Shown one piece after another: positions 1 to 64,000 of a DNA stretch of 64,000 nt. The DNA is taken from positions 1 to 64,000 of the forward strand of contig JABLXR010000010.1 in the NCBI GenBank assembly GCA_013178015.1, read 5' to 3'. Both the position numbers and the translations under genes were made by a program. Within the stretch, counting starts at the first letter, position 1. Every line of letters begins with the position of its first letter. The notes under the pieces were generated by a model. It did not search any database and was not told the DNA's origin. It was given only the letters and a program-made list of their open reading frames with translations. This DNA comes from Anaerolineae bacterium. Lineage in GTDB: Bacteria; Chloroflexota; Anaerolineae; DRVO01.

Positions 1-787
1 GCTCGGGGTCGGTCACGTCCAAGCCTGCTCCACCGATCCAGCCTTCCCGCAGCGCCCGGATAAGAGCCTCCTGCTGGATAGTGCCCCCTCGGCCGGTGTT
101 GATGATGATGGCCGAGTTCTTCATGGTCCTCAGCTCGCGTTCGCCGATCATGCCCCTCGTCTCGTGCGTGAGAGGCAAGGTCAGCACCACAAAATCGCCC
201 TGGGGCAGAAGGGTCAGCAGTTCTCCCGGCCCGTACATGGCCTCCACCCCCTTGGCCGGGACGGTGGGATCGCGCCTGACGCCCAGGACCCTCATCCCCA
301 GCGCCGCAGCCATCTCGGCCGTGCGTTCGCCGATTGCTCCCACGCCGATGAGGATCACGGTGCTCCCGGCCAGTTCAAAGGCGGCCGCGCCTTTGGAGCG
401 GCTCCAGTCGTGCCTCTGCTGGGCTCGGATGGAATGATGCAGCCCCCGAGCAAAGGCGAACATGAAGGCCAGGATGTGCTCGCTGATGGGGATGGCGTGC
501 ACGCCGGAGGCGTTGGTCAGGATGAAGTCCTTTTGCCTGGCCTCGGGCGTGCGCATGAGCCAGTCGGCCCCGGCGCCCCACTGCTGCATCCAGCGCAGGT
601 TGGGCGCCAGCGCCACCAGCTCTCGCGGCAGCCCGCCGGCAGCGATCTCCACCTCATCCAGAACCGCCTCGATCTCCCGCCGATCGCGGGTCAAGATGAG
701 ACGCTTGTCGGGAGCGAGAGCCTTGACGGCTTCCAGCTGTTCCTCAGAGACGGAATCGGGGTCTAACGCGAGCAGAATGGTACCCAT
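1..787 (-). CDS. D-2-hydroxyacid dehydrogenase, NAD-binding (3' end outside window)
   Basis: The gene reads leftward and runs off the left edge, so 262 codons are present and the C-terminus is missing. The start is the ATG at 787, preceded by a GAGGTGACG ribosome site. The protein has the N-terminal substrate half (about 1-100), then a Rossmann fold with GVGAIG at 148-153. Later motifs are INTGRGG (about 231-237, with the substrate-binding Arg) and GLDV near 257, where the catalytic Glu follows. The catalytic His would lie beyond the edge. The family uses NAD(P)H to reduce 2-keto acids or oxidise D-2-hydroxyacids in the cytoplasm. The overall pattern is closest to glyoxylate/hydroxypyruvate reductase-like members, but the substrate cannot be told. 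It is followed upstream by a repeat-filled gap, so it has no clear operon partner on this side. Confidence 0.9.
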   Translation of the reverse strand, partial: MGTILLALDPDSVSEEQLEAVKALAPDKRLILTRDRREIEAVLDEVEIAAGGLPRELVALAPNLRWMQQWGAGADWLMRTPEARQKDFILTNASGVHAIPISEHILAFMFAFARGLHHSIRAQQRHDWSRSKGAAAFELAGSTVILIGVGAIGERTAEMAAALGMRVLGVRRDPTVPAKGVEAMYGPGELLTLLPQGDFVVLTLPLTHETRGMIGERELRTMKNSAIIINTGRGGTIQQEALIRALREGWIGGAGLDVTDPE

Positions 788-1118
788 CGTCACCTCTTAC
801 AGTGGCCTGGATCAGACCCTATGGGATATCGCACCTGGGGCTCAGACGGGGAAGCGAAGGGCGCGCGGCCAGGTCACTGTCGCCCGTCCGCGGCCTCGAT
901 GCCGCCAACCCGGAGGCACCACAACGCCGGCACAGGCGACCCGTGCGGGCGCTACCGAGCCGGCCGTAGCCTCCATACCCGATAACTGAGGTACATTATA
1001 CACCCCAGGGCAACCCCCATCCAGTCGGACGCGCCTCGGGGGTGCCCCGAGCCCCGGGGGGATGGCAGGAAGTGTGCGTGCCTCATGGGTCACGTTGAGC
1101 GACGGGTGTGCTAGCGGA
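788..1118. other. Intergenic stretch without recognisable gene
   Basis: No convincing reading frame is present; the ORFs here lack any family motif and cross the repeat elements further right. The stretch is GC-rich and leads into the repeat block that fills the rest of the gap to 2082. Confidence 0.5.
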
Positions 1119-1192
1119 GTGAAGCGTCTCGGCTTGCAGACTGGGAGATTCCTCGCTGGCGCTCGGAATGACAGAAGGAGCCAAGTCGTGAC
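1119..1192 (+). repeat. Dispersed repeat, type A (GAGATTCCTCGCTG core)
   Basis: This 74-bp stretch closely matches 55549-55622. Both run from GTGAAGCGTCTCGGCTTGC through GAGATTCCTCGCTG and GCTCGGAATGACAGAAGG to CGTGAC. A second, shorter copy of the GCTCGGAATGACAGAAGG end lies at about 1230-1262. Both places then continue with a GCTGCTCATGA segment and type-B repeats, so A and B together look like one composite element. It encodes no protein. Confidence 0.75.
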
Positions 1193-1342
1193 ACGACTGG
1201 AGCAAGCTAATCGGCCCGCCGCCCCAGGGCTGGCGCTCGGAATGACAGAAGGGGCCAAGTCGTGACTCGCCGCCAACGCTGCTCATGACGCAGACAGACA
1301 CCGGAGGGGCGACAGGAGGCCCCTGTCATGAGGGCCTCCGCC

Positions 1343-1745
1343 GCAGTGTCATGCCGAACGAAGTGAGGCATCTCCAGCTTCGCCATCGCTTGTCCCCCAC
1401 CGGCAACACCAGACCCGCAGTGTCATGCCGAACGAAGTGAGGCATCTCCAGCTTCGCCATCGCTTGTCCCCCACCGGCAACACCAGACCCGCAGTGTCAT
1501 GCCGAACGAAGTGAGGCATCTCCGGCTTCGCCATGACTTGCCCCCCACCGGCAATGCCAGGCCTGCAGTGTCATGCCGAACGAAGTGAGGCATCTCCAGC
1601 CTCGCCATGACTTGCCCCCCACCGGCAATACCAGGCCTGCGGTGCCATGCCGAACGTAGTGAGGCATCTCCAGCTTCGCCATGACTTGCCCCCCACCGGC
1701 AATACCAGGCCTGCGGTGCCATGCCGAACGTAGTGAGGCATCTCC
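1343..1745 (+). repeat. 74-bp tandem array of type-B repeats (six copies)
   Basis: Six copies of a 33-bp core (GCAGTGTCATGCCGAACGAA, then GTGAGGCATCTCC) start at 1343, 1417, 1491, 1565, 1639 and 1713, an exact 74-bp period. The 41 bp between cores is also nearly identical from unit to unit (CTTCGCCAT, CCCCCACCGGCAA). The last two cores carry GCGGTGCC and GAACGTAG variants, so the array has drifted from left to right. The regular period and conserved spacers show growth by tandem duplication, not by insertion of separate elements. Short ORFs across the array are by-products. Confidence 0.9.
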
Positions 1746-1835
1746 AAGTCGCGGGTGGAGACCCTTACCTGGGGCCCAGGGTGACTGGGGGAGGGCTCAC
1801 AGTGGCAGGAGAAAGCGGTCACACCGGCCTCCCCT

Positions 1836-1942
1836 GCAGTGTCATGCCGAACGAAGTGAGGCATCTCCGGCTTCGCCATCGCTTGCCCCCCACCGGCAAT
1901 GCCAGACCCGCAGTGTCATGCCGAACGAAGTGAGGCATCTCC
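1836..1942 (+). repeat. Second type-B repeat block (two copies, 74-bp period)
   Basis: Cores begin at 1836 and 1910, again 74 bp apart. The sequence just after the second copy (AAGTCGCGGGTGGAGACCCT) is the same as the one after the sixth copy of the first array (from about 1746). The block is therefore a partial duplicate of the end of that array. Confidence 0.85.
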
Positions 1943-2082
1943 AAGTCGCGGGTGGAGACCCTGCGCCGGGTGCCGGCACGCCACGCCTCCGGCTGGGTGT
2001 GCTCCGGGCCACCATGGGCGGGGCGTCTGCCGAACGCCTTGGGCTGAAGTCGTGCCCGTCGCCTCGCCGGCCGCGCGGGGCA

Positions 2083-3348
2083 CTACTCGTTCTCGTTCAT
2101 CTCCGGGTACAGGCGTCTCATGCAGTCGGGGCAGATGGCGTGGGTGAAGCTGGCCTCCGAGTGAGCACGAACGTACTCCTCCACCTGCTGCCAGTACCCC
2201 TGATCGTCTCGCACCTTCTTGCAGGAGGCACAGATGGGGATGAGCCCTCGCAGGGTGCGGATGCGCTTCAGGGCCTCCTGGAGCTCCCCAATTAACACTT
2301 CCCGCTCGGCCTCGGCGCGCCTACGCGCGGTCACGTCCCTGAGCACCACCACCCACCCCGAGATGCGCGAGTGCCTTCTGAGGGCAGATATCATCACGTC
2401 GAAGTGCGCTTCGCCATCGGCGGCGTTGATGGTGACCTCCGAGCGAGACTCGGCCAGGCAGCGGAGCCGCTCGCTCAGGGCGGGCTGTTGGGCGGTCACG
2501 TCGGCGCCGCTGCGGCCCACCACCGACGCCGCCGGAAGGCGCAGAAGCCTGGCCCCGGCTGGGTTGAGGTCCACTATGCGACCCTGCTCGTCCAGTACCA
2601 GCACCCCGTCACCGATGCCGTCCACCACCTGGCTTCGAGCCGCCGGCACCAGGTCCAGCGTCTGGAAGCGCAGGATACTGAGAACCACTATGAGACCCGA
2701 GATGGCGAAGGCTGATGCGGTCAGGTCCATACCAGGCACGGGGCTATGGCCGAATATGTAGGCCAGGTTGGCGGCGAGCGGGAGGAGTACCGCCACCACG
2801 AGCGAGACGCCCTGCATTCGGTATATGTAGTGAGAGCGCACGAGCGACTCGGCCAGCACGGCGGTCCCCACCAGCGCCAGAGTATGCGAGTACAGGGCAG
2901 CCACGTAGAACCAGGGGCCGTAGCTCTTGCTGATCACCGCGAACGGCCCGGAGGTGTCCAACGAGATGTCGTAGCGCATCAGGCCGTGCCGGCTGTTGGT
3001 GGCAACGAGCACCACAGTGACCGCGGGGATCACCACCAGCAGGCCGAGCTTGCGCCTGGTGAGCCAGAGGTCTCGGCCCGTGTAGCGCATGGCGAACAGG
3101 AACCAGAGCACCGACACGCTCACGATGCCCGGGTACTCCAGCCCAACCCAAAACGTCTTCCCGTCGAGAGTAGGACTCAGGAGTTCCAGTGCATTGGTGG
3201 CTGACCAGTAGCAGCTAGCGACGGCGAGATACAACATGGCCCGGGCCGCAGGGGCCTGCCGGCGCCGCCACACGAGGCTTGCCGTCAGCGCACTCACCAC
3301 AGCCGCAGTCAAGTGCAGAAGGGCGTAAGGAGTCCAGATCATGTCCAC
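2083..3348 (-). CDS. 7TM sensor protein with PAS domain and C-terminal Cys4 module
   Basis: A membrane sensor of 421 aa starting at the GTG at 3348 (GGAG five bases upstream); an in-frame ATG two codons later is an alternative. Residues 1 to about 215 form seven hydrophobic helices, like the 7TM region found at the N-terminus of some histidine kinases. A PAS domain (about 235-345, DGIGDGVLVLDEQGRIVDLN) and a short coiled coil follow. Instead of a kinase, the protein ends in a ~55-residue module with C373-x2-C376 and C406-x2-C409 and the pattern PICASCKKVRDDQGYW. Such tails occur on other PAS proteins and may bind zinc or act as an output adaptor. With no kinase or GGDEF output visible, it probably signals through a partner. 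Function beyond signal sensing is unknown. Confidence 0.8.
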   Translation of the reverse strand: MDMIWTPYALLHLTAAVVSALTASLVWRRRQAPAARAMLYLAVASCYWSATNALELLSPTLDGKTFWVGLEYPGIVSVSVLWFLFAMRYTGRDLWLTRRKLGLLVVIPAVTVVLVATNSRHGLMRYDISLDTSGPFAVISKSYGPWFYVAALYSHTLALVGTAVLAESLVRSHYIYRMQGVSLVVAVLLPLAANLAYIFGHSPVPGMDLTASAFAISGLIVVLSILRFQTLDLVPAARSQVVDGIGDGVLVLDEQGRIVDLNPAGARLLRLPAASVVGRSGADVTAQQPALSERLRCLAESRSEVTINAADGEAHFDVMISALRRHSRISGWVVVLRDVTARRRAEAEREVLIGELQEALKRIRTLRGLIPICASCKKVRDDQGYWQQVEEYVRAHSEASFTHAICPDCMRRLYPEMNENE

Positions 3349-3711
3349 CTAGGCTCCACTTAGGGCGAGCTGCGGGGTTCGGAACCTCGCAGAGCGTGCT
3401 GGCCCATCGATGACCGGATCGGCACGGTGATAACCATGAGCTGGCAACAGCTTGGGTTCCGGCGAGAGCCGCCCTGCTCGACCGGCCGCTATCTACCGTC
3501 GGCAGCTGGAACTAGGACAACGCAAGAGGGAGACCAGGGCCTCGCGGTGACCATCACAGGCGTAACGCCACCTAGCCCGCAGACCTGGTCCGCATGGGCG
3601 CAAATCTACGCCACCTTCCGACCGTTGTCCACCTCGGCAGGAGGCGACACGCGTCGCACTGGGGGCGGGAGCCGCTCCGGCAGTCCCTGTCCGGCTCACG
3701 ACGGAGCTCGC
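3349..3711. other. Intergenic, no gene seen
   Basis: This 363-nt stretch lies between the 5' end of the 7TM sensor and the 3' end of signal peptidase. It must hold the promoter of the sensor gene, but I see no clear -35/-10 pair, no hairpin with a U-tract and no repeat. Confidence 0.5.
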
Positions 3712-4416
3712 TCAGCCGTAACCCCCACCTTCGCCGGCAGATGGAGCCGCCGTCGGGGATACCACCTGGGGAATCCCATCGTTCACCCCGCCCGGGGGCC
3801 AGATGGAGAACCAGGCCTTACCGATAATGGCAGAGCGAGAGACGGGTCCGAAGAAGCGGGAGTCGTTGCTGTTGTTGCGATTGTCGCCCAGCATGAGATA
3901 CTGGTCCGGCCCCAAGACCACCGGCCCCCAGACCGAGGCGCTCGATCCCGGAGCCAGGTAAGGCTCGACCAGCTGCTCACCGTTCACGAAGACCCCACCT
4001 TCGGAGATGAGAATCTCCTCCCCCGGCAGGCCTATCACCCTCTTGATAAGGATCAGCTCCGGATCCTGGGGGGAGCGAAACACGGCGATGTCCCCCCGGG
4101 AGACGTCGCCGATCCGGTAGGCCAGCTTGTTGACCAGCAGGTACTGGCCCTCCTGGAGGGTGGGAACCATGCTGCGGCTGATGACCCTGGTGCTCTGCAA
4201 CACCGACCGCATGGCCACGAATAGCACTACCCCCAGGAGGATGGTCTCGAGCACCTCCTGCAGCAGGCTGCCTCGACGCTCCTCGCCTGCCTCGGCAGGA
4301 CCGGGCTCTCCCGGCGTTGGGGGGTGGCCCACGCGCAAGGACTCAGGCGCCAGCTCCCGCCGGGGCCACTCACTCCCCCGCCTGGTGCGCAACTGCTCTC
4401 CACTCGGCTCGCGCAT
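3712..4416 (-). CDS. lepB: Signal peptidase I
   Basis: A membrane-bound serine protease that removes signal peptides from exported proteins. The 234-aa protein has a cytoplasmic N-terminal tail, one transmembrane helix (about 54-72) and the catalytic domain outside. The catalytic Ser is S82 in SRSMVPTL and the general-base Lys is K125 in LIKRVIGLPGE. The third family box, LMLGDNRNNSNDSRFFG, is near residue 180. The charged, Pro-rich N-terminal extension (1-50) is longer than in short Gram-positive enzymes. A GTAGGTT-type weak ribosome site precedes the ATG at 4416. The gene stands alone. The many signal-peptide proteins in this window are plausible clients. Confidence 0.95.
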   Translation of the reverse strand: MREPSGEQLRTRRGSEWPRRELAPESLRVGHPPTPGEPGPAEAGEERRGSLLQEVLETILLGVVLFVAMRSVLQSTRVISRSMVPTLQEGQYLLVNKLAYRIGDVSRGDIAVFRSPQDPELILIKRVIGLPGEEILISEGGVFVNGEQLVEPYLAPGSSASVWGPVVLGPDQYLMLGDNRNNSNDSRFFGPVSRSAIIGKAWFSIWPPGGVNDGIPQVVSPTAAPSAGEGGGYG

Positions 4417-4446
4417 AACCTACTTCCGCCCTACAGTCATGCTTCC

Positions 4447-4452
4447 AGTATA
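4447..4452 (-). promoter_or_regulatory. Possible -10 box of lepB
   Basis: TATACT on the minus strand, 30 bases before the lepB start. No good -35 was found, so this is a by-eye suggestion. Confidence 0.35.
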
Positions 4453-4874
4453 GGGCACCCACTCCGGCTCAACACATCCAACGGGTGGCGGCCGGAGGCA
4501 CCCACCGGCAGGACACGTCGGCCGGGCGCTTCGCGGCGGTCAGGGTGACAGGGCGGGGCCTGACGGTGACTGGGTGGCGCCTGAGGCCGGCGGAGCGGCG
4601 CCGCAGGATGACAGAGGGTGCCTGGGGGCGATGCGCGGGGACCCACCGATAGCCACATCAACCACCTGTCCCCGGCATGCGAGTGCTGCCCAGGGCGGAC
4701 GCGGTGGTCCGTTCCTACCGGGCGGCTGTCATCGCCTCGAGACGAGCCGGGCTGGCGCATGCGGCACCCGGGATGACACCTGGGGCGTGCCATGGCGTCG
4801 TGAGCTCTCGGCCGCGCTTCCGGCCCCGGGTGACGCTGGCAGTGTTCGAGCCGGAGCCGGCCCGGCCATCGGCG
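4453..4874. other. Intergenic with decayed repeat traces
   Basis: No gene is seen. Phrases such as GGATGACAGAGGGTGCC and GGGATGACACCTGGGG recur and resemble worn copies of the GGAATGACAGAAGG end of the type-A repeat at 1119. They are too degraded to delimit. Confidence 0.4.
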
Positions 4875-5651
4875 CTAGAGGCTGAGCAGGCGCTCCATGT
4901 TGCCGTGGCTGATGGCCTCCTTGGTGGCCTGGTCAGCCTCCAGGATCTCTAGCTTGAGCAGGGCCGGCCGCGGGTACTTGAAGGGCATCCCCGTGCCGAA
5001 GACGACACTGCCGGGGCCGAAGTTGGCGATCATGGCACCCAGGTTGTTGGCCAGCACCGCCGTCATGCGCGACAGGTCGGCCATAACCTGCCGGCTGCCG
5101 TTCCGGTCCGGCTCGAAAGCCAGCGAGGACTCCAGCCCCAGCCCGTTGAGGATGACGAAGCTCGTCCTGGGGCAAGCCTGGACTACCGCCTCGATCTCCG
5201 GCACGGTGAGGTTGCGCTCCGTGTCCATCCAGTGCCGCTGCCGCACGTCCACCACTCGCATGGGGAGGGCGATGGGAAAGCCCAGCTCGGTGGCCGCCCC
5301 GATCAGTTCCAGGCTGGCGCTATCGGTCAGGTCGTACTGGTGATAGGCGGGGTACAGCCGTAGCCCCCGCATGCCCAGCTCCTCGTGGCAGAGGCGCAGG
5401 TTGCGCTGCCAACCGGGGTAGTTGGGGTTGAGGGTGGCGAAGGGGATGAGGCGGTCTCGATGGCCAGCCACCTGCTCCGCTAGCTCCTCGTTGGCCCGGT
5501 GGCAGTTCTTGTAGAAGATGCCGTGGATGCTCGCCACCACCGCCGCCTCTATCCCGTTGGCGTCCATGAAGCGCAGCAGACCGGGCACGTCGTTGTGGCG
5601 TAGCTGGCGGAACGGCCAGTGCCCCAGCCAGGCATTGGCGTCAATGATCAT
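4875..5651 (-). CDS. Amidohydrolase-2 family protein lacking the HxH metal motif
   Basis: A 258-aa TIM-barrel protein of the amidohydrolase-2 (ACMSD-like) group. The barrel opens with MIIDANAWLGHWPFR, where family members normally have D-x-H-x-H, so both metal-binding His positions are Asn and Trp here. The ATG at 5651 overlaps the stop of the upstream amidohydrolase gene by four bases (ATGA), so translation is probably coupled. The ribosome site AGAGGAG lies inside that gene. The C-terminus, NMERLLSL, matches the family ending in which a conserved Asn precedes the last helix. It may be a metal-free hydrolase or lyase, or a non-catalytic partner of the two neighbours. Substrate unknown. Confidence 0.85.
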   Translation of the reverse strand: MIIDANAWLGHWPFRQLRHNDVPGLLRFMDANGIEAAVVASIHGIFYKNCHRANEELAEQVAGHRDRLIPFATLNPNYPGWQRNLRLCHEELGMRGLRLYPAYHQYDLTDSASLELIGAATELGFPIALPMRVVDVRQRHWMDTERNLTVPEIEAVVQACPRTSFVILNGLGLESSLAFEPDRNGSRQVMADLSRMTAVLANNLGAMIANFGPGSVVFGTGMPFKYPRPALLKLEILEADQATKEAISHGNMERLLSL

Positions 5652-6418
5652 CTTGCTCTCCTCTGGGACAGTATGGCCAGCGCGTTGCCGGAGAAGATGG
5701 CCTCCCGTTGCTCCTCGGTGATCTCCGCGCCCAGCACCTTGCCCACCCCCGCTTCCTCGGACCCATCGCAGGCGAACAACAGCCGGTGCGCGCCCAGCAG
5801 GCGCACGGCGTACTCGATCATCCCTTCGTCAATGACGCTCCCGCTGGTATCGGCATAGACGGTAGGAGCGTCGGCCAGAGCCTGCAGGCTCCACTCGTAG
5901 TCCCCGCCCCCGCCGATGTGCCCCATTATGAGGATGGCCTCCGGGTAGCGCCGGGCCAGGTCAGCGAAGTGGACGCCATCGGAGATCTTGGGCTGCTGGC
6001 GGCGGGTGGCGGTGTCCATGAGGTGCCCGGCGTGATCGAGCACCGGTATGCCCTCCTCGATGGCCTTCTCGATCACCGGGAAGACGGCGGGGTCGTTGAT
6101 GAAGTACTGGTTATACAGCTTGATACCGATCATGCCCTGGTCCAGGCAGCGGTCTATCTCCTGGAGCGACTCCCGGTACCAGCCGGGTACGACGAAGCAC
6201 TGCCCCTGGATGCGGTCGGGGTAGAGGTGCATGGCCTCCAGCACCGCGTCGTTGCCCTCCCGGATCGCCTCCGGCTCGGGCATGCCTTGGCCGATGGGCC
6301 GGGAACACCACATCTGCTCGATGCCCAGGCGGTCGGCGGCCTCAATCAGGCGGCGACAGTGATCCACGTCCAGGCGGCCGTCTTTCACTCGCACGTGAGA
6401 GTGCACATCTATTCGCAT
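5648..6418 (-). CDS. Amidohydrolase-2 family hydrolase (paralogue 1)
   Basis: A 256-aa metal-dependent TIM-barrel hydrolase. Residues 1-8 (MRIDVHSH) carry the HxH metal motif. Also visible are DHAGHLMD near 130, MGHIGGGGDYEW near 165 and an ACDGSEE loop near 220 that supplies the conserved catalytic Asp. It starts at 6418, with AGGAGCGG ahead. It lies 21 bases after the next paralogue and overlaps the following gene by four bases, so the three form one operon (7210 to 4875). It is very similar along its full length to the neighbour at 6440-7210, which means tandem duplication. Family members decarboxylate or hydrolyse cyclic or aromatic acids and lactones; the actual substrate cannot be inferred. 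Confidence 0.88.
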   Translation of the reverse strand: MRIDVHSHVRVKDGRLDVDHCRRLIEAADRLGIEQMWCSRPIGQGMPEPEAIREGNDAVLEAMHLYPDRIQGQCFVVPGWYRESLQEIDRCLDQGMIGIKLYNQYFINDPAVFPVIEKAIEEGIPVLDHAGHLMDTATRRQQPKISDGVHFADLARRYPEAILIMGHIGGGGDYEWSLQALADAPTVYADTSGSVIDEGMIEYAVRLLGAHRLLFACDGSEEAGVGKVLGAEITEEQREAIFSGNALAILSQRRAR

Positions 6419-6439
6419 GGACCGCTCCTGCAGTGAGAC

Positions 6440-7210
6440 CTACCGTGATCGGCGCCTGCCCAGCAGGCGCCGGGCATTGCCGGAGAAGATGGCTTGTCGT
6501 GCTTCCTCGGTCAGGTCGGCGGCCAGAACCTTGCCCACCCCGCCCTCCTCGGTCTCATCGCAGCCGAAGATGAGCCGCTCGACCCCCAGAAGCCGGGCGG
6601 CGTACTCCACCATGCCCTCGTCAATGACGCTGCCGCTGGTGTCGGCGTAGATGTTCGGGTGCTCCACGATGGCTTGCAGGCTCCACTCGTAGTCGCCACC
6701 GCCCCCGATGTGGGCCATGATTAGAAGGGCCTCGGGATAGCGTGCCGCCAGATCGGCGAAGTGGACGCCATCAGAGATCTTGGGCTGCTGTCGGCGTCCT
6801 CTCTCATCCATCGGGTGACCGGCGTGGCAGAGGATGGGAATGCGCTCCTCGATGGCCTTCTCCACCACCGGGAACACTGCCGGATCGTTGATGAGGTACT
6901 GGTGGTAGAGCTTGATCCCGATCATGCCCTGGTCCAGGCAGCGGTCAATCTCGGCCAGGGCCTCGCGGAAGTAGCCGGCAACGACGAAGCAATAGCCACG
7001 TAGACGGGCTGGGTGCTGGCGTACGGCGTCAAGCACGGCGTCGTTGCGGCGGCGCACTTCGTCGGGCGTACCCATGCCCGTGGTGACGGGGCAAGAGACC
7101 CAGGCCTCGTCTATCCCGAGCCGGTCGCAGGCGTCGAGCAGGCGGTCCAGGTCGGTGGCCCTCCGGCGGCCGTCCTCGATCCAGACGTGGGCGTGAGCGT
7201 CGATGCGCAT
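6440..7210 (-). CDS. Amidohydrolase-2 family hydrolase (paralogue 2)
   Basis: The first gene of the three-amidohydrolase operon, 256 aa, with the same length and motif order as its neighbour: MRIDAHAH at the start (HxH intact), CHAGHPMD, MAHIGGGGDYEW and GCDETEE. Blocks such as DRCLDQGMIGIKLY and QQPKISDGVHFADLA are identical or nearly so between the two copies, while the region 12-70 differs. This suggests different substrate pockets on a shared scaffold. The ribosome site GAGGAGCGCCC precedes the ATG at 7210. It sits next to a beta-mannosidase on the same strand, but 104 bases separate them, so co-transcription is possible and not shown. Confidence 0.88.
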   Translation of the reverse strand: MRIDAHAHVWIEDGRRRATDLDRLLDACDRLGIDEAWVSCPVTTGMGTPDEVRRRNDAVLDAVRQHPARLRGYCFVVAGYFREALAEIDRCLDQGMIGIKLYHQYLINDPAVFPVVEKAIEERIPILCHAGHPMDERGRRQQPKISDGVHFADLAARYPEALLIMAHIGGGGDYEWSLQAIVEHPNIYADTSGSVIDEGMVEYAARLLGVERLIFGCDETEEGGVGKVLAADLTEEARQAIFSGNARRLLGRRRSR

Positions 7211-7314
7211 GGGCGCTCCTCACGGAATGGTGGTGGTCTGTGACGCCCCAGATTACCCTCAGGTGCGAGTCAGGGCAACGGCTCTGGCCACACATCGAGC
7301 TTAGGCGCTGCCGG

Positions 7315-9855
7315 CTACTCCCCGCCCAGCAGCCCGCTCACCGACAGCGACCTCATCCCCTCCACCGACTCCCGGGGCCCCGTAACCATGATCTCGCAAG
7401 GTGCGCCGGGCAATAGCGTCAGGTAGTTGTCGCTCACCGACACCTCCGCGCCGTGCACTAGCCAGAGCCCCCACACCAGATGCTCAGCCGAGAGCAGCAG
7501 CCGGAAGCGCTCCTCACCCGGCTCCAAGTCGTCCCCATCCAGAGCCTCCACCTGCCACGCGAGTTCGCCCTTCCCCCATTCCAGGCGGAACCACTCCTCG
7601 GTGAGAAAGGCCACGTCCTGGATGGGCTCGCCCTCCGTCGGGGTGAACCGGGCCCAGTAGAACCGCCGCCGACGCTCCTGCTCCGACAGCTCCGGTATGA
7701 CCAGGTGCGCCAGCCGCTCGGACGACCCCGGTTCCACCGTCAGCCTGCCGCTGTGCAGCACCTCCAGGTCGCTATTGCTGAGGTCGCCCCGCCCGTATTC
7801 GAGGACGCCCGGCACCGACTCCATCCGGTCGTTCACCATCCATAGCGACAGCCCGTTATCTCCCTCTATGAGGGAGATCGCCACCGGGGCGAAGGCTCGG
7901 CGCACGGCGTAGTACGCCGGCTTGCGGTTGAGATAGTAGTCCACGATGGTCCAGCCGGAGGTGGCGCCCCAGCAGTCGGAGTACATCCAGAACAGGGAGC
8001 CCGAGCAGTAGGGCGCTCGCCGCCGGAAATGCCCCAGGGTGTAGCGATAGGCTTCCGCCTGGTAGGCCTGCGCCAGGAGGAGGAAGCTCTCCAGGGGAAG
8101 CTCATCCGCATCCCGGCCGAAGTAGCGCCGGATGACGTGGCGCACCACGCCCCGGTCGAAGGTGTTCTCGTGAAGCTGCCAGGACGGTGATCCCAGGCGT
8201 ACCTCGTCCGCGGGCAGAAACTCGCGCAGAGAAGCTTCCACCGGCGGGGCCAGGAAGCCATACTCGCTGATGAACTTACCCCGGTCGGCGGTGTAGGCCT
8301 TGTACCGCGTCCGGACTTCCAGGTCAGCATTAAGGGCGATGTCCCAGGCGTGACGGTCGCCCAGGCGCTCCGAGTTGGCGTCCAGCCCGCCCCACGGACT
8401 CGAGGGCCAGTAGAAACGGGTGGGGTCCAGCTGGGCGCAGAGGCGGGGCAACATCTCGTGATAGGTAGGACGGCCGAACCCCGTGGTATGAGGCGCCGAC
8501 CGCTGGCTCAGCCACTGGTTCTCGTTGTTGCCGCACCACAGCGCCAGGGAGGCCCGGTTGCGCAGCCGTCGGATCACCTTGCCCGCCTCTTCCTCCAGCT
8601 GCGCGGCGAAACCAGGGTTGTCATCTGGGATGGCGGAGCAGGCGAACATGAAGTCCTGCCACACTAGAAGGCCCAGGTTGTCGCAGGCATCCCACCAGGC
8701 ATCATCCTCGTAGATGCCACCACCCCAGACCCGCAGCATGTTGAAGTTGGCCTCTACCGCGTCCTCCAGCAGGGCCCAGTACTTCTCGGGCGTGACCCGG
8801 GCCGGGATCGAATCCGCCGGCACCCAGTTCGCCCCCTTGCAGAAGACGGGCTCGCCATTCACCAGAAAGGTGAAGCTCTGCCCCTCATCCTCGCCTAGGT
8901 CCTCCTGCACCAGGGAAACCTCCCGCACGCCGAAGCTGAACTCGGTGGAATCCAGCGTCTGTCCACCCACGCACACGTCGCAACGGACGTCGTACAGGTA
9001 CTGCTCGCCCATGCCGTTGGGCCACCACAGGCGGGGCCAGTCCAGCACCAGCAGGTCACGGATGAGGTTGGGTCCCGGGGCGAGGGTGACCTCCAGCCGC
9101 TTGCCCGCCCCATTCTCCCCGTCCAGCGTTAGCTCGACGATCGACTGCAGGTCGCCATCGGCGAGGGACTCAATCTCGTACTGCGCCTGGACCACCGCCC
9201 GCCCCTCTTCCAGCAGCCGCGCCGTCAGGTAGACGTCGCGCAGGATCAGGCCCCGATAGGAGTGAAGCTCCACCGGCCGCCAGATTCCCACCGTGAGCAA
9301 GCGCGGCCCCCAGTCCCACCCGCCGGTGAACTGGGCCCGGCGTAGCCAGATGCGCTCGGGCATGGTGGCATCCCCGGGCCAGCGGTAGCGCTCCCGCTCC
9401 TGCTCCCGGGCCCACCGTAGGCCGGTGTCCAGCCGCACCACCAGGAGGTTCTCGCCCTCGCGCACCAGGTGGGTGACGTCGAAAGAGTGGGGAACGAAGG
9501 CGTTGCGGGTCTGCCCCAGGTGGGTACCGTTGAGCCAGACGTCGGCGAAGGTGTCCAGGCCATGGAAGACCAGTTCCATCCGGTCCCCCAGGAAGTCCGC
9601 CTCGGGGGTGAAGGAGGTGGAGTACCACCAGTCCCTTTCCTCCATCCAGCCCAAGTCGGCGACGTTCTGGCCCAAGAGGGGCTCGGGGATGACCCCTGCC
9701 CGGGCCAGGTCGAGGTGAGCGTCGCCCGGCACCTCGGCCCGGTACGCCTCAGGGCCTTCCACTCCAGACTCATGCCACCGGGCGGCCTCCCCTCGGCCGG
9801 CCTCGCAGTGACGCATGGCCCAGTCTCGATCCAGCTCCAGCACCTGGTGTTCCAT
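7315..9855 (-). CDS. GH2 beta-mannosidase-like glycoside hydrolase
   Basis: An 846-aa enzyme with the glycoside hydrolase family 2 layout: a jelly-roll sugar-binding domain (about 1-180), an immunoglobulin-like domain, a TIM barrel (about 300-600) and C-terminal beta domains. The acid/base Glu is in WCGNNENQW near residue 440, and the nucleophile Glu is in FISEYGF near 530. The sequence MVFHGLDTFADVWLNG is typical of beta-mannosidases, which remove terminal mannose from beta-mannosides. No signal peptide is seen, so it should act in the cytoplasm on imported oligosaccharides. I place the start at the ATG at 9855 (AAAGGGG eight bases upstream). The longer frame to 10050 has no family similarity and would run toward the divergent regulator's promoter. 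Confidence 0.92.
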   Translation of the reverse strand: MEHQVLELDRDWAMRHCEAGRGEAARWHESGVEGPEAYRAEVPGDAHLDLARAGVIPEPLLGQNVADLGWMEERDWWYSTSFTPEADFLGDRMELVFHGLDTFADVWLNGTHLGQTRNAFVPHSFDVTHLVREGENLLVVRLDTGLRWAREQERERYRWPGDATMPERIWLRRAQFTGGWDWGPRLLTVGIWRPVELHSYRGLILRDVYLTARLLEEGRAVVQAQYEIESLADGDLQSIVELTLDGENGAGKRLEVTLAPGPNLIRDLLVLDWPRLWWPNGMGEQYLYDVRCDVCVGGQTLDSTEFSFGVREVSLVQEDLGEDEGQSFTFLVNGEPVFCKGANWVPADSIPARVTPEKYWALLEDAVEANFNMLRVWGGGIYEDDAWWDACDNLGLLVWQDFMFACSAIPDDNPGFAAQLEEEAGKVIRRLRNRASLALWCGNNENQWLSQRSAPHTTGFGRPTYHEMLPRLCAQLDPTRFYWPSSPWGGLDANSERLGDRHAWDIALNADLEVRTRYKAYTADRGKFISEYGFLAPPVEASLREFLPADEVRLGSPSWQLHENTFDRGVVRHVIRRYFGRDADELPLESFLLLAQAYQAEAYRYTLGHFRRRAPYCSGSLFWMYSDCWGATSGWTIVDYYLNRKPAYYAVRRAFAPVAISLIEGDNGLSLWMVNDRMESVPGVLEYGRGDLSNSDLEVLHSGRLTVEPGSSERLAHLVIPELSEQERRRRFYWARFTPTEGEPIQDVAFLTEEWFRLEWGKGELAWQVEALDGDDLEPGEERFRLLLSAEHLVWGLWLVHGAEVSVSDNYLTLLPGAPCEIMVTGPRESVEGMRSLSVSGLLGGE

Positions 9856-10013
9856 GCAGCAGGCCCCTTTCCCATGTCGCGATAGCCGGAACCGATGTGG
9901 CTCCGATGGAGCGCGTCCGTCCTGGCCCCCAGGATACACTGAGGGCGAGGTGGGGTAAACGTTCGGCAAGCAAGATGACGAACCGCAGGACGCCCTGGAC
10001 CCCGTCCAGGGCC

Positions 10014-10042
10014 TTGTGCTGCCGGGCCCAAACCGGTACGAT
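10014..10042 (+). promoter_or_regulatory. Weak promoter candidate for response regulator
   Basis: TTGTGC and TACGAT are separated by 17 bases, about 70 bases before the regulator's start. The -35 is poor. Confidence 0.35.
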
Positions 10043-10109
10043 AGTGCCATGTCGGGTAGCAGTCAGCAGCCTCCGCATGCTAGCTGTTGCCGTGAGGGCG
10101 GAGGGGCGG

Positions 10110-10805
10110 ATGCCAGCGAAGTTGCTGGTGGTGGAGGACGACCCGGAGATGGCGGAGCTGCTCGCGTCCGCCCTTGACGAGCAGTACCAGGTCGAGCAAG
10201 TCAGCGACGGCGAGACTGCGTTGCGTCGCATATCGGAGTCGGTGCCCGACCTGATCATCCTGGATTTGGTGCTCCCGGGGCGGCACGGCATTGACGTCTG
10301 CGGCGACATTCGCTCCCTGTGCGACGCCCCCATTCTGGTCGTCTCAGGGCTCACCCACGTTCGGGACCGGGTGCAGGCTCTGCAGGCGGGGGCAGATGAC
10401 TACCTCACCAAGCCCTTCTCTGTCGACGAGCTCCTGGCCCGAGCCATGGCCCTGCTGCGCCGAAGCCGGATGTACCGTCAGGAAACCTACGATGATGGCG
10501 TCATCAGTGTGGATCTGCGCGGTCGGCGGGTGACCCGCTACGGCGTTCCCGTCTCCCTCACGCCGCGGGAGTTCCTCCTGCTCGAGTGTCTGATGCGGGC
10601 CGCCGGTCGGGTGCAATCGCACGCGGAGCTGCTGCGCTGTGGCTGGGGCCCCGGCTACGCCAGCGCCCGTGCCTCGCTGCATGTCTACGTACACCGCTTG
10701 CGGGCCAAGATCGAGCCCGACCCGGCTAAGCCTCGCTATATCATCTCCGTCGGCGGCGTCGGCTACGTCTTCCAGCCTCAGGACAAGCCAGACGCACGCC
10801 GCTAG
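10110..10805 (+). CDS. OmpR/PhoB-family response regulator
   Basis: A 231-aa two-component regulator. The receiver domain has the acidic pair ED-D at 9-11, the phospho-acceptor D52 in LIILDLVLPG and the conserved Lys in YLTKPFSVDELLARA near 102. A winged-helix DNA-binding domain fills the C-terminus (VSLTPREFLLLECLMRAAG, then LHVYVHRLRAKIEPDP and GVGYVF). The start is the ATG at 10110, after a GGAGGGGCGG ribosome site. The longer in-frame extension to 9897 has no similarity to receivers. No kinase gene is adjacent, so its partner must be encoded elsewhere. The gene is divergent from beta-mannosidase, and the secreted-protein gene follows 500 bases downstream, making either a possible target. 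Confidence 0.93.
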   Translation: MPAKLLVVEDDPEMAELLASALDEQYQVEQVSDGETALRRISESVPDLIILDLVLPGRHGIDVCGDIRSLCDAPILVVSGLTHVRDRVQALQAGADDYLTKPFSVDELLARAMALLRRSRMYRQETYDDGVISVDLRGRRVTRYGVPVSLTPREFLLLECLMRAAGRVQSHAELLRCGWGPGYASARASLHVYVHRLRAKIEPDPAKPRYIISVGGVGYVFQPQDKPDARR

Positions 10806-10921
10806 GCGCCTGCACCCAGAGCACGGGGCTCCTAACTGGCAACGGGTCGTCAGCGGACCCATTCGCACTAGTTGTAAGCTTCCGTTAAGGATGTTGTAAG
10901 GAGCGGTGCAGCACAGAGCGA

Positions 10922-10950
10922 TTGACGCTCGTTCCACCCTTCACTAGAAT
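10922..10950 (+). promoter_or_regulatory. Sigma70-type promoter upstream of the large secreted protein
   Basis: TTGACG and TAGAAT are exactly 17 bases apart, the best -35/-10 match in the left half of the window. The predicted start of transcription is near 10957, leaving a leader of about 350 nt before the gene at 11307. A perfect 6-bp inverted repeat (GTCACG-AATGC-CGTGAC, 10959-10975) sits right at the expected transcript 5' end, where it could act as an operator or a protective hairpin. I do not recognise a riboswitch class in the leader. Confidence 0.6.
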
Positions 10951-11306
10951 CAGTGGCAGTCACGAATGCCGTGACCCCTCATGCTAACGCTTGGCCAGGC
11001 GGCGTTGCCTGTTGCCGCCTGTCCAAGACCGATCCACGGACAGGCAGGGTTGACAGGCGGTAGGAGCCGCGACGAGCACCCCTTGTCCTTCGCTCATAGC
11101 AGAGGGGGCCGTGCGCCCTGTCACGCGTCGAGATGTCGGCGCGTACCGCAGAAGGGAGAGAGCGTAGACGCACTAAGCGGGCTGCGCTGGCGGGCCAAGC
11201 GTGCCTCGCATGAGAGCACCCTGGCCTCAGTCACCATCGCCCGTCACTTCGGGACCAAACGCATGCCTGTAGCAGTAGCAAAAGAAGTGGAGTTGGAAGG
11301 GAGACA

Positions 11307-13970
11307 ATGGTGAACCGTAGAATGAAGTTCCTCGCAGTACCAATGGTACTGGTGCTAGTCGCGTCCTTGCTGTTGGCGATACCTGTATTCGGGGCTTCGG
11401 TCACCCCGATTCACATCGAGGACACAGGCAACTTCACCTGTCAGCAGCTCGCCGATCAGTATTCGCCGGGTTCTATCTGGTTTGAGCTCAAGTTCGACCC
11501 GAACCCCATCTCTGTAGACCCCACGATCCCGGACACTCTCTCGACGCCGCTGGGATCAGTGACGGTGCTAAATGGGACGGAGCTCGGCTTCGACTGGAGT
11601 TCGACTTTCGGTATTGACGCCGTCTTCGTGAAGAATGGCAGGGATGGCCACAACCTCTACATCTATGACTCCGCTGGTGACCCCAACACCGAGTCGTTCG
11701 GCGATAGCGGCCTCATGCCGCCGGGGAACAACGCTATCAGCCATATCTCCTTCTGCTACGACTACGAGCTGATTGCCTCTAAGACAGCCAACGCCACCTG
11801 GTACAAGACCATCGACTGGACCTTGACCAAAGACGTGACGCCGGCTTCGGCGAGCGCCTTCATCGGTGGCAGTGCCAACTTCGACTACACCGTCACGCTC
11901 ACCAAGAATGAGACCTTCGGCCCCTACGTAGTAGAGGGCAAGATCTACGTGACCAACCCCGCCCCCTCCCCGGTTAGCTTCAGCGTTGCCGATTCAGCAG
12001 GGGGGACGGCCGCCACCGTTAGCTGTCCGACCTACACCTTGGCAGCCGGGGCGAGCACCGAATGTACGTACAGCGTCTCGCTTGCGGGACCGTCAAACGG
12101 CACCAACACGGCAACCATCACCAGCAACACGGCCGATGTTGGCGGCACGACAGCCACGGCGGACTACGCCTTCGGTGAGCCTATCCTGAGTGAGGGATCG
12201 GAGCCGGAGGAGATCAGCGTCACCGACACCCTAGCTGGTGATCTGGGCTCCTTCTCGGCCAGCGGCACTGCTGAATACAGGCTGACCCAGGACTGCTCCG
12301 ACGATCCCGATGACTACGCCGGAGACGGGATATGGTCTCAAGACTATCCCAACACCGCCTCCATCAACGAGACCACCGGCGACAGCGATAGCGAGAGCGT
12401 GACGCTGACCTGCTACGCCCCGGTGATCACCAAGGACGCGGCTGCCAGTTACGACGAGAGGCACATCTGGGACGTCGAGAAGACGGTTGACCCGGAGAGC
12501 CAGGGTGGCTTCCCCGGGGACGAGCTGCCGTGGACCTGGACGGTGACGGTGAGCGAGACCTTCGTCGAGGAGGACTTCGCCGTCAGTGGCACGATCTACG
12601 TTGCCAACCCGGCGGGTTCGCCTGGTAACATCACCGTGTCCCTGGTCGACAAGCTCAACGACGGCACCCTCGCCACGGTGGACTGCGGTGGTGGGGCCAC
12701 GAGCGTAACGGTCGCACCTGGCGCTAGCGCTACCTGCGCCTACACCGCCGCTCCGAGCGGCCGCACTGCCACGCTCAACAAGGCCACCGGCACGTTCAAC
12801 CGCATCGACTTCGTCGCCACCTACCCGGTCTCCTTCACCAAGAATGTGGTGAACGGGACGGCAACGGTGACGGACACGGAGATCGGGCTGAACGATGATC
12901 TGACCGCGGGTGCAGGTCCATGGGAGTCTACCAAGGACTACAGCCACACCTGCTCCACCGACAGGGCCGACTACTTCGTGGACGGCGTCTACACCCAGAT
13001 AGCAGAGACCATCACCAACTGGGCCTACGTCTACTCGGACGGCGAGGAGCAGGACAAGGACGACGCAGAGACCACCTACACCTGCGACGCCAGCTTCGTG
13101 GACATCTACAAGACCACGAACGGCGCCCCGGCCGACCCGACCAAGGACATCCGGTTCGCCCTCTACTCCGGCACGACGCTGCTCTCTACGGTGAGCACTC
13201 TGAACCAGGGCTCCGCTCTGGCATTCGCCACCGCCCTGGTGCCCGGCGACGTCTACACCATCTGCGAGTATCCGGTGCCCGCCGGCTACACCTTCGAGAT
13301 CAGCGTCAACGGCGGCAACGTGCTGACCTACGCCGGACCGCCAGGTGAGACCAACCCCACCGGTGAGATCCAGTGCTTCGATTTCACCGCTCAGTCCAGC
13401 GGCACCACGGTGACCTACGATGTCAACAACCGTTACCCCGGTGGCGCCCCGCGCACTCCGGGCTACTGGAAGAACTGGAACCGCTGCACCGGCGGCAACC
13501 AGGCAGCCACCGCCGACAAGCTCAATGACTACCTCGGTCCCATTGACGGCGCTGGCGTCTTCCTGCTAAACGACCTGCTGCCACAGACGCTGGGATCGTG
13601 GACGGTCGAAACCTGCCAGGTAGGCGTGTACATCCTCGATAGCCGCGACACCTCCGGCAAGAACATGGCGAGCGACGCTGCCTACACCCTGGCGAAGGCT
13701 CTGCTGGCCGCGCGCTTGAACCAGGACGCGGGCGCCTGCGTGCCCATGGACCTGACAACCATGTTCCCCGGCGAAACGCGCACCTTCGAGGAAGTACTCA
13801 CCGCGGCGGATGCGCTGCTCTCTAGTATCAAGTTCAACGGTACGGGCAGCTACCTTGGGCCACAGGTGAAGAAGGACCTGCTCACCAAGCGTAACACAGC
13901 CCTCTACCTCTATGGGATCATCGATGCTTACAACAACTCCAAGCTCTGCACCGGCGAGCCGTCCCACTAG
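11307..13970 (+). CDS. Large secreted repeat protein with C-terminal GYWKN domain
   Basis: An 887-aa exported protein with a signal peptide (residues 1-30, cleaved near VFGAS). An N-terminal domain (about 31-155) ends in ISHISFCYDYEL. Two beta-rich repeat units follow (about 160-360 and 385-590), each with a pattern like KTIDWTLTKDVTPA / RHIWDVEKTVDPES and a Cys pair. A prealbumin-like/Cna-B-like module (about 600-710, KTTNGAPADPTKDIRFALYS) comes next. The last part (from about 717) begins TPGYWKNWNRCTGG, a domain recurring in secreted proteins of Gram-positives and Chloroflexota with no known function. There is no sortase motif or C-terminal helix. The ATG follows GGAAGGGAGACA. A surface or matrix adhesin-like role is inference. 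Confidence 0.75.
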   Translation: MVNRRMKFLAVPMVLVLVASLLLAIPVFGASVTPIHIEDTGNFTCQQLADQYSPGSIWFELKFDPNPISVDPTIPDTLSTPLGSVTVLNGTELGFDWSSTFGIDAVFVKNGRDGHNLYIYDSAGDPNTESFGDSGLMPPGNNAISHISFCYDYELIASKTANATWYKTIDWTLTKDVTPASASAFIGGSANFDYTVTLTKNETFGPYVVEGKIYVTNPAPSPVSFSVADSAGGTAATVSCPTYTLAAGASTECTYSVSLAGPSNGTNTATITSNTADVGGTTATADYAFGEPILSEGSEPEEISVTDTLAGDLGSFSASGTAEYRLTQDCSDDPDDYAGDGIWSQDYPNTASINETTGDSDSESVTLTCYAPVITKDAAASYDERHIWDVEKTVDPESQGGFPGDELPWTWTVTVSETFVEEDFAVSGTIYVANPAGSPGNITVSLVDKLNDGTLATVDCGGGATSVTVAPGASATCAYTAAPSGRTATLNKATGTFNRIDFVATYPVSFTKNVVNGTATVTDTEIGLNDDLTAGAGPWESTKDYSHTCSTDRADYFVDGVYTQIAETITNWAYVYSDGEEQDKDDAETTYTCDASFVDIYKTTNGAPADPTKDIRFALYSGTTLLSTVSTLNQGSALAFATALVPGDVYTICEYPVPAGYTFEISVNGGNVLTYAGPPGETNPTGEIQCFDFTAQSSGTTVTYDVNNRYPGGAPRTPGYWKNWNRCTGGNQAATADKLNDYLGPIDGAGVFLLNDLLPQTLGSWTVETCQVGVYILDSRDTSGKNMASDAAYTLAKALLAARLNQDAGACVPMDLTTMFPGETRTFEEVLTAADALLSSIKFNGTGSYLGPQVKKDLLTKRNTALYLYGIIDAYNNSKLCTGEPSH

Positions 13971-14005
13971 GGCACAGCAGCTGTAGCGTAGAGCAACCCA
14001 CCACC

Positions 14006-14029
14006 AGGGGCCCGGGTGACCGGGCCCCT
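14006..14029 (+). terminator. Hairpin terminator after the large secreted protein
   Basis: A perfect 10-bp stem, AGGGGCCCGG and CCGGGCCCCT around GTGA, begins 36 bases after the stop. Only a weak T-tract follows (GGCTTTCC). Confidence 0.65.
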
Positions 14030-14052
14030 CGGCTTTCCGAGGAGACGAGGGG

Positions 14053-14716
14053 ATGGCGACTGGTCCCATCGGTCGCGCCGCTCCTGCGCTGGTCGTCCTC
14101 GCCCTGCTCCTCGCCCTGGGCCTCCAGGCCTCAGGCGGGCTCTCGCGAGGGCCAGCACCCACCGCATCTCCCCGTCGGTCGCTAGCGCTGGCGCCCGTGC
14201 TGCCGCAATCGACTCCCAGCGCTTCGGCTCCGGCCACCCTGGCTATCCCCGATGCGGCTCGCGCCTCCGACGGCGGGGGCGGTCCGCGCCCGGCCGCCTA
14301 CTGGGCTCAACGGAACATGTGCGCTCCCGACAACCGCGCCGACGTGGCTCGCGCCAACGGCGGTAGAGAGGCGGGATGGGTCCTAGTGGACGACTTGCTG
14401 GCCGACCCGGGCAACCAACCGGGCGACCACCTCCGAGGAGGCCCTGGCCCTCTTGCAGGGGCGCACGCCGCCGGGCATTGAGCCGGCCGACGCTGGCTAC
14501 CGGCTGGCCGCCGAGCTCAACCTAGGCGCCGGTGCGTGCGTGACGCCGGAAGTTCTGGCGGCGGCGCTTGAGGCCGAGACCCTCTTGGACAAGTACAACT
14601 TCGACGGCACCAAGGCTATCTCGGCCAGCAAGGCGGATGTGGCCAAGGCCAACAGCCTGGCGACCTACCTCGACAACTACAACAACGGCATGTACTGCGG
14701 CAGCACCACGCCGTAG
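14053..14716 (+). pseudogene. Frameshifted secreted GYWKN-type protein
   Basis: This reads as one gene interrupted by a frameshift. The start ATG at 14053 has a strong site (AGGAGACGAGGGG), and the protein begins with a signal peptide (about 1-28, ALVVLALLLALGLQ). In the first frame it shows AAYWAQRNMC and WVLVDDLL, which line up with GYWKNWNRC and FLLNDLL of the gene before it. It then degenerates into random sequence and stops at 14481. The matching continuation (EEALALLQG, LAAELNLGAGAC, then YNNGMYCG) lies in the next frame and ends at 14716. The switch must occur around 14395-14430 and needs one extra or two missing bases. It could be a real mutation, an assembly error or, less likely, programmed frameshifting. 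The conserved Cys and the A-x-LN-x-GAC motif place it in the same family as the C-terminal domain of its neighbour. Confidence 0.8.
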
Positions 14717-14774
14717 GGCAGACACCACGACCGGCCCGAGACGGCTTCGGCCGCCACGAGCCTGACTTGAGCGA

Positions 14775-14800
14775 GGGGAGGGTGGCTCTCCACCCTCCCC
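14775..14800 (+). terminator. Hairpin terminator
   Basis: A perfect 11-bp stem, GGGGAGGGTGG and CCACCCTCCCC with a CTCT loop, followed by CTTGCCCTTA. It closes the secreted-protein region and may also serve gdhA from the other side. Confidence 0.75.
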
Positions 14801-14882
14801 CTTGCCCTTATCATATCAATGCCGCCTCTCCGGCGTGCCCGCCGCCAGCCCCTACCCCCTGTTCCCTCTAACCTGTAACCTC

Positions 14883-16151
14883 CTAGGGGTAGATCCCCCG
14901 CACCAGGGTGGCATCGTGCACCCGGCGAATGGCGCACATCATGGCAGCCGTGCGCATGGGCACCTTCTTCTCCTCCGCCACGGCCACCACCTCGTCGAAC
15001 GCCCGGTCCAACAGGCCCTCCAGCCGGCGCTCGATCTCGCCCTCGGTCCAGAACAGCCGCTGAATGTCCTGCACCCACTCGAAGTACGACACTACCACGC
15101 CCCCGCTGTTGGCCAGGATGTCGGGCACTATGGTCACGCCCCGGTCATTGAGGATGTCATCGGCGCCGGGAGTGGTGGGGCCGTTGGCCCCCTCGACGAT
15201 CAGGGTGGCCTGGATCTGCCGCGCCTGCTCGCTCTTGATGGCCATCTCCAGAGCTGCCGGCACGAGCACGTCGCAGGGCAGGCCCATGAACTGCTCTTCG
15301 TCCACGTTCTCTGCCTCGGGGTAGTCGGCCACGCTTCCCGTCCGGGACTTGTGTTCCAGGACCGACCGCGGGTCCAGGCCGCTGTCATTGTAGATGGCCC
15401 CCCGGCTGTCGGAGATGCCCACTACCGTGCATCCATCCTCGCTCAGCAGTCGGGCGGCCCAGGAGCCCACGTTCCCGAAGCCCTGTACCACCACTCGGGT
15501 TCCCTGCGGTCGCTTGCCCTTGCGCGCCAGAGAGCGCAGGATGCAGTAATGGACGCTGCGGCCAGTGGCACTGGGTCGCCCTGCCGATCCGCCGACCAAC
15601 TCGGGCTTGCCGGTGACCACCGCCGGGATGGTGTAGCCCTGGTGCATGGAGTAGGTGTCCATCATCCAGGCCATGATCTGAGGGTTGGTGTTCACGTCAG
15701 GCGCAGGGATGTCCGAATCCGGGCCCATGAGCACGCTGATCTCGGTAGCGTACCGGCGGGTCAGCCGCTCCAGCTCCCGCATCGAGAGTTCTCGGGGGTC
15801 CACTACTACCCCGCCCTTGGCCCCGCCGTAGGGGATGTTGGTCACCGCGCACTTCCAGGTCATCCACATGGCCAGGGCCCGCACCTCATCCAGGCTGACG
15901 CTGGGGTGGTAGCGGATGCCTCCCTTGGTCGGCCCACGCACGGTCGAGTGATGAACCCGATACCCGGTGTAGATGCGCACCTTGCCGCTGTCCATCATCA
16001 CTGGGAAGTTCACCGTGAGCTCGCGCTTGCAGTAGCGCATCATCTCGACCACGCCTTCCTGCAGGTCCAGGTGCTTACAGGCTTCGTCGAACTGCAAGAT
16101 GGCTATCTCGTAGGGGCTGAGATGGTCGCGATCGTTCCCATGGGCCGACAT
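14883..16151 (-). CDS. gdhA: Glutamate dehydrogenase
   Basis: A 422-aa cytoplasmic enzyme interconverting glutamate and 2-oxoglutarate plus ammonia with NAD(P). Three active-site lysines are visible at K76 (GPTKGG), K100 (MTWKCA) and K112 (GGAKGG). Their spacing matches that of the hexameric family. The catalytic Asp is in PAPDVNTN near 152. The Rossmann domain carries VVVQGFGNVGSWAA near 225. Length is typical of the ~420-residue class. The start is the ATG at 16151, seven bases after GGAGG; the frame continues upstream but without similarity. It is a single gene with its own promoter candidate at 16301. Whether it prefers NAD or NADP is not clear from the sequence. Confidence 0.96.
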   Translation of the reverse strand: MSAHGNDRDHLSPYEIAILQFDEACKHLDLQEGVVEMMRYCKRELTVNFPVMMDSGKVRIYTGYRVHHSTVRGPTKGGIRYHPSVSLDEVRALAMWMTWKCAVTNIPYGGAKGGVVVDPRELSMRELERLTRRYATEISVLMGPDSDIPAPDVNTNPQIMAWMMDTYSMHQGYTIPAVVTGKPELVGGSAGRPSATGRSVHYCILRSLARKGKRPQGTRVVVQGFGNVGSWAARLLSEDGCTVVGISDSRGAIYNDSGLDPRSVLEHKSRTGSVADYPEAENVDEEQFMGLPCDVLVPAALEMAIKSEQARQIQATLIVEGANGPTTPGADDILNDRGVTIVPDILANSGGVVVSYFEWVQDIQRLFWTEGEIERRLEGLLDRAFDEVVAVAEEKKVPMRTAAMMCAIRRVHDATLVRGIYP

Positions 16152-16300
16152 CTGGCGCCTCCATATGAAGATTGGCTGGCCGCGCTCCGCGCAGGGAAGC
16201 CAGAAGTGAGTGCAAGGGGCGGCACGACGGCCCTTCCCCAGAAGGCCGATGCAGGCCTGCACCCGAGCTAGCGCCTGCTTCTCTCTCCCCTGCGGCTGTG

Positions 16301-16309
16301 ATTATAACA
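16301..16309 (-). promoter_or_regulatory. Extended -10 promoter of gdhA
   Basis: The minus strand reads TGTTATAAT, a perfect -10 with the TGn extension, about 150 bases before the start codon. No convincing -35 is present, as is usual for extended -10 promoters. The rest of the 352-nt gap (16152-16503) shows nothing else. Confidence 0.55.
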
Positions 16310-16503
16310 GCGCCTAGGTATGCTGTATACAGAGCGGCGACCCGGCCCCGCTTCGACGCGGTGCGGGCGCCCACCTCGCCGAACCCGGACAACCGGACCA
16401 CCACAAGGCCCCGGCCCAGCGGCGCGGCCGCCGGCGCATCAGCCCTGCGCCGTGCCCGGGATGGGCAACGCCCGGGCGCTTCGTAGCGACCGCATCACAG
16501 CCC

Positions 16504-17856
16504 TTAGCCCAGCAACCGGTCCCGGAGCCGGCTCAGCCATCCGGAAGCGGGCGGCTCCTGGCCCCGCACCGCGCCCGTCTGGCCATTGGCCACCAGATGG
16601 TACTGCTCTTCCCCCACCCGGTAGCGGGCCACCCACAAGGGCAACAAGATCAGCTTGTACGACAGGATGCTGACCGAGTGCGAACTGAGGTGCAGGCTCC
16701 CCGGCCAATAGTCATCCTTCAGGCTGTCTCGCGCCTCCTTCCGCGCCCGGGCCCAGGCGATCTGGCGGGCGGCTATGGAAGCATCGGCAGCCGGCACCTG
16801 GTAGATCTCCGCCGGCCACCCAGCCAGGAAGGCGGCATCGAACGGCTGCAACTGGCTCAGATCGAAGTGTCGCACTTCGTCCATCACCGCAGCCGGCAGG
16901 GTGTGGCTGGCAGGCACCACGATGTCATCGAAGAAGACAGGTATGCCACCCATCTTCGGCGGGGTGCCATCGGCGGCCAGGCCCCCGCGCAGGCTCAGGT
17001 CGTCGCCATCCCAGTGGAGTCTCATGCGGCCCCTCCGGCTCTGGGCCGGCTGCCCCCTCCACTTGACCTCGCCGCCTACGTCGAAGGTCCAGGCAGGTAG
17101 GTATAGCCCCGTCGGTTGGGGCAGGGAGGCGCGCCCGGCTAAGCGGTGCCGCTCCAGCCAAGCCACCATCGCCGCCCGCGCCTCTTCTTGGGTCAAGCGC
17201 ATGGGCACGATGGCCTGAGGCTGGATCAGCGCTTGCTCCGTCTCCAGCACGTGGGAGGAACCGCAATAGGGGCACACCAGCGACAGGAGCGACGGAGCCA
17301 CAAGGAAGGACGCCCCGCAACCGGAGCAGCTGAGGGCCCGGGTGGCTACAGGGCGCGAGTGACCCTTCGCGGTAGCCAGCGCCACCACGAACTCCTGCTC
17401 CTCCACCGCAGCCGAGTCCAGCGCCTCCGCCAGCCCGGCCCGATGGCCGCAGTACGCGCAGGACAGCCCCTCGCGCTCGGAGAGGAAGGACATACGGCCG
17501 CCGCATTGGGGACAGACGAAGCGCCGGCTGCGTACGTCTTGAGGCTGAGCTGGCACCTGGGCCTGGGCCCGGTCCGGTTCCACTACGTCCTCCGGGTCCA
17601 GTTCTCCGTTGAGGATGGCCAGGGCCCGGCGAGCCCTCGGCTCCCAGGGCTCCGCTCCAATGACGTATTCCAGGTATCGGCGCTTCTCCTCCGGGTCATC
17701 GCTGATCTCGCTCAACCAGAGCCAGGCCTCGACCTTCTGGGAGGGATCGGGGTCGAAGATCAGCAAGCGCTCCAGGTAACGGCGGGCATCGCGCCTGTCG
17801 CCGGCCTTGGCGGCGGCGATGCCCTGGACTAGCAGCATGCGGGCCATGTGGGACAC
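16504..17856 (-). CDS. TPR-like / tandem zinc-ribbon protein of unknown function
   Basis: A protein of about 450 aa. The first 75 residues form helical TPR-like repeats (DARRYLERLLIFDPDPSQK, then RRYLEYVIGAEPWEPRARRAL). Two zinc ribbons follow: CPQCGG with CAYCGHRAG, and CSGCGAS with CPYCGSSHV. The rest (about 230-450) is a beta-rich domain with a strongly patterned DLSQLQPFDAAFLAGWPAE segment and a hydrophobic stretch (SILSYKLILLPLWVARY). The GTG at 17856 is best placed after GTAGGAGAGAC; an ATG three codons later is possible. No enzyme motif is present. Similar zinc-ribbon proteins in this phylum are often misnamed as helicase-related. Cytoplasmic or membrane-associated; the role is unknown. 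Confidence 0.8.
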   Translation of the reverse strand: MSHMARMLLVQGIAAAKAGDRRDARRYLERLLIFDPDPSQKVEAWLWLSEISDDPEEKRRYLEYVIGAEPWEPRARRALAILNGELDPEDVVEPDRAQAQVPAQPQDVRSRRFVCPQCGGRMSFLSEREGLSCAYCGHRAGLAEALDSAAVEEQEFVVALATAKGHSRPVATRALSCSGCGASFLVAPSLLSLVCPYCGSSHVLETEQALIQPQAIVPMRLTQEEARAAMVAWLERHRLAGRASLPQPTGLYLPAWTFDVGGEVKWRGQPAQSRRGRMRLHWDGDDLSLRGGLAADGTPPKMGGIPVFFDDIVVPASHTLPAAVMDEVRHFDLSQLQPFDAAFLAGWPAEIYQVPAADASIAARQIAWARARKEARDSLKDDYWPGSLHLSSHSVSILSYKLILLPLWVARYRVGEEQYHLVANGQTGAVRGQEPPASGWLSRLRDRLLG

Positions 17857-17919
17857 GGATGTCTCTCCTACGCGTGCGGGTAGCGCCGGCACGCTAACAC
17901 ACCATCGCGGAATCCGTGG

Positions 17920-17928
17920 ATTGTAGCA
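17920..17928 (-). promoter_or_regulatory. Extended -10 promoter of the zinc-ribbon gene
   Basis: The minus strand reads TGCTACAAT, with TTGAGG 18 bases further upstream (17944-17949). The same nine bases occur before the winged-helix operon at 49546. Confidence 0.5.
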
Positions 17929-18033
17929 GCGGAGCGCACTCGGCCTCAATGTGTCCCGTCACGCACGACCGGCCGAAACCGCGAAGGGTAGCCACAACCA
18001 CATCCCTACAGGGGCGACATTCGTCGTCTCCCA

Positions 18034-18055
18034 GGGCAGGCACGGTGGCCTGCCC
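18034..18055. repeat. Small inverted repeat
   Basis: GGGCAGGC and GCCTGCCC flank ACGGTG. It is probably a short dispersed palindrome within the gap between the zinc-ribbon gene and the dehydrogenase operon. Confidence 0.45.
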
Positions 18056-18083
18056 CTACCAACGGTGCTGGTGGACACAGGCC

Positions 18084-18109
18084 GAGCCGCCCGCGGTCGC
18101 GGGCGGCTC
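18084..18109 (-). terminator. Hairpin after the dehydrogenase operon
   Basis: A nearly perfect 11-12 bp GC stem (GAGCCGCCCGCG and its complement) lies 26 bases beyond the operon's last stop. There is no T-tract on the minus strand, so termination may be weak. Confidence 0.5.
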
Positions 18110-18134
18110 CCTTGCAGTCGGTAGGGCCAATGCG

Positions 18135-19907
18135 TCAGGCCAAAGGGCCTGGGTTCTTGAGGTAGCGATTGCGGATGGCGTCCGCCGTCCAGTAGGCCAG
18201 CGCGCCTACCGTCTCCGTGGGGTTGTAGCCGGTGTTCTGGGGGAAGGCACTGGCGCCCACCACGAAGAGGTTGGGCACGTCCCACATCTGCAGGTAGGGG
18301 TTGACCACGCTGGTGGCCGGGTCGGCGCCCATGATGGCGCCACCGTTGTTGTGGGTGGCCTGGCCAGGGACGATGCTGAAGGTGCGCGCCAGGCGGAAGA
18401 TGTTGATGTCGCTTGCCCCCGCCTCCCGCGCGATCAGCGCCGCCTTGTTGGTCAGAAAGTCGGCCATCCTCAGCTCGTTGTCCGTCCAGTTGAAAGTCAT
18501 GCGCAGGAGGGGCTGTCCGTAAGCGTCTCGGTAGGTCGGGTCAAGGTCCAGGTAGTTGTTCCGATAGGAGAGGACCGCCCCGTGGGTGATGATGGTGAAG
18601 GCCCTACGGTAGTTCTCCGCCGCGGCCCGCTTCCACTCTGAGCCCCAGGGAGGAGTCCCCAAGGGAACGGGATGGGTGTTGATGGGGGCAGCCTCGCCAG
18701 TGAACTGGGCGATGAAGCCTCCGCCGATGAAGCCCAGGCCGGTGTGGTCGAAGTTGTCACCGTTGAAGTCGTCGACCACCGTAGCCATGGCCCCGGCGGA
18801 CATGAACGGGTTGAAGACCCGATCCTCGAAGAAGGCGCTGACGGCGGAGATGAACTGGTAGCTGTAGTTCTTGCCTATCAGCCCCTCGCCGCTCATCGGG
18901 TCGTAGGTCTGGCCGATACCCGAGAGGAGCAACAGCCGCACGTTGTTCAGAGCATAGGCAGCCAGAACGATGATGTCGGCCGGTTGCTCGATCTCGCGGC
19001 CCTGGGCATCCACGTAGGTGACGCTCACGGCCCTCGTACGGGTGTCGTCGAGGTTGACCCGTATCACGTTAGCGTGGGTGCGCAACTGGAAGTTGTCCAG
19101 CCCCAGAACGACCGGCAGGACCGTAGTCAGTGGAGAGGACTTGGCCGCCACCTCACAGCCGTACTTGCTACAGAAACCGCAGTACAGGCACCGCCCCATG
19201 GCCACCCCATCAGGGTTGGTGTAGGCCTGGCTCTGATTGCCGGCCGGGCTGGGGAACGGGTGATATCCCAGCCGCTCCGCCCCCTCCCAGAACAGGAGTC
19301 CGGAGTAGGCCGTCTTGAGAGGAGGCAGGGGATAGTCCCGCTGCCGCGGACCCTCGAAGGGGTTGCCCCCCTCCTGGGTCTGCCCTTGCAGGTTTCCCGC
19401 CTGGCCCGATATGCCGGCGGCATACTCGAACTTGTCGTAGTACGGCTCCAAGTCGTCGTAGGTGATGCCCCAGTCCTGGATGGTGGCGTCGGGGGGGATG
19501 GCCTCCTCCCCGTATCGCTCCACCGTCCGGCTCCGGGTCTCGAAGTCCCAGGGCAGGAAGCGCCAGGACTGGCCGTTCCAGTGTACGCCTGAGCCGCCCA
19601 GCCCCTCGCCCAGTGGATATGCCCCCTGACCGTAGGCCCACTGCCGCATGGGCAGGGCCCGCTGGCGGGGGTTATTGCGGAAGGTGTTCGTCTCCCGGCG
19701 CAGGTTCTGCATGAGCCCGTGCCGGCGCGCATACCTGAGCTCGTCGTGTATCTCCGGAGGCTGGAAGTGAGGGGCGGTGTTGCGGTAAGGTCCGCGCTCC
19801 AGGCCGACTACGGTTAGGCCCGCCTGGGCCAGTTCCTTGGCCATAATCCCTCCGGCCCAGCCCATTCCGACTACCACTGCATCTACGGGGTCCTTCTTGA
19901 TTGCCAT
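18135..19907 (-). CDS. GMC-family oxidoreductase, gluconate 2-dehydrogenase-type flavoprotein subunit
   Basis: The 590-aa FAD-binding large subunit of a three-part sugar or sugar-acid dehydrogenase. The FAD motif GMGWAGG is at 14-20 and LERG at 35-38. The active-site region near the C-terminus has QATHNNGGAIMG (catalytic His near 513) and NTGYNPTETVGALAY. A CLYCGFCSKYGCEVAAKSS stretch near 245 carries four Cys, as in gluconate/fructose dehydrogenase large subunits, where it may hold an iron-sulfur cluster. There is no signal peptide of its own; the partner encoded upstream has a Tat signal, so the complex probably leaves the cell folded by hitch-hiking. It is the last gene of the operon 22627-18135. 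The substrate could be gluconate, fructose or another polyol. Confidence 0.88.
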   Translation of the reverse strand: MAIKKDPVDAVVVGMGWAGGIMAKELAQAGLTVVGLERGPYRNTAPHFQPPEIHDELRYARRHGLMQNLRRETNTFRNNPRQRALPMRQWAYGQGAYPLGEGLGGSGVHWNGQSWRFLPWDFETRSRTVERYGEEAIPPDATIQDWGITYDDLEPYYDKFEYAAGISGQAGNLQGQTQEGGNPFEGPRQRDYPLPPLKTAYSGLLFWEGAERLGYHPFPSPAGNQSQAYTNPDGVAMGRCLYCGFCSKYGCEVAAKSSPLTTVLPVVLGLDNFQLRTHANVIRVNLDDTRTRAVSVTYVDAQGREIEQPADIIVLAAYALNNVRLLLLSGIGQTYDPMSGEGLIGKNYSYQFISAVSAFFEDRVFNPFMSAGAMATVVDDFNGDNFDHTGLGFIGGGFIAQFTGEAAPINTHPVPLGTPPWGSEWKRAAAENYRRAFTIITHGAVLSYRNNYLDLDPTYRDAYGQPLLRMTFNWTDNELRMADFLTNKAALIAREAGASDINIFRLARTFSIVPGQATHNNGGAIMGADPATSVVNPYLQMWDVPNLFVVGASAFPQNTGYNPTETVGALAYWTADAIRNRYLKNPGPLA

Positions 19908-19984
19908 GCCTGACTCCCTAACAGCTACTAGACTAACAGGGTTACTCTCGCCTTTCGTCTGCCCTCGCCGGTGGTGCGCCGACG

Positions 19985-20746
19985 TTACTCGTGCGAGTGC
20001 GAGGCCTCGCCCGTCTGGATGTCGGCGATGCTGACGGGCTCAACCTCGTACGGCCGGTTGTAGTACTCCTCTACGAGAGCACCGTAGTCCACCGAGGCAG
20101 CACCGGGGTAACCGACCAGCCGCCAGCCGACCTTGTTCCGGTTGCCACCGTAGATGGGGTCGGCGAAGAAGCCCTCCATGGTGTTCTGGTAGAGGGTGCT
20201 GAAGAAGAGGGCAGCCGGGACGTCCTGGAGGGCTATTTCGCCCGACTGGAGCCCCTGGAGCACCTCGATCTGCTGCTCCTCGGCGAGCTCGGCGAAGGGG
20301 CCACCGTACGTTTCCTGGCAGTAGAGGTTGATGTCGCGGATCCCGGCCCGGTAGATCTCCTGGGGAACCAGTCGCATCTGGTAGCCCTGCTCGGGCTCAC
20401 CTTCCACCCATGGCCCCTGCAAGTACCAGTCTCCCCCGCTGCCAAACACACCGATGAGCTGGCGGTCGATGAACTGGGGCACGCCTGCCTCTAGGGCGCC
20501 GGGCCCCAGTTCATCCGCGGGGATGAGCCGGGCCACGGCCGCCTCGATGAAGGCCTGTTCCTCCGAGTTCAGGAAGGCATAGGTCAAGCCCGCTCCCTCG
20601 GCGCCCTCCTGCTGAGGGGCCGGCCAGGGCAACCGGGGCATCTCGGGCGCTAGCGCGAAGGCTCCGAAGCCCAGCGGCAACGTCCGGGCCACACCGGCCA
20701 GGCCGACGCTCTTGATAAGGTTCCTGCGGCTAACGTAACTGGACAT
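19985..20746 (-). CDS. Gluconate 2-dehydrogenase subunit 3 family protein (Tat-exported)
   Basis: The 253-aa small subunit of the GMC dehydrogenase. The N-terminus MSSYVSRRNLIKSVGLAG has the twin-arginine pattern followed by a hydrophobic h-region, so export should be by Tat, probably carrying the large subunit along. The mature domain has the family pattern: FLNSEEQAFIEAAVARLIPADELGPGA early, and AELAEEQQIEVLQGLQSG later. The family is needed for export or stability of the flavoprotein and has no catalysis of its own. It lies 77 bases before the flavoprotein gene and follows the cytochrome gene. The C-terminal tail ends in SHSHE. Confidence 0.88.
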   Translation of the reverse strand: MSSYVSRRNLIKSVGLAGVARTLPLGFGAFALAPEMPRLPWPAPQQEGAEGAGLTYAFLNSEEQAFIEAAVARLIPADELGPGALEAGVPQFIDRQLIGVFGSGGDWYLQGPWVEGEPEQGYQMRLVPQEIYRAGIRDINLYCQETYGGPFAELAEEQQIEVLQGLQSGEIALQDVPAALFFSTLYQNTMEGFFADPIYGGNRNKVGWRLVGYPGAASVDYGALVEEYYNRPYEVEPVSIADIQTGEASHSHE

Positions 20747-20777
20747 GAGCTAACTCCTCTCTGGTAGCGCGTGGCTA

Positions 20778-20810
20778 GTGACACGTGACCGATGGCGCAC
20801 TACGTGTCAC
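20778..20810. repeat. Inverted repeat within the dehydrogenase operon
   Basis: GTGACACGT (20778-20786) and ACGTGTCAC (20802-20810) are perfect complements, 15 bases apart. It lies between the cytochrome and subunit-3 genes. It could form a 9-bp hairpin that adjusts relative expression within the operon. Confidence 0.5.
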
Positions 20811-20827
20811 GCGTCGCTCGTCACGTA

Positions 20828-22627
20828 TCAGATCCCCAGGCTCTTGATGAACTCGATCAAAGCCTCTATCTCGTTCTCATCCAGTTGCTGCCCGTAGTTG
20901 CCGGGCATTAGGCCGGAGGAGAATCCCCGCACAATCTGAGCATTAGGATCTACGATGGATCGGTGCAGGTACTCCTCGTCGGCCACTACGGTGCTTCCAT
21001 CCGCCAGAGGCACGGTGCTGCCGTACAGCCCCTGGAAGGTAGGACCGAGCAGCCGGGAGCCGTCGGTGGAGTGGCACCCGAAGCACCCGGCGCGCTGGGC
21101 GATCTGCCTACCTGTGGCCACCAGTTCGGGCGTAGCCTCGGGGGTGGCCGGAGGTGCAGTAGGCGAAGCGGCCGTCGTGGGAGTAGGAGCCACCGTGGGA
21201 GGCGGCACAGCCGTAGCGGTGGCGGTCGCCGGAGCGGCCACAGTCGGCGTAGCTGCGGGCGTCGCCGTGGCCGCCACGGCCGGTCCCGCTACCTCGAAGG
21301 GAACCACCGCCACCCGACCCTCCACCCGGACCGGCGGGTCGCCCTCGGGAAACTCGTAGACCCCGATCGCGCCGGTGTCCTCGTGTAGCATGGCGTGCAG
21401 CGTCGTGGTGGCCTGCTCGGCGTCAATCTCGACCACCACGTCCGGGTTGCGTCCGGGGTGGACCGGGGCGAACCCGATCACGGGGCCAGGGTTGCCGTTG
21501 CTGTCGGCATGGATGACCAGCCAGCCCGGCCCCCGGCTCATCACCTCAGCGATCACCACGCTGTTGGCCACGATAGGCTGATCCTCGACCGCGATGGCCG
21601 GCGTCACCTCCACCATAGGCACTGGAGTCGGAGTCTCGGGCGCGGGGGTAAAGGCCGGAGTGGCCGGCGGCACAGCAGGCACGCCCGCCTCCTCCACCGT
21701 CCGGGGCCGGGGCCGAGATGGGTCCAGCGGAGCTAGGGGGAAGCTGAAGACATAGTCGTTGGACCAGACGGCGCCGTGGCAGGAGATGCATCCGGGGACA
21801 GGGCCGGCGACGTCTAGCTCGCCCTCGGGCCCGTATGAGGCCCAGAACCAGTCGTTGTGGTCGGGGTAGTACCCATCCGACTTCACCATGACCGTAATCG
21901 CGGCCAGCGTCTCATCCTCGGTGTAATTCTCTTTGACGATGATGGCGCCGTGAGGCATGAGGCGCGGGCGCTCCTGCAGGGCCTGGGCGGCCTCCGGGTT
22001 GAGGTAGGTGGAGAGCAGGGCCCCGTGTGGATCCTGGCCCCGATACAGAAGGCCCTTGCCCGGGATGGTGGACCAGTTCTCCTGGTAGTTGGCCTCCTGG
22101 AGGAACTCCCACAGCTGTCGCGCGATCTGCTCATCCTCCTCGGCGAGCATGAACGGAGGTGCGGCCGACGCTGGGGTGGTGACCTGGGTCGGCTGCGCCT
22201 CTCCACTTAGGCTCACGATCCAGGCGACCACGGCGGAGACTTGCTCGTCCGACATGAGGGCACCGTAGTCTGGCATGACATCGGACGGGTAGTCGAGCAC
22301 GGTGGCGGAGTGTCCCGAAACGAGCTGGCCTCGGATGTAGGTCTCGTCGGCGACCACGGTGCGGCCATCGGCCAGGGGCACCGAGCTACCGTAGAGCCCC
22401 AACAAGGTAGGACCGATCAATCGGGCTCCAGTGGTGGTGTGGCAAGTTAGGCACCCGAACTCCTGCGCCACCTGCCGCCCCTCCTCGATCATCTCGAGAG
22501 ACGGCGTGGCCCCTCCCTGGGCGAAGGTTCTTGCTGGGCCCGGGAGAGAGACGATCAGGGCCAGCGAGCCGACCACGGCGAGGATGAGCACAACAAGGAA
22601 CAGCGGCAACATGCGTCTTGTCTTCAA
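20828..22627 (-). CDS. Fused triheme cytochrome c with P460-like and DUF7282-like domains
   Basis: An exported electron-transfer protein of about 600 aa, first gene of the dehydrogenase operon. The order is: signal/anchor helix (about 7-35); class I cytochrome c domain (CLTCH at 59-63); cytochrome P460-like domain (about 165-310) with its own CISCH near 280; a DUF7282-like beta domain (about 345-450, GPGWLVIHADSNGNPGPVIG); an Ala/Thr/Pro linker; and a second cytochrome c domain (CFGCH at 515-519) with a distal Met in SGLMPGNYGQQL. The AAAGGAGG ribosome site fits the TTG at 22627 (six bases) or the GTG at 22630; the frame further upstream looks non-coding. It should take electrons from the flavoprotein to the respiratory chain. 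The P460-like domain in this setting is unusual. Confidence 0.85.
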   Translation of the reverse strand: MKTRRMLPLFLVVLILAVVGSLALIVSLPGPARTFAQGGATPSLEMIEEGRQVAQEFGCLTCHTTTGARLIGPTLLGLYGSSVPLADGRTVVADETYIRGQLVSGHSATVLDYPSDVMPDYGALMSDEQVSAVVAWIVSLSGEAQPTQVTTPASAAPPFMLAEEDEQIARQLWEFLQEANYQENWSTIPGKGLLYRGQDPHGALLSTYLNPEAAQALQERPRLMPHGAIIVKENYTEDETLAAITVMVKSDGYYPDHNDWFWASYGPEGELDVAGPVPGCISCHGAVWSNDYVFSFPLAPLDPSRPRPRTVEEAGVPAVPPATPAFTPAPETPTPVPMVEVTPAIAVEDQPIVANSVVIAEVMSRGPGWLVIHADSNGNPGPVIGFAPVHPGRNPDVVVEIDAEQATTTLHAMLHEDTGAIGVYEFPEGDPPVRVEGRVAVVPFEVAGPAVAATATPAATPTVAAPATATATAVPPPTVAPTPTTAASPTAPPATPEATPELVATGRQIAQRAGCFGCHSTDGSRLLGPTFQGLYGSTVPLADGSTVVADEEYLHRSIVDPNAQIVRGFSSGLMPGNYGQQLDENEIEALIEFIKSLGI

Positions 22628-23291
22628 CACTAACCTCCTTTGACTAACGACCGCACTACACCTGCGAGAATCACCCTCCTGCTCTGCGGGGGGTGGGCGC
22701 ACACTCGTGGCGCGAGACTGCCCGAGCGATCGCCGCCAGAGGGACATGTTGCCCGGCCGCAGGGGATTGCGGGCCGGGGTCGCACTGGCTGACTCAACGC
22801 CAACGAAAGCGCCAACCGGCCAGACGAGCTAACGACCCGACGCCCGGGGTTGCTCAAGCCCCGAGCAGCGATATTGTCCATACTGACGTCGGTGCTGTCA
22901 ACCGGCCCCAGCCAATTGCGCCTTGCGGTCCAGGAACAGAAGCTGCCGGCGGTAGGCACTTGGAGGGACGGCGCGCGTGGGCGCGCGCACTCCTCCAAGG
23001 AAGGTGTTCCTGCCGTGCAGTGGGGGCTGGCTCGCGTAGTCCGAGCCCAGCGAAGGCCCTGAGCGGCGGCGCTGGTCGGCATGTGTCCCCCCGATCCTGA
23101 GCTGCTGCACCGGCCCAACCGGTCGGACGTTCTCCGGCCCGAGCCAAGAGCAGCCAACCCGCCTGCTCCGGCGCCCAGGTTTGACGCCGACACCGCCCGC
23201 CCTATACTCCTTCTCCGAGCGTGACTGAGACGGGCCGACCGGGGCGGCTTGCGCGGTAGTTCCTCGGCCGTGCCGCGTGGGAGGCGATGCT
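22628..23291. other. Intergenic region, divergent promoters
   Basis: This gap separates two divergent genes and must hold both promoters. No clear -35/-10 pair was found. It contains one copy of the palindromic core listed at 22971; the ORFs through it have no family features. Confidence 0.5.
22971..22996 (+). repeat. Single copy of the CGCGCGTGGGCGCGCG palindromic core
   Basis: GCGCGCGTGGGCGCGCGCAC followed by TCCTC matches, in reverse, the centre of both 95-bp repeats at 36898 and 37057 (about 24 of 26 bases). Confidence 0.6.
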
Positions 23292-23582
23292 ATGCTGGCT
23301 CGTTTGAGCCGAATCCAGGGGAGCCCCGACAGGATCGACAGGGCCGTCCCCATATTCCAAGAGAGCACCGATCAGGTGCAGCAGCTTCCCGGTTTCGAGG
23401 GGGCCTATCTGCTGGTGGCGAAGGAAGGGGGCCAGATCGTTACCCTGACCCTCTGGAACAGCGAGTCGGACATGAACGCTTCCGCCCCGACGGCGGAGGA
23501 CATTCTGGCGCGCGCCGCCGAGCGTGCCGGTTCGGAGGCCCCCCCTCAAATCGAGACTTACGAAGTGCTGCTCGAAGTCTGA
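23292..23582 (+). CDS. Small ABM/EthD-like ferredoxin-fold protein
   Basis: A 96-aa protein resembling the antibiotic biosynthesis monooxygenase (ABM) dimeric alpha/beta-barrel fold: MLARLSRIQG (strand), a helix, then GFEGAYLLVAKEGGQIVTL and TLWNSESDMNAS, the usual W-x-s/t-x-x-d-m segment. The start is the ATG at 23292, seven bases after GGGAGG. A GTG five codons earlier overlaps that site and is less likely. Family members include small monooxygenases, heme-degrading enzymes and many with no known activity; nothing here singles out a substrate. It stands alone, convergent with the membrane-protein gene next to it. Confidence 0.75.
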   Translation: MLARLSRIQGSPDRIDRAVPIFQESTDQVQQLPGFEGAYLLVAKEGGQIVTLTLWNSESDMNASAPTAEDILARAAERAGSEAPPQIETYEVLLEV

Positions 23583-23643
23583 CCGCTTCTATTCCCGATG
23601 CAGCATTCCCGCACGTGCTCTGCGGGGACCTCGGCACCCTCCG

Positions 23644-24288
23644 CTATCGGGTCGCGCCTCTGAACGTCCGCAGGAGCAAGTAGGCACCTCCGAGGATAAG
23701 GGCCAGGGGCCAGAGGTAGCCCAGCAGTCGTATGGCAGCCGCCAAGATGAGCAGCCCCATCACCGCCAGGATAGCGGCCGGGATCAGGGCCCAAGTCATG
23801 CGCCCCTCTGGATTGGGAGCCAAGTACACCGCAACGAACGTCAGGGCCAGGCCCAGGAAGAAGACACCTCCCATCTCTAGGCCGGACACGGCCGACTCCA
23901 GGCCGGTGACCACCCCCAGCGTCAGCATCACGCCGCCGGGAATGACCGCCCACCAGTTCTCCCGCGCTCGGGCGTAGATCAGGAAGAATCCCAGCCCTAG
24001 GCTGCCGAAGAACAGCCCTGCCCCCACCCCGCCCGCGGCCTCGGGGACGAGGGAGGTGTAAGCAATGAGCGCGGCTATCCCTAGAAGAGCCATGCCGGGG
24101 ATGGCAGCCCACCACCACTCCCGCTCGGTGACGTAGCCCCACACGAAGGCCAGGCCTCCCACAGCGAAGACGACCGCCAAAGCCAGCGCCCATCCCCCCG
24201 GAAGCAGGCCCAGGTTGTCGAGGAGCAGCAGCAAGCCCAGAAGCACGAGGAAGACCCCGACGACGACCGCGGCATTCACCCTTCTCAC
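23644..24288 (-). CDS. Multi-pass membrane protein of unknown function
   Basis: A 214-aa protein with seven or eight hydrophobic helices in LiaI/LiaF-like style: a first pair FLVLLGLLLLLDNLGLLPGG, then a repeated pattern W-A-(A/V/L)-I-P-(G/A) seen three times (WWAAIPGMALLG, WWAVIPGGVMLT, TWALIPAAILAV). The repetition suggests internal duplication of a helix pair. The start is the GTG at 24288, placed after GAGGAGG; the frame upstream is non-coding. It lies 61 bases from a convergent gene. Membrane-stress or envelope function is only a guess from the LiaF-like look. Confidence 0.72.
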   Translation of the reverse strand: MRRVNAAVVVGVFLVLLGLLLLLDNLGLLPGGWALALAVVFAVGGLAFVWGYVTEREWWWAAIPGMALLGIAALIAYTSLVPEAAGGVGAGLFFGSLGLGFFLIYARARENWWAVIPGGVMLTLGVVTGLESAVSGLEMGGVFFLGLALTFVAVYLAPNPEGRMTWALIPAAILAVMGLLILAAAIRLLGYLWPLALILGGAYLLLRTFRGATR

Positions 24289-24465
24289 CCTATCCTCCTC
24301 AGATGCCCATCCCGCAGACAACGGCCTGGCAGCACAAGATTACGCCAGAGCAAGCGCTCCTTCAAGGCGCCGGTGGCCACGAGGACAGGCACGGCGCTGG
24401 CCATCAGCGGCGTCCCGGCGTAACATCGCCCTATGGCGCTCTCTACGCCCGGGAGGATCATCGGC

Positions 24466-26907
24466 ATGAGCGAGTGTCCCCTGGTGTCAGGCCTCTTCAG
24501 CGTGGAGGTGGAGGCCGGCAGACGGTCCCTCCGCCTTACTTCGCCCTCCTGGCCGGAAATGGCCCTCGAGGGTCTGGCGCCGGCACTCGTAGTAGACAGG
24601 GCCCCGCTGCAACCTACTGACCTGTCTGCCAGCCCCGGGCCGGAGCCCCTGCTGCGCTGGAGCTTCGCCCAGGCCGGCCTGGCGCTCGAGCAGCGCCTCC
24701 TGCCGGGGCAGGCTGGCCTACGGGTGGAGAGCCGCCTCTGCAACCTCCGCGCCGCGGAGCGCATTCTCAACCATGTAGCCCTCCTGGCCACTCCCGAGGC
24801 CCACCTGGGAAACCAAGACTGGGCGACCCGCATCCTGATCGAGGGGGGTTACCGCGCCTACGTCACCACCATCGCCGAGGCCCTGGGCACCCAGACGGAG
24901 GCAGAGGGAGAAGCCGGGTTCCAGCCGGGGCAGTCGGAGCGCCCCGCGGTGGAGCGCGCCATCGTCTCCCAGATGTTCAGCGTGATCTGCGGGCCAGGAG
25001 AAGGACGGGCCCTGCTGGCCGGGTTCGACAGCTTCCGCCGCTGGCTGGGTCAGGTGACCTACGCTCTGGACCACGGCCGGCTTCGCTGGACCCTCGGCTT
25101 CGACGGGGGTGACCTGCTGGTGCTCCCTAAGGAGGACCTGGAGCTGGAGAGCTTCGTCCTCACTACCGGTCCCGATGCCTGGGTGCTCCTGGAACACTTC
25201 GTCACTGAGGTGGCGCAGCGCAACAACATCACTGCCCTGGACCGGCCACCGGTGACCTGGTGCTCCTGGTACCCCTATCGCCTGGGGGTGAGCGAGGAGA
25301 GGGTCCTAGCTACGGCCGACGTTGCCGCCCAGCGGCTGCTCCCCCTGGGGCTGACCGCACTGCTCGTGGACCTGGGGTGGCAGCAAGATTACCTGCCCGC
25401 GTCCATCCGGGAGAACGACCAGTTCCCTCACCGCTTCGCCTGGCTCTCCCAGCGCCTGGCAGAGCGCCGCCTGAAGTTGGGGTGCTGGCTGGCTCCCTAC
25501 ACCGTTAGTGAGTTCGATCCTGTCTACCACCGCCACCCGGAGTGGCTCCTCTCTGACGGGCAGGGCCGGCCCAAGGCACTGGGCACCTGGTTCTGGACCC
25601 CGCATGGAAACACCTACGCCCTGGATCTGACCCACCCCGCCGCCCAGGACCACCTCAAGCACATGGTGGAGTCGCTGGCGGAACGGGGCGTCCGCTATCT
25701 GAAGAACGACTTCCTGGGCGGCGCTTCCAGCCCTCAGGCCCGCGGCCGCCATAATCCCCGGATGGTGGCCGGCGGCGGCATCGAGGCAGCCCGCCTGGGC
25801 TCCCAGATCATCACCGGCACCATGCGAGAGGCCGACCCGGAGGCACTTGTCCTGAGCGGCAACCCTCACGAGCCCGCCGGATTGGGCTACTACAACCTGC
25901 TCTACACCTGCATGGACACCGGCAACAGCGGCTTCGTGGGCTGGCGTCACCTGCGTGAGGTCTACACCACTACCGCCATCCACACGGTGAAGAACGGGCG
26001 CTGGGGCATCATCCAGCCCTCCTGCCTGGTGGTGGGGCCGCCGGGCACGCTGGAGGAGGCACGACTCCGGGCCACGGCCACCTTCCTCGCCGGCGGCCAG
26101 GTGGACATCGGCGACGACTTGACCACCCTGCCCGAGGAGCGCTGGCAGGTGCTCACCGCCACCCTGCCTCCCTTGGGGCGATCGGCCCGGCCGGTGGACC
26201 TGTTCCACCCGGTAGAGGTGCTCTCGGTGGACTACGAGGGCCTCTCCAGCGGCCGCAGAGGGGGTGCAGAGGCAGCCCCGCCGAAGGTAGGCCCCCGGGT
26301 GTGGCACCTGCCCCTGGAGCACGAGGGTGACCGCTGGCACCTGATGGCCCTTTTCGAGTACGACCCTCCCGAGCGCGACCGGAGCGGGCGATCGGACCTG
26401 ATTACCTGGTTTCGGGTGCCGATGCAGCGGCTGGGGCTGGACCCCAACGGGCGCTATTGGGTCTACGAGTTCTGGGGAGCGCAGTTCCTGGGCCACCTAC
26501 CCCGGTTGCGGTTGCCAGCCGCTTACGCTCACCCCGGAGACGCAGCCGCCTTGCTCCTTCCCGGCGACCCTGGCCTACTGGAGGTAGCCTTCTTCGGCCC
26601 TGCAGTCAAGCTACTGGTGATCCGGGAGGCACGCGAGTACCCCTGGCCCGTGGGCACCACCTTCCACCAGAGTGGTGGCACCGAGCTGAGTGGGATCACC
26701 TGGGACGAAGGAGCGCGGACCTTATCGGGCCGAGTGATGCGCCCGGCCGGCCAGCACGGCTCCATCACCCTGGCGGGAGCGCTCCCGGGAGAGCCCGCCA
26801 TCACCGTGAGCGGGCGAGCCGTCCCCTGGCGCCGAACGGTGCACGGGAGCCTCACCTTCGACGTCATCACCGAGGGCGACGTCACCCCCTGGGAGGTGCA
26901 CTGGTAG
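24466..26907 (+). CDS. GH36-type alpha-galactosidase
   Basis: An 813-aa glycoside hydrolase with family-36/melibiase layout: an N-terminal beta-supersandwich (about 1-260), then a TIM barrel starting VTWCSWYPYRLGVSEE with VDLGWQQDYLP, and a C-terminal beta domain. The nucleophile Asp is in RYLKNDFLGG near residue 413 (K-x-D motif). The second catalytic acid probably lies in the GNSGFVGWRHLREVY segment near 490. The ATG at 24466 has GGGAGG nine bases upstream; the longer frame to 24433 is less well supported. There is no signal peptide, so it should cleave alpha-galactosides in the cytoplasm. Together with beta-mannosidase and a sugar importer, this fits galactomannan-type oligosaccharide use, which is inference. 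Confidence 0.88.
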   Translation: MSECPLVSGLFSVEVEAGRRSLRLTSPSWPEMALEGLAPALVVDRAPLQPTDLSASPGPEPLLRWSFAQAGLALEQRLLPGQAGLRVESRLCNLRAAERILNHVALLATPEAHLGNQDWATRILIEGGYRAYVTTIAEALGTQTEAEGEAGFQPGQSERPAVERAIVSQMFSVICGPGEGRALLAGFDSFRRWLGQVTYALDHGRLRWTLGFDGGDLLVLPKEDLELESFVLTTGPDAWVLLEHFVTEVAQRNNITALDRPPVTWCSWYPYRLGVSEERVLATADVAAQRLLPLGLTALLVDLGWQQDYLPASIRENDQFPHRFAWLSQRLAERRLKLGCWLAPYTVSEFDPVYHRHPEWLLSDGQGRPKALGTWFWTPHGNTYALDLTHPAAQDHLKHMVESLAERGVRYLKNDFLGGASSPQARGRHNPRMVAGGGIEAARLGSQIITGTMREADPEALVLSGNPHEPAGLGYYNLLYTCMDTGNSGFVGWRHLREVYTTTAIHTVKNGRWGIIQPSCLVVGPPGTLEEARLRATATFLAGGQVDIGDDLTTLPEERWQVLTATLPPLGRSARPVDLFHPVEVLSVDYEGLSSGRRGGAEAAPPKVGPRVWHLPLEHEGDRWHLMALFEYDPPERDRSGRSDLITWFRVPMQRLGLDPNGRYWVYEFWGAQFLGHLPRLRLPAAYAHPGDAAALLLPGDPGLLEVAFFGPAVKLLVIREAREYPWPVGTTFHQSGGTELSGITWDEGARTLSGRVMRPAGQHGSITLAGALPGEPAITVSGRAVPWRRTVHGSLTFDVITEGDVTPWEVHW

Positions 26908-26925
26908 CCTGGCCGATCGGCCAGG
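26908..26925 (+). terminator. Palindromic hairpin after the alpha-galactosidase gene
   Basis: CCTGGCCGATCGGCCAGG is a perfect palindrome directly after the stop codon. There is no T-tract, so termination is uncertain. Confidence 0.5.
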
Positions 26926-27032
26926 GCAAAGACTCCCCGGGCCGGCAGTCGCAGAACTCCCCTCATGCCCGGCGTGTGCCGGGCTTCGTCGCGGTATCCT
27001 TCCTGGCGTAGAACTCGAACGGAGGTGCCGAG

Positions 27033-27464
27033 ATGAAGAAGTGGACGCTGATCGCGATCGGGCTAGTGGCGGTGCTGGGCCTGGCGGCCTGGATAGGCTA
27101 TCCGCAGCTCACCGGGGCCGCTCCCGCGAACACCACGCCCTCAGAGACGGTGGAGGCTTTCTACAGCTGGTACATCGGTCTCCCCATGGACCAGATCAAC
27201 ACCGCCTACAAGGACAGCGATTACCTGACCGAGGGCTTCGTACAGAAGGTGGAGCAGATCAGGGCTTCCTTCGACCGGGGCGGCTACGATCCCATCCTGC
27301 TGGCCCAGGACATACCCAACGAGGTGAAGGCGGTAGAGGAGACGGTTTCAGGGGACACAGCCCTGGTCAGGGTGGAGACCAGCTTCGCCGGGCACAGCTT
27401 CCTGGTGGAGTTGACCCAGGTGGGAGGCGAGTGGCGGATCAGCGACGTACGCCCCGCCAGGTAG
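27033..27464 (+). CDS. Small exported DUF3828-like protein
   Basis: A 143-aa protein with an N-terminal signal or anchor helix (KKWTLIAIGLVAVLGLAAWI). The mature part resembles DUF3828: PSETVEAFYSWYIGLPMDQ, YLTEGFVQKVEQIRASFD, then PILLAQDIPNEV and VELTQVGGEWRISDVR. The family fold is like SnoaL/NTF2 and often binds small ligands; no function is established. The ATG follows CGGAGGTGCCGAG. A strong terminator follows at 27488, so it is a single-gene unit. Confidence 0.82.
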   Translation: MKKWTLIAIGLVAVLGLAAWIGYPQLTGAAPANTTPSETVEAFYSWYIGLPMDQINTAYKDSDYLTEGFVQKVEQIRASFDRGGYDPILLAQDIPNEVKAVEETVSGDTALVRVETSFAGHSFLVELTQVGGEWRISDVRPAR

Positions 27465-27487
27465 GGTCTCATCCGCACGCGGGATTC

Positions 27488-27513
27488 GGAGCGGCTCCGA
27501 CGGGAGCCGCTCC
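27488..27513 (+). terminator. Rho-independent-type terminator
   Basis: GGAGCGGCTC and GAGCCGCTCC form a 10-bp stem around CGACGG, followed by CGCTTCTTTG, 24 bases after the stop. Confidence 0.75.
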
Positions 27514-27674
27514 CGCTTCTTTGCGGCCACCGGGAGCTCGCAGACAGCGGCCGTGGAGGAGAACGGGGCACCGGATGCTAGGCATCCGGGAGGCTCAGGA
27601 CCCCGGCGTGACCGAAGCGTGGTCGTTTGACCCTCTGGCCCTGCACCATCAGAATGCGCCATCCTTTGACGAGA

Positions 27675-27823
27675 TTCACCGCCGAGAACGCAGAGACCGC
27701 CGACTACCATACTGGGAGAGCGACCACGGACGCAGCAGAGGGAGGATGGTTAGGGCCAGAGCGGGCTCTTGCCTGTCTGCCGTAGCTATCAGTCCTCTGC
27801 GGCCTCCGCGATCTCGGCGGTGA
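27675..27823. mobile_element. Non-autonomous palindromic element (MITE-like)
   Basis: The ends are long imperfect inverted repeats: TTCACCGCCGAGAACGCAGA on the left, and on the right a sequence whose complement is CTCACCGCCGAGATCGCGGA. About 23 of 27 bases agree. The 149-bp unit has no reading frame and lies immediately before the SelA-like gene. Elements ending in CACCGC-x-GAGA-x-CGC-x-GAG recur in many environmental bacterial genomes. Here it may carry part of the promoter of the next gene. Confidence 0.65.
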
Positions 27824-27841
27824 GTGCCTTAAGGAGGGTGA

Positions 27842-28975
27842 GTGGACGTCTACGCTGAATTGGGTGTGACTCCCGTCATCAATGCTGCCGGCACCCTGAC
27901 CAACCTTGGCGGCTCCCTCATGCCACCCGAGGTGCTGGAGGCCATGGCCGCGGCGGCGCGCTCCTTCGTGGACATGGACCAGCTGCACCGGGCCGCCGGC
28001 CGGCGCATCGCCGAGCTGATCGGGGTGGAGGCCGCTCACGTCTGCGATGGCGCCGCCTCCGGCATCTCCCTCATGGCGGCCGCCTGCATGGCCGGCACCG
28101 ACCGGGAGAGGATCGCTCGGCTCCCCGATACCGCCGGCATGAGGAACCGCTTCGTGGTCCAAGCCTCCCACCGCAATCCCTTCGACCAGGCCCTCCGGGT
28201 GTCGGGAGGCGGCTTTGTCCAGATTGACGCGGACGCCGACCAACTGCGCCAGGCCGTGCGCCGGCCGGACGTGGCCGGCGTCTTCTACACCCATGCCTGG
28301 TTCTGCATGGGCCCGGCCCTGGAACTGGCCGAGGTAGCCGAGATCGCCCACCAGGCCGGGGTGCCCGTCATCGTGGACGCCGCGGCTGAGGTACCCCCGC
28401 CCGCCAACCTGACCCGGTTTGTGCGCGAGGGTGCCGACCTGGTGACCTTCAGCGGGGGCAAGGCCATCCGCGGCCCCCAGGCCAGTGGGATCATCCTGGG
28501 GCGGGCCGACCTGGTGGAGGCGTGCCGGCTGAACAACTCCCCCAACATGGGCATAGGCCGGCCCATGAAGGTGGGCAAGGAGGAGATCGTCGGGCTGGTG
28601 AAAGCGGTGGAGCTGTACCTCGGACGCGATCACGCCGGCGACGCCGGTCTGTGGGAGCGTCGCGTGCGGACCATCATCGCCGCCGTGAGCGACCTGCCCA
28701 CGGTGCGCGCCTGGCGTCAGCTCCCCTATGGCGTGGGTCAGCAGATCCCTCATGCCGCTGTGACCTGGGATGTGGAGACGGTGGGAGCCGATCACGTGGA
28801 GGTGATGCGCCGGCTACGCCAGGGCGACCCACCCATCGCGGTGCAGTACGTGAGCCCGGACAACTACCATTGGAGCACCTTCACCGAGCCCGAGCTGCGC
28901 CTACACCCTCACACCCTCCAGGAGGGCGAGGCGGAAGTGGTCGCCCGGCGCCTGCGAGAAGCGCTGGGCGGCTGA
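27842..28975 (+). CDS. SelA-like PLP-dependent enzyme
   Basis: A 377-aa fold-type I PLP enzyme related to selenocysteine synthase (SelA). Motifs: GVTPVINAAGTLTNLGGS at the start, CDGAASGISLMAAACMAG near 65-80, VDAAAEVPPP near 178, and the PLP lysine in TFSGGKAIRGPQASGI near 206. True SelA is ~460 aa with an N-terminal tRNA-binding part that is missing here. It is therefore more like D-glucosaminate-6-phosphate ammonia-lyase-type or other small-molecule lyases. Start: the GTG at 27842, after AAGGAGG. It lies directly downstream of the palindromic element. The substrate is probably an amino-sugar or sugar acid; this is inference. Confidence 0.83.
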   Translation: MDVYAELGVTPVINAAGTLTNLGGSLMPPEVLEAMAAAARSFVDMDQLHRAAGRRIAELIGVEAAHVCDGAASGISLMAAACMAGTDRERIARLPDTAGMRNRFVVQASHRNPFDQALRVSGGGFVQIDADADQLRQAVRRPDVAGVFYTHAWFCMGPALELAEVAEIAHQAGVPVIVDAAAEVPPPANLTRFVREGADLVTFSGGKAIRGPQASGIILGRADLVEACRLNNSPNMGIGRPMKVGKEEIVGLVKAVELYLGRDHAGDAGLWERRVRTIIAAVSDLPTVRAWRQLPYGVGQQIPHAAVTWDVETVGADHVEVMRRLRQGDPPIAVQYVSPDNYHWSTFTEPELRLHPHTLQEGEAEVVARRLREALGG

Positions 28976-28977
28976 GG

Positions 28978-29091
28978 GAATGGAACGTTGTTGCCGATGG
29001 GGGAGTGGTTCTGGATGACCAGAGTGATCCCCTGGTCCTCGGCCGCCGCGGCCGCTTCCCGCGCCATCTCGATCACCCACTGGATCTGCTG
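28978..29091 (-). pseudogene. Fragment of a sugar isomerase/epimerase-type TIM-barrel gene
   Basis: Reading leftward from the UroD-family stop codon, about 36 codons remain open and spell QQIQWVIEMAREAAAAAEDQ and then GITLVIQNHSPIGNN. This is the mid-barrel segment of AP-endonuclease-2/xylose isomerase-like sugar isomerases (WxIE...AxxxGxxLxxQNH). It has no start, no C-terminal half, and is in frame with the neighbour. It looks like the leftover of a deleted gene that once followed the UroD-family gene. Confidence 0.55.
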
Positions 29092-30243
29092 CTACCGGTT
29101 CTGCTCGATGGTCTCCAGCAGAGTCATCACGTTGTCTATGGGGGTGTGAGGCACGAAGTAGTTCGAAGTGCCCACGATGACGCCGCTGCTTGCCTTGGCC
29201 ACCTCCAGAGCCCGCAGGGCCTCCTCTACGATCTGCTCCTTGGTGCCCAGATGGACGGTGTGGGAGCTGATGTTGCCGATGAGGATCAGTTTGGGATAGC
29301 GCTCTCGCAGCCGGGCCAGGTCCATCCCCGCCCGGCCATCTATCTCGAAGTAGCCGTCCACGGCACCAGTTCCGAACATCATGTCCGCTACCGGCCAGAG
29401 GTCCCCGTCGCTGGCGAAGAAGTGCAGGCCGCCGTGCTGGTGGCAGATCTCGGTTACCTTGCGGAACCGGGGCAGAAAGACCTCCTGCAGCAGACGGGGA
29501 CTGAACATAGGCCCCTCGTTGGAGGCGAAGTCGGTGCCACCCCAGAAGTGAGTGAAGCCCAGAGGGCTCAGGAAGGCCACATTGCGCCGTGCCGTCTCCA
29601 CCTGGGCATCCAGCAACCGCTCGATCAGGTCGGGCCGGAGGAGCAGGGCCTCCAGCCAGATCTCGATGCCGCGCAGGGGCACGCCCATCCCCACCCCGCC
29701 CACCCGGATCTCGTATTGGTCTCCCAGCTCTCGTTTGGCCCGTCGCTCGAAGTCGTAGCCCTCCTCCGTGGGCTGGTCGCGGCTCAGCGACTCCTCCATC
29801 TGCTGGATCTCCCGCTCGATGGTATCGAAGGTGGCCTCCGGGCGGGGCTTGTAGTAGACGATGTCGCACTGCTCGCTGCCCGGGTCGTACTTGAGCACCC
29901 GCCAGTCCTCCTCCGGGCCGTACTCGCAAAGGAAGGTGTTGTCGTCTATCTTGCGGGTAGGCTTGCGGTTGTAGCGCCAGTAAGAGGGGCGGATGATGTC
30001 GTTGCCCGCAGCTATGGCTACAGCGACGGCGTCTTGGTAGGAACGCTCCAGGAACTCGGCGTGAGCGTCGGGCCCCTTCCAGAGGGCGGTGGCCTCGCGC
30101 CACTGCTGGATGCCTCCGCCCACGTAAGCCTCCCGACCAATGAGGGCGCTGGCCACATCGGAGGAGAAGCCGATGTGGTGGATGGGTACCTTGTCCGTCT
30201 TCTGGAACTGGAATGCCGCCAGCACTCGTTCCCGAGGAGTCAT
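29092..30243 (-). CDS. Uroporphyrinogen decarboxylase (URO-D) family protein
   Basis: A 383-aa protein of the URO-D superfamily starting at the ATG at 30243 (AGGAGCGG seven bases upstream). It opens with MTPRERVLAAFQFQKTDKVP, the classic family start (T-x-R-E-R-x-x-A). It ends with a TIM-barrel pattern HFFASDGDLWPVADMMFGTG, then LIGNISSHTVHLGTKEQIVEEAL. True HemE has GxRxP-type arginines for the porphyrin that I do not see. Members of this wider group often act as corrinoid methyltransferases or have sugar-related neighbours. It shares an operon-like position with the TIM-barrel remnant, suggesting catabolism rather than heme synthesis. Function uncertain. Confidence 0.85.
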   Translation of the reverse strand: MTPRERVLAAFQFQKTDKVPIHHIGFSSDVASALIGREAYVGGGIQQWREATALWKGPDAHAEFLERSYQDAVAVAIAAGNDIIRPSYWRYNRKPTRKIDDNTFLCEYGPEEDWRVLKYDPGSEQCDIVYYKPRPEATFDTIEREIQQMEESLSRDQPTEEGYDFERRAKRELGDQYEIRVGGVGMGVPLRGIEIWLEALLLRPDLIERLLDAQVETARRNVAFLSPLGFTHFWGGTDFASNEGPMFSPRLLQEVFLPRFRKVTEICHQHGGLHFFASDGDLWPVADMMFGTGAVDGYFEIDGRAGMDLARLRERYPKLILIGNISSHTVHLGTKEQIVEEALRALEVAKASSGVIVGTSNYFVPHTPIDNVMTLLETIEQNR

Positions 30244-30581
30244 GTGCCGCTCCTGAGGCCGTAGTCTGAGGCGTCCCGGTCTAGTGCGGGCGCGCCAAGA
30301 CCATCCTACCAGCACTGGAGCTCGCCGTCACGTGAGCGGCAGCAATAGCAGGGCGAGCGCATTTGGGGCGTCGCCGGTCCCTCTCTACTGCTCATCATCT
30401 GAAGAACACGCGCACGCGCGAGGGGGCCGGACAGGCCCCTCTGCGCCTGCGCCCGAACTTCTCCTGCTGTGGAGATTCGGAAGCTACGCCCGATCACCTG
30501 GGAGAGGGAGACACCAACGACACGGGGCCGCCCGGCTGTCTCCCGATCGGCCTAGTCGTCCCTTCCCGATCAGCGGTGAGG
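30244..30581. other. Intergenic, one weak hairpin
   Basis: No gene. A short stem GGGGCC/GGCCCC around GGACA (30423-30439) could end the TolB-type transcript arriving from the right. Near it, ACGCGCACGCGCGAG loosely resembles the palindromic repeat core at 36898. Confidence 0.4.
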
Positions 30582-31682
30582 TCAGCGTCCCATCCACAGC
30601 GGCCTGAGGTCGTACCCCGGAGCGCTGGTCAGCCGGCGCAGGCCGGAGCCGTCAGCGCCCACCACGTAGACGTCCCACTCTCCATCGAGGCCGGCGGCGA
30701 AGGCGATCTCAGCCCCGTCGGGGGACCAGCTCGGCTGCATCTGCCAGCCGAGGGCCTCGTCGGTCAGTCTCCACTCCCGTCCAAGGTGCGCGTCGGCGAC
30801 GTAGATGGCGAAGCCCCCATCGCGATCGGAGGAGAAGGCAATTCGGGTCCCGTCCGGCGACCAGCAGGGCTCTGTGTCCACCGATCGGCTCTCCGTCAGC
30901 TTCCTCAGGCCGCTGCCGTCGGCGTACATGGTGTAGATGGCGGTGACCATGTCCCAGTCAGAGACGAAGGCGATCTGCTTCCCGTCCGGCGACCAACGAG
31001 GCCACTCGCTCCGCGCCCCTAGGTCGGTGAGGCGCCGAAGGTCGCTGCCGTCCGCCTGTACCACCCAGATCTCCGATCGCCTTCCGGACAGCGAGGCGAA
31101 AGCGATCCGCGACCCGTCGGGCGACCACAACGGCTGCATGTCCCAGCGGAGGCCGTCGCTCAACTGACGCAGGTCGGTTCCGTCGAAGCCAACGGCGACA
31201 ATGCCGGCGTTCGCCTTCGATGCCGACATGAACGCGATGCTCTCGCCATCCGGTGACCAGCAGGGAGCCATCTCCCAGGCATTCCCGCTGGTGGTCAGGT
31301 TGCGCCCACCGGTGCCATCGGCATTCATGACCAGCACCTCGTAGTCGGTGCCACCTTCGCCGCCGTGCCTGGCCGTGAAGGCGATCCGCGACCCGTCAGG
31401 CGAGACTGCCACTCCGTGGGCCTCTTCCAGTGCAGCCGTGAGCTGGCGCTGGTCGCCGCCATCGGGGTCCATGGAGTATACGGCCAGGGCGCCATCACGG
31501 TCGGACACGAAGGCGATGCGATGCCCTGGCCCGGCCTCGACCATGGCGCTATCGTGGGCCTCTGCCTGCACGTGGGCCACCAGCCCGAGAGAGGCAGGGC
31601 CGGGCTCGTCGGCCCCGCGCGCGCAACAGGGCACGAGCAGGATCACGGTGAGCAGCGCTGCCAGTCTGGAGAACCTAGCCAT
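30582..31682 (-). CDS. TolB-type beta-propeller lipoprotein
   Basis: A 366-aa exported protein. The signal peptide ends in a lipobox-like ILLVPCC, so it is probably anchored as a lipoprotein. The rest is about seven repeats of the PD40/TolB type, each with WSPDG-x-x-IAF-x-S (for example PLWSPDGSRIAFASLSG, PCWSPDGTRIAFSSDRDG, PSWSPDGAEIAFAAG), which would close a seven-bladed propeller. There is no peptidase or DNA-binding domain. It resembles TolB, but there are no tol-pal genes nearby, so a role as a general binding or scaffold protein is more likely. It reads leftward, divergent from the BTAD regulator, with 268 bases between. Confidence 0.83.
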   Translation of the reverse strand: MARFSRLAALLTVILLVPCCARGADEPGPASLGLVAHVQAEAHDSAMVEAGPGHRIAFVSDRDGALAVYSMDPDGGDQRQLTAALEEAHGVAVSPDGSRIAFTARHGGEGGTDYEVLVMNADGTGGRNLTTSGNAWEMAPCWSPDGESIAFMSASKANAGIVAVGFDGTDLRQLSDGLRWDMQPLWSPDGSRIAFASLSGRRSEIWVVQADGSDLRRLTDLGARSEWPRWSPDGKQIAFVSDWDMVTAIYTMYADGSGLRKLTESRSVDTEPCWSPDGTRIAFSSDRDGGFAIYVADAHLGREWRLTDEALGWQMQPSWSPDGAEIAFAAGLDGEWDVYVVGADGSGLRRLTSAPGYDLRPLWMGR

Positions 31683-31874
31683 CGGGGACCTCCTTGTCGG
31701 CGCTAGCCCGGCCTCATCTCATCGCGGCGACCTCCTGCCGGGATGCCCGATGGTGCCAGGCCCCGGGGCCTCTCCGGATCGCCGCTGTCCTTAGGTTCGC
31801 CGGGTGTGAACCTGGCCCCAGCATGGCAGTAAGGAGTTGCCAGAAGGCTTCGGGAGCGCTGCGTAACCGCTGCG

Positions 31875-31903
31875 TTGATGTAATCGGCCAGAGGGTGTAT
31901 ACA
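31875..31903 (+). promoter_or_regulatory. Promoter of the BTAD-AAA-TPR regulator
   Basis: TTGATG and TATACA with a 17-base spacer; transcription would begin near 31910, leaving a leader of about 40 nt. Confidence 0.55.
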
Positions 31904-31950
31904 GGACTTGCCGCGCAGCGGTCGCCGGCCGTCGTCCGAGGAGGATGGAC

Positions 31951-34900
31951 ATGCGCCTGGAGCTTTCCCTGCTCGGGTCGTTTCGAGCCTACCTCGACGA
32001 CGCCCCCGTAACCGGCTTTCCTTCGGACAAGGCCCGGGCCCTGCTGGCCTACCTGGCCCTGGAGTCCGATCGCCCTCACCGGCGGGAGGCTCTGGCCGAG
32101 ATGCTCTGGCCCGACCGATCCACCGCCGACGGCCTGGGCAACCTCCGCTCGCTCCTGTCTCGCTTGCGCCAGGCCATCACCGACCACCAGGCCTGGCCCC
32201 CGTTCCTGCTCATCACCCGCCAGGCCATCCAGCTCAACCCGGAAAGCCACTGCCACACCGACGTGGAAGACCTGGCCGCATCGGACCCGGACCGGCTCCG
32301 GGAGGCGGTGGCCGCCTATCGCGGCCGGCTCCTGGAGGGTCTCTCGGTGCGGGACAGCCCTGCCTTTGAGGAGTGGGTGCTGCTCAAGCAGGAAGAGGTG
32401 GAGCGGCGCTACCTCTGGGCCTTGGCCCGACTCTCCGACCACTGCCAGGCCCAGGGAGACTACAGGGAGGCCGAGGGCTACGCCCGCCGGCAACTGGAGC
32501 TGGAGCCCTGGCGGGAGGAGGCCCACCGCCAGCTCATGCGGGCCCTTTGCCTCTCGGGGCAGCGCAGCGCCGCCCTGGCCCAGTACCAGGTCTGCCTGAG
32601 GGTGCTACAGCAGGAGCTGGGAGCACCGCCGGCCCCTGAGACCATCGCCCTCTACGACAGCATCCGGCAGCGCCCCATGCCCGGACCGGCAATGGCTCCC
32701 ATTCCCCCTCCGACCATCGTCCTGCCCGAGGACTTGCCTGAAGACCAGCTACCCCCCTTCGTGGGGCGGGAGCGGGAGCTGGCCCAGTTGGGCCGCTACC
32801 TCGAGAAGGCCGTTTCTGGACAGGGCCAAGTGGCTTTCGTGGTGGGCGAGCCGGGCAGCGGCAAGACCATGCTCCTGCATGAGTTCGCCCACCGGGCACT
32901 GGAGACCTACCCTGAGTTGGTGGTGGCCTCAGGAAGTGGCAACGCCTACACCGGCACGGGAGACCCCTACCTGCCCTTCCTGGACCTTCTGCGCATGCTC
33001 ACCGGCGACGTCCAGGCCCGCCACTCCCAGGGTGCCGTCACCCGAGAGCAGGCCCAGCGCCTGTGGCAGATGGTGCCGCAGGCGGCCCAGGCCGTTGTCG
33101 CTCACGGCCCCGCCCTGCTCGATGTCTTCGTGCCCGCAGCGCCCCTGCTGGCCCGAGCCCGCAGCGTAGCGGACAGCGGTAACTCATGGGTGGCCGCCCT
33201 GGAGGAGGCCACTAGGAGGAAGGGCTCCACTCCTCCCCAGCCGCAGCTCTTCGAGCAGTTCACCCAGGTGGTGCAGACCCTGGCCCGAGGCCGCCCCCTG
33301 CTCCTGACCGTTGATGACCTGCAGTGGGCCGACAGAGGCTCCATCGAGCTGCTCTTCCACCTGGGGCGGCGGCTAGCGGACAGCCCCATCCTGCTCCTTG
33401 GGGCCTACCGACCGGGAGAGGTGGCCCTGGGCCGAGAGGGAGAGCGCCACCCCCTGGAGCCGGTGGCCAACGAGCTGCGAAGCCAGTACGGCACTGCCCC
33501 TGTGGACCTGGACCGGGCCGAGGGACGGAGGTTCTTGGAGGCGCTGCTAGACCGGGAGACCAATCGGCTCCCGGCTCAGTTTCGAGACACCCTCTACCAT
33601 CACACCGGAGGCCACCCCCTCTTCACGGTGGAGTTGCTTCAGGACCTGCGGGAGCGGGGTGGGCTGGTGCGAGATGACCAGGGTTGCTGGAGGGAGGGGC
33701 CGGGGCTGGACTGGGAGGGGCTGCCCACTCGGCTGGAGGCGGTGATCGGGGAGAGGGTGGGGCGGCTGCCGCCCCAGTGCCGGCAGATGCTGGAGGTGGC
33801 CAGCCTGGAGGGGGAGGAGTTCACTGCCGAGGTGGTGGCCCGGGTGCTGGAGGTGCCGGCACTGGAGATCGTGCACCGTCTGAGCGGGGAGCTGGCCCGC
33901 CGCCACCAGCTGGTGCGGGCCCAGAGCCTGGAGCATCTGGATGGACAGAGGCTGTCCCGCTACCGCTTCCGCCACTACCTGTTCCAGCGCTACCTGTATC
34001 AGAGCCTGGACCGGGTGGAGCAGGCCCACCTGCACGAGGCGGTGGGCCGAGCCCAGGAGGAGATCTGGGGGGAGGCGGCGGATGAAATGGCCCTACAACT
34101 GGCCTGGCACTACGAAGAGGCAGGGCTGGCCCTGATGGCGGCGGGAGCCTACCTGCGCGCGGGAGACCAGGCGCAGTGGATGGCGGCGATGCCTCAGGCA
34201 GAGATCCACTACCGCAAGGGACTGGCGCTGATGGCAACCTTGCCCGAGGAGCATCGGGACGTGCAGACGGAGATGCGGCTGCAGACGGGCCTGTGCGTGG
34301 CGGCCGGGCTCACCAGGAGCGCCGCTTCGCCAGACCTGACCCCGCTGTACGAGCGGGCTCTGGAGCTATGCCAACGGGCCGGCGATGCCCAGCTGCTTCT
34401 CCAGGTGCTGGCTGAGCTGGAGTACCATCACGAGGTCAGGGCCGACTACGACCGGGCTCTGGAGATTCTGGCGCAGGCCTTCGGCCCCCTGCTGACTCGC
34501 GGCGATCCCTATGCCCTGACCTGGGTGCATGGGCTCTTGGGCCGGGTCCTCCGCCTGCTGGGCCACTTCGGCCCAGCGCGGGTACACCTGGAGACGGCGG
34601 CAGCCTGGACCGCCTCCCACTCGGAGGAATTCGCCGCCCCAGCTTGGCCCCCCGGTCTGTGGTGGCATCTGGCCAGGGTCCTGGGCGTGCTGGGCTACCC
34701 AGAGCAGGGACTCCGACGCTGCGAGGAGTTGCGCCAGATGGCCGAGCGGTTAGGACACCCCGCCATGCTGGCCATGGCCCGGGGCAGGACTGCTTGGTAT
34801 CGCTATGAGTTGCACCGGGAGGAGAGAACCCTGGACGAGTGGACGGCAGCATCGGCGACGTTCCAGAGGGAGACTGGGGGCGAATGGAGGGATGCCACCG

Positions 34901-35424
34901 CTTTCCGCAGGGCGTACCGGGGCGAGGTGCTGCTCCACAGAGGCCAGGCAGTGGAAGGCAGCCAACACATCCGAGCCGCGGTGGAAGCACTGGTGCGCGA
35001 TGGCTTCCTGTACGACGTTCCTGAGGTGCTGGTCTGGCTGGCAGAGGCCTACCTGGGAGCGGGGCGGCCGGATGCGGGGCTGAACGCGGCCGCCCTGGGG
35101 CTGCGCCTGGTACGCCGGACCAGCCAACGCTTTGCGGAATCGTCGCTGCACCGGGCCATGGGCGACCTGCACCGCCAACGCGGCCGCCCGCACGACGAGT
35201 GGCTGGCGGAGGCGCGCTACCTGAGTGCCCTAGACGTGGCCCGGCGGCAGGAGGCCAAGCTCTTCGAGCTACAGGCCGCCACTGCCCTGGCCCGCCTCTG
35301 GCGCGATCAGGGTAAGCGCAAGGAGGCCCACGACCTCCTCGCCGGCGTGTACGACTGGTTCACCGAAGGCTTCGAGGCATACGACCTCAAGCAGGCGCGG
35401 GCCCTGCTGCAGGAGTTGACCTGA
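31951..35424 (+). CDS. BTAD-AAA-TPR transcriptional regulator (SARP/AfsR-like)
   Basis: A very large (1157-aa) STAND-type regulator. The N-terminal winged helix (about 1-95, LELSLLGSFRAYLDDAPV then LEMLWPDRS-like) and the BTAD helical domain (about 95-240, RQLELEPWREEAHRQLMRAL) form the SARP-like DNA-binding half. An ATPase domain follows, with Walker A GEPGSGKT near 297 and Walker B LLLTVDDLQWADRGS near 450. The C-terminal half is a helical TPR superhelix. The start is the ATG at 31951, six bases after GAGGAGG; an ATG two codons earlier abuts that site. Such proteins are activated by ligand and ATP binding and switch on nearby operons. The DegT aminotransferase gene next door is a possible target, but this is inference. 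Confidence 0.9.
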   Translation: MRLELSLLGSFRAYLDDAPVTGFPSDKARALLAYLALESDRPHRREALAEMLWPDRSTADGLGNLRSLLSRLRQAITDHQAWPPFLLITRQAIQLNPESHCHTDVEDLAASDPDRLREAVAAYRGRLLEGLSVRDSPAFEEWVLLKQEEVERRYLWALARLSDHCQAQGDYREAEGYARRQLELEPWREEAHRQLMRALCLSGQRSAALAQYQVCLRVLQQELGAPPAPETIALYDSIRQRPMPGPAMAPIPPPTIVLPEDLPEDQLPPFVGRERELAQLGRYLEKAVSGQGQVAFVVGEPGSGKTMLLHEFAHRALETYPELVVASGSGNAYTGTGDPYLPFLDLLRMLTGDVQARHSQGAVTREQAQRLWQMVPQAAQAVVAHGPALLDVFVPAAPLLARARSVADSGNSWVAALEEATRRKGSTPPQPQLFEQFTQVVQTLARGRPLLLTVDDLQWADRGSIELLFHLGRRLADSPILLLGAYRPGEVALGREGERHPLEPVANELRSQYGTAPVDLDRAEGRRFLEALLDRETNRLPAQFRDTLYHHTGGHPLFTVELLQDLRERGGLVRDDQGCWREGPGLDWEGLPTRLEAVIGERVGRLPPQCRQMLEVASLEGEEFTAEVVARVLEVPALEIVHRLSGELARRHQLVRAQSLEHLDGQRLSRYRFRHYLFQRYLYQSLDRVEQAHLHEAVGRAQEEIWGEAADEMALQLAWHYEEAGLALMAAGAYLRAGDQAQWMAAMPQAEIHYRKGLALMATLPEEHRDVQTEMRLQTGLCVAAGLTRSAASPDLTPLYERALELCQRAGDAQLLLQVLAELEYHHEVRADYDRALEILAQAFGPLLTRGDPYALTWVHGLLGRVLRLLGHFGPARVHLETAAAWTASHSEEFAAPAWPPGLWWHLARVLGVLGYPEQGLRRCEELRQMAERLGHPAMLAMARGRTAWYRYELHREERTLDEWTAASATFQRETGGEWRDATAFRRAYRGEVLLHRGQAVEGSQHIRAAVEALVRDGFLYDVPEVLVWLAEAYLGAGRPDAGLNAAALGLRLVRRTSQRFAESSLHRAMGDLHRQRGRPHDEWLAEARYLSALDVARRQEAKLFELQAATALARLWRDQGKRKEAHDLLAGVYDWFTEGFEAYDLKQARALLQELT

Positions 35425-35495
35425 CCGCGTCCCCGGTGCAAGTATAGGTCACCCACCGTGGGAAAGCGGGGGCACGCATCGTGGGGAGGGATACG

Positions 35496-36845
35496 GTGCC
35501 AACCATAGCAACGGAAGCGGATCTGGCCATCAACGGCGGCCCTAAGGCCATCGAGAGGTTCGAGGCCGAGCGCAGCCATCGCCGCCCCAACGTGGGCCTG
35601 GAGGAGTTCCTGGCCATCGCCGACACCTTCGGCTACTCGCCAGAGGCCCAAGCCCAGATCCGCGCCCTCCTGGAGGCCGAGGACGATCGGGCCAACCCGC
35701 AACTCACCCGCTACTACAACCCTCGCCCGTCGCGGGTGGCCATGTTCGAGGAGACCGCCCGCGAGGTCTTTGGGGTCAGGTATGCCCTGGGAGTGAACTC
35801 GGGCACCTCCGCCCTCATGTGCGCCTACGTGGCCGCCGGCGTCGGGCCCGGCAGCGAGGTTATCGTCCCTGCCTACACCTTCTACGCCACCGCCGCCGCC
35901 GTGGTAGCCTCCCGGGGCATCCCCGTCATCGCCGAGATCAACGATACCATGACCCTGGACCCCGAGGACGTGGAACGCAAGATCACCCCCCGCACCAAAG
36001 CCATCGTGCCCGTGCACATGCTGGGCCTGGCTGCTGACATGGATCCCATCATGGATATCGCCCGCCGGCACAACCTCACCGTGATCGAGGACAATGCCCA
36101 GGCCTGCGGCGGCAAGTACAAGGGCCGCTACCTGGGCACCATCGGCGATCTGGGCTGCTTCAGCCTGAGCAGCTACAAGGTCGTCGGCGCCGGGGAAGCG
36201 GGAATGGTGCTCACGGACGACGAGTGGCTCTACATCCGGGCCATGAGCCAGCACGACACGGCGGCCTGTTGGCGGCCAGACCGCTACGCCAGGGAGCGGC
36301 GGCCGGGCGAGCTCTTCTGCGGCCAGAACTACCGCATGTCCGAGCTGGAGGGAGCGGTGAACCTGGTGCAGCTCCGGAAGATGGAAGCCCAGCGGGTGCG
36401 CTACAACAGCAACATGCGCCGCATCATCGCCGGCCTGGAGACATTCCCTCAGACCCGCCTACGGCCCAGCAATGACCCGGAGGGCGACCTGGGGTACTGC
36501 ATCATCCTCCTGGCAGAGAGCAAAGAGGCTGCCAGCCGCATCGGGCCTGCCCTCGCCGCCGAGGGGCTGCCCGCCGGGGCCCGGGGCGTGGAAGGCTCGC
36601 GGGACTGGCACATCTACACCTTCTGGGAGCAGATCCTGGAACAGAAGACAGCTACCGAGGAGGGCTGCCCCTTCACCTGCCCCTTCTACGAGGGTCCCCT
36701 GCCCGAGTACTCGGTGGAAATGTGCGCCCGCTCGGCTGACCTCTTTGACCGGGCCATATTCCTCCGGGTCAACCAATGGTGGACGGAGAGCGACTGCGAC
36801 CGAGTGGCCGCCGCCGTCAACAAGGTCTGCCGGGTGTACGGGTAG
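35496..36845 (+). CDS. DegT/DnrJ/EryC1/StrS aminotransferase
   Basis: A 449-aa PLP-dependent sugar aminotransferase-type enzyme. Features: LGVNSGTSALMCAYVAAGVGPGSEVIVPAYTF (PLP-binding and hydrophobic segment), VIEDNAQACGGKYKG (Asp contacting the PLP pyridine) and the Schiff-base Lys in FSLSSYKVVGAGEAGM near 226. The start is the GTG at 35496, after GGGGAGGG; the upstream GTG at 35481 lies before that site. These enzymes transfer amino groups to nucleotide-linked keto-sugars, though some make aminated catabolites or act without PLP. The C-terminal part has a few extra Cys (GCPFTCPFYEG). It follows the BTAD regulator by 71 bases on the same strand. Confidence 0.92.
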   Translation: MPTIATEADLAINGGPKAIERFEAERSHRRPNVGLEEFLAIADTFGYSPEAQAQIRALLEAEDDRANPQLTRYYNPRPSRVAMFEETAREVFGVRYALGVNSGTSALMCAYVAAGVGPGSEVIVPAYTFYATAAAVVASRGIPVIAEINDTMTLDPEDVERKITPRTKAIVPVHMLGLAADMDPIMDIARRHNLTVIEDNAQACGGKYKGRYLGTIGDLGCFSLSSYKVVGAGEAGMVLTDDEWLYIRAMSQHDTAACWRPDRYARERRPGELFCGQNYRMSELEGAVNLVQLRKMEAQRVRYNSNMRRIIAGLETFPQTRLRPSNDPEGDLGYCIILLAESKEAASRIGPALAAEGLPAGARGVEGSRDWHIYTFWEQILEQKTATEEGCPFTCPFYEGPLPEYSVEMCARSADLFDRAIFLRVNQWWTESDCDRVAAAVNKVCRVYG

Positions 36846-36897
36846 AGGCGCACCGCCGGTCACGTCAGCGTCTCCGGCGCGGTCGCCTCCTGCCCCC

Positions 36898-36993
36898 GAA
36901 CCCCACCAACACGAGGAGTTCGCGCGCCCACGCGCGAGCAGGCCCCCACACACATCCCCCCGCGCCTGGAGGCGCTCACTCCTCATGAAGGGG
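36898..36993 (+). repeat. 95-bp direct repeat, copy 1
   Basis: Begins GAACCCCACCAACACGAGGA and ends GCGCTCACTCCTCATGAAGG. The centre, TTCGCGCGCCCACGCGCGAG, is a palindrome. It matches 37057-37151 with only a few differences; 63 bases separate them. Confidence 0.85.
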
Positions 36994-37056
36994 CAATCCA
37001 CGCCCGCCGCAGGCACTCCCCCGCTGCTACCCCCAGAGGGATCGCCTCTTGCCCTC

Positions 37057-37151
37057 GAACCCCACCAACACGAGGAGTTCGCGCGCCCACGCGCGAGCAG
37101 GCCCTCACACACAGCCCGCCCGCGCCTGGGGGCGCTCACTCCTCATGAGGG
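37057..37151 (+). repeat. 95-bp direct repeat, copy 2
   Basis: Near-identical to the copy at 36898, including the palindromic centre and the CTCACTCCTCATGA end. The pair fills most of the 403-nt gap between the aminotransferase and hybrid kinase genes; nothing else was seen in it apart from the promoter candidate at 37199. Confidence 0.85.
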
Positions 37152-37198
37152 AGCCACTATGCCCGGTGGACGCAACCGCCCTGGCCCTCCGCCAGCGG

Positions 37199-37207
37199 TG
37201 GTACAAT
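37199..37207 (+). promoter_or_regulatory. Extended -10 promoter of the hybrid kinase
   Basis: TGGTACAAT, 42 bases before the GTG start of the kinase. No clear -35. Confidence 0.45.
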
Positions 37208-37248
37208 GGGGCAACAGCACCTGACTCGATCGCAGGGAGGATGCCAGG

Positions 37249-39498
37249 GTGGCGGCAGTTCACGCGCAGGCAGGCGGGGAACAGCAGGTCAAGGTGGTTC
37301 TGGAGGCGCGAGAAGCCTGGGGCGAGACCCTTACCGCGTTCGGCGCCATCGCCCTCGTGCTGGGGCACCTGGGTACGCTCACGGCCGGTTTCGCCGACCC
37401 GTCTCGGCCCATCTTTCGCCCTTTGGTGGCACCTGGGCTCATCGCCCTGGCCGGGTTGCTGGCGCTCCTGATGCGTCGCTGGCCGTACGCCGTCCGGGCA
37501 ACCGTCTTCCTTGCCTTGACCTTCGGCGGCTCCCTGATGTTCGACGTCGCCTCCGCTCTGCCCTACGTGCAGTACCTGTACTCGCTCTGTGCCTTCATGG
37601 CCGGAGCCACGCTGGGGTTGCCCGCAGCTCTCGCCACCGCCGGCGCTGGTACCGCAGCGGCGATCGCCTTCGCCGGTACCGAGGTCGAGCGAGCCGCCCT
37701 CCCCTACACCCTGGGCGCGCTCTGGCTCTCTGCTCTCGTGAGCGGCGTAGCCTTCCGTAGCTCTCTGGCCGCCCTCCAGATGGCGGAAGCCCAGGTGGCC
37801 ATGTCCTGGAAGCGAGCCCGGGCCGCTGACGTGCGCCGAGGGGAGCTGGTCGCCGCCAAGAAGGCGCTGGACAGCATGTACGCCCTGCTGGAGCGCACCA
37901 ACTACGAGCTCGGCGTCGCTCGGGAGGAGGCGGAAGAAGCCCGCAGGGCCAAAGCGCACTTCGCCGCCACCATCAGCCACGAACTCCGCACCCCCCTCAA
38001 CCTCATAGCCGGTTTCGCCGAGCTCATGTACCGGCACCCCGAGACCTACGGCTTCGACCGCTGGCCACCCCAGCTGAGCGCCGACATCCACGAGGTCTTC
38101 CAGACCAGCCGCCACATCCTGGGCATGATAGACGACGTGCTCGACCTGTCGCGCGTCGAGGCCAACCGCATGCCCTTGCGCCTCGAACCCACGGACCTCA
38201 CCCGGCTGATCCGCGAGGTCTGCGCCAGCGCCAGTGGGCTGCTTCGGGGCAAGAATGTCGCCCTGCGCACCAGGCTATCCAGCCTCACGCCCGAGCTGAT
38301 GGTGGACCGGCAGCGCGTAAGCCAGGTGCTTCTGAACCTGATCGGCAACGCCGCTCGTTTCACCCACCAGGGGTACATCGAGGTGGCCACCGAGGTGAGC
38401 GACGGCGAAGTGGTCGTCGCCGTCAGCGACACCGGCACGGGCATGTCACCCGAGGACCTGGCCCGAGTGTTCGAGGAGTTCAGCCAGGGGCCGATCTCGG
38501 CCGATGGCGGAGGCTCAGGGCTCGGGCTGGCCATCTGCCGGCAACTGGTCCACCTGCACGGGGGACGCATCGAGGCGCAGAGCGAGCCTGGGAGTGGCAG
38601 CACCTTCCGCTTTACCATACCCATCCCCGGCTCGGGCAAGGCACGCTCTCGCCTGTCCTACTACGCTCCCGAGGACTGGCGTCAGCCGCTCCCGGCCCAG
38701 TCGCCCACCAGAACGGCCCTCGTCGTCGCTTCCGATGAGGCCCTGGCCGCTCCAGTCTCCAGGTCATTGCCCGGATATCGCTCGGTGGTGGTGAACACCG
38801 TTGACGACTTGGCCACCGAAGTCGCGAGCGAGCACCCGGACGGCATCGTGCTGGTGACGCAGGAGGGTGCTCCATCGCCGCCCACTGCCGAGCACATATG
38901 GCGCGCCAGCGGCAGGACGGACCTCCCCATCCTCCGGTACGAAGTGCCGTCTGGCAAAGAACGCGCGCGGCAGGAGCTCGCCGTATCCGGCTATCTGGAG
39001 AAGCCCGTCTCTCGGGAGAGTCTGCTATCGGCGCTGAGAGCGCTCGACCCCGCCCCCAAGCGGGTGCTGGTGGCCGACGACGACCCTGGCTTTGCCGCCC
39101 TGGTTCGCCGCATACTGGAGGCCGAGGTTGGCCAGACGGTGGTGAGCGTGGCCTACTCCGGCGCCGAGGTGATGCAGAGTTTGTGCGGCGGAAGCTTCGA
39201 CACCGTGCTTCTGGACCTGGTGATGCCGGAGATGGGCGGCCTGGAGGTGCTCGAGCAGGCGAGGGCCGATGCCAAGCTCTCCCAGACCAGGTTCATCATC
39301 ACTACCGGCTCAGGCTACGCCGACGCGCTGGCCGGTCGGCAACCGCTGCGCCTGGAGCTGCTCAAGCAGCGCTCCGTCGACCGCGATGAGTTGGGGGAGT
39401 ACGTGGCCGCCATGCTCAAGGCGTGCCCTCCTGACTACTCCCGTCCACCGTCTCCGATAGAGCAGCCAAGAGTTGCTCTTGCGACACCGGCTTCTTGA
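37249..39498 (+). CDS. Hybrid histidine kinase with two receiver domains
   Basis: A 749-aa sensor kinase starting at the GTG at 37249 (GGGAGG eight bases upstream). An N-terminal membrane part has about six helices (25-175). A coiled coil leads to the HisKA domain, with the phospho-His near 244 in ATISHELRTPLN. The ATPase domain shows NLIGNAARFT, VSDTGTGMSPEDL and GGGSGLGLAICRQL. The first receiver-like domain (about 485-600) lacks the phospho-Asp (IVLVTQEG in its place) but keeps YLEKPVSRE. The second has VLVADDDPG and the phospho-Asp near 655 in VLLDLVMPEMGG. Phosphate would flow to the second receiver. The 3' end overlaps the convergent receiver-protein gene by 83 bases. Confidence 0.92.
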   Translation: MAAVHAQAGGEQQVKVVLEAREAWGETLTAFGAIALVLGHLGTLTAGFADPSRPIFRPLVAPGLIALAGLLALLMRRWPYAVRATVFLALTFGGSLMFDVASALPYVQYLYSLCAFMAGATLGLPAALATAGAGTAAAIAFAGTEVERAALPYTLGALWLSALVSGVAFRSSLAALQMAEAQVAMSWKRARAADVRRGELVAAKKALDSMYALLERTNYELGVAREEAEEARRAKAHFAATISHELRTPLNLIAGFAELMYRHPETYGFDRWPPQLSADIHEVFQTSRHILGMIDDVLDLSRVEANRMPLRLEPTDLTRLIREVCASASGLLRGKNVALRTRLSSLTPELMVDRQRVSQVLLNLIGNAARFTHQGYIEVATEVSDGEVVVAVSDTGTGMSPEDLARVFEEFSQGPISADGGGSGLGLAICRQLVHLHGGRIEAQSEPGSGSTFRFTIPIPGSGKARSRLSYYAPEDWRQPLPAQSPTRTALVVASDEALAAPVSRSLPGYRSVVVNTVDDLATEVASEHPDGIVLVTQEGAPSPPTAEHIWRASGRTDLPILRYEVPSGKERARQELAVSGYLEKPVSRESLLSALRALDPAPKRVLVADDDPGFAALVRRILEAEVGQTVVSVAYSGAEVMQSLCGGSFDTVLLDLVMPEMGGLEVLEQARADAKLSQTRFIITTGSGYADALAGRQPLRLELLKQRSVDRDELGEYVAAMLKACPPDYSRPPSPIEQPRVALATPAS

Positions 39499-40726
39499 GG
39501 TAGCGCTGCGCCCCCATGACGAAGGCCATCTCGGGCTCGTTCAGCACCGAACAGATGATCACCGGCACCTTCCCCAGGCCCGGCCTGGACCGGATCTGCT
39601 CCAGCATCTGCCAGCCATCCAGGTCCCGCATCAACACGTCCAGGACGATGACGTCGGGCACCTCCTGGGCGGCGGCCTCCAGCGCTGCCACGCTGTCGGC
39701 GGCGCAGGTCACGGCGAAGCCTTCCGCTTCGAGGAACCGCCGATAGAGCTCGAGGAGACGAGTGTTGTCGTCTATCAGCAGCACGCGCGTGCTGCTGGCG
39801 GAACGAAAGCTGAGCCGCACGCGCACCCGCTCCGGCTGAGTCGCCCCGAGCTTCAGGTCGCCCCCCTGGGCCCGCATCAGCTCTTCGACGACGGCCAGTC
39901 GTTCCCGCCGCTCCGGCATCATGAACGGTTCGGTGGTCAGGGGCCAGGCCCACAGATCCAGAATGACCCGACGGGCGCGGTGGAGCCAGCCCAGCTCGAG
40001 GTTGGCCGGCCGGCTGACAATGGTCGCCGTCAGCGCGCCCAGTACGGCCTGCCGGGCCAGGGTCACGTCCGCCCAGGCCATCATCTGGCGGCGTGGCGGA
40101 GCATAGCCCAGGCGAACACCGTGTCCTCGGGCGAGGGCTCCCAGTGGGCCCATGAGCTCGCTCACCACAGCGCCGAGGTTGACGCTGCGGAGGTCCAGGC
40201 CCAGGCTCTGGACCTCGTGCTCCAGCCCAGCCATGGTCTCCCCCAGGTCGGCCACCGAGCCGTTCTGTCCCTTGGGCTGGGACTGCCGCCATAGGTGAGT
40301 GGCCACGGCGAGGAGCCCTTTGCGGTGATCGCGGTGGAACTGCCGCAGGCTTATGTGCAGCTCGTCCATGATAGCCTGAATGGAGAAGCCGTTGACGTAG
40401 CGGCGCACCAGGATGCCGTAGGGACGCCACTCGCGGCTGTTGCGCGGCGCCCGAGGGCCGGGGTTGATCTGCTCCAGCGCGTCCAGCAGCAGGTTACGCA
40501 GACCCCTCGAAGGGTCGCGCAATGATGGCGAGGAGGAGGCGACCAGTTCGCAGAGGGGATGGCACTCGAGATGGGCGTAGTCGTAGAGGTGGCCGAGGGC
40601 GTCCCTCACGGCGGCCACGAACTCGGCCGGGGCCTCGCTGGTCGAGATCGAGTGCTCCTGAGCTTCGCCGTCCGTCAAAGGCTGCATCCCCAGAGCTGGC
40701 ACATACGCGGCATAATCGTGGCACAA
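39416..40726 (-). CDS. Receiver-domain protein with HTH-like and degenerate ATPase-like parts
   Basis: A 436-aa cytoplasmic signalling protein. The N-terminal ~115 residues are unfamiliar. A helix-turn-helix-like segment follows (about 105-150, FSIQAIMDELHISLRQFHRD). A middle stretch (about 175-300) resembles a histidine-kinase ATPase domain that has lost its G boxes. The C-terminus is a full receiver (about 315-436, VLLIDDNTRLLE, phospho-Asp in VIVLDVLMRDLDGW, and KKPVSQEQL). The promoter -10 TATAAT is at 40765. It converges on and overlaps the hybrid kinase gene, and the receivers of the two proteins have similar ends, so a phosphorelay between them is plausible. The last domain could control DNA binding through the HTH part. 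Confidence 0.8.
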   Translation of the reverse strand: MCHDYAAYVPALGMQPLTDGEAQEHSISTSEAPAEFVAAVRDALGHLYDYAHLECHPLCELVASSSPSLRDPSRGLRNLLLDALEQINPGPRAPRNSREWRPYGILVRRYVNGFSIQAIMDELHISLRQFHRDHRKGLLAVATHLWRQSQPKGQNGSVADLGETMAGLEHEVQSLGLDLRSVNLGAVVSELMGPLGALARGHGVRLGYAPPRRQMMAWADVTLARQAVLGALTATIVSRPANLELGWLHRARRVILDLWAWPLTTEPFMMPERRERLAVVEELMRAQGGDLKLGATQPERVRVRLSFRSASSTRVLLIDDNTRLLELYRRFLEAEGFAVTCAADSVAALEAAAQEVPDVIVLDVLMRDLDGWQMLEQIRSRPGLGKVPVIICSVLNEPEMAFVMGAQRYLKKPVSQEQLLAALSETVDGSSQEGTP

Positions 40727-40764
40727 GCGCCGCTGCGACCCCGAAGAGGGGCGACTACACTGGC

Positions 40765-40770
40765 ATTATA
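40765..40770 (-). promoter_or_regulatory. -10 box of the receiver-protein gene
   Basis: A perfect TATAAT on the minus strand, 39 bases before the start at 40726. No recognisable -35. Confidence 0.45.
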
Positions 40771-40929
40771 GGCTATCGGGCCGCGCGGGAGCCACGCGCC
40801 CCCAGCGGACGCGGGCACCTTGATTCCGGCGGCGACGGGCGGGAGGTGCCCGCTGTCGCCGCGCCAGGAACGCCACCGGGCTATCCGCCGTAGAGCCGCT
40901 TATCCACGAGCGAGAAGGGAGGTTCGAAG

Positions 40930-42336
40930 ATGCATTCGAGAGCTTTCAGCCGACGGAAGATGCTGTCGGGTCTCGTGATCGCGGGCAGCGCCGCCGCGCT
41001 GGCCGCCTGCGCTCCTGCGGCGAGCCCGCAGCCCGCCCAGGAAGCAGCCGCCACCGAGGTACCGGAGGCCACTGCGGCCCCCCCGAAGGCTGAAGGGGGT
41101 GCCGTCACTCTGCGGTTCCGGACCTGGGTCTCCGGCCAGACGTCTCCCCTAGACCAGGCGTGGTACGACTGGCTTAGCGAGCACTTCCCCCAGGATCACG
41201 ATGGGTCAACGATCGAATTCGAGTTCGTCCCTTTCGGAGCCGAGTACATCCAGAAGCTACTGGCCGACTCAGCTGCCGGAAGTCCGCCCGATCTACTGGA
41301 TTCCTCTATCATCTGGGCGCGTGACTTCTGGGATCGCGGCATACTCCTCGAGCTTAACGACTACCTCGACGCCGTGCCGGAACTGGCGCCAGACATGTTC
41401 TACGGCGAGTCGACCAACATCTACCGTTCAAAGGCTGGCTCCTACTACGGCATCCCATACTGGGGTCCTGACTCCCAGGTCATAGCCCTAAACAGCAAGC
41501 TGTTCGAGGAGGCTGGGCTGGATCCGCAAGGTGCGGATATCGAAACGTGGGAGGACTTCGTAGACGCGACCAAGGCACTGACCAAGACCAACGGCGACGA
41601 AGTGGAGCAGGCAGGGTTCCTGGTGGGGAGCATGCGCTACATCGAGAGCTTCTCCACCTGGATGTACAGCAATGGAGGGGCTCTGCACGATCCGGACATC
41701 ACTCAGCCCACCTTCAACAACGAACGCGGTGCTCAGGTCATGCAGCTTCAGCTCGACCTTCTGAACACGCATAAGGTTTCCTTCCCCATCTCGCCTGAGC
41801 GACAGGACACTCAGCTCTTTTTGCAGAGCCAAGCAGCCATGGTGGCCTGGGGCACGTGGTCTCCTACCTACATCGGCGGGAACGCGCCCGAAGGATTTGA
41901 GTACTGGCTCATAACCTTCCCCAGGGGGCCACAAGGTGACGGCCCAGGCGCTACCACATGGTCTAACATGATGGTAATACCAAAGAAGGCGAAATACCCT
42001 GACCTCTCCTTTGAGTTGGCTCGCTACGTGGCGACTCCGCCCAACGTAATCACGCGCTTTGAGCTCTCGAATCGCCTCGCGCCGCTGAAGGCGTTGTACG
42101 AAAGCGATGCCTGGAGAGCCAAGCTCGAGAGCGTGCCTCAGCTCGCCATCGTCACCGAGGCGGCCGAGGTTGGAGGCGTCTATCCCTTCTTCCCCTTCTT
42201 CACCGAGGCCAACGATGCCATCGGCACCGAACTGGAGCAGGTGATGCTCGGTGAGAAGAGCGTTGAGGAAGGCCTCGCCGAGGCTGAGGCCAGAGTCATA
42301 GAGGTTATCCAGCGTCGCCAGACCACAGGCGGATAG
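40930..42336 (+). CDS. ABC sugar-binding lipoprotein (family 1 extracellular solute-binding)
   Basis: A 468-aa substrate-binding protein. The N-terminus MHSRAFSRRKMLSGLVIAG has a twin-arginine-like pair and ends in the lipobox AALAAC (Cys near 27), then a flexible Ala/Pro/Glu linker. The mature part has the family-1 fold: LLADSAAGSPPDLLDSSIIW, YGIPYWGPDSQVIALNSKLF, and a C-terminal AEARVIEVIQRR. It captures a sugar or oligosaccharide outside and feeds the two permeases. The ATG follows GAAGGGAGG. It is the first gene of the importer operon 40930-44272. Ligand is not deducible. Confidence 0.92.
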   Translation: MHSRAFSRRKMLSGLVIAGSAAALAACAPAASPQPAQEAAATEVPEATAAPPKAEGGAVTLRFRTWVSGQTSPLDQAWYDWLSEHFPQDHDGSTIEFEFVPFGAEYIQKLLADSAAGSPPDLLDSSIIWARDFWDRGILLELNDYLDAVPELAPDMFYGESTNIYRSKAGSYYGIPYWGPDSQVIALNSKLFEEAGLDPQGADIETWEDFVDATKALTKTNGDEVEQAGFLVGSMRYIESFSTWMYSNGGALHDPDITQPTFNNERGAQVMQLQLDLLNTHKVSFPISPERQDTQLFLQSQAAMVAWGTWSPTYIGGNAPEGFEYWLITFPRGPQGDGPGATTWSNMMVIPKKAKYPDLSFELARYVATPPNVITRFELSNRLAPLKALYESDAWRAKLESVPQLAIVTEAAEVGGVYPFFPFFTEANDAIGTELEQVMLGEKSVEEGLAEAEARVIEVIQRRQTTGG

Positions 42337-42437
42337 GTAGCCTACTCAGCATCTGGGATGACATACCGAGCCGATCTGCGCCCAGACAGAAAATGCCAGG
42401 GCGCAGATCGTGCTTCCAGTATCTGACAGGCGTGGGA

Positions 42438-43370
42438 ATGATGGCTACAGAGACCTATAGTGCCGGCCGAACCGAAGTCCGCGTCCGCCCCCCCTTGTGG
42501 AAACAACCACGTAAGTGGATAGCTGGCTATATCTTCACTGCTCCTGCCATCACTTTCATCGTCATCTTCTCGATCATATCCATTATCGTCTCGCTCTATA
42601 TCAGCTTCTTCCAGTATGACGTGATCTCTGAGCATAGCCCCTATGTGGGCTTGGGCAACTACCGCGAGGCACTGTTCGAGGACGACCTGTTCTGGAGGGC
42701 ACTCAAGAACACCTTCCTCTACGTTCTGGGAGTGGTGCCGGCAATTACGGTTTTCGGGTTCTTGCTGGCCTTGATCGGATATAAGGCTCGTCACGGCCGC
42801 AGCTTCTTCCGGACCGTCTACTTCTTGCCGTCCATCACTCCCATGGTGGTGATAGCCCTCATCTGGATGTGGCTCTACAGCCCCAAGGGCATGCTCAATG
42901 AGATGCTGGCCAGCGTCGGCATCCGAGGCCCGAATTGGCTCTTCGATCGGCACCTGGCGCTGCCGTCAGTCATGGTGATGAGCGTCTGGCAGGCGGTCGG
43001 GTACTACACCGTCATCTACCTCGCCGGTCTGGCGGACATCCCCCCGGATTTCTACGACGCGGCTCGGGTGGATGGGGCCAGCTGGTGGCAAGAGGTTCGC
43101 TACGTCACCGTGCCCCTCCTTCGGAATGTCACCCTGTTCGTGACAGTCACCCTCGCAATCGGGGCATTCCAGGTCTTCACTCAGGTTTACATCATGACCC
43201 GCGGCGGCCCCGGAACGGCCACAGCGACTCTGCAGTTCATCATCTTCCGCAATGCTTTCCAGTACTTCCGTATGGGCTATGCCGCGGCCATCTCGTGGCT
43301 GCTGTTCATAGCGATCTTCGTGCTCGCCATGATTCAGTTGCGGCTCAACCGGTCCGAGCGGATCTTTTGA
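42438..43370 (+). CDS. ABC sugar transporter permease (MalF/UgpA-like)
   Basis: A 310-aa inner-membrane permease with six helices. It has the EAA loop in DAARVDGASWWQEVRYVTVPLL (about 215-236), which contacts the ATPase. It opens with the typical IAGYIFTAPAITFIVIFSII helix. I take the ATG at 42438 (weak site AGGCGTGGGA); the next ATG is directly after it. The gene lies 101 bases after the binding-protein gene and 11 bases before the next permease, in one operon. Confidence 0.93.
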   Translation: MMATETYSAGRTEVRVRPPLWKQPRKWIAGYIFTAPAITFIVIFSIISIIVSLYISFFQYDVISEHSPYVGLGNYREALFEDDLFWRALKNTFLYVLGVVPAITVFGFLLALIGYKARHGRSFFRTVYFLPSITPMVVIALIWMWLYSPKGMLNEMLASVGIRGPNWLFDRHLALPSVMVMSVWQAVGYYTVIYLAGLADIPPDFYDAARVDGASWWQEVRYVTVPLLRNVTLFVTVTLAIGAFQVFTQVYIMTRGGPGTATATLQFIIFRNAFQYFRMGYAAAISWLLFIAIFVLAMIQLRLNRSERIF

Positions 43371-43381
43371 GAGGGGTAGAC

Positions 43382-44272
43382 ATGGACCAAGCCTCAACCC
43401 TCAGTTCCACCTCGCGCCTATCCAGGACTGAGCCCACCCGTCGCGAGAAGGCCCGGGGAGCTGGAGGCCAGGTCCTTCTCTACCTGATCCTGATCACCCT
43501 TGCCGTCGTTATGATGTTCCCCTACTACTGGATGCTGGTGAACTCCCTCAAGGGACCGAGGGGATTCACCGCGAATCCCTACTCGCTGGTTCCGGACACC
43601 GTCAGCTTCGACTCCCTAACATACGTCTGGTCCACTGGCAGGATCGGGATATACTTGAAGAATAGCTTCATCTATGCGGCCGTCGTACTGGTAGCTCAGA
43701 CCACCATCAACTCCCTGGCGGCCTACGCTTTCTCGAGGATTACCTTCCCTGGACGAGACACTCTCTTCATCGTGGTGCTGGCCACCATGATGCTGCCCTA
43801 TTCGGTGCTCCTCATCCCCACCTATCTGATCATCTGGCGCTTCGGGCTGGCAAATACCGTACCCGGAGTGGTCCTACCGGGGTTCGCCAGCGCCTACGGC
43901 ATCTTCATGCTGCGCCAGTTCTTCCTGAATATCCCCATGGAGTTGGAGGATGCGGCTCGGATTGACGGCTGCAATCGGTTACGGATATACGCGCAGATCA
44001 TCCTGCCCATGGCTCAGCCTGCTCTCATAACCCTGGGCATGTTTATCTTCATGTCAGAGTGGTCCAGCTTCACCTGGCCGCTCGTGGTACTCAGCGACTG
44101 GAAGAAGTACCCCATCACCGTCGGACTCTCACTGTTCCGGGATGAGCAATCGCTCTACTGGGACCGAACCTTCGCCGCGTCGCTGATCGCCACGCTTCCC
44201 CTGGTCCTGCTGTTCTTCGCCGGACAGCGCTACATCGTCGGCGGCATCAGCCTCACGGGCCTGAAGGGCTGA
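43382..44272 (+). CDS. ABC sugar transporter permease (MalG/UgpE-like)
   Basis: The 296-aa second permease, with six helices and the EAA loop in DAARIDGCNRLRIYAQIILP near 198-217. The ATG at 43382 follows GAGAGGGG. The permease pair plus binding protein form a CUT1-type importer; no ATPase gene is adjacent, so the transporter likely shares a general MsmX/UgpC-type ATPase encoded elsewhere. The operon appears to end here. Confidence 0.93.
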   Translation: MDQASTLSSTSRLSRTEPTRREKARGAGGQVLLYLILITLAVVMMFPYYWMLVNSLKGPRGFTANPYSLVPDTVSFDSLTYVWSTGRIGIYLKNSFIYAAVVLVAQTTINSLAAYAFSRITFPGRDTLFIVVLATMMLPYSVLLIPTYLIIWRFGLANTVPGVVLPGFASAYGIFMLRQFFLNIPMELEDAARIDGCNRLRIYAQIILPMAQPALITLGMFIFMSEWSSFTWPLVVLSDWKKYPITVGLSLFRDEQSLYWDRTFAASLIATLPLVLLFFAGQRYIVGGISLTGLKG

Positions 44273-44514
44273 CCCCCAGCACGCGGGCCGCACCCCACGC
44301 TCTCGCCGCCCGCCGCCATCCCCCCATCGCGGCCGGCTGGGCCGACAGTCCTGCCGGCACCACGGTAGCACCCCCGTGCACAGGTCCGCGTCGCATCGCG
44401 CTCGGGGGTATGCTAGAGTAGTCATACAGGCCACCCGGTATCCAGGGCCGCGCCGGTGATCGGCCCTGGAGTCCTTCCCGGGCCGTGGCTCGAGCGATTC
44501 ACAGGGGGCGATCT

Positions 44515-45303
44515 GTGAACCTCACTCTCCTGGGCACTTGCAGCGGCACCGAGCCCATGCCCGGGCGCCACCACGTCTCCTTCGCCATCGAGACCGGCGG
44601 CTGGGTCTACTGGTTCGATGCCGGCGAGGGCTGCTCCCACACCGCCCACACCAACGGCGTAGACTTGCTCCGGGTGCGGGCTATCTTCATCTCCCACCCT
44701 CACATTGACCACACCGGCGGCCTGGCGAACCTCACCTGGACCATGCACAAGCTCGATGGGCGCAACAGCGACCCGGCCCGGGCCTTGGGCGACCGGAAAG
44801 TGCCCCTCTTCCTGACCTCTGAGGCCATCTGGGAAAGCGTGCGCTACCTGCTGGGAGCATCGCTCGGCCGGCCGGAGAACCGCCTGGTAGCCGAACCACG
44901 CTACTACTCCGACGGCCTCATCTACGACGACGGCGCCCTGAGGGTCCACGCCCGGCACAACACCCACCTGGGCCACCCGGCCCCGGGCGAGCCCTGGCGT
45001 GCCTTCTCCTTCCGCATCGAGGCCGAGGGCAAGGCAGTGGTCTACTCCGGCGACGTAGGACACATCTCGGAACTAGATCCCTTGATCGAAGGGGCCGACC
45101 TCATCCTCATGGAGACTGGCCACCACCAGGTGCGCTCTGTCTGCGAGTATCTGGCCGGCTCGGATAGGCGCTGGGGGCGATTGGGGTTCATCCATCACGG
45201 CCGGGCTATCCTGAGCGACCCCGAGGGGCAGTTGGCTATCGCGCGGAAGATCCTGGGCGAGCGGGTCTTCATCGGTGACGACGGCGTGAAACTGAGGGTA
45301 TGA
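44515..45303 (+). CDS. Metallo-beta-lactamase-fold hydrolase (RNase Z-like group)
   Basis: A 262-aa MBL-fold protein. It starts at the GTG at 44515, after AGGGGG; the longer frame to 44485 has no family features. The zinc motif HxHxDH is SHPHIDH at residues 60-66, preceded by GTCSGTEPMPGRHHVSF near the start. Further ligands are supplied by GDVGHISELDPL near 180 and the C-terminal FIHHGRAIL (His). The layout is close to RNase Z/arylsulfatase-like MBL proteins, but the long tRNA-binding arm is missing, so it is better called a hydrolase of unknown substrate. It lies 242 bases after the importer operon. Confidence 0.87.
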   Translation: MNLTLLGTCSGTEPMPGRHHVSFAIETGGWVYWFDAGEGCSHTAHTNGVDLLRVRAIFISHPHIDHTGGLANLTWTMHKLDGRNSDPARALGDRKVPLFLTSEAIWESVRYLLGASLGRPENRLVAEPRYYSDGLIYDDGALRVHARHNTHLGHPAPGEPWRAFSFRIEAEGKAVVYSGDVGHISELDPLIEGADLILMETGHHQVRSVCEYLAGSDRRWGRLGFIHHGRAILSDPEGQLAIARKILGERVFIGDDGVKLRV

Positions 45304-45714
45304 CTGCGGCCGGCCCTGCCGGCTAGGGCTCAGCAGGAAAGGCTCGGCCGTCTGCTTGGCCCGTCGCCCAAGCCACCGGCCTGAACAGACACCCAGGCCC
45401 ACATGCTCACCCTGGGCCGAGCGGACCCCGCGGCTCGCCGACCTTCTGCGGTCCCTCGTGGATGCCTGCAACCGGGCCCGCTACGTGCATCACATGCCCA
45501 AGCCCGAGCTGGTAACGAGTGCGGTGGCGTCGGCAGAGCGAGCGGAGAATCGACTCGGCTCGGGCGAGGGCGACGAGCCGCTTCCTGGGCGGCTCCCTAA
45601 CCGTGTATCAAGGTACCTAGTCGAGGTGTTGGCTGCCCCAAGCGAGGAGGTAGGTTGTGCAAGAGCCGGCAGGCGACGGCCGTCTCCCCTCCAGTGTGTC
45701 GCGAGTGACGGGCA
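45304..45714. other. Intergenic gap between convergent MBL genes
   Basis: No recognisable gene. One frame (about 45440-45560) has codon-like third-position GC and spells LADLLRSLVDACNRARYV, but matches nothing I know and has no start with a ribosome site. Confidence 0.4.
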
Positions 45715-46593
45715 CTACCGGCGAGGGAGGGAACGTGTCAGGTCGCCGGGGGAGGGCTCGAAGCGCCAGCGCTTTCCGTCGGGACGCAGGTATCCCACTG
45801 AGCGCGAGGTATCAGGTTCGTGCTCAAATAGAAGTAGCGTCTCTTCCTCCACCGCTCGGCCCAGAAGCTCTCGCTTGCTCTCCAGGCTCTGCATCGGGGC
45901 GATGTCCAGAGCCGAGATCCAGGCCAGTCGCTCGGCCTGGATGGGCACAATAGCCAGATCGCTCAGGTAGAGGGCAGACTTACCCTCGCTCACTATGCGG
46001 ACCAGCTGTTGGCCGGCAGTGTGACCGGGCGCCGGCACCAGCCAGACGTGCTGGTTCACCCGATATGTTCCCGCCACCACTTCCAGCGCGCCCGACTCAT
46101 CCAGGACCTGCAGTTGCCTCGGGTCGTAGTCGGCGCGAGTACGCTCGTTGGGGAAAGCGGCGGCGGCCGCCTCTTCCCGCTGCACAAAGTATCGGGCGGC
46201 GGGGAAGGCAGGGGCGAGCGCCCCGTCCGTGGAGGTTAGGCTACCTCCGGTGTGGTCGGGGTGCAGATGAGTGAGCACCACCGCCACAATCTCCTCGCCG
46301 CGCACTCCAAGCTCCCGCAGGGCGGCCTCCAGCGGTCGGTAGCCAGGCGGATCGAAGGGGAGGCCGGGATCGCCAGGCGGCAGGCCGGTATTGACCAGGA
46401 CGTAGCCCTCGCCGCTTTCGATCAGAAGCGGCCGAAGGCCGACGGGCACGAGATGATCGGCGTCGGGCGGGTAGTAGCGCTCCCAGGTGGCGCGGGGCAC
46501 AGCTCCGAAGATGAGCCCCCCGTCGTAGCGGAAGACCCCGCAGTCCAGCAGCCAGGCGCGGACGGTTCCTATCCGCAGGGCGATGTCAGGCAC
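45715..46593 (-). CDS. Metallo-beta-lactamase-fold hydrolase, last gene of the KaiC-like cassette
   Basis: A 292-aa MBL-fold protein with HLHPDH at 109-114 (the zinc motif HxHxDH), PAPGHTAGQQ near 195 and YLSDLAI near 215. It resembles lactonase-type (AttM/AiiA-like) members. The start is the GTG at 46593. It overlaps the kinase stop by eight bases (GTGCCTGA), so its translation probably depends on that of the kinase. Its presence at the end of a sensor-kinase operon is odd: it could inactivate the signal that the system senses, but no substrate can be named. Confidence 0.87.
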   Translation of the reverse strand: MPDIALRIGTVRAWLLDCGVFRYDGGLIFGAVPRATWERYYPPDADHLVPVGLRPLLIESGEGYVLVNTGLPPGDPGLPFDPPGYRPLEAALRELGVRGEEIVAVVLTHLHPDHTGGSLTSTDGALAPAFPAARYFVQREEAAAAAFPNERTRADYDPRQLQVLDESGALEVVAGTYRVNQHVWLVPAPGHTAGQQLVRIVSEGKSALYLSDLAIVPIQAERLAWISALDIAPMQSLESKRELLGRAVEEETLLLFEHEPDTSRSVGYLRPDGKRWRFEPSPGDLTRSLPRR

Positions 46594-47386
46594 CAGCTCG
46601 CCCGTTGCTCTGAGGTCCCGCCTTGGGGAGAGAGACGTGGAAGGTGCTCCCCTTGCCCGGCGTGCTTTCCACCCAGATGCGCCCTTGGTGTGCTTCCACG
46701 ATGGCTCGGGCGATGGCCAGGCCCAGGCCGCTGCCGGGAGCCTTTCCGGCGGCCTGGCTGGTCCGGTAGAACCGCTGGAAGACGCGCTCCACGTCTTCCG
46801 CGCTCATGCCTATCCCTTCGTCGGCCACGGTCAGTTCCAGCGATTCACCGCGATCGTGCAGAGAGATGAGCACTCGGTCGCCCGCCTCGCTGAACTTGAT
46901 GGCATTGCTGGTGAGGTTGTCCACCACCTGTATGAGCCGCCGTGAGTCGGCCCACTCCAGGAGGCAGGTGTCAGGCACCTGCACGCGCAACTCGACTCCG
47001 GCCTTCTTGGCGTCCACGGCTGCGCTCTGGACGCTGTGATACACCACCTCGCTCAGGTCCACATGGGAGGACAACTCCAGATGGCCGGCACGAGCCCTCT
47101 CCAGAGAGAGCATCTGGTCCAGCAAGTGGATGATGGCATCGGTCCGGCGTTCCATCACCCGCAGGGCGTGCTCCTGCCTTTCCTGCAGCGGGCCCAGGGT
47201 CCCGGCCAGGAAGAGGTCCACGTATCCCTTGACGAAGGTGAGCCCGCCCCGCAACTCGTGGGACATCTCCTCGATGAACTCGATACGCTCGTCCAGCGCC
47301 TGGCGGAGACGAGCACACGTCTCCTCAGTGGCATCTGGCTCGCGGGATATCGGTAGCCCGGAGCGGGCATGTGGGTCAGCGTTCAT
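46586..47386 (-). CDS. Soluble sensor histidine kinase
   Basis: A 266-aa kinase without any membrane helix. The phospho-His is H43 in FIEEMSHELRGGL, in a HisKA dimerisation helix. The ATPase domain shows NLTSNAIKFS (N box), VADEGIGMSAEDV (G1) and APGSGLGLAIARAIV (G2). No input domain is present; residues 1-25 are a short tail. The ATG at 47386 lies inside the end of the preceding small membrane-protein gene (overlap 11 bases), which indicates coupled translation. Together with the two three-helix proteins upstream, it could make a split membrane sensor kinase. No response regulator is in the cassette, so the output partner is unknown. Confidence 0.9.
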   Translation of the reverse strand: MNADPHARSGLPISREPDATEETCARLRQALDERIEFIEEMSHELRGGLTFVKGYVDLFLAGTLGPLQERQEHALRVMERRTDAIIHLLDQMLSLERARAGHLELSSHVDLSEVVYHSVQSAAVDAKKAGVELRVQVPDTCLLEWADSRRLIQVVDNLTSNAIKFSEAGDRVLISLHDRGESLELTVADEGIGMSAEDVERVFQRFYRTSQAAGKAPGSGLGLAIARAIVEAHQGRIWVESTPGKGSTFHVSLPKAGPQSNGRAGA

Positions 47387-47678
47387 GGATAAGCCACCCC
47401 CAATAGGTCCATGCAATCACGATCACCATCAGTGCCCCGGCCGCCAGCGGCACATCGTGCAGCGCGGTGCGCAAAGCCGCATTCGGCTGTCTGAAGTCCA
47501 GCGCCAGACGAGAGAGACCGGCCAGAGCTATCAGGGCTGCTCCGACATAGCCGAGTCGATAGGTGCGTCTCATACCGACGACGGCACCCAGCCGTGCGCT
47601 CACGCTGGCCACCATATAGGAGACATAGGCCGCCGCCAAGAGGGCGATAGCTGCCAGAGGGCTCGGGTCGGACTTCAC
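47376..47678 (-). CDS. Small three-helix membrane protein B
   Basis: A 100-aa protein starting at the GTG at 47678, which overlaps the stop of membrane protein A as GTGA. Three hydrophobic segments are visible (about 7-24, 33-50 and 74-93: LAAIALLAAAYVSYMVASV, YVGAALIALAGLSRLAL, AGALMVIVIAWTYWGWLI). It has no known family motif. The end of the gene contains the start of the histidine kinase gene. It may be the second half of a sensor unit. Confidence 0.7.
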   Translation of the reverse strand: MKSDPSPLAAIALLAAAYVSYMVASVSARLGAVVGMRRTYRLGYVGAALIALAGLSRLALDFRQPNAALRTALHDVPLAAGALMVIVIAWTYWGWLIHER

Positions 47679-47965
47679 GCAGGCCCGCTGAGCATCAGGC
47701 CAAACAGGTGGCCACCCGCGAGGGCCAGTAGCATGCCGGTGCCGGCAAGAACGAGCGCCGGAGGCCACTCGGCAGAGCTACCGCAGGTGAGAGCATCCCA
47801 CACTCCGCCCGTCAGGAAGCCAAGAGCACAGATGACGAAGGCCATGTAGAAAGTCCGATGACCTGCTCGAGACTGGTAGAAGCGGGCTATGAGGCCCACC
47901 ACCAAGCACAGAAGGCCCAGGCATATCCAGCCTAGCAGGTTCAGTGCCACGCACCACAACGGCAT
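47675..47965 (-). CDS. Small three-helix membrane protein A
   Basis: A 96-aa protein with three hydrophobic helices (about 3-27, 39-56 and 68-90, including LNLLGWICLGLLCLVVGLIA) and a Cys in DALTCGS on the loop. It begins 26 bases after the KaiC-like gene and shares four bases (GTGA) with the next gene. No family is recognised. With protein B it adds up to six helices, close to the sensor half of a 7TM-type kinase. Confidence 0.7.
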   Translation of the reverse strand: MPLWCVALNLLGWICLGLLCLVVGLIARFYQSRAGHRTFYMAFVICALGFLTGGVWDALTCGSSAEWPPALVLAGTGMLLALAGGHLFGLMLSGPA

Positions 47966-47991
47966 TCGCCCACCCGTCTTCCCGGGAACCT

Positions 47992-48810
47992 TCAGCGGCT
48001 CAGGAAGGCTCGCATGAAGGAATCGGCCATGCGGTGGGGGCTGCCGCTGAGAATCCCCTCGCGTCCCCTGAATCGGGACTGAATGCGGATGCCCTCAGAG
48101 GTGATCTCATACTGGCGGATGTCCTTGGCGTGGTCGCTCCCGCGCATCTTGACCACGGTGAGAGCACGATGGATGGCGCTGTCTATCTCCACGTAGCGCA
48201 AGAGCACGTAAGAGTCCACCACGAAGGCCAGATCGTCCACAGCTCGGTCGCCACCGCCCAGCAGGGACGGCCCCTCGCTGATCAGCACAGCGGTGATCCC
48301 CTCGCGCCTGAGGGCGTTGATGAACCCGTACTGCAGACCCCGCAGCTGGCTGCGCCCCTGAGCCAGTCCTTCCAAGCGAGAGATGCTGTCCACCATGATG
48401 CGCCGAGCATCAATCTCCCGGACGAGCCTCTCGACCCGTCCGCCGACGGTCTGCAAGTCAGCCAGGCCCACCTCGGGGCTGGTCATCAGCACCCGCAGCA
48501 TATGCCGGCGTTCCAGGTCCGCCAGGTCCCATCCCAGAGAGTGGGCGTCCCGGTAGAAGGCCTGGGGGAACTGCTCAAAGGTGAGCACGATCCCGGGCTC
48601 GTCATAGAACATGGCGCCAGCGTAGATGAACTGCAGCCCCAGAGTGCTCTTGCCCGTTCCGGGGGCTCCTTCTATCAGGTTACACGACTGCGGCAGAAAG
48701 CCACCCCCCAGCATCTCATCCAGCCCTGGAACGCCGGTCCGGACACGGCCGGCGCCATTGGGCTGGACGTCAGCCAACGGGATTCTGCTCGGGCCCCGCA
48801 GGCTGATCAT
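47992..48810 (-). CDS. KaiC/RadA-like single-domain ATPase
   Basis: A 272-aa RecA-fold ATPase of the KaiC family. Residues 25-45 read TGVPGLDEMLGGGFLPQSCN, the typical entry; Walker A GAPGTGKST is at 48-56; IVLTFEQFPQAF near 75 corresponds to the family's acidic position; and the Walker B segment is RRIMVDSISRLEGLAQG near 140. Only one KaiC domain is present, unlike the double-domain cyanobacterial clock protein. The 99-aa gene upstream overlaps its start by 41 bases. In archaea and other bacteria such single-domain relatives act as signalling hubs with winged-helix proteins and kinases, as seems to be the case here. There is no DUF835 or other fused domain. Confidence 0.9.
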   Translation of the reverse strand: MISLRGPSRIPLADVQPNGAGRVRTGVPGLDEMLGGGFLPQSCNLIEGAPGTGKSTLGLQFIYAGAMFYDEPGIVLTFEQFPQAFYRDAHSLGWDLADLERRHMLRVLMTSPEVGLADLQTVGGRVERLVREIDARRIMVDSISRLEGLAQGRSQLRGLQYGFINALRREGITAVLISEGPSLLGGGDRAVDDLAFVVDSYVLLRYVEIDSAIHRALTVVKMRGSDHAKDIRQYEITSEGIRIQSRFRGREGILSGSPHRMADSFMRAFLSR

Positions 48811-49069
48811 CCCGCTGCTCGTCCTCTGAATGGCACGCCCGGCCCCGGCTCGATGGGTCTGGTTCCTGACGGGAGAGCACCAGGTTGCGCCAGGGCTGGT
48901 GCAGACGATGGTACAACGGCGGCACGGAGACGCTCATGAGCTCCCGCTCCAGTTCGGGCAGTATCTGCTCGACCAGAGTGTGCGCGTCGGCAGAAGATAG
49001 GCGTCTGCATTCCCTAACCAGCCGTCCAAACGCGATTGATCCGGCATCCCTAGGCATAGTCTGTCGCAA
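48770..49069 (-). CDS. Small 99-aa protein between the winged-helix and KaiC-like genes
   Basis: A small protein with a TTG start at 49069 after AGAGGAGCG. Residues 1-65 look helical (FGRLVRECRRLSSADAHTLV, then PELERELMSVSVPPLYHRLH), and the tail is polar and disordered (SSRGRACHSEDEQRDDQPAG). It overlaps the KaiC-like gene by 41 bases. No family is recognised. Its place suggests an adaptor between the DNA-binding protein and the ATPase, which is a guess. Confidence 0.6.
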   Translation of the reverse strand: MRQTMPRDAGSIAFGRLVRECRRLSSADAHTLVEQILPELERELMSVSVPPLYHRLHQPWRNLVLSRQEPDPSSRGRACHSEDEQRDDQPAGPEQNPVG

Positions 49070-49126
49070 TGTCGCTCCTCTAGTGGCGGCGGGGGCCGCC
49101 CGTTCGAACCGGGCCGAAGGCGAGGC

Positions 49127-49504
49127 TCAGCGCATACACCTGGCCACGTGGTAGACGACCCGCAGCCGAAATCGGCGGTCTTCACAGCTCTCCAGGAACC
49201 GGGTGACGAGGTCCCTCGTCGCCGGGTCTTCGGTGAGCGTGTAGACCGGCATGTCTCCGACGCTGCCCACCTGCAGAAGGCCATCGTCGGCCATCTCCTG
49301 TAGCTGCGGTGCCACCACTTCGGGCCTTCGACCGACATATAGCGCCAGACCCGCCTGTGTATCGGCAGCATGGGGGTTCTGCTTTAGGAAGCGCAGGATG
49401 TCCCACTTGACGAAGGAATTGAGCTTGTCGTGCACGAACGAGAGCATCTCGGCGGGCAGCTCTTCCGAGACGGCGTCCATGAACCCTTCCTTCGCGCTCG
49501 TCAC
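49127..49504 (-). CDS. Winged-helix-type DNA-binding protein, first gene of the KaiC-like cassette
   Basis: A protein of about 125 aa. Residues 30-100 have a winged-helix pattern: SFVKWDILRFLKQNPHAADT (helix 1), GLALYVGRRPEVVAPQLQEM (recognition helix region) and DDGLLQVGSVGDMPVYTLTE (wing). The GTG at 49504 is eight bases after GGGAGG; a later ATG at 49480 is also possible. It probably controls the operon itself, since it is the first gene and follows an extended -10 promoter. Similar winged-helix partners accompany KaiC-like ATPases in other microbes. Confidence 0.75.
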   Translation of the reverse strand: MTSAKEGFMDAVSEELPAEMLSFVHDKLNSFVKWDILRFLKQNPHAADTQAGLALYVGRRPEVVAPQLQEMADDGLLQVGSVGDMPVYTLTEDPATRDLVTRFLESCEDRRFRLRVVYHVARCMR

Positions 49505-49545
49505 AGTCCACTCCCTCCCTGTCAAGTGAGCACGAAACTCCGCCT

Positions 49546-49554
49546 ATTGTAGCA
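49546..49554 (-). promoter_or_regulatory. Extended -10 promoter of the KaiC-like cassette
   Basis: The minus strand reads TGCTACAAT, about 40 bases before the first gene's start. The gap to the divergent dehydrogenase gene is only 181 bases, so the two promoters could interact. Confidence 0.5.
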
Positions 49555-49685
49555 GATTGGCCCCCCTCTTCGCATGCATCGCCTGGGCTGTAGCTCCCGG
49601 CGATGCTTGACTGTGCCTCCGCCCCCGGCCACAATGGGTCCAGTCGGTAGGTTAGCCGTCGAGCGTTGGGTTCAGGAGTTGGGTC

Positions 49686-50900
49686 ATGGGTGGCACTGCA
49701 GATCGGGTCAGGTCGTTGTTGTTGCTCGTTCCTCTCCTCCTGGCAGTTGCTTCGCCCGCTCGGCGCGCGCAGGCCCAGGGTCCGACCTGGCCCAGCCTGA
49801 GCCTGACCTTGGTGGCCGATGGCTTCGTCTCGCCTGTCCACATCGCGTCTGCCGGAGACGGGAGCGACCGCCTGTATGTAGTGGAGCAGGCAGGCCGCAT
49901 CCTCATAGTGGAGGGCGGGGTCGCGTTGCCGGTGCCTTTCCTAGACATTCGCGATCGGGTGCTCTCCGGCGGCGAGCGGGGCCTGTTCAGCGTGGCCTTC
50001 CCCCCGGGCTACGCCGACAAGGGCTACTTCTACGTCAACTACACCCGCACCCCGGACGGTGACACTATCGTGGCCCGGTTTCACCTCCTGCCCGGCAGCC
50101 CGGACCAGGCCGACCCGGCCTCCGAGGAGGTGATCCTGCACGTGGCTCAGCCAGCCAGCAACCACAACGGTGGCCAGCTGGCCTTCTCTCCCCGCGACGC
50201 CTACCTATACGTGGGAATGGGCGACGGCGGAGGCTCACCCGACCAGCGGTCCCAGGATCCGTCCACTCTCCTGGGCAAGCTGCTGCGGCTGGACGTGGAG
50301 TCGTCCGTCGGTGCAGCCTACGCAGTGCCGGATGACAACCCGTTCGTGGGAGAGGAGGGATATCGGTCGGAAATCTGGGCTCTAGGGCTACGCAATCCCT
50401 GGCGCTTCTCCTTCGACCGGCTGACTGCCGACCTCTACATCGCCGATGTGGGCCAGTCCGCCTGGGAGGAGATCAACTACCAGCCGGCCCCGAGCCCCGG
50501 CGGCGAAAACTATGGCTGGCCCATAATGGAAGGCCCTGACTGCTACAACACCCCCGACTGCCAGGAGGTGCCGGGGCTGACCTTGCCAGTGTGGTACTAC
50601 GGGCGGAGCGAGGGGCGATCGGTGACCGGCGGTATGGTCTACCGGGGAGAGCGCTCCGCCACCTTGCGCAGCCTCTACCTCTTTGCGGACTGGGGATCCG
50701 GGCGCCTGTGGGGCTTGCGCCGGGTAGGCTCGCAATGGGAGAGTGCCCTGCTGCTGGACACCACCTACGCTATCTCCACCTTCGGTGAGGACGAAGCGGG
50801 GGAGGTCTACGTCGCCGATCACGCCGGAGGAGGCTTGTACCGTCTGGAAGCGCCGGGCCGGCTGATCTACGTTCCGCTGGTGCGGGATAGCAGGAGGTAG
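49686..50900 (+). CDS. PQQ-dependent sugar dehydrogenase (soluble glucose/sorbosone dehydrogenase family)
   Basis: A 404-aa exported beta-propeller enzyme. The signal peptide (about 1-31) ends near RRAQAQ. The propeller starts LTLVADGFVSPVHIASAGDG, has GERGLFSVAFPPGYADKGYF, then SNHNGGQLAFSPRDAYLYVGMGDGGG (catalytic His and calcium/PQQ region) and GLRNPWRFSFDR. It oxidises sugars outside the cell with PQQ. The C-terminus ends RLIYVPLVRDSRR, resembling the YLPLV-type tails of other secreted proteins in this phylum and perhaps a sorting or anchoring signal. The ATG is at 49686, preceded by GGAGTTGGGTC. Its gene is divergent from the KaiC-like cassette. Confidence 0.9.
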   Translation: MGGTADRVRSLLLLVPLLLAVASPARRAQAQGPTWPSLSLTLVADGFVSPVHIASAGDGSDRLYVVEQAGRILIVEGGVALPVPFLDIRDRVLSGGERGLFSVAFPPGYADKGYFYVNYTRTPDGDTIVARFHLLPGSPDQADPASEEVILHVAQPASNHNGGQLAFSPRDAYLYVGMGDGGGSPDQRSQDPSTLLGKLLRLDVESSVGAAYAVPDDNPFVGEEGYRSEIWALGLRNPWRFSFDRLTADLYIADVGQSAWEEINYQPAPSPGGENYGWPIMEGPDCYNTPDCQEVPGLTLPVWYYGRSEGRSVTGGMVYRGERSATLRSLYLFADWGSGRLWGLRRVGSQWESALLLDTTYAISTFGEDEAGEVYVADHAGGGLYRLEAPGRLIYVPLVRDSRR

Positions 50901-51075
50901 CGCCGGTCGAGCCCCGGGCCGCAGCTTTGACAGCGACGACCGGGCTGCCTACAGTACCGGCGTGCCCGCCTGTCGGCTGAGCGGCGCGGGGGCCCGACCG
51001 GCGTCCGGCGGAGGCTCGGCAAGCGAGGCCGGCCCCGGGCGAAGTTCGGCTCGGCCCAAGGGAGAGCCTCGGCTT

Positions 51076-52362
51076 ATGGCCTTGGATTACCTAGACAGCC
51101 TGCGCCGCTTCGGGCGGGACGCCCGCCTCGTCTTCCTCGCGGCGGCGGTCCTCTGGTTCAGCATCTTCGGCGTCTACTCCGTGCTGTTCAACCTGTACTT
51201 GCTGCGGCTGGAGTTCGGGCCAGAGTTCGTGGGGCTGGTCAACGCCGGCGGTCTGCTGTCCGGGTCGCTTTGCGCCCTGCCGGCAGGCGAGATCGGGCGG
51301 CGCTGGGGCACCCGTCGAGCCATGGCCGGCGGGTTGGCCCTGGCGGCACTGGGCTACGGACTGGCTCCGCTGGCCTCGGCCGTGCCCGAGGACGTGCGCG
51401 CCCCATGGCTGCTGGTGACGTACTTCATCGGCTGCCTAGGCGCCTTCGCCGTGTACATGGTGAATGTCACTCCCTACCTCATGGGCGTCACCGATGAGGA
51501 ACAGCAGAACCATGCCTTCTCCCTGCTCTCCGCAATCCCTGCTGCGGCCGCCTTTCTGGGGTCGCTGGCGGGCGGATTGCTGCCTTCCGCCTTCGCCGGG
51601 CTGTCCGGAGCCGGCCTCGATTCGGCGGCGCCCTACGGTAGCTCCCTGATACTGGCGGCCCTTCTGCTGCTTCCGGCTGTAGGGGCCGTCTGGCGCGCGG
51701 GCAACCCGCGCTCGGATCCGGCGCCGCCCCAGGCAAAGGGCGGCCGAAACAGCGGGGGCGCACCCATAGGGCTCATGGCCGCTCTGGCGGTGGCGCTGTT
51801 CGTGCGCGCCTGCGGCCAGGGCACCACGCGGGTGTTCTTCAACGTCTATTTGGACGATGGGCTGGCCGTGCCCACGTCGCTCATCGGCACGCTGGCCGCC
51901 GTCAGCCAGTTGGTGGCCATTCCGGCAGCGCTGACTACGCCCCTCCTGGCCCGGCGCTGGGGCAACGCCCGCACTTACGTCGTGGCCATCCTGGGCATGG
52001 CGGCCGGGCTGCTGCCCCTGGCGCTGATCCCTCGCCGGGAGGCGGCTGCCCTCGGCTACCTGGGCGTGACTGTGTTCTTCGCCCTGGCCAGCCCCTCCAT
52101 AACGGTGTTCAGCCAGTCGCTGGTGCCGACGCGCTGGCGCCCCACCATGGAAGGGTCGGTGATGATGGCAGTGAACCTGGGTCGGGCCAGCATGGCTTTC
52201 GGGGGCGGCTACATAATCGCCTCCTCCGGCTATCGCACTCTCTTCCTCACCGGGGCGACCCTGATGGTGGCCGGGGCCCTGCTCTTCTGGGGCTACTTCC
52301 GGCATCCCCGCGGCGAGTTGGCCCGGACGGCAGCGCCGGCGCCGGTAGCGCCACCGGGGTGA
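51076..52362 (+). CDS. Major facilitator superfamily transporter
   Basis: A 428-aa integral membrane protein with about twelve helices. The motif-A-type loop between helices 2 and 3 is LPAGEIGRRWGTRRAMAGG, and a central polar loop (about 205-240) separates the two halves. The second half repeats the pattern (LLARRWGNARTYVVAILGM). The start at the ATG at 51076 fits GGGAGAG upstream; the frame to 50962 has no transmembrane signal. The substrate is unknown; the protein looks like a drug/sugar-type exporter with no specificity marker. It follows the PQQ dehydrogenase by 175 bases. Confidence 0.87.
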   Translation: MALDYLDSLRRFGRDARLVFLAAAVLWFSIFGVYSVLFNLYLLRLEFGPEFVGLVNAGGLLSGSLCALPAGEIGRRWGTRRAMAGGLALAALGYGLAPLASAVPEDVRAPWLLVTYFIGCLGAFAVYMVNVTPYLMGVTDEEQQNHAFSLLSAIPAAAAFLGSLAGGLLPSAFAGLSGAGLDSAAPYGSSLILAALLLLPAVGAVWRAGNPRSDPAPPQAKGGRNSGGAPIGLMAALAVALFVRACGQGTTRVFFNVYLDDGLAVPTSLIGTLAAVSQLVAIPAALTTPLLARRWGNARTYVVAILGMAAGLLPLALIPRREAAALGYLGVTVFFALASPSITVFSQSLVPTRWRPTMEGSVMMAVNLGRASMAFGGGYIIASSGYRTLFLTGATLMVAGALLFWGYFRHPRGELARTAAPAPVAPPG

Positions 52363-52420
52363 ATGCGAGTGCAGGCGGATAGCCGCCGTCCACGCCTTCA
52401 GTGAGAGGTATTGCGGGATG

Positions 52421-52449
52421 TTGACAGCAGTGACTTGGCGCTGTAACTT
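52421..52449 (+). promoter_or_regulatory. Sigma70 promoter of rpsU
   Basis: A consensus TTGACA and TAACTT are separated by 17 bases, about 70 bases before the S21 start. Confidence 0.65.
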
Positions 52450-52521
52450 ATGAATTCGTGGTCACGACGAGCGAGAATGATCATGGTGTAGGGACACCAA
52501 GCGGGAGGGGGGTGAGGACTA

Positions 52522-52734
52522 GTGCGGGTTGAGCTTCGCTCCGGTGAGTCGCAGGAGCAATTGCTGAAGCGGTTCCGGCAGCAGGTGATGAAAGAGAAGA
52601 TCCTCTCGGAAGTGCGCAAGCGCCGTTGGTACATGTCCAAGGGCGAGAAGACGCGCATCGCCAAGGCCAAGGCCATACGCCGGGCCCGTCGCAAGGCTCG
52701 TCAGCAGGAGCGCCGTCAGGCCTCCCAGCGCTAG
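52522..52734 (+). CDS. rpsU: 30S ribosomal protein bS21
   Basis: A 70-aa ribosomal protein rich in Arg and Lys. It starts at a GTG at 52522 within the leader GGGAGGGGGGTGAGG. The sequence is typical: RVELRSGESQEQLLKRFRQQ, an alpha-helical middle (KEKILSEVRKRRWYMSKGEK) and a basic tail (RRARRKARQQERR). S21 sits on the small subunit near the anti-Shine-Dalgarno end of 16S rRNA and aids initiation. It forms a single-gene unit between its promoter and the terminator at 52800. Confidence 0.97.
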   Translation: MRVELRSGESQEQLLKRFRQQVMKEKILSEVRKRRWYMSKGEKTRIAKAKAIRRARRKARQQERRQASQR

Positions 52735-52799
52735 GCACGGCTTGGCCGTGTCCGCGCTAGGCACGGCCCTCGCAGCGTCGCGGTCGGGATCGAGACATG

Positions 52800-52825
52800 A
52801 AGGAGCCTGTAGTGAAAGGCTCCTT
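52800..52825 (+). terminator. Terminator of rpsU
   Basis: AAGGAGCCT and AGGCTCCTT form a 9-bp stem around GTAGTGAA, followed by TTCG. Two copies of GCTAGGCACGGC lie just before it (52730-52770). Confidence 0.8.
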
Positions 52826-52855
52826 TTCGCCTTGGCCCTGTGCGCGCCTCACCGG

Positions 52856-53890
52856 CTAGGCGACTCGAGCACCCTGTTCGTACGCCCCCTTGAGCGCCCG
52901 CAGGGCCCGCAGGGTCACCCACTTGCTGGGCTGCTTCTTGGCCCCGTAATGTGCCCAGGTCTTGCCTGAATAGTCGTACTCCAGCGCCCACCGGCCCGAG
53001 ACGTCCCGCTTGCCGCCGATGTACTCCAGGGTGTGGGCCAGGCGGGAGTCGGCGCCGCGCCCCAACGCCACCATGGCCTCCGCCACCTGGAGCACGTCGG
53101 TGATGTAGAAGAGAGGGAAGCCTAGCTTCCACCAATTGCCGCTGGGCTTGGCACTGTAGCCGCGGGGGTACTGGCAGGCCACCGGGTCGGTGGAGAGGAA
53201 GAACTCCACCCCGGCCTCGATGGCGCGCTGGACTAGGGGCGTGCGCCGCTCGGGGGGCCAGCAGGAGAAGGCTAGCATCACCTTGGCGCCACCCCAGGCA
53301 CACGAGGTCCCGTTGTGGGCGCCACAGGCGAACAGGGGACCACACTTGCCGGCGTAGTAGCGTACCAGGGCGTGACGGTCTTCCTTTGGAGCCAACCCTT
53401 CGCCGGTGACGGTACGCGCCATCCACTCGAAGGCGGCCTCCAGCCGGGCAGGGTCGCACCCCAGGGCCAGAAGGGAGGCGCACAGATTGCCCTGCAGGCA
53501 GTCCACCGTTCCCGAGGGAGGACCGGTGACGCTGAACTGCCCTGTGGCCTGGAGACCGTGGTCGAGGGCGTAGGCACAGGCCCGGCCCACCCGGTCGTCT
53601 GCGTCAGCAGAGGCGCCCAACTGCGCCAGGGATATCAGCGACCAGACGGTGGAACGGTACTTGGGCAGGTACCCGGGGCCCGGCTTGACCCAATAGCCAT
53701 CTGGGTGCATGGCGTCCAGTATGTCGGCGATGGGCCCGCGGACGTGGGCCTCGGCGCGCGCGATCTCCAGCTCCCCATCGCCCTGGGGCCGGTCCAGCAG
53801 GTCGCGCAGCGCCAGGTAGCGGACGCCAGGATCGGCCTGGTCCAGCAGCCAGTCGAGGGAATCGCCGCCGAACTGATCCATCCATGACAT
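52856..53890 (-). CDS. Alpha/alpha-toroid (prenyltransferase/terpene-cyclase-like) protein
   Basis: A 344-aa protein with several helix-pair repeats of the squalene cyclase/prenyltransferase type: DWLLDQADPGVRYLALRDLL, YRSTVWSLISLAQLGA, NLCASLLALGCDPARLEAAF, RGYSAKPSGNWWKLGFPLFY, TLEYIGGKRDVSGRWALEYD. The DXDD-type catalytic motif of cyclases is absent, so it is more likely a structural or binding version. The start is the ATG at 53890 (AAGGAGA seven bases upstream); the frame continues upstream without similarity. Database homologues are sometimes misnamed after nitrogenase proteins. The function is unknown. Confidence 0.78.
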   Translation of the reverse strand: MSWMDQFGGDSLDWLLDQADPGVRYLALRDLLDRPQGDGELEIARAEAHVRGPIADILDAMHPDGYWVKPGPGYLPKYRSTVWSLISLAQLGASADADDRVGRACAYALDHGLQATGQFSVTGPPSGTVDCLQGNLCASLLALGCDPARLEAAFEWMARTVTGEGLAPKEDRHALVRYYAGKCGPLFACGAHNGTSCAWGGAKVMLAFSCWPPERRTPLVQRAIEAGVEFFLSTDPVACQYPRGYSAKPSGNWWKLGFPLFYITDVLQVAEAMVALGRGADSRLAHTLEYIGGKRDVSGRWALEYDYSGKTWAHYGAKKQPSKWVTLRALRALKGAYEQGARVA

Positions 53891-54127
53891 GAGCGCGTCT
53901 CCTTGATCGCCTCGTGAGCTGGCTCGCCTTGCCGTTCCGGCACCGCTAGCCGCCGGCACCCCAGCCGCGCACACGGAGGGCGAGGCCCCATATGCCATGC
54001 CAACCATCCGGTCCCGCCCGATCATTGTAGCGGGGCCGCTCGCTGCGCGGTAGTCCACCTGAGGATGCCTGGCTTGGCAGCCGAGAACCGCGCTCGCCGT
54101 CCTCAGACCAGGAAGGTTGTGTCCCGC

Positions 54128-54847
54128 TCACCGGGCGCCAGGCTCGGTGCTCTGCGTCTCCTCCTCCCGGTAGTAGTCGCAGACGTCGCGCAGGGGGCAC
54201 TTTCCATGCCGGGGCGCGCGCGACAGGCACACCTGCTGGCCTAGGTGTAGCAGGTTGACGTGGAAGTTGTACAGCGTCTGCGGATCCGGGGGCAGCAGGG
54301 CCAGTAGCTCCTCGTGCGCCGCCGCCGCGCTCACCTTGCGCCCGATCAGTCCCACCCGCTGGCTCACCCGGTGGACGTGGGTGTCCACCGGCAGGAGAGG
54401 CTTGCCGAAGCAGAACAGCAGCACCAGGGACGCCGTCTTGATGCCCACGCCTGGCAGCCTCATGAGCCAGTTGCGGCCCTCCTCGGGGCTCAGGTCCCGT
54501 AGGAAGTCTATGCTGGGCTTCCCCTCCGTTTCGGTGATGATGCGCAAGGCCCTCTGGATGTTGCCCGCCTTGGCGTACTCGAAGTTGGCCCCCCGGATGG
54601 CCTGAGCCAGGTCCTCGAGGGGCGCATCCCGGATGGCCTCCCAGGACCCGTACTGCCGCCACATGCGCTCGTATGCCTGGGCCTCGTTCTTCTGAGTGGT
54701 GCGGTGGGAGAGCATGGTGGCCACGAGCTCGTGCATGGGCCCCCGGCGGGGGATCAGACGTCGCTCCCCATAGAACTCGATGAGGCGCCGGTGCACCTCC
54801 AGGGCCCTGGCCGACAGGTCGCCAGCGGCAAGGCTTACCTCGGGCAC
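54128..54847 (-). CDS. nth: Endonuclease III-like DNA glycosylase
   Basis: A 239-aa base-excision repair enzyme that removes oxidised pyrimidines and cuts the abasic site. The helix-hairpin-helix is LPGVGIKTAS near 131-140, with catalytic Lys K137 and catalytic Asp D155 in PVDTHVHRV. The iron-sulfur region reads C207-x6-H214-x2-C217-x5-C223, where the second ligand, normally Cys, is His. The start is a GTG at 54847, three bases after the tspO stop, so both genes are co-transcribed. A His ligand would be unusual; the cluster might be changed or lost. Confidence 0.92.
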   Translation of the reverse strand: MPEVSLAAGDLSARALEVHRRLIEFYGERRLIPRRGPMHELVATMLSHRTTQKNEAQAYERMWRQYGSWEAIRDAPLEDLAQAIRGANFEYAKAGNIQRALRIITETEGKPSIDFLRDLSPEEGRNWLMRLPGVGIKTASLVLLFCFGKPLLPVDTHVHRVSQRVGLIGRKVSAAAAHEELLALLPPDPQTLYNFHVNLLHLGQQVCLSRAPRHGKCPLRDVCDYYREEETQSTEPGAR

Positions 54848-54850
54848 CGG

Positions 54851-55324
54851 TCAGCGCCGATGGTTGAGGCGCCAGAGCTCATAGTTGAGGACGGCAGCGA
54901 AGGAAGTCCACAGCTGGTAGGGCACCAGCAGCAGCCCCGCCAGCGGCCGCACCCGATAGAAGCTGGTCAGCGTGGCCAGAATCAGCCCCCACAGGGCGGC
55001 TATCTCGACCAGGGCTAGGTCCACTCGGCGCAGGCCGAAGAAGATGACCGACCACAGGATGTTGAGGCTCAGCTGCAGCCCGTAGAGCCGCAGGGCCCGA
55101 TCCTTGTGGGGGGAGTCGCTCCGGGAGACCAGCCAGGACGCCGCCCCCATCATGGTGTAAAGGATGGTCCAGGCCGGACCGAACACCCAGCCGGGTGGGT
55201 TCCAGGAGGGCTTGCGTAGGCCGCGGTACCAGGTGTCTACCGAGGAGGCGGTGGCGAGGGCGCCGATGCCTCCAGCGGCGTTGGGCACGAGCAACGCTAA
55301 CAACAGGGTCGGGAGCTTGTCCAT
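54851..55324 (-). CDS. TspO/MBR family protein
   Basis: A 157-aa membrane protein with five helices: LLLALLVPNAAGGIGALATA, then KPSWNPPGWVFGPAWTILYT (the family signature W-x-P-P-x-x-x-F-x-x-x-W), LNILWSVIFFGLRRVDLALV and a C-terminal LWTSFAAVLNYELW. TspO proteins bind tetrapyrroles and are linked to oxygen or stress responses. The start is the ATG at 55324, preceded by AGGAGAGTCT; the frame upstream is not coding. It forms an operon with nth. Confidence 0.93.
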   Translation of the reverse strand: MDKLPTLLLALLVPNAAGGIGALATASSVDTWYRGLRKPSWNPPGWVFGPAWTILYTMMGAASWLVSRSDSPHKDRALRLYGLQLSLNILWSVIFFGLRRVDLALVEIAALWGLILATLTSFYRVRPLAGLLLVPYQLWTSFAAVLNYELWRLNHRR

Positions 55325-55548
55325 AGACTCTCCTGGCCAGCCCTCCTCACCGAAAACGGGCAAGAGGGCCGGCGCCACTAACAGGCAGACCGACTGCCCT
55401 AAGGTAGGCTAACTTCATCCAGTCTACCGGCAGCCTGGGTCACCGTCAATGCGCCCGATGAGGATGCACTTCGGTTCTCTTGGCGGCCAGTTGTCTTCCG
55501 TGCTCGTGACCTCCTCGGGTCATGCTCGACGGAGCCTCTGTCTGCGCC

Positions 55549-55622
55549 GTGAAGCGTCTCGGCTTGCCAGCACGGAGATTCCTCGCTGTCGCTCGGAATG
55601 ACAGAAGGGGATCGGTCGTGAC
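55549..55622 (+). repeat. Dispersed repeat, type A, second copy
   Basis: Closely matches 1119-1192, from GTGAAGCGTCTCGGCTTGCC to CGTGAC. It is followed by GACGCTGCTCATGATG and then a type-B core, the same order as near the left end of the window. Confidence 0.75.
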
Positions 55623-55697
55623 CTGTCGCTGACGCTGCTCATGATGCCGGGAGACGCCGACGGGGGAGACCGGTGGGCGCCGACGCTGGCCCTCCTA

Positions 55698-55729
55698 CAG
55701 TGTCATGCCGAACGTAGTGAGGCATCTCC
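55698..55729 (+). repeat. Dispersed repeat, type B, single copy
   Basis: CAGTGTCATGCCGAACGTAG then TGAGGCATCTCC, followed by a GCGGGTGCAGACCCTT segment like that after the arrays at 1713 and 1910. No gene is seen in the rest of the gap (55325-55952). Confidence 0.75.
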
Positions 55730-55952
55730 CGGCCGCGGGTGCAGACCCTTCGCTGGCCCTCGGGGCCTGCCCCCTGCCTGCCTAACGGGTGACGCAGAGG
55801 CGCTCGGGGCTTCCCAAGCTGCACCCGAACGCGGGCGGAAGCCCTCGCCCGCGGCAGCGAACAGGGGGAGGGGACGATTCATCGCCCTGGCCAGCACCAT
55901 CCTGCCCAAGAACTAAGGTGCACGCGGCCGCGGCCGATCGGTGGCGCTCGCC

Positions 55953-56816
55953 CTACAGCACCAGCCGCGCTATCGGCACGGCGTAGCCCGGCACGTCGAG
56001 GGCTCCGTGCGCCTCCGTCTCCTCTAACACCAGCGACTGCCAGCGACTCCGGTAGCCCAGCTGCTGCAGAGTGAGCCAGAAATGACACATGGCGATGCCT
56101 ACGTCCAGCCGGTAGTAGGGCCTGCCGGGCCGATCGTTCCAGCGCTGAGGGCGGCTGTCAGCCAGGGCAAAGATGGTGTTCTCGCTCATGAGGAAGTACC
56201 AAGGCTGCACGTTGGACCAGGAGGGGGCCAGCCGGGCCATCTCCAAGGCGCGCCAAATCTCGGGTGGCACCAGCGTGGGCGCCACTGGCTCGCCCCAGCG
56301 CTGCCAGAAGGCGAACTCCTCCAGCGGTTTGCGCGTGCCCCGACGGGCCGAGACGTTCCGTACCAGAGACCGGGTCCACGCCTGACGCCGGCCGGGCGCC
56401 GGCCATCCCACCGGGCTGAGGGCCACCACGTCCTCGGGCGACCCCCCGATGCGCTCGGCCAGGTATCGGGCGCGGAAGAAGCCCGCCATCCAGCAGGTGC
56501 CCAGCCCCAGGGCTGTCGCGGCCAGAACCGCCTGTTCCATGCGGAAGCCGACTTCCTCCATCCGCCCCGGATGGGGCTCAGCCCGGCCTATGAAGTACCA
56601 GGGGGCGGGACTGGCCACGGCCAGGGCTCCCACGGCGCTGCGGCTGTGCAGAGAGGAGAAGGGCACCAGAGCCACCTGGGCGTTTGTACGGGCATCGAGG
56701 GGCTCCACCCCGGCCACGGCCTTGCGCAGAGCGGCGAGGGTATCCTCAGGCACGGGCGCGTCTCGGTAGCGCCGCACGCTCCGCCGTCGCTCGATGGCTG
56801 CCATCCAGTCGGTCAT
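55953..56816 (-). CDS. Nitroreductase-family oxidoreductase
   Basis: A 287-aa flavin-dependent oxidoreductase-type protein: MAAIERRRSVRRYRDAPVPE at the start (FMN-phosphate-binding Arg pattern), a middle with TALGLGTCWMAGFF, then APSWSNVQPWYFLM (active-site and dimer segment). It is longer than the usual ~200 residues and looks like two nitroreductase-like halves, as in TM1586-type proteins. The start is the ATG at 56816; an ATG three codons earlier abuts the GGAGGG site. The likely role is reduction of nitro, quinone or similar compounds using NAD(P)H. It is a single gene, divergent from the ZIP transporter. Confidence 0.85.
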   Translation of the reverse strand: MTDWMAAIERRRSVRRYRDAPVPEDTLAALRKAVAGVEPLDARTNAQVALVPFSSLHSRSAVGALAVASPAPWYFIGRAEPHPGRMEEVGFRMEQAVLAATALGLGTCWMAGFFRARYLAERIGGSPEDVVALSPVGWPAPGRRQAWTRSLVRNVSARRGTRKPLEEFAFWQRWGEPVAPTLVPPEIWRALEMARLAPSWSNVQPWYFLMSENTIFALADSRPQRWNDRPGRPYYRLDVGIAMCHFWLTLQQLGYRSRWQSLVLEETEAHGALDVPGYAVPIARLVL

Positions 56817-57002
56817 CGCCGGCATCCCTCCGTCTGCCCGGCCTCTGTGCCCCTGCACTCGGGCACCGCGCATTGTGGGCCAGGTGCTGCTGCTGCACAA
56901 GCGGGGCGGCGCCATCCGTTGCCCTGTGGACGATCGGCCACGCCTGGGGTAAGCTGAGCCAGTTGGCCCGGCTCTGATGCGGGCCACCCGAGTGGGAGAG
57001 AC

Positions 57003-57755
57003 ATGCCTGAGAGCGCCTTCGTGCCGGTGTTGATAGCCAGTGTTCTCGCCGGGTTCGCCACCATGACCGGCATTGTCCTGGTGAGCCTCTACGGTCACTG
57101 GGCACGCCGGAACTCCATCTACTTTGCCAGCTTCGCTGCCGGCGCGCTCATCTCGGTGTCGTTCCTGCACCTCATCCCCGAGTCCATGGAGATGACCAGC
57201 AACGGCCCCCTGTACCTTCTGGCCGGCTTCCTGGGGCTGTACCTACTCAACCGGGTCATGCACCTCCACAGCGGCCACGAGCACAACCATTTGGAGTCGG
57301 CCGTCCACATCGCCGAGAGCACCGGGGTCGTGACCGTGCTGGGAATCGGCTTTCACTCCTTCATAGATGGGGTTATCTACTCGGTCACCTTCAACGTGAG
57401 TGTCCTCACGGGAGCGCTGGCGGCCATAGGCATGGTGCTCCACGAGGTGCCCGAGGGGGTCATCGCCTTCGTGATTCTGCACCGGGCCGGGTATAGCAGG
57501 AAGGGTGCCTTCCTGGGGGCAACTCTGGCCGCGGCAGTGAGTACCCCCTTGGGGGCCCTTCTTTCCTTCCCTTTCGTGGACTCTATCGCCGCGGCCGATC
57601 TGGGGCTCATGCTGGCCCTGGCCGGGGGAGTGCTGCTGTACGTGGGCGCCTCTCACCTGCTCCCCGAGGTGGAGCGGGAGAATCGGGCCTCGACCGTACT
57701 GGCCCTGGCGGCAGGAGTGTTCGTCGCCCTGGTCACCGGGCTGATAGCGGAGTGA
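57003..57755 (+). CDS. ZIP-family metal transporter
   Basis: A 250-aa membrane protein with eight helices. The metal site is on helices 4 and 5: GIGFHSFIDGVIYSV (about 115-130) and MVLHEVPEGVIAFVI (about 144-158), with His, Asp and Glu ligands. A His-rich loop between helices 3 and 4 (HLHSGHEHNHLESAVH) can bind metal before transport. ZIP proteins move zinc or other divalent metals into the cytoplasm. The ATG follows GAGTGGGAGAGAC. A hydroxypyruvate isomerase-type gene follows after 58 bases. Confidence 0.93.
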   Translation: MPESAFVPVLIASVLAGFATMTGIVLVSLYGHWARRNSIYFASFAAGALISVSFLHLIPESMEMTSNGPLYLLAGFLGLYLLNRVMHLHSGHEHNHLESAVHIAESTGVVTVLGIGFHSFIDGVIYSVTFNVSVLTGALAAIGMVLHEVPEGVIAFVILHRAGYSRKGAFLGATLAAAVSTPLGALLSFPFVDSIAAADLGLMLALAGGVLLYVGASHLLPEVERENRASTVLALAAGVFVALVTGLIAE

Positions 57756-57813
57756 AAGGCGGCCGTCTCGTCGCTCGCTCGACCTGCGAAGGTGCAACTA
57801 CTAGGAGGAGACT

Positions 57814-58593
57814 ATGCCCATCAAACAATCCATCTGCTACCCCATGGTCAAGCCGCCCGATATGCCCCTGGATGAGCTGTTCCGGGCGGGCAAGGAGATA
57901 GGTTATGCCGCCGTGGAGCTGTGGAAGCCGGGCGAAGACTTCGACGAGGTGATGTCTCTGGCCCGCAAGTACGGCTTGGCGGTGGCCATCATGAGCGGAC
58001 ACGATTCCCTGCCAGACGGGCTCAACAAGCGCAGCAATCACGACCGCATCGAGGCGGAGCTGCGCCATTCCATTGACGTCGCCGCCAAGCATAACATCCC
58101 CGGGGTGATCTGCTTCAGCGGCAACCGCCAGCCACACATGACCGAGCTGGAGGCCATCGAGGCGGTGGCGGACGGCCTCAGGCGGGTGGCCCCCTATGCC
58201 GAGAGCAAGGGTGTCAACCTGAACATGGAGCTGCTCAACTCCAAGGTGGACCACCCCGGCTACCAGTGCGACCACACAGCGTGGGGCGTGGCCGTATGCG
58301 AGCGCGTCAACAGCCCGCGGGTCAAGCTCCTCTTCGACATCTACCACATGCAGATCATGGAAGGGGACATCATCCGCACCATCCGGGAGAGCATTCGGTG
58401 GATCGGGCACTTCCACACCGCTGGGAACCCCGGCCGCCGGGATATGGATGACACCCAGGAACTCAACTACACCGGTATCTGCCGCGCTATCGCCGCCACC
58501 GGCTATGACCTCTACGTGGGTCACGAGTTCAGGCCTAAGGGCGACGTGATCCAAGCGCTGCGGGACACCTTCGCCCTTTGCAACGTGAGCTGA
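57814..58593 (+). CDS. Hydroxypyruvate isomerase-like sugar isomerase
   Basis: A 259-aa TIM-barrel protein of the xylose isomerase-like superfamily, close to hydroxypyruvate isomerase (Hyi), which interconverts hydroxypyruvate and tartronate semialdehyde. The motifs are MELLNSKVDHPGYQCDH near 138-155 (metal-binding Glu), LLFDIYHMQIMEGD near 170-185, and GHFHTAGNPGRRD near 200-212. The family Glu near the C-terminus is in YVGHEFRPKGD. The start ATG has AGGAGGAGACT upstream. A strong terminator follows at 58646. With the 2-hydroxyacid dehydrogenase type at the other end of the window, this points to glyoxylate/hydroxypyruvate metabolism, but linkage is weak. Confidence 0.9.
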   Translation: MPIKQSICYPMVKPPDMPLDELFRAGKEIGYAAVELWKPGEDFDEVMSLARKYGLAVAIMSGHDSLPDGLNKRSNHDRIEAELRHSIDVAAKHNIPGVICFSGNRQPHMTELEAIEAVADGLRRVAPYAESKGVNLNMELLNSKVDHPGYQCDHTAWGVAVCERVNSPRVKLLFDIYHMQIMEGDIIRTIRESIRWIGHFHTAGNPGRRDMDDTQELNYTGICRAIAATGYDLYVGHEFRPKGDVIQALRDTFALCNVS

Positions 58594-58645
58594 CAAGGAG
58601 GAGGTGCACCGCAGGGATCGCCAAGACCGCGGAGGCGGGAGTGAG

Positions 58646-58684
58646 AAGCGGCTGCCGACGGCGATCTGCCGTCGGCAGCCGCTT
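58646..58684 (+). terminator. Strong hairpin terminator
   Basis: A perfect 17-bp inverted repeat (AAGCGGCTGCCGACGGC and its complement) around GATCT, 52 bases after the isomerase stop. It is the longest perfect stem in the window. Confidence 0.85.
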
Positions 58685-58773
58685 CCGCCATGTGTCCAGA
58701 CGACTGTCCCCGAAACCGCCCGCTCGCCCCGGCGGAGGTGGGCACGGTACGGGAGTAGAATACCGGTCAAGTA

Positions 58774-58947
58774 GTCACTGCCCTGTCGCTAGCCACGGGG
58801 CTTGTGTCATGCTGAACGTAGTGAAGCATCTCCAGCCCACTCCAGAAGGCCTCTCAGATGGTCACTGCCCTGTCGCTAGCCACGGGGCTTGTGTCATGCT
58901 GAACGTAGTGAAGCATCTCCAGCCCTCTCGAGAAGGCCTCTCAGGGC
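58774..58947 (+). repeat. 87-bp tandem duplication carrying type-B-like repeats
   Basis: Two nearly identical 87-bp units start at 58774 and 58861 (GTCACTGCCCTGTCGCTAGC through GTGTCATGCTGAACGTAGTG and AAGCATCTCCAGCCC). The core is a TGC/CT variant of the type-B repeat at 1343. Confidence 0.85.
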
Positions 58948-58951
58948 CGCA

Positions 58952-58997
58952 GGAGATGCTTCACTCCGCAAACAGACGCTCCGTTCAGCATGACAAG
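58952..58997 (-). repeat. Inverted partner of the type-B-like repeat
   Basis: GGAGATGCTTCACTCCG and CGTTCAGCATGACAAG are the reverse complement of the two ends of the core in the 87-bp units, with a different centre. The array and this copy could fold into a long stem. Confidence 0.7.
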
Positions 58998-59032
58998 CCA
59001 TACTCGACGGGCGTTCCAGAAAGGGCGGTTGG

Positions 59033-59509
59033 CTATCGCGCCGTCGAGGACTGCCTCCCGGTCGGGGCCGGATTGGAGTAGGTGTCCCTGGGCACGGGCA
59101 GGGCGGTGGACTGCCCCCGGGCCAGAATGCGGCCGTCGCTGCCGGTCACGGTCAGCTCACACACCATGGATCGGCGGCCGTTGTGGATCACTCGCGCCTC
59201 GCCCAGCACTTCCTCCCCCGGCTTGGCGGCGCGGAACGCGTTCAGGCTCCACTGAATGCCCACTGCATCCACCAGCGAATTGACCGCCATGCCGAAGGCG
59301 GCGTCCGCCACGGCGAAGAGGAGGGCGCCGTGGGCGATCCCGTGAGCATTGAGGAAGCGGTCCTCCACCGTGACTGCCACCCGGGCGTAGCCCTCCTCCG
59401 CCCGTAGCAGCTTCATGCCAAGCTCCTGGACCAGCCGGTCGCCCTGCCAGAACTCCTCGATCCGAGCCATCACCTCATCCGTACGCAACCATAGCGTATC
59501 ACGTGCCAT
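59033..59509 (-). CDS. PaaI-like hotdog-fold thioesterase
   Basis: A 158-aa hotdog protein. The key segment LNAHGIAHGALLFAVADAAF (about 53-72) holds the HGxxHGGxxFAxAD-like catalytic pattern, with Asp in the central helix. VQWSLNAFRAAKPGEEVLGE-type strands follow and end in ILARGQSTALPV. PaaI-type enzymes cleave phenylacetyl-CoA-like thioesters to free CoA. The gene begins at 59509, three bases after the stop of the upstream baeRF-type gene, so they form an operon. The last ~15 residues are a polar tail. Substrate unknown. Confidence 0.88.
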   Translation of the reverse strand: MARDTLWLRTDEVMARIEEFWQGDRLVQELGMKLLRAEEGYARVAVTVEDRFLNAHGIAHGALLFAVADAAFGMAVNSLVDAVGIQWSLNAFRAAKPGEEVLGEARVIHNGRRSMVCELTVTGSDGRILARGQSTALPVPRDTYSNPAPTGRQSSTAR

Positions 59510-59512
59510 CTA

Positions 59513-60673
59513 TCAGTACCGGAAGATCGCCGCCAGGGCGCACGCCTCGGGCATGTCCTCCTGGGAGGCGGGGTAGGCGTCGCCCTGATTGAGGATGGTG
59601 TGGATGGTGGCCAGGTCAGACAGATCCTCCACCCCCTCGCCTTGCGGGCCGGTGGTGAGGACCACCTCACCCGACCGAGGGTCAAAGGTGCCCCAGATGT
59701 GGCAGTTCACGGCAAAGAAGAGCGACTCCACCCGGCCGTAGTAGGCTCCGGCCACCACTTCGCGAGGGTCGGCGGAGGCCAATCCGGTTCCTAGAAGGCT
59801 CTGGTACTTCTCCAGGGCCTCCTCTCGGGCCCGATCGTAGTACGGCCCCACCAGCTCCCAGGCGCGGCGGTGCAGTTCCTGGGCGCTCAGCTCCTCCGGG
59901 TTCCCCGGGATTCCTTTCTCCAGGAGGTGCGGATAGCTATTGGCCTCGCGATAGATGGGGAACAAGTACTCCACCCCGGCCAGCACGAGAGGCACGTTCT
60001 GGCCCGCGATCACCTCTCGCAGCCCTTCATCTAACACGTGGAAGTAGCGCAAGATGCGGTTCTTGGCGCCCTCCTCCGGGCCGCCCTGGCCGTGGAACAT
60101 GGCCTGCCGCGCGCCCGGGGCAGACGGCTCCGCCGCGGGAGTATGCCACTGAAGGTGTCGCTCTACCTGCTCATACCGGAGGGCCTCCGCCAAGCTGGGA
60201 GGAAGGGAATCAGCCTCGATCTCGCTGATGGAGTCGCGAGTACCCTCCAGGAGACGGACCGACTTCTGGCTGAGGGCCAAGAGGTAGAAGCGCCCGTCCC
60301 CCACCAGGAAGGGCAGCAGCGGCTTGAGGTGGAAGTCGCGGTTCACTACCACCAGTTCCTCGAAGCTCACCGGCATGCGGTAGACGGAGGTGAGGGTGGG
60401 GGAAATGAAGACCGCCAACCCGTCGCTCTGCCGGCGCCAGAACATGGCATCCCGCAAGAGGGCGCGGGCATCGGCCAGGAGAGCCTGGGCGTCAGGGCGC
60501 CGCATCTCGCGGGAGATCAGTGCCTCCTCCGCCTTCTGCAACAAGTTCTTCAGCCTGATGGGGTTTTGTTCCGTCTCGGGGCCAGTCCTGCGGGTGGGAA
60601 GGAAGATGGAGACGCACCAGCCGGTCTCATTGTCCAAAAGGTTCTTCACGTCGTCTTTGGTGAATGCGTCCAT
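59513..60673 (-). CDS. baeRF-type (bacterial archaeo-eukaryotic release-factor-like) protein
   Basis: A 386-aa protein related to the eRF1-like middle and C-terminal domains, as in the bacterial baeRF families. Segments: LDNETGWCVSIFLPTRRTGP near the start, then MPVSFEELVVVNRDFHLKPL, FYLLALSQKSVRLLEGTRDS (eRF1 domain 2 style), and a C-terminal region with IHTILNQGDAYPASQEDMP. The GGQ peptide-release loop is not obvious. Such proteins are predicted to act in ribosome rescue or in bacterial defence. The ATG at 60673 lies after GAGAGGAGTTAGCAT. It is followed by the thioesterase gene. Confidence 0.82.
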   Translation of the reverse strand: MDAFTKDDVKNLLDNETGWCVSIFLPTRRTGPETEQNPIRLKNLLQKAEEALISREMRRPDAQALLADARALLRDAMFWRRQSDGLAVFISPTLTSVYRMPVSFEELVVVNRDFHLKPLLPFLVGDGRFYLLALSQKSVRLLEGTRDSISEIEADSLPPSLAEALRYEQVERHLQWHTPAAEPSAPGARQAMFHGQGGPEEGAKNRILRYFHVLDEGLREVIAGQNVPLVLAGVEYLFPIYREANSYPHLLEKGIPGNPEELSAQELHRRAWELVGPYYDRAREEALEKYQSLLGTGLASADPREVVAGAYYGRVESLFFAVNCHIWGTFDPRSGEVVLTTGPQGEGVEDLSDLATIHTILNQGDAYPASQEDMPEACALAAIFRY

Positions 60674-60796
60674 ATGCTAACTCCTCTCGGTTCAGTTACG
60701 ACCTGGACCCTACCGTACCTCCACATTGTGACAGAAAAGGGCGGGAAGGTCACACATCCGCTCTGAGAATACCTCATCGGGTGCCGATTCCGGGGC

Positions 60797-61738
60797 TCAG
60801 GCAGTCTCCAGAGAAAGCAGCCGCTGGTAGAGGCGCTCCGTGTCCTCCCGTCGGCAGAGCTCCGTCCCCGGAGTCATGACCGCAGCGGAGCCGGCTGCCA
60901 CTCCGTACATGACGGAGTGGCGGAGGGACATCCCTCGGGCCAGGCTATAGATGATGCCTGCCACCATGCTATCACCCGCCCCAATCTTGCTCCGGATGGG
61001 CACCGTTGGGGCGCGCAAGCGGGAGGCATCATCACCGGTGACCAGGATGGCGCCGGCAGCGCCCAGGGACACCACCACCACCTCCGCGACGCCCCTGTCC
61101 ACCAGCCGCCGGGCTTCCCTCTCCAGGTCGCACTCCTCCTCGAAGGGGCAGCCGGCCAGTTGGGAGAGCTCGGCGACGTTGGGCTTGAGCAGGAAGACGT
61201 GACTCTGAGCTGCCTCTCTGAGCGCCTCGCCGGACGTGTCCAGGACCATGCGGACGCCGCGGCGCTGAGCGGCTTGTGCCAACCGAGCGTAGAGGTCCAC
61301 CGGCGCACCGGGAGGAAGGCTCCCGCTGGCCACGAGGTAGTCCGGCGCCGGCTCCCATTCCTCCACCACCGCCAGGCAGCGACGCACTTCGTCCGGCTTC
61401 AGGTGGGGGCCAGGCATGCCAAAGCGGTACTGCTGTCCCGAAGACTCCTCCAGGACGATCAGATTCTCCCTGGTCTCGTCTTCGATGGCCACCGGCTGCT
61501 GGGTTACGCCTTCCCGGCCCAGCAACTCCTCCAGGGCGGCGCCGGTGCGCCCGCCGCGAGCGTACACGGCCACTGACTCGCCGCCTAGCCGGAGGATGGC
61601 TCGGGAGACGTTGATGCCGCCGCCCCCGGGCTCGGACCGAGGCTGGGTGCAGCGCAGCTTGCGTTCGGGGACTACGGCAGTCACTGAGGTACTCTTGTCC
61701 ACGGTTGGATTGATAGTGAGAGTCACTACAGCTGCCAT
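60797..61738 (-). CDS. PfkB-family sugar kinase (6-phosphofructokinase II-like)
   Basis: A 313-aa ribokinase-fold kinase. The start has LTINPTVDKSTSV; the substrate signature EPGGGGINVSRAI is at 37-48; and the ATP-site signature KIGAGDSMVAGIIYSLARG is near 249-267 with the catalytic Asp in GAGD. The GGGGINVSRAI pattern is characteristic of the PfkB/1-phosphofructokinase branch. The sequence is close to E. coli-type phosphofructokinase II. The gene starts three bases after the atpG stop; its AGAGG ribosome site lies within atpG, so it is translated from the ATPase operon. Confidence 0.9.
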   Translation of the reverse strand: MAAVVTLTINPTVDKSTSVTAVVPERKLRCTQPRSEPGGGGINVSRAILRLGGESVAVYARGGRTGAALEELLGREGVTQQPVAIEDETRENLIVLEESSGQQYRFGMPGPHLKPDEVRRCLAVVEEWEPAPDYLVASGSLPPGAPVDLYARLAQAAQRRGVRMVLDTSGEALREAAQSHVFLLKPNVAELSQLAGCPFEEECDLEREARRLVDRGVAEVVVVSLGAAGAILVTGDDASRLRAPTVPIRSKIGAGDSMVAGIIYSLARGMSLRHSVMYGVAAGSAAVMTPGTELCRREDTERLYQRLLSLETA

Positions 61739-61741
61739 TGG

Positions 61742-62650
61742 CTAGCCTCTGACCCCTTGCGCCTCGCCCCCTGTGAGGGCCTCAAACCCGGCGATGATAT
61801 CCAGAAGCTCTTCGGTCACCGCGGTCTGACGCTGGCGACGGTACTCGGCCCGAAGTTGGGCCAGCCGATCCCGGATGTTGTTCTCGGCCGCCTGCATGGA
61901 AGCCAGCCGGCTGGCGTTCTCTCCTGCCAGGGACTCGGCGAAGGCACGGAAGAGCACGGCGAAGAGGTGCTCCCGGATGAGGGAGGAGAACAAGGCCTGC
62001 CAATCCATGGTGTGCATGGGAATGGATCGAGAGCGCCAGGGCTCTCCGGCCAGGCTTCGGAGCCACTCCAGGTCCACCGGCATGAGCTGCACCGTCACCG
62101 GCTCGGAGGAAGCGCTGGTGCGGGGCCGGTTGTGAAAGAGGAACACGCGGTCTATACCCATGACTGAGTGCCAGCGCTCGACGGTGAGCAGGGCTTCCTG
62201 AACCAGCCGGTTGATGCCGGCGATCGAGGCGGGCATGGCCATCTCGCCCACCACTGGCAAGTCGACGTCCTGCAGGCGGCCGGTGAGCCGGGCCCCCAGG
62301 CTGATGAATGCCCAGTCCTCGTACGGGGGGTGGAGGCGCTCTACCTCCCGGAGGGTGTGCTCCACGATCTGGTCGTTGAATCGCCCCGCCATACCCTGCT
62401 CAGAGCCGAATACCAGCCCACCGAACCGACCTCCCCCGGGCTCCTCGGCCAGCGTCACGGTCTGGGCGCGTCCGCCCAGAACGACGCGAAGGCCGAGCTC
62501 GATGTTGCGGTTGTATTGCCTCAGCGAACGTACCGCACGCTCGTACTGACGAAGGTTGACGGCGGAAAGCACCTTCATGGTGGTGACGATGGATTGCAGG
62601 TCTTCTGCTGTGGCGATCCGGTCTTTGAGCTGCTCAGTCGTGACTGCCAT
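61742..62650 (-). CDS. atpG: F1 ATPase gamma subunit (alternative/N-type)
   Basis: The 302-aa central rotor-shaft subunit of an F-type ATPase. It shows the two long helices: [23 protein letters not shown] at the N-terminus and [21 protein letters not shown] at the C-terminus, with the Rossmann-like middle ([20 protein letters not shown]). It overlaps the alpha gene by 17 bases (start ATG at 62650). Its sequence is rather divergent from the housekeeping gamma. Instead of atpD and atpC, pfkB follows it; this fits the N-ATPase gene order in which alpha and gamma close the operon. Confidence 0.9.
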
Positions 62651-64000
62651 CTTCAGTCCCGAACCGACGTCGAACCACCTCGCGGGCGACCTCCAGTAGG
62701 TCCTCGCGGTCGCTCTGACTCAGCGGCTCCCCCGCGTCTATTCGCTGGAACAGGTCCACCAGCCTCTGGGCCGTCTCCTGGCGTACGGCCATCTCGGCCT
62801 CGCGCACGTCGCTCAGCGAAATCCCATCGAACACCCCTTCGTTGGCCGCCAGGAGGACGGCTATCTGCTCCGCCACAGCGATGGGCTGGTACTGAGGCTG
62901 CTTGAGCACCTCCCGGATGCGGCGGCCGCGCTCTAGGGTGGCACGAGTCTCCTGCTCCAGCCGGGTGCCGAAGCGGGAGAACGCTTCCAGTTCCTCGAAC
63001 TGCGAGTACGTCAGCCGCAGCTCCCCGGTCACGGCCCGATAGGCGGGCAGCTGCGCCTGACCCCCCACGCGCGAGACGGACTCTCCCACATCCACCGGGG
63101 GCAGCACTCCTTTCTGGAACAAGTCCGGGGAGACGTAGACCTGTCCGTCGGTGATGGAGATGAGATTGGTGGGCACGTAGGCCGACAGGCTTTCGGCCTC
63201 GGTCTCGATGATAGGGAGGGCCGTGAGCGAACCGCCCCCGATCTCCTCCCGCAGGTGGGTGGAGCGCTCCAGCAGCCGGGAATGTATGTAGAAGATGTCG
63301 CCCGGGAAGGCTTCTCGCCCCGGCGGGCGGCGCAGGAGGAGAGAGAGCTCGCGGTAGGCGCGAGCGTGGGCGGTGAGGTCGTCGTACACGATGAGCACGT
63401 CCCGGCCCTGCTCCATGAAGTACTCGCCGATGGTGGTGGCTGCATAGGGCGCCACGAACTGCAGCCCGGGCGCGTCGTCTCCGCTGGCTACCACGACCAC
63501 GGTGTAGGGCATGGCCTCGTTCTCGCGCAGGTCTGCCAGAAGCTTGGCGGCGGCGGCATTGCGCTGCCCGATCAGGCAGTAGACGCAGATCACATCCCGC
63601 CCTTTCTGGTTGATGACCGTGTCCAGAGCGATAGCCGTCTTGCCCGTCTGCCGGTCCCCCAGGATGAGCTCTCGCTGCCCCCGGCCGATGGGAACCAGAG
63701 CATCCACCACCTTGAGGCCCGTCTGTAAGGGGCGGGAGACGGGGGCGCGATCCATTATGGGGGGTGCGGGCCTCTCCACCGGCCATCTATCCGCGCCGAG
63801 CACCGGACCCAACCCGTCCAGCTCGATACCCACGGGGCTCAGCACTCGCCCGAGCAGGGCCTCGCCCACCGGCACGTCGAGCACTCGTCCGGTGCGGCGA
63901 ACCTCGGCGCCGGCCCTCAGGCTCTCACCGTGTCCCAGGAGGATGATGCCCACCTGGTCCTCGTCCAGGTTGAAGGCCAACCCCAGGAGGCCATCGGGCA
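62634..64000 (-). CDS. atpA: F1 ATPase alpha subunit (alternative/N-type, 5' end outside window)
   Basis: The partial alpha subunit, with 455 codons present and about 50 missing at the N-terminus beyond the right edge. The Walker A is [20 protein letters not shown] (the alpha pattern), followed by [33 protein letters not shown] and a C-terminal helical domain ([20 protein letters not shown]). The noncatalytic alpha site and the catalytic-site Arg in [10 protein letters not shown] are visible. The frame is open through the edge, with [20 protein letters not shown] as the first full block. The gamma gene overlaps its 3' end. Confidence 0.95.

Follow-up and report, generated by a model that had tools for sequence, protein, structure and literature searches.

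Gene content of the locus

The window analysed here, a 64,000-nucleotide stretch of a contig from an Anaerolineae bacterium, contains a compact minus-strand cluster that combines a single-domain KaiC-type ATPase with a winged-helix protein (wHTH), two small membrane proteins (TM1 and TM2), a histidine kinase (HK) and a metallo-beta-lactamase-fold (MBL) hydrolase. In the direction of reading, its features are:

49546..49554, minus strand: possible extended -10 element TGCTACAAT, a consensus match only, absent from a stricter scan
49511-49520, minus strand: ribosome site AGGGAGGGAG upstream of wHTH, read from the sequence
49127..49504, minus strand: wHTH, winged-helix DNA-binding protein, 125 aa from GTG
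48770..49069, minus strand: 99-aa ORF, a doubtful gene, with a TTG start and a GAGGAG ribosome-site-like stretch
47992..48810, minus strand: single-domain KaiC-type ATPase, 272 aa, one PF06745 domain
47675..47965, minus strand: TM1, three-helix membrane protein, 96 aa
47376..47678, minus strand: TM2, three-helix membrane protein, 100 aa, with a C-terminal YWGWL motif
46586..47386, minus strand: soluble HK with HisKA and HATPase_c domains, 266 aa from ATG
45715..46593, minus strand: MBL-fold hydrolase, YtnP/AHL-lactonase-like

Consecutive frames overlap by 41 bases (99-aa ORF and KaiC), 4 bases (TM1 and TM2), 11 bases (TM2 and HK) and 8 bases (HK and MBL), exactly as positioned in the initial annotation, which described seven densely packed genes; that description omitted two short gaps, of 57 bases between wHTH and the 99-aa ORF and of 26 bases between KaiC and TM1. 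One of the seven fared less well. No homologue of the 99-aa ORF was found elsewhere in its own genome or in the loci searched, and its codon score of -0.003 falls among those of spurious frames (-0.53 to +0.08) and below those of all real genes (0.15-0.34). The five other frames there score lower still, and the ORF fills a wHTH-KaiC gap which at 320 bases is the longest in 73 genomes (next longest 218 bases). With no homologue and a non-coding-like codon score, the ORF is unsupported as a partner protein, and its standing as a real gene is unproven.

Neither the seven genes nor the next gene on either side encodes a response regulator, and no Rfam match indicating an RNA element was found in the operon. 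Just past the operon end, on the opposite strand, positions 44485-45303 of the window encode a second MBL-fold protein with RNase Z-like matches, these being below cut-off.

Conservation across the Anaerolineae

We surveyed 396 Anaerolineae genomes for wHTH (E<=1e-12) and TM2 (E<=1e-6), and found matches in 109 and 93 genomes, respectively. wHTH and KaiC lie beside TM2, within 4 kb on the same strand, in 73 of the 93 genomes that have it, and the order wHTH-KaiC-TM2 is the same in all 73, across many families. Neighbour analysis of relatives likewise showed wHTH, KaiC, TM1 and TM2 recurring in unchanged order. With same-order relatives in dozens of genomes, the shared order is far beyond chance. 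Conservation of gene order, on which the initial annotation had staked its proposal, was found for six of its seven genes, and lends support to its idea of a KaiC-centred signalling operon uniting a single-domain KaiC with a winged-helix protein and a kinase.

Direct reading of 48 loci, one record being counted twice (as L044 and L189), revealed the usual layout secA > wHTH > KaiC > TM1 > TM2 > (GAF-kinase) > adenosine deaminase > (MBL). The upstream gene we take to be secA and the downstream one to be adenosine deaminase (add), both recognised from their own sequences and followed into further loci through their similarity. Of the directly read loci, 45 have enough contig to show the upstream gene; it is secA in 43, including loci that lack wHTH and KaiC. 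wHTH is present in 46/48 loci, TM1 in 45/48 and KaiC in 38/48; 27 loci extend 6 kb downstream, and of these 23 have add, 11 a kinase and nine an MBL gene. The TM1-TM2 pair is the most constant part of the cluster; wHTH comes next, KaiC third, and the kinase and hydrolase last. The conserved order beside secA and add could partly reflect slow genome rearrangement.

Natural variants depart from this layout in two ways. Ten genomes encode wHTH and TM2 with no KaiC between them and room for TM1 only (G330, counted as KaiC-less in the survey, has a KaiC on direct reading and is excluded from the ten); the eight such loci read directly (L175-L182) have the arrangement wHTH-TM1-TM2. These KaiC-less loci point to wHTH and the membrane proteins as a functional unit to which KaiC is an added layer, and suggest that wHTH and TM1-TM2 may work together directly, with KaiC adding ATP dependence. 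Two further loci (L183, L184) encode TM1-TM2 without wHTH and KaiC, indicating that the pair may also act independently. In distance correlations between cluster proteins the enzyme Add scores nearly as well as the supposed partners, and this mirror-tree test of partnership was discarded as not discriminating.

The window itself has wHTH, KaiC, TM1 and TM2 in cluster order on one strand, and thereby belongs to this family of loci, but does not share their placement between secA and add. The secA of its genome is on another contig (C9), and no adenosine deaminase (PF00962) match was found in the whole assembly (G000), whereas relatives keep one at the cluster. Either this copy has moved or its surroundings have been rearranged; we interpret it as a relocated and trimmed copy in which six genes were kept together. 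The gene cluster is apparently undescribed: a literature search, with most subscription journals outside its scope, returned no paper describing this gene set.

The KaiC-type ATPase

The window KaiC matches PF06745 (E=1e-50) and has the Walker A (GAPGTGKS), Walker B (MVDS) and catalytic glutamate expected of KaiC-like ATPases, both Walker motifs being intact and RGSDH also being present. The catalytic pair reads EQ (FEQ) in the window as against EE in most relatives, the second residue being Q in five of the 29 KaiC sequences counted, window included. The conserved part of the protein starts at about residue 21. Its C-terminal tail, SGSPRRMADSFxEAF, is conserved and may serve for docking. Searching 60 relatives turned up orthologues in 17 other genomes, with identities of 57-62%, and a second search found named records of Chloroflexi/Anaerolineae; the window KaiC groups within the clade of the module.

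Of the two domains of cyanobacterial KaiC, the window protein is nearer to CII than to CI. At the clock phosphosites S431/T432 its residues are A-F. Relatives have F or Y at T432, while at S431 most have A and a few S or T. The only KaiB match in the genome is below cut-off (24.4 bits against 27). A KaiABC clock was rejected on these grounds: the single KaiC domain, the missing phosphosites and the lack of a KaiB over cut-off.

Other KaiC-type genes were encountered apart from the module. Many of the same genomes carry another group of single-domain KaiC proteins (about 40-55% identical) beside other genes (seen at L133, L134, L135 and G004:C101:17982-19069); its neighbours include a PPIC/SurA-type prolyl isomerase (one case), a MinD/ParA-type ATPase (two) and a directly upstream wHTH (one). 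In a relative from the Anaerolineae (G023:C827:11962-14124), two KaiB-family genes adjoin a gene of KaiC type. In keeping with the working model below, an archaeal contig (L113:5736-7719, titled Thaumarchaeota) has in a row a wHTH-like match, a KaiC 41% identical to that of the window and a 275-aa multi-helix membrane protein weakly like MASE3.

The winged-helix and membrane proteins

The AlphaFold model of wHTH (pLDDT 85.8) consists of helices and a two-strand wing, and its nearest solved structures by Foldseek are ArsR/SmtB-type winged helices (E about 3e-4); no Pfam family was above cut-off. The protein is 34-48% identical to the wHTHs that occupy the corresponding position in relatives, and an alternative TTG start at 49525 would extend it to 132 aa. 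A conserved operator upstream of wHTH was sought and not found, only the ribosome site being shared; the enriched words proved to be secA coding sequence, and no dyad was clearly prominent.

Neither TM1 nor TM2 could be placed in a Pfam or NCBIfam family, the scattered weak Pfam matches of TM1 being unconvincing. I26, F29 and M91 are invariant in an alignment of TM1 with 19 relatives, as are Y40, W93 and W95 in one of TM2 with 17 relatives. The predicted model of TM2 (pLDDT 85) comprises three long helices and has no significant structural relatives, solved Sec components included. Among 400 genomes drawn from the phylum TM2 had three matches, all three within this class.

The histidine kinase and hydrolase

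The window kinase retains the H, N, G1 and G2 boxes of a two-component kinase. It has no sensor domain and no GAF domains, in contrast to the cluster kinases of relatives, which carry 2 to 7 GAF domains, and its H-box is SHELRGG, as against SHELRTP in most relatives. In HisKA kinases, loss of the threonine at this position may lower phosphatase activity. The same-cluster kinase is the best match of the window HK in 8 of 12 other genomes.

The hydrolase has a Lactamase_B domain with the MBL metal ligands (HLHPDH, PGHT, SD and FEH) and matches the YtnP-type family NF047919 at E=5e-35. Of the 14 other genomes in which it has a match, 12 have the best one at the cluster or, in G015, about 12 kb on. 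The initial annotation suggested that the hydrolase could act as an off switch by removing the signal. Its gene is a recurrent neighbour, but one that usually follows adenosine deaminase and is absent from most loci.

Proposed function and alternatives

The cluster probably links membrane state or cell energy to gene activity. Our working model is a KaiC ATP switch that is anchored to the membrane and controls the wHTH factor, the kinase and hydrolase being accessories; we hold it tentatively as the likeliest reading, at a little under an even chance. In this model TM1 and TM2 would come together as a small helical unit in the membrane and respond to some condition of the membrane or envelope, and KaiC, which like its relatives is probably hexameric, would dock on that unit. 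The state of KaiC would shift with ATP binding and hydrolysis and would govern DNA binding by wHTH, and through it the putative target genes. The kinase would be an accessory branch, and the MBL enzyme would supply an associated metabolic or detoxifying function. A version in which TM1-TM2 is an undescribed membrane receptor with a historical tie to secA, and the clock-related KaiC an energy-dependent gate that releases or holds the transcription factor, would amount to a bacterial membrane-to-gene switch without a phosphorelay, but strikes us as rather unlikely.

The near-constant position of secA directly upstream, retained without wHTH and KaiC, would also be expected if TM1-TM2 were a secA-linked unit, for example an export auxiliary or a sensor of export stress, whose state is reported by wHTH and KaiC. 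We consider this improbable, as the window genome has secA on a different contig and the module persists without it, TM2 lacks significant likeness to solved Sec components, and the adjacency may be historical.

Equally doubtful is a split sensor, in which TM1-TM2 would signal to the soluble kinase and on to a response regulator elsewhere, with KaiC tuning the kinase as happens with SasA in cyanobacteria. Both the window and many relatives do have a kinase of the same family downstream, and that of the window has no sensor of its own. The initial annotation had called it a split sensor kinase, a description that is not supported in the strict sense since the relatives' kinases have their own GAF sensors and many TM1-TM2 loci lack an adjoining kinase: the KaiC-less loci and several others run from TM1-TM2 to add with no kinase between. 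The missing response regulator and the altered H-box of the window kinase also argue against it. That unrelated genes merely stayed together by neutral linkage is very unlikely, for although the housekeeping genes secA and add share the stretch and the distance correlations are non-discriminating, the window holds its six genes together, with 4-, 11- and 8-base overlaps, in the absence of both secA and add, and the order is kept in 73/73 genomes.

The natural variants lacking KaiC, or both KaiC and wHTH, make the role of a lone KaiC domain directly testable.

Comparison with known systems

Single-domain KaiC proteins have mostly been discussed as archaeal hubs with guessed partners. Here a bacterial KaiC is accompanied by an unusually constant partner set in many genomes, and the module adds two conserved membrane protein families that lack a convincing Pfam match.

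Cyanobacterial KaiABC with SasA resembles the cluster in having a KaiC domain of the CII type to which the window protein is closest, and in involving a histidine kinase. It differs in that the window KaiC has one domain, A at S431 and no T432 equivalent, in the lack of a KaiB over cut-off, and in that the window kinase has no KaiB-like domain, unlike SasA. The archaellum protein ArlH also has a single KaiC domain and works at the membrane, but no archaellum genes adjoin the window cluster and the match to ArlH is far weaker than that to KaiC CII. The hydrolase shares the MBL fold and metal ligands with YtnP-type lactonases, but at 121 of the 425 bits required is not a member of NF047919.

The archaeal KaiC hubs come closest among described systems. 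As later papers cite their description (Makarova, Galperin and Koonin 2017), these single-domain KaiC signalling hubs connect a KaiC-like ATPase with regulators of transcription and genes for signal transduction, as the window cluster does; the present cluster differs in being bacterial and in having a fixed TM1-TM2 pair, usually between secA and add. Among these hubs is CirA/CsmR of Haloferax, where CirA, a KaiC homologue, has targets in common with the transcription factor CsmR (PMC13286277), a precedent for reading KaiC and wHTH as a switch.
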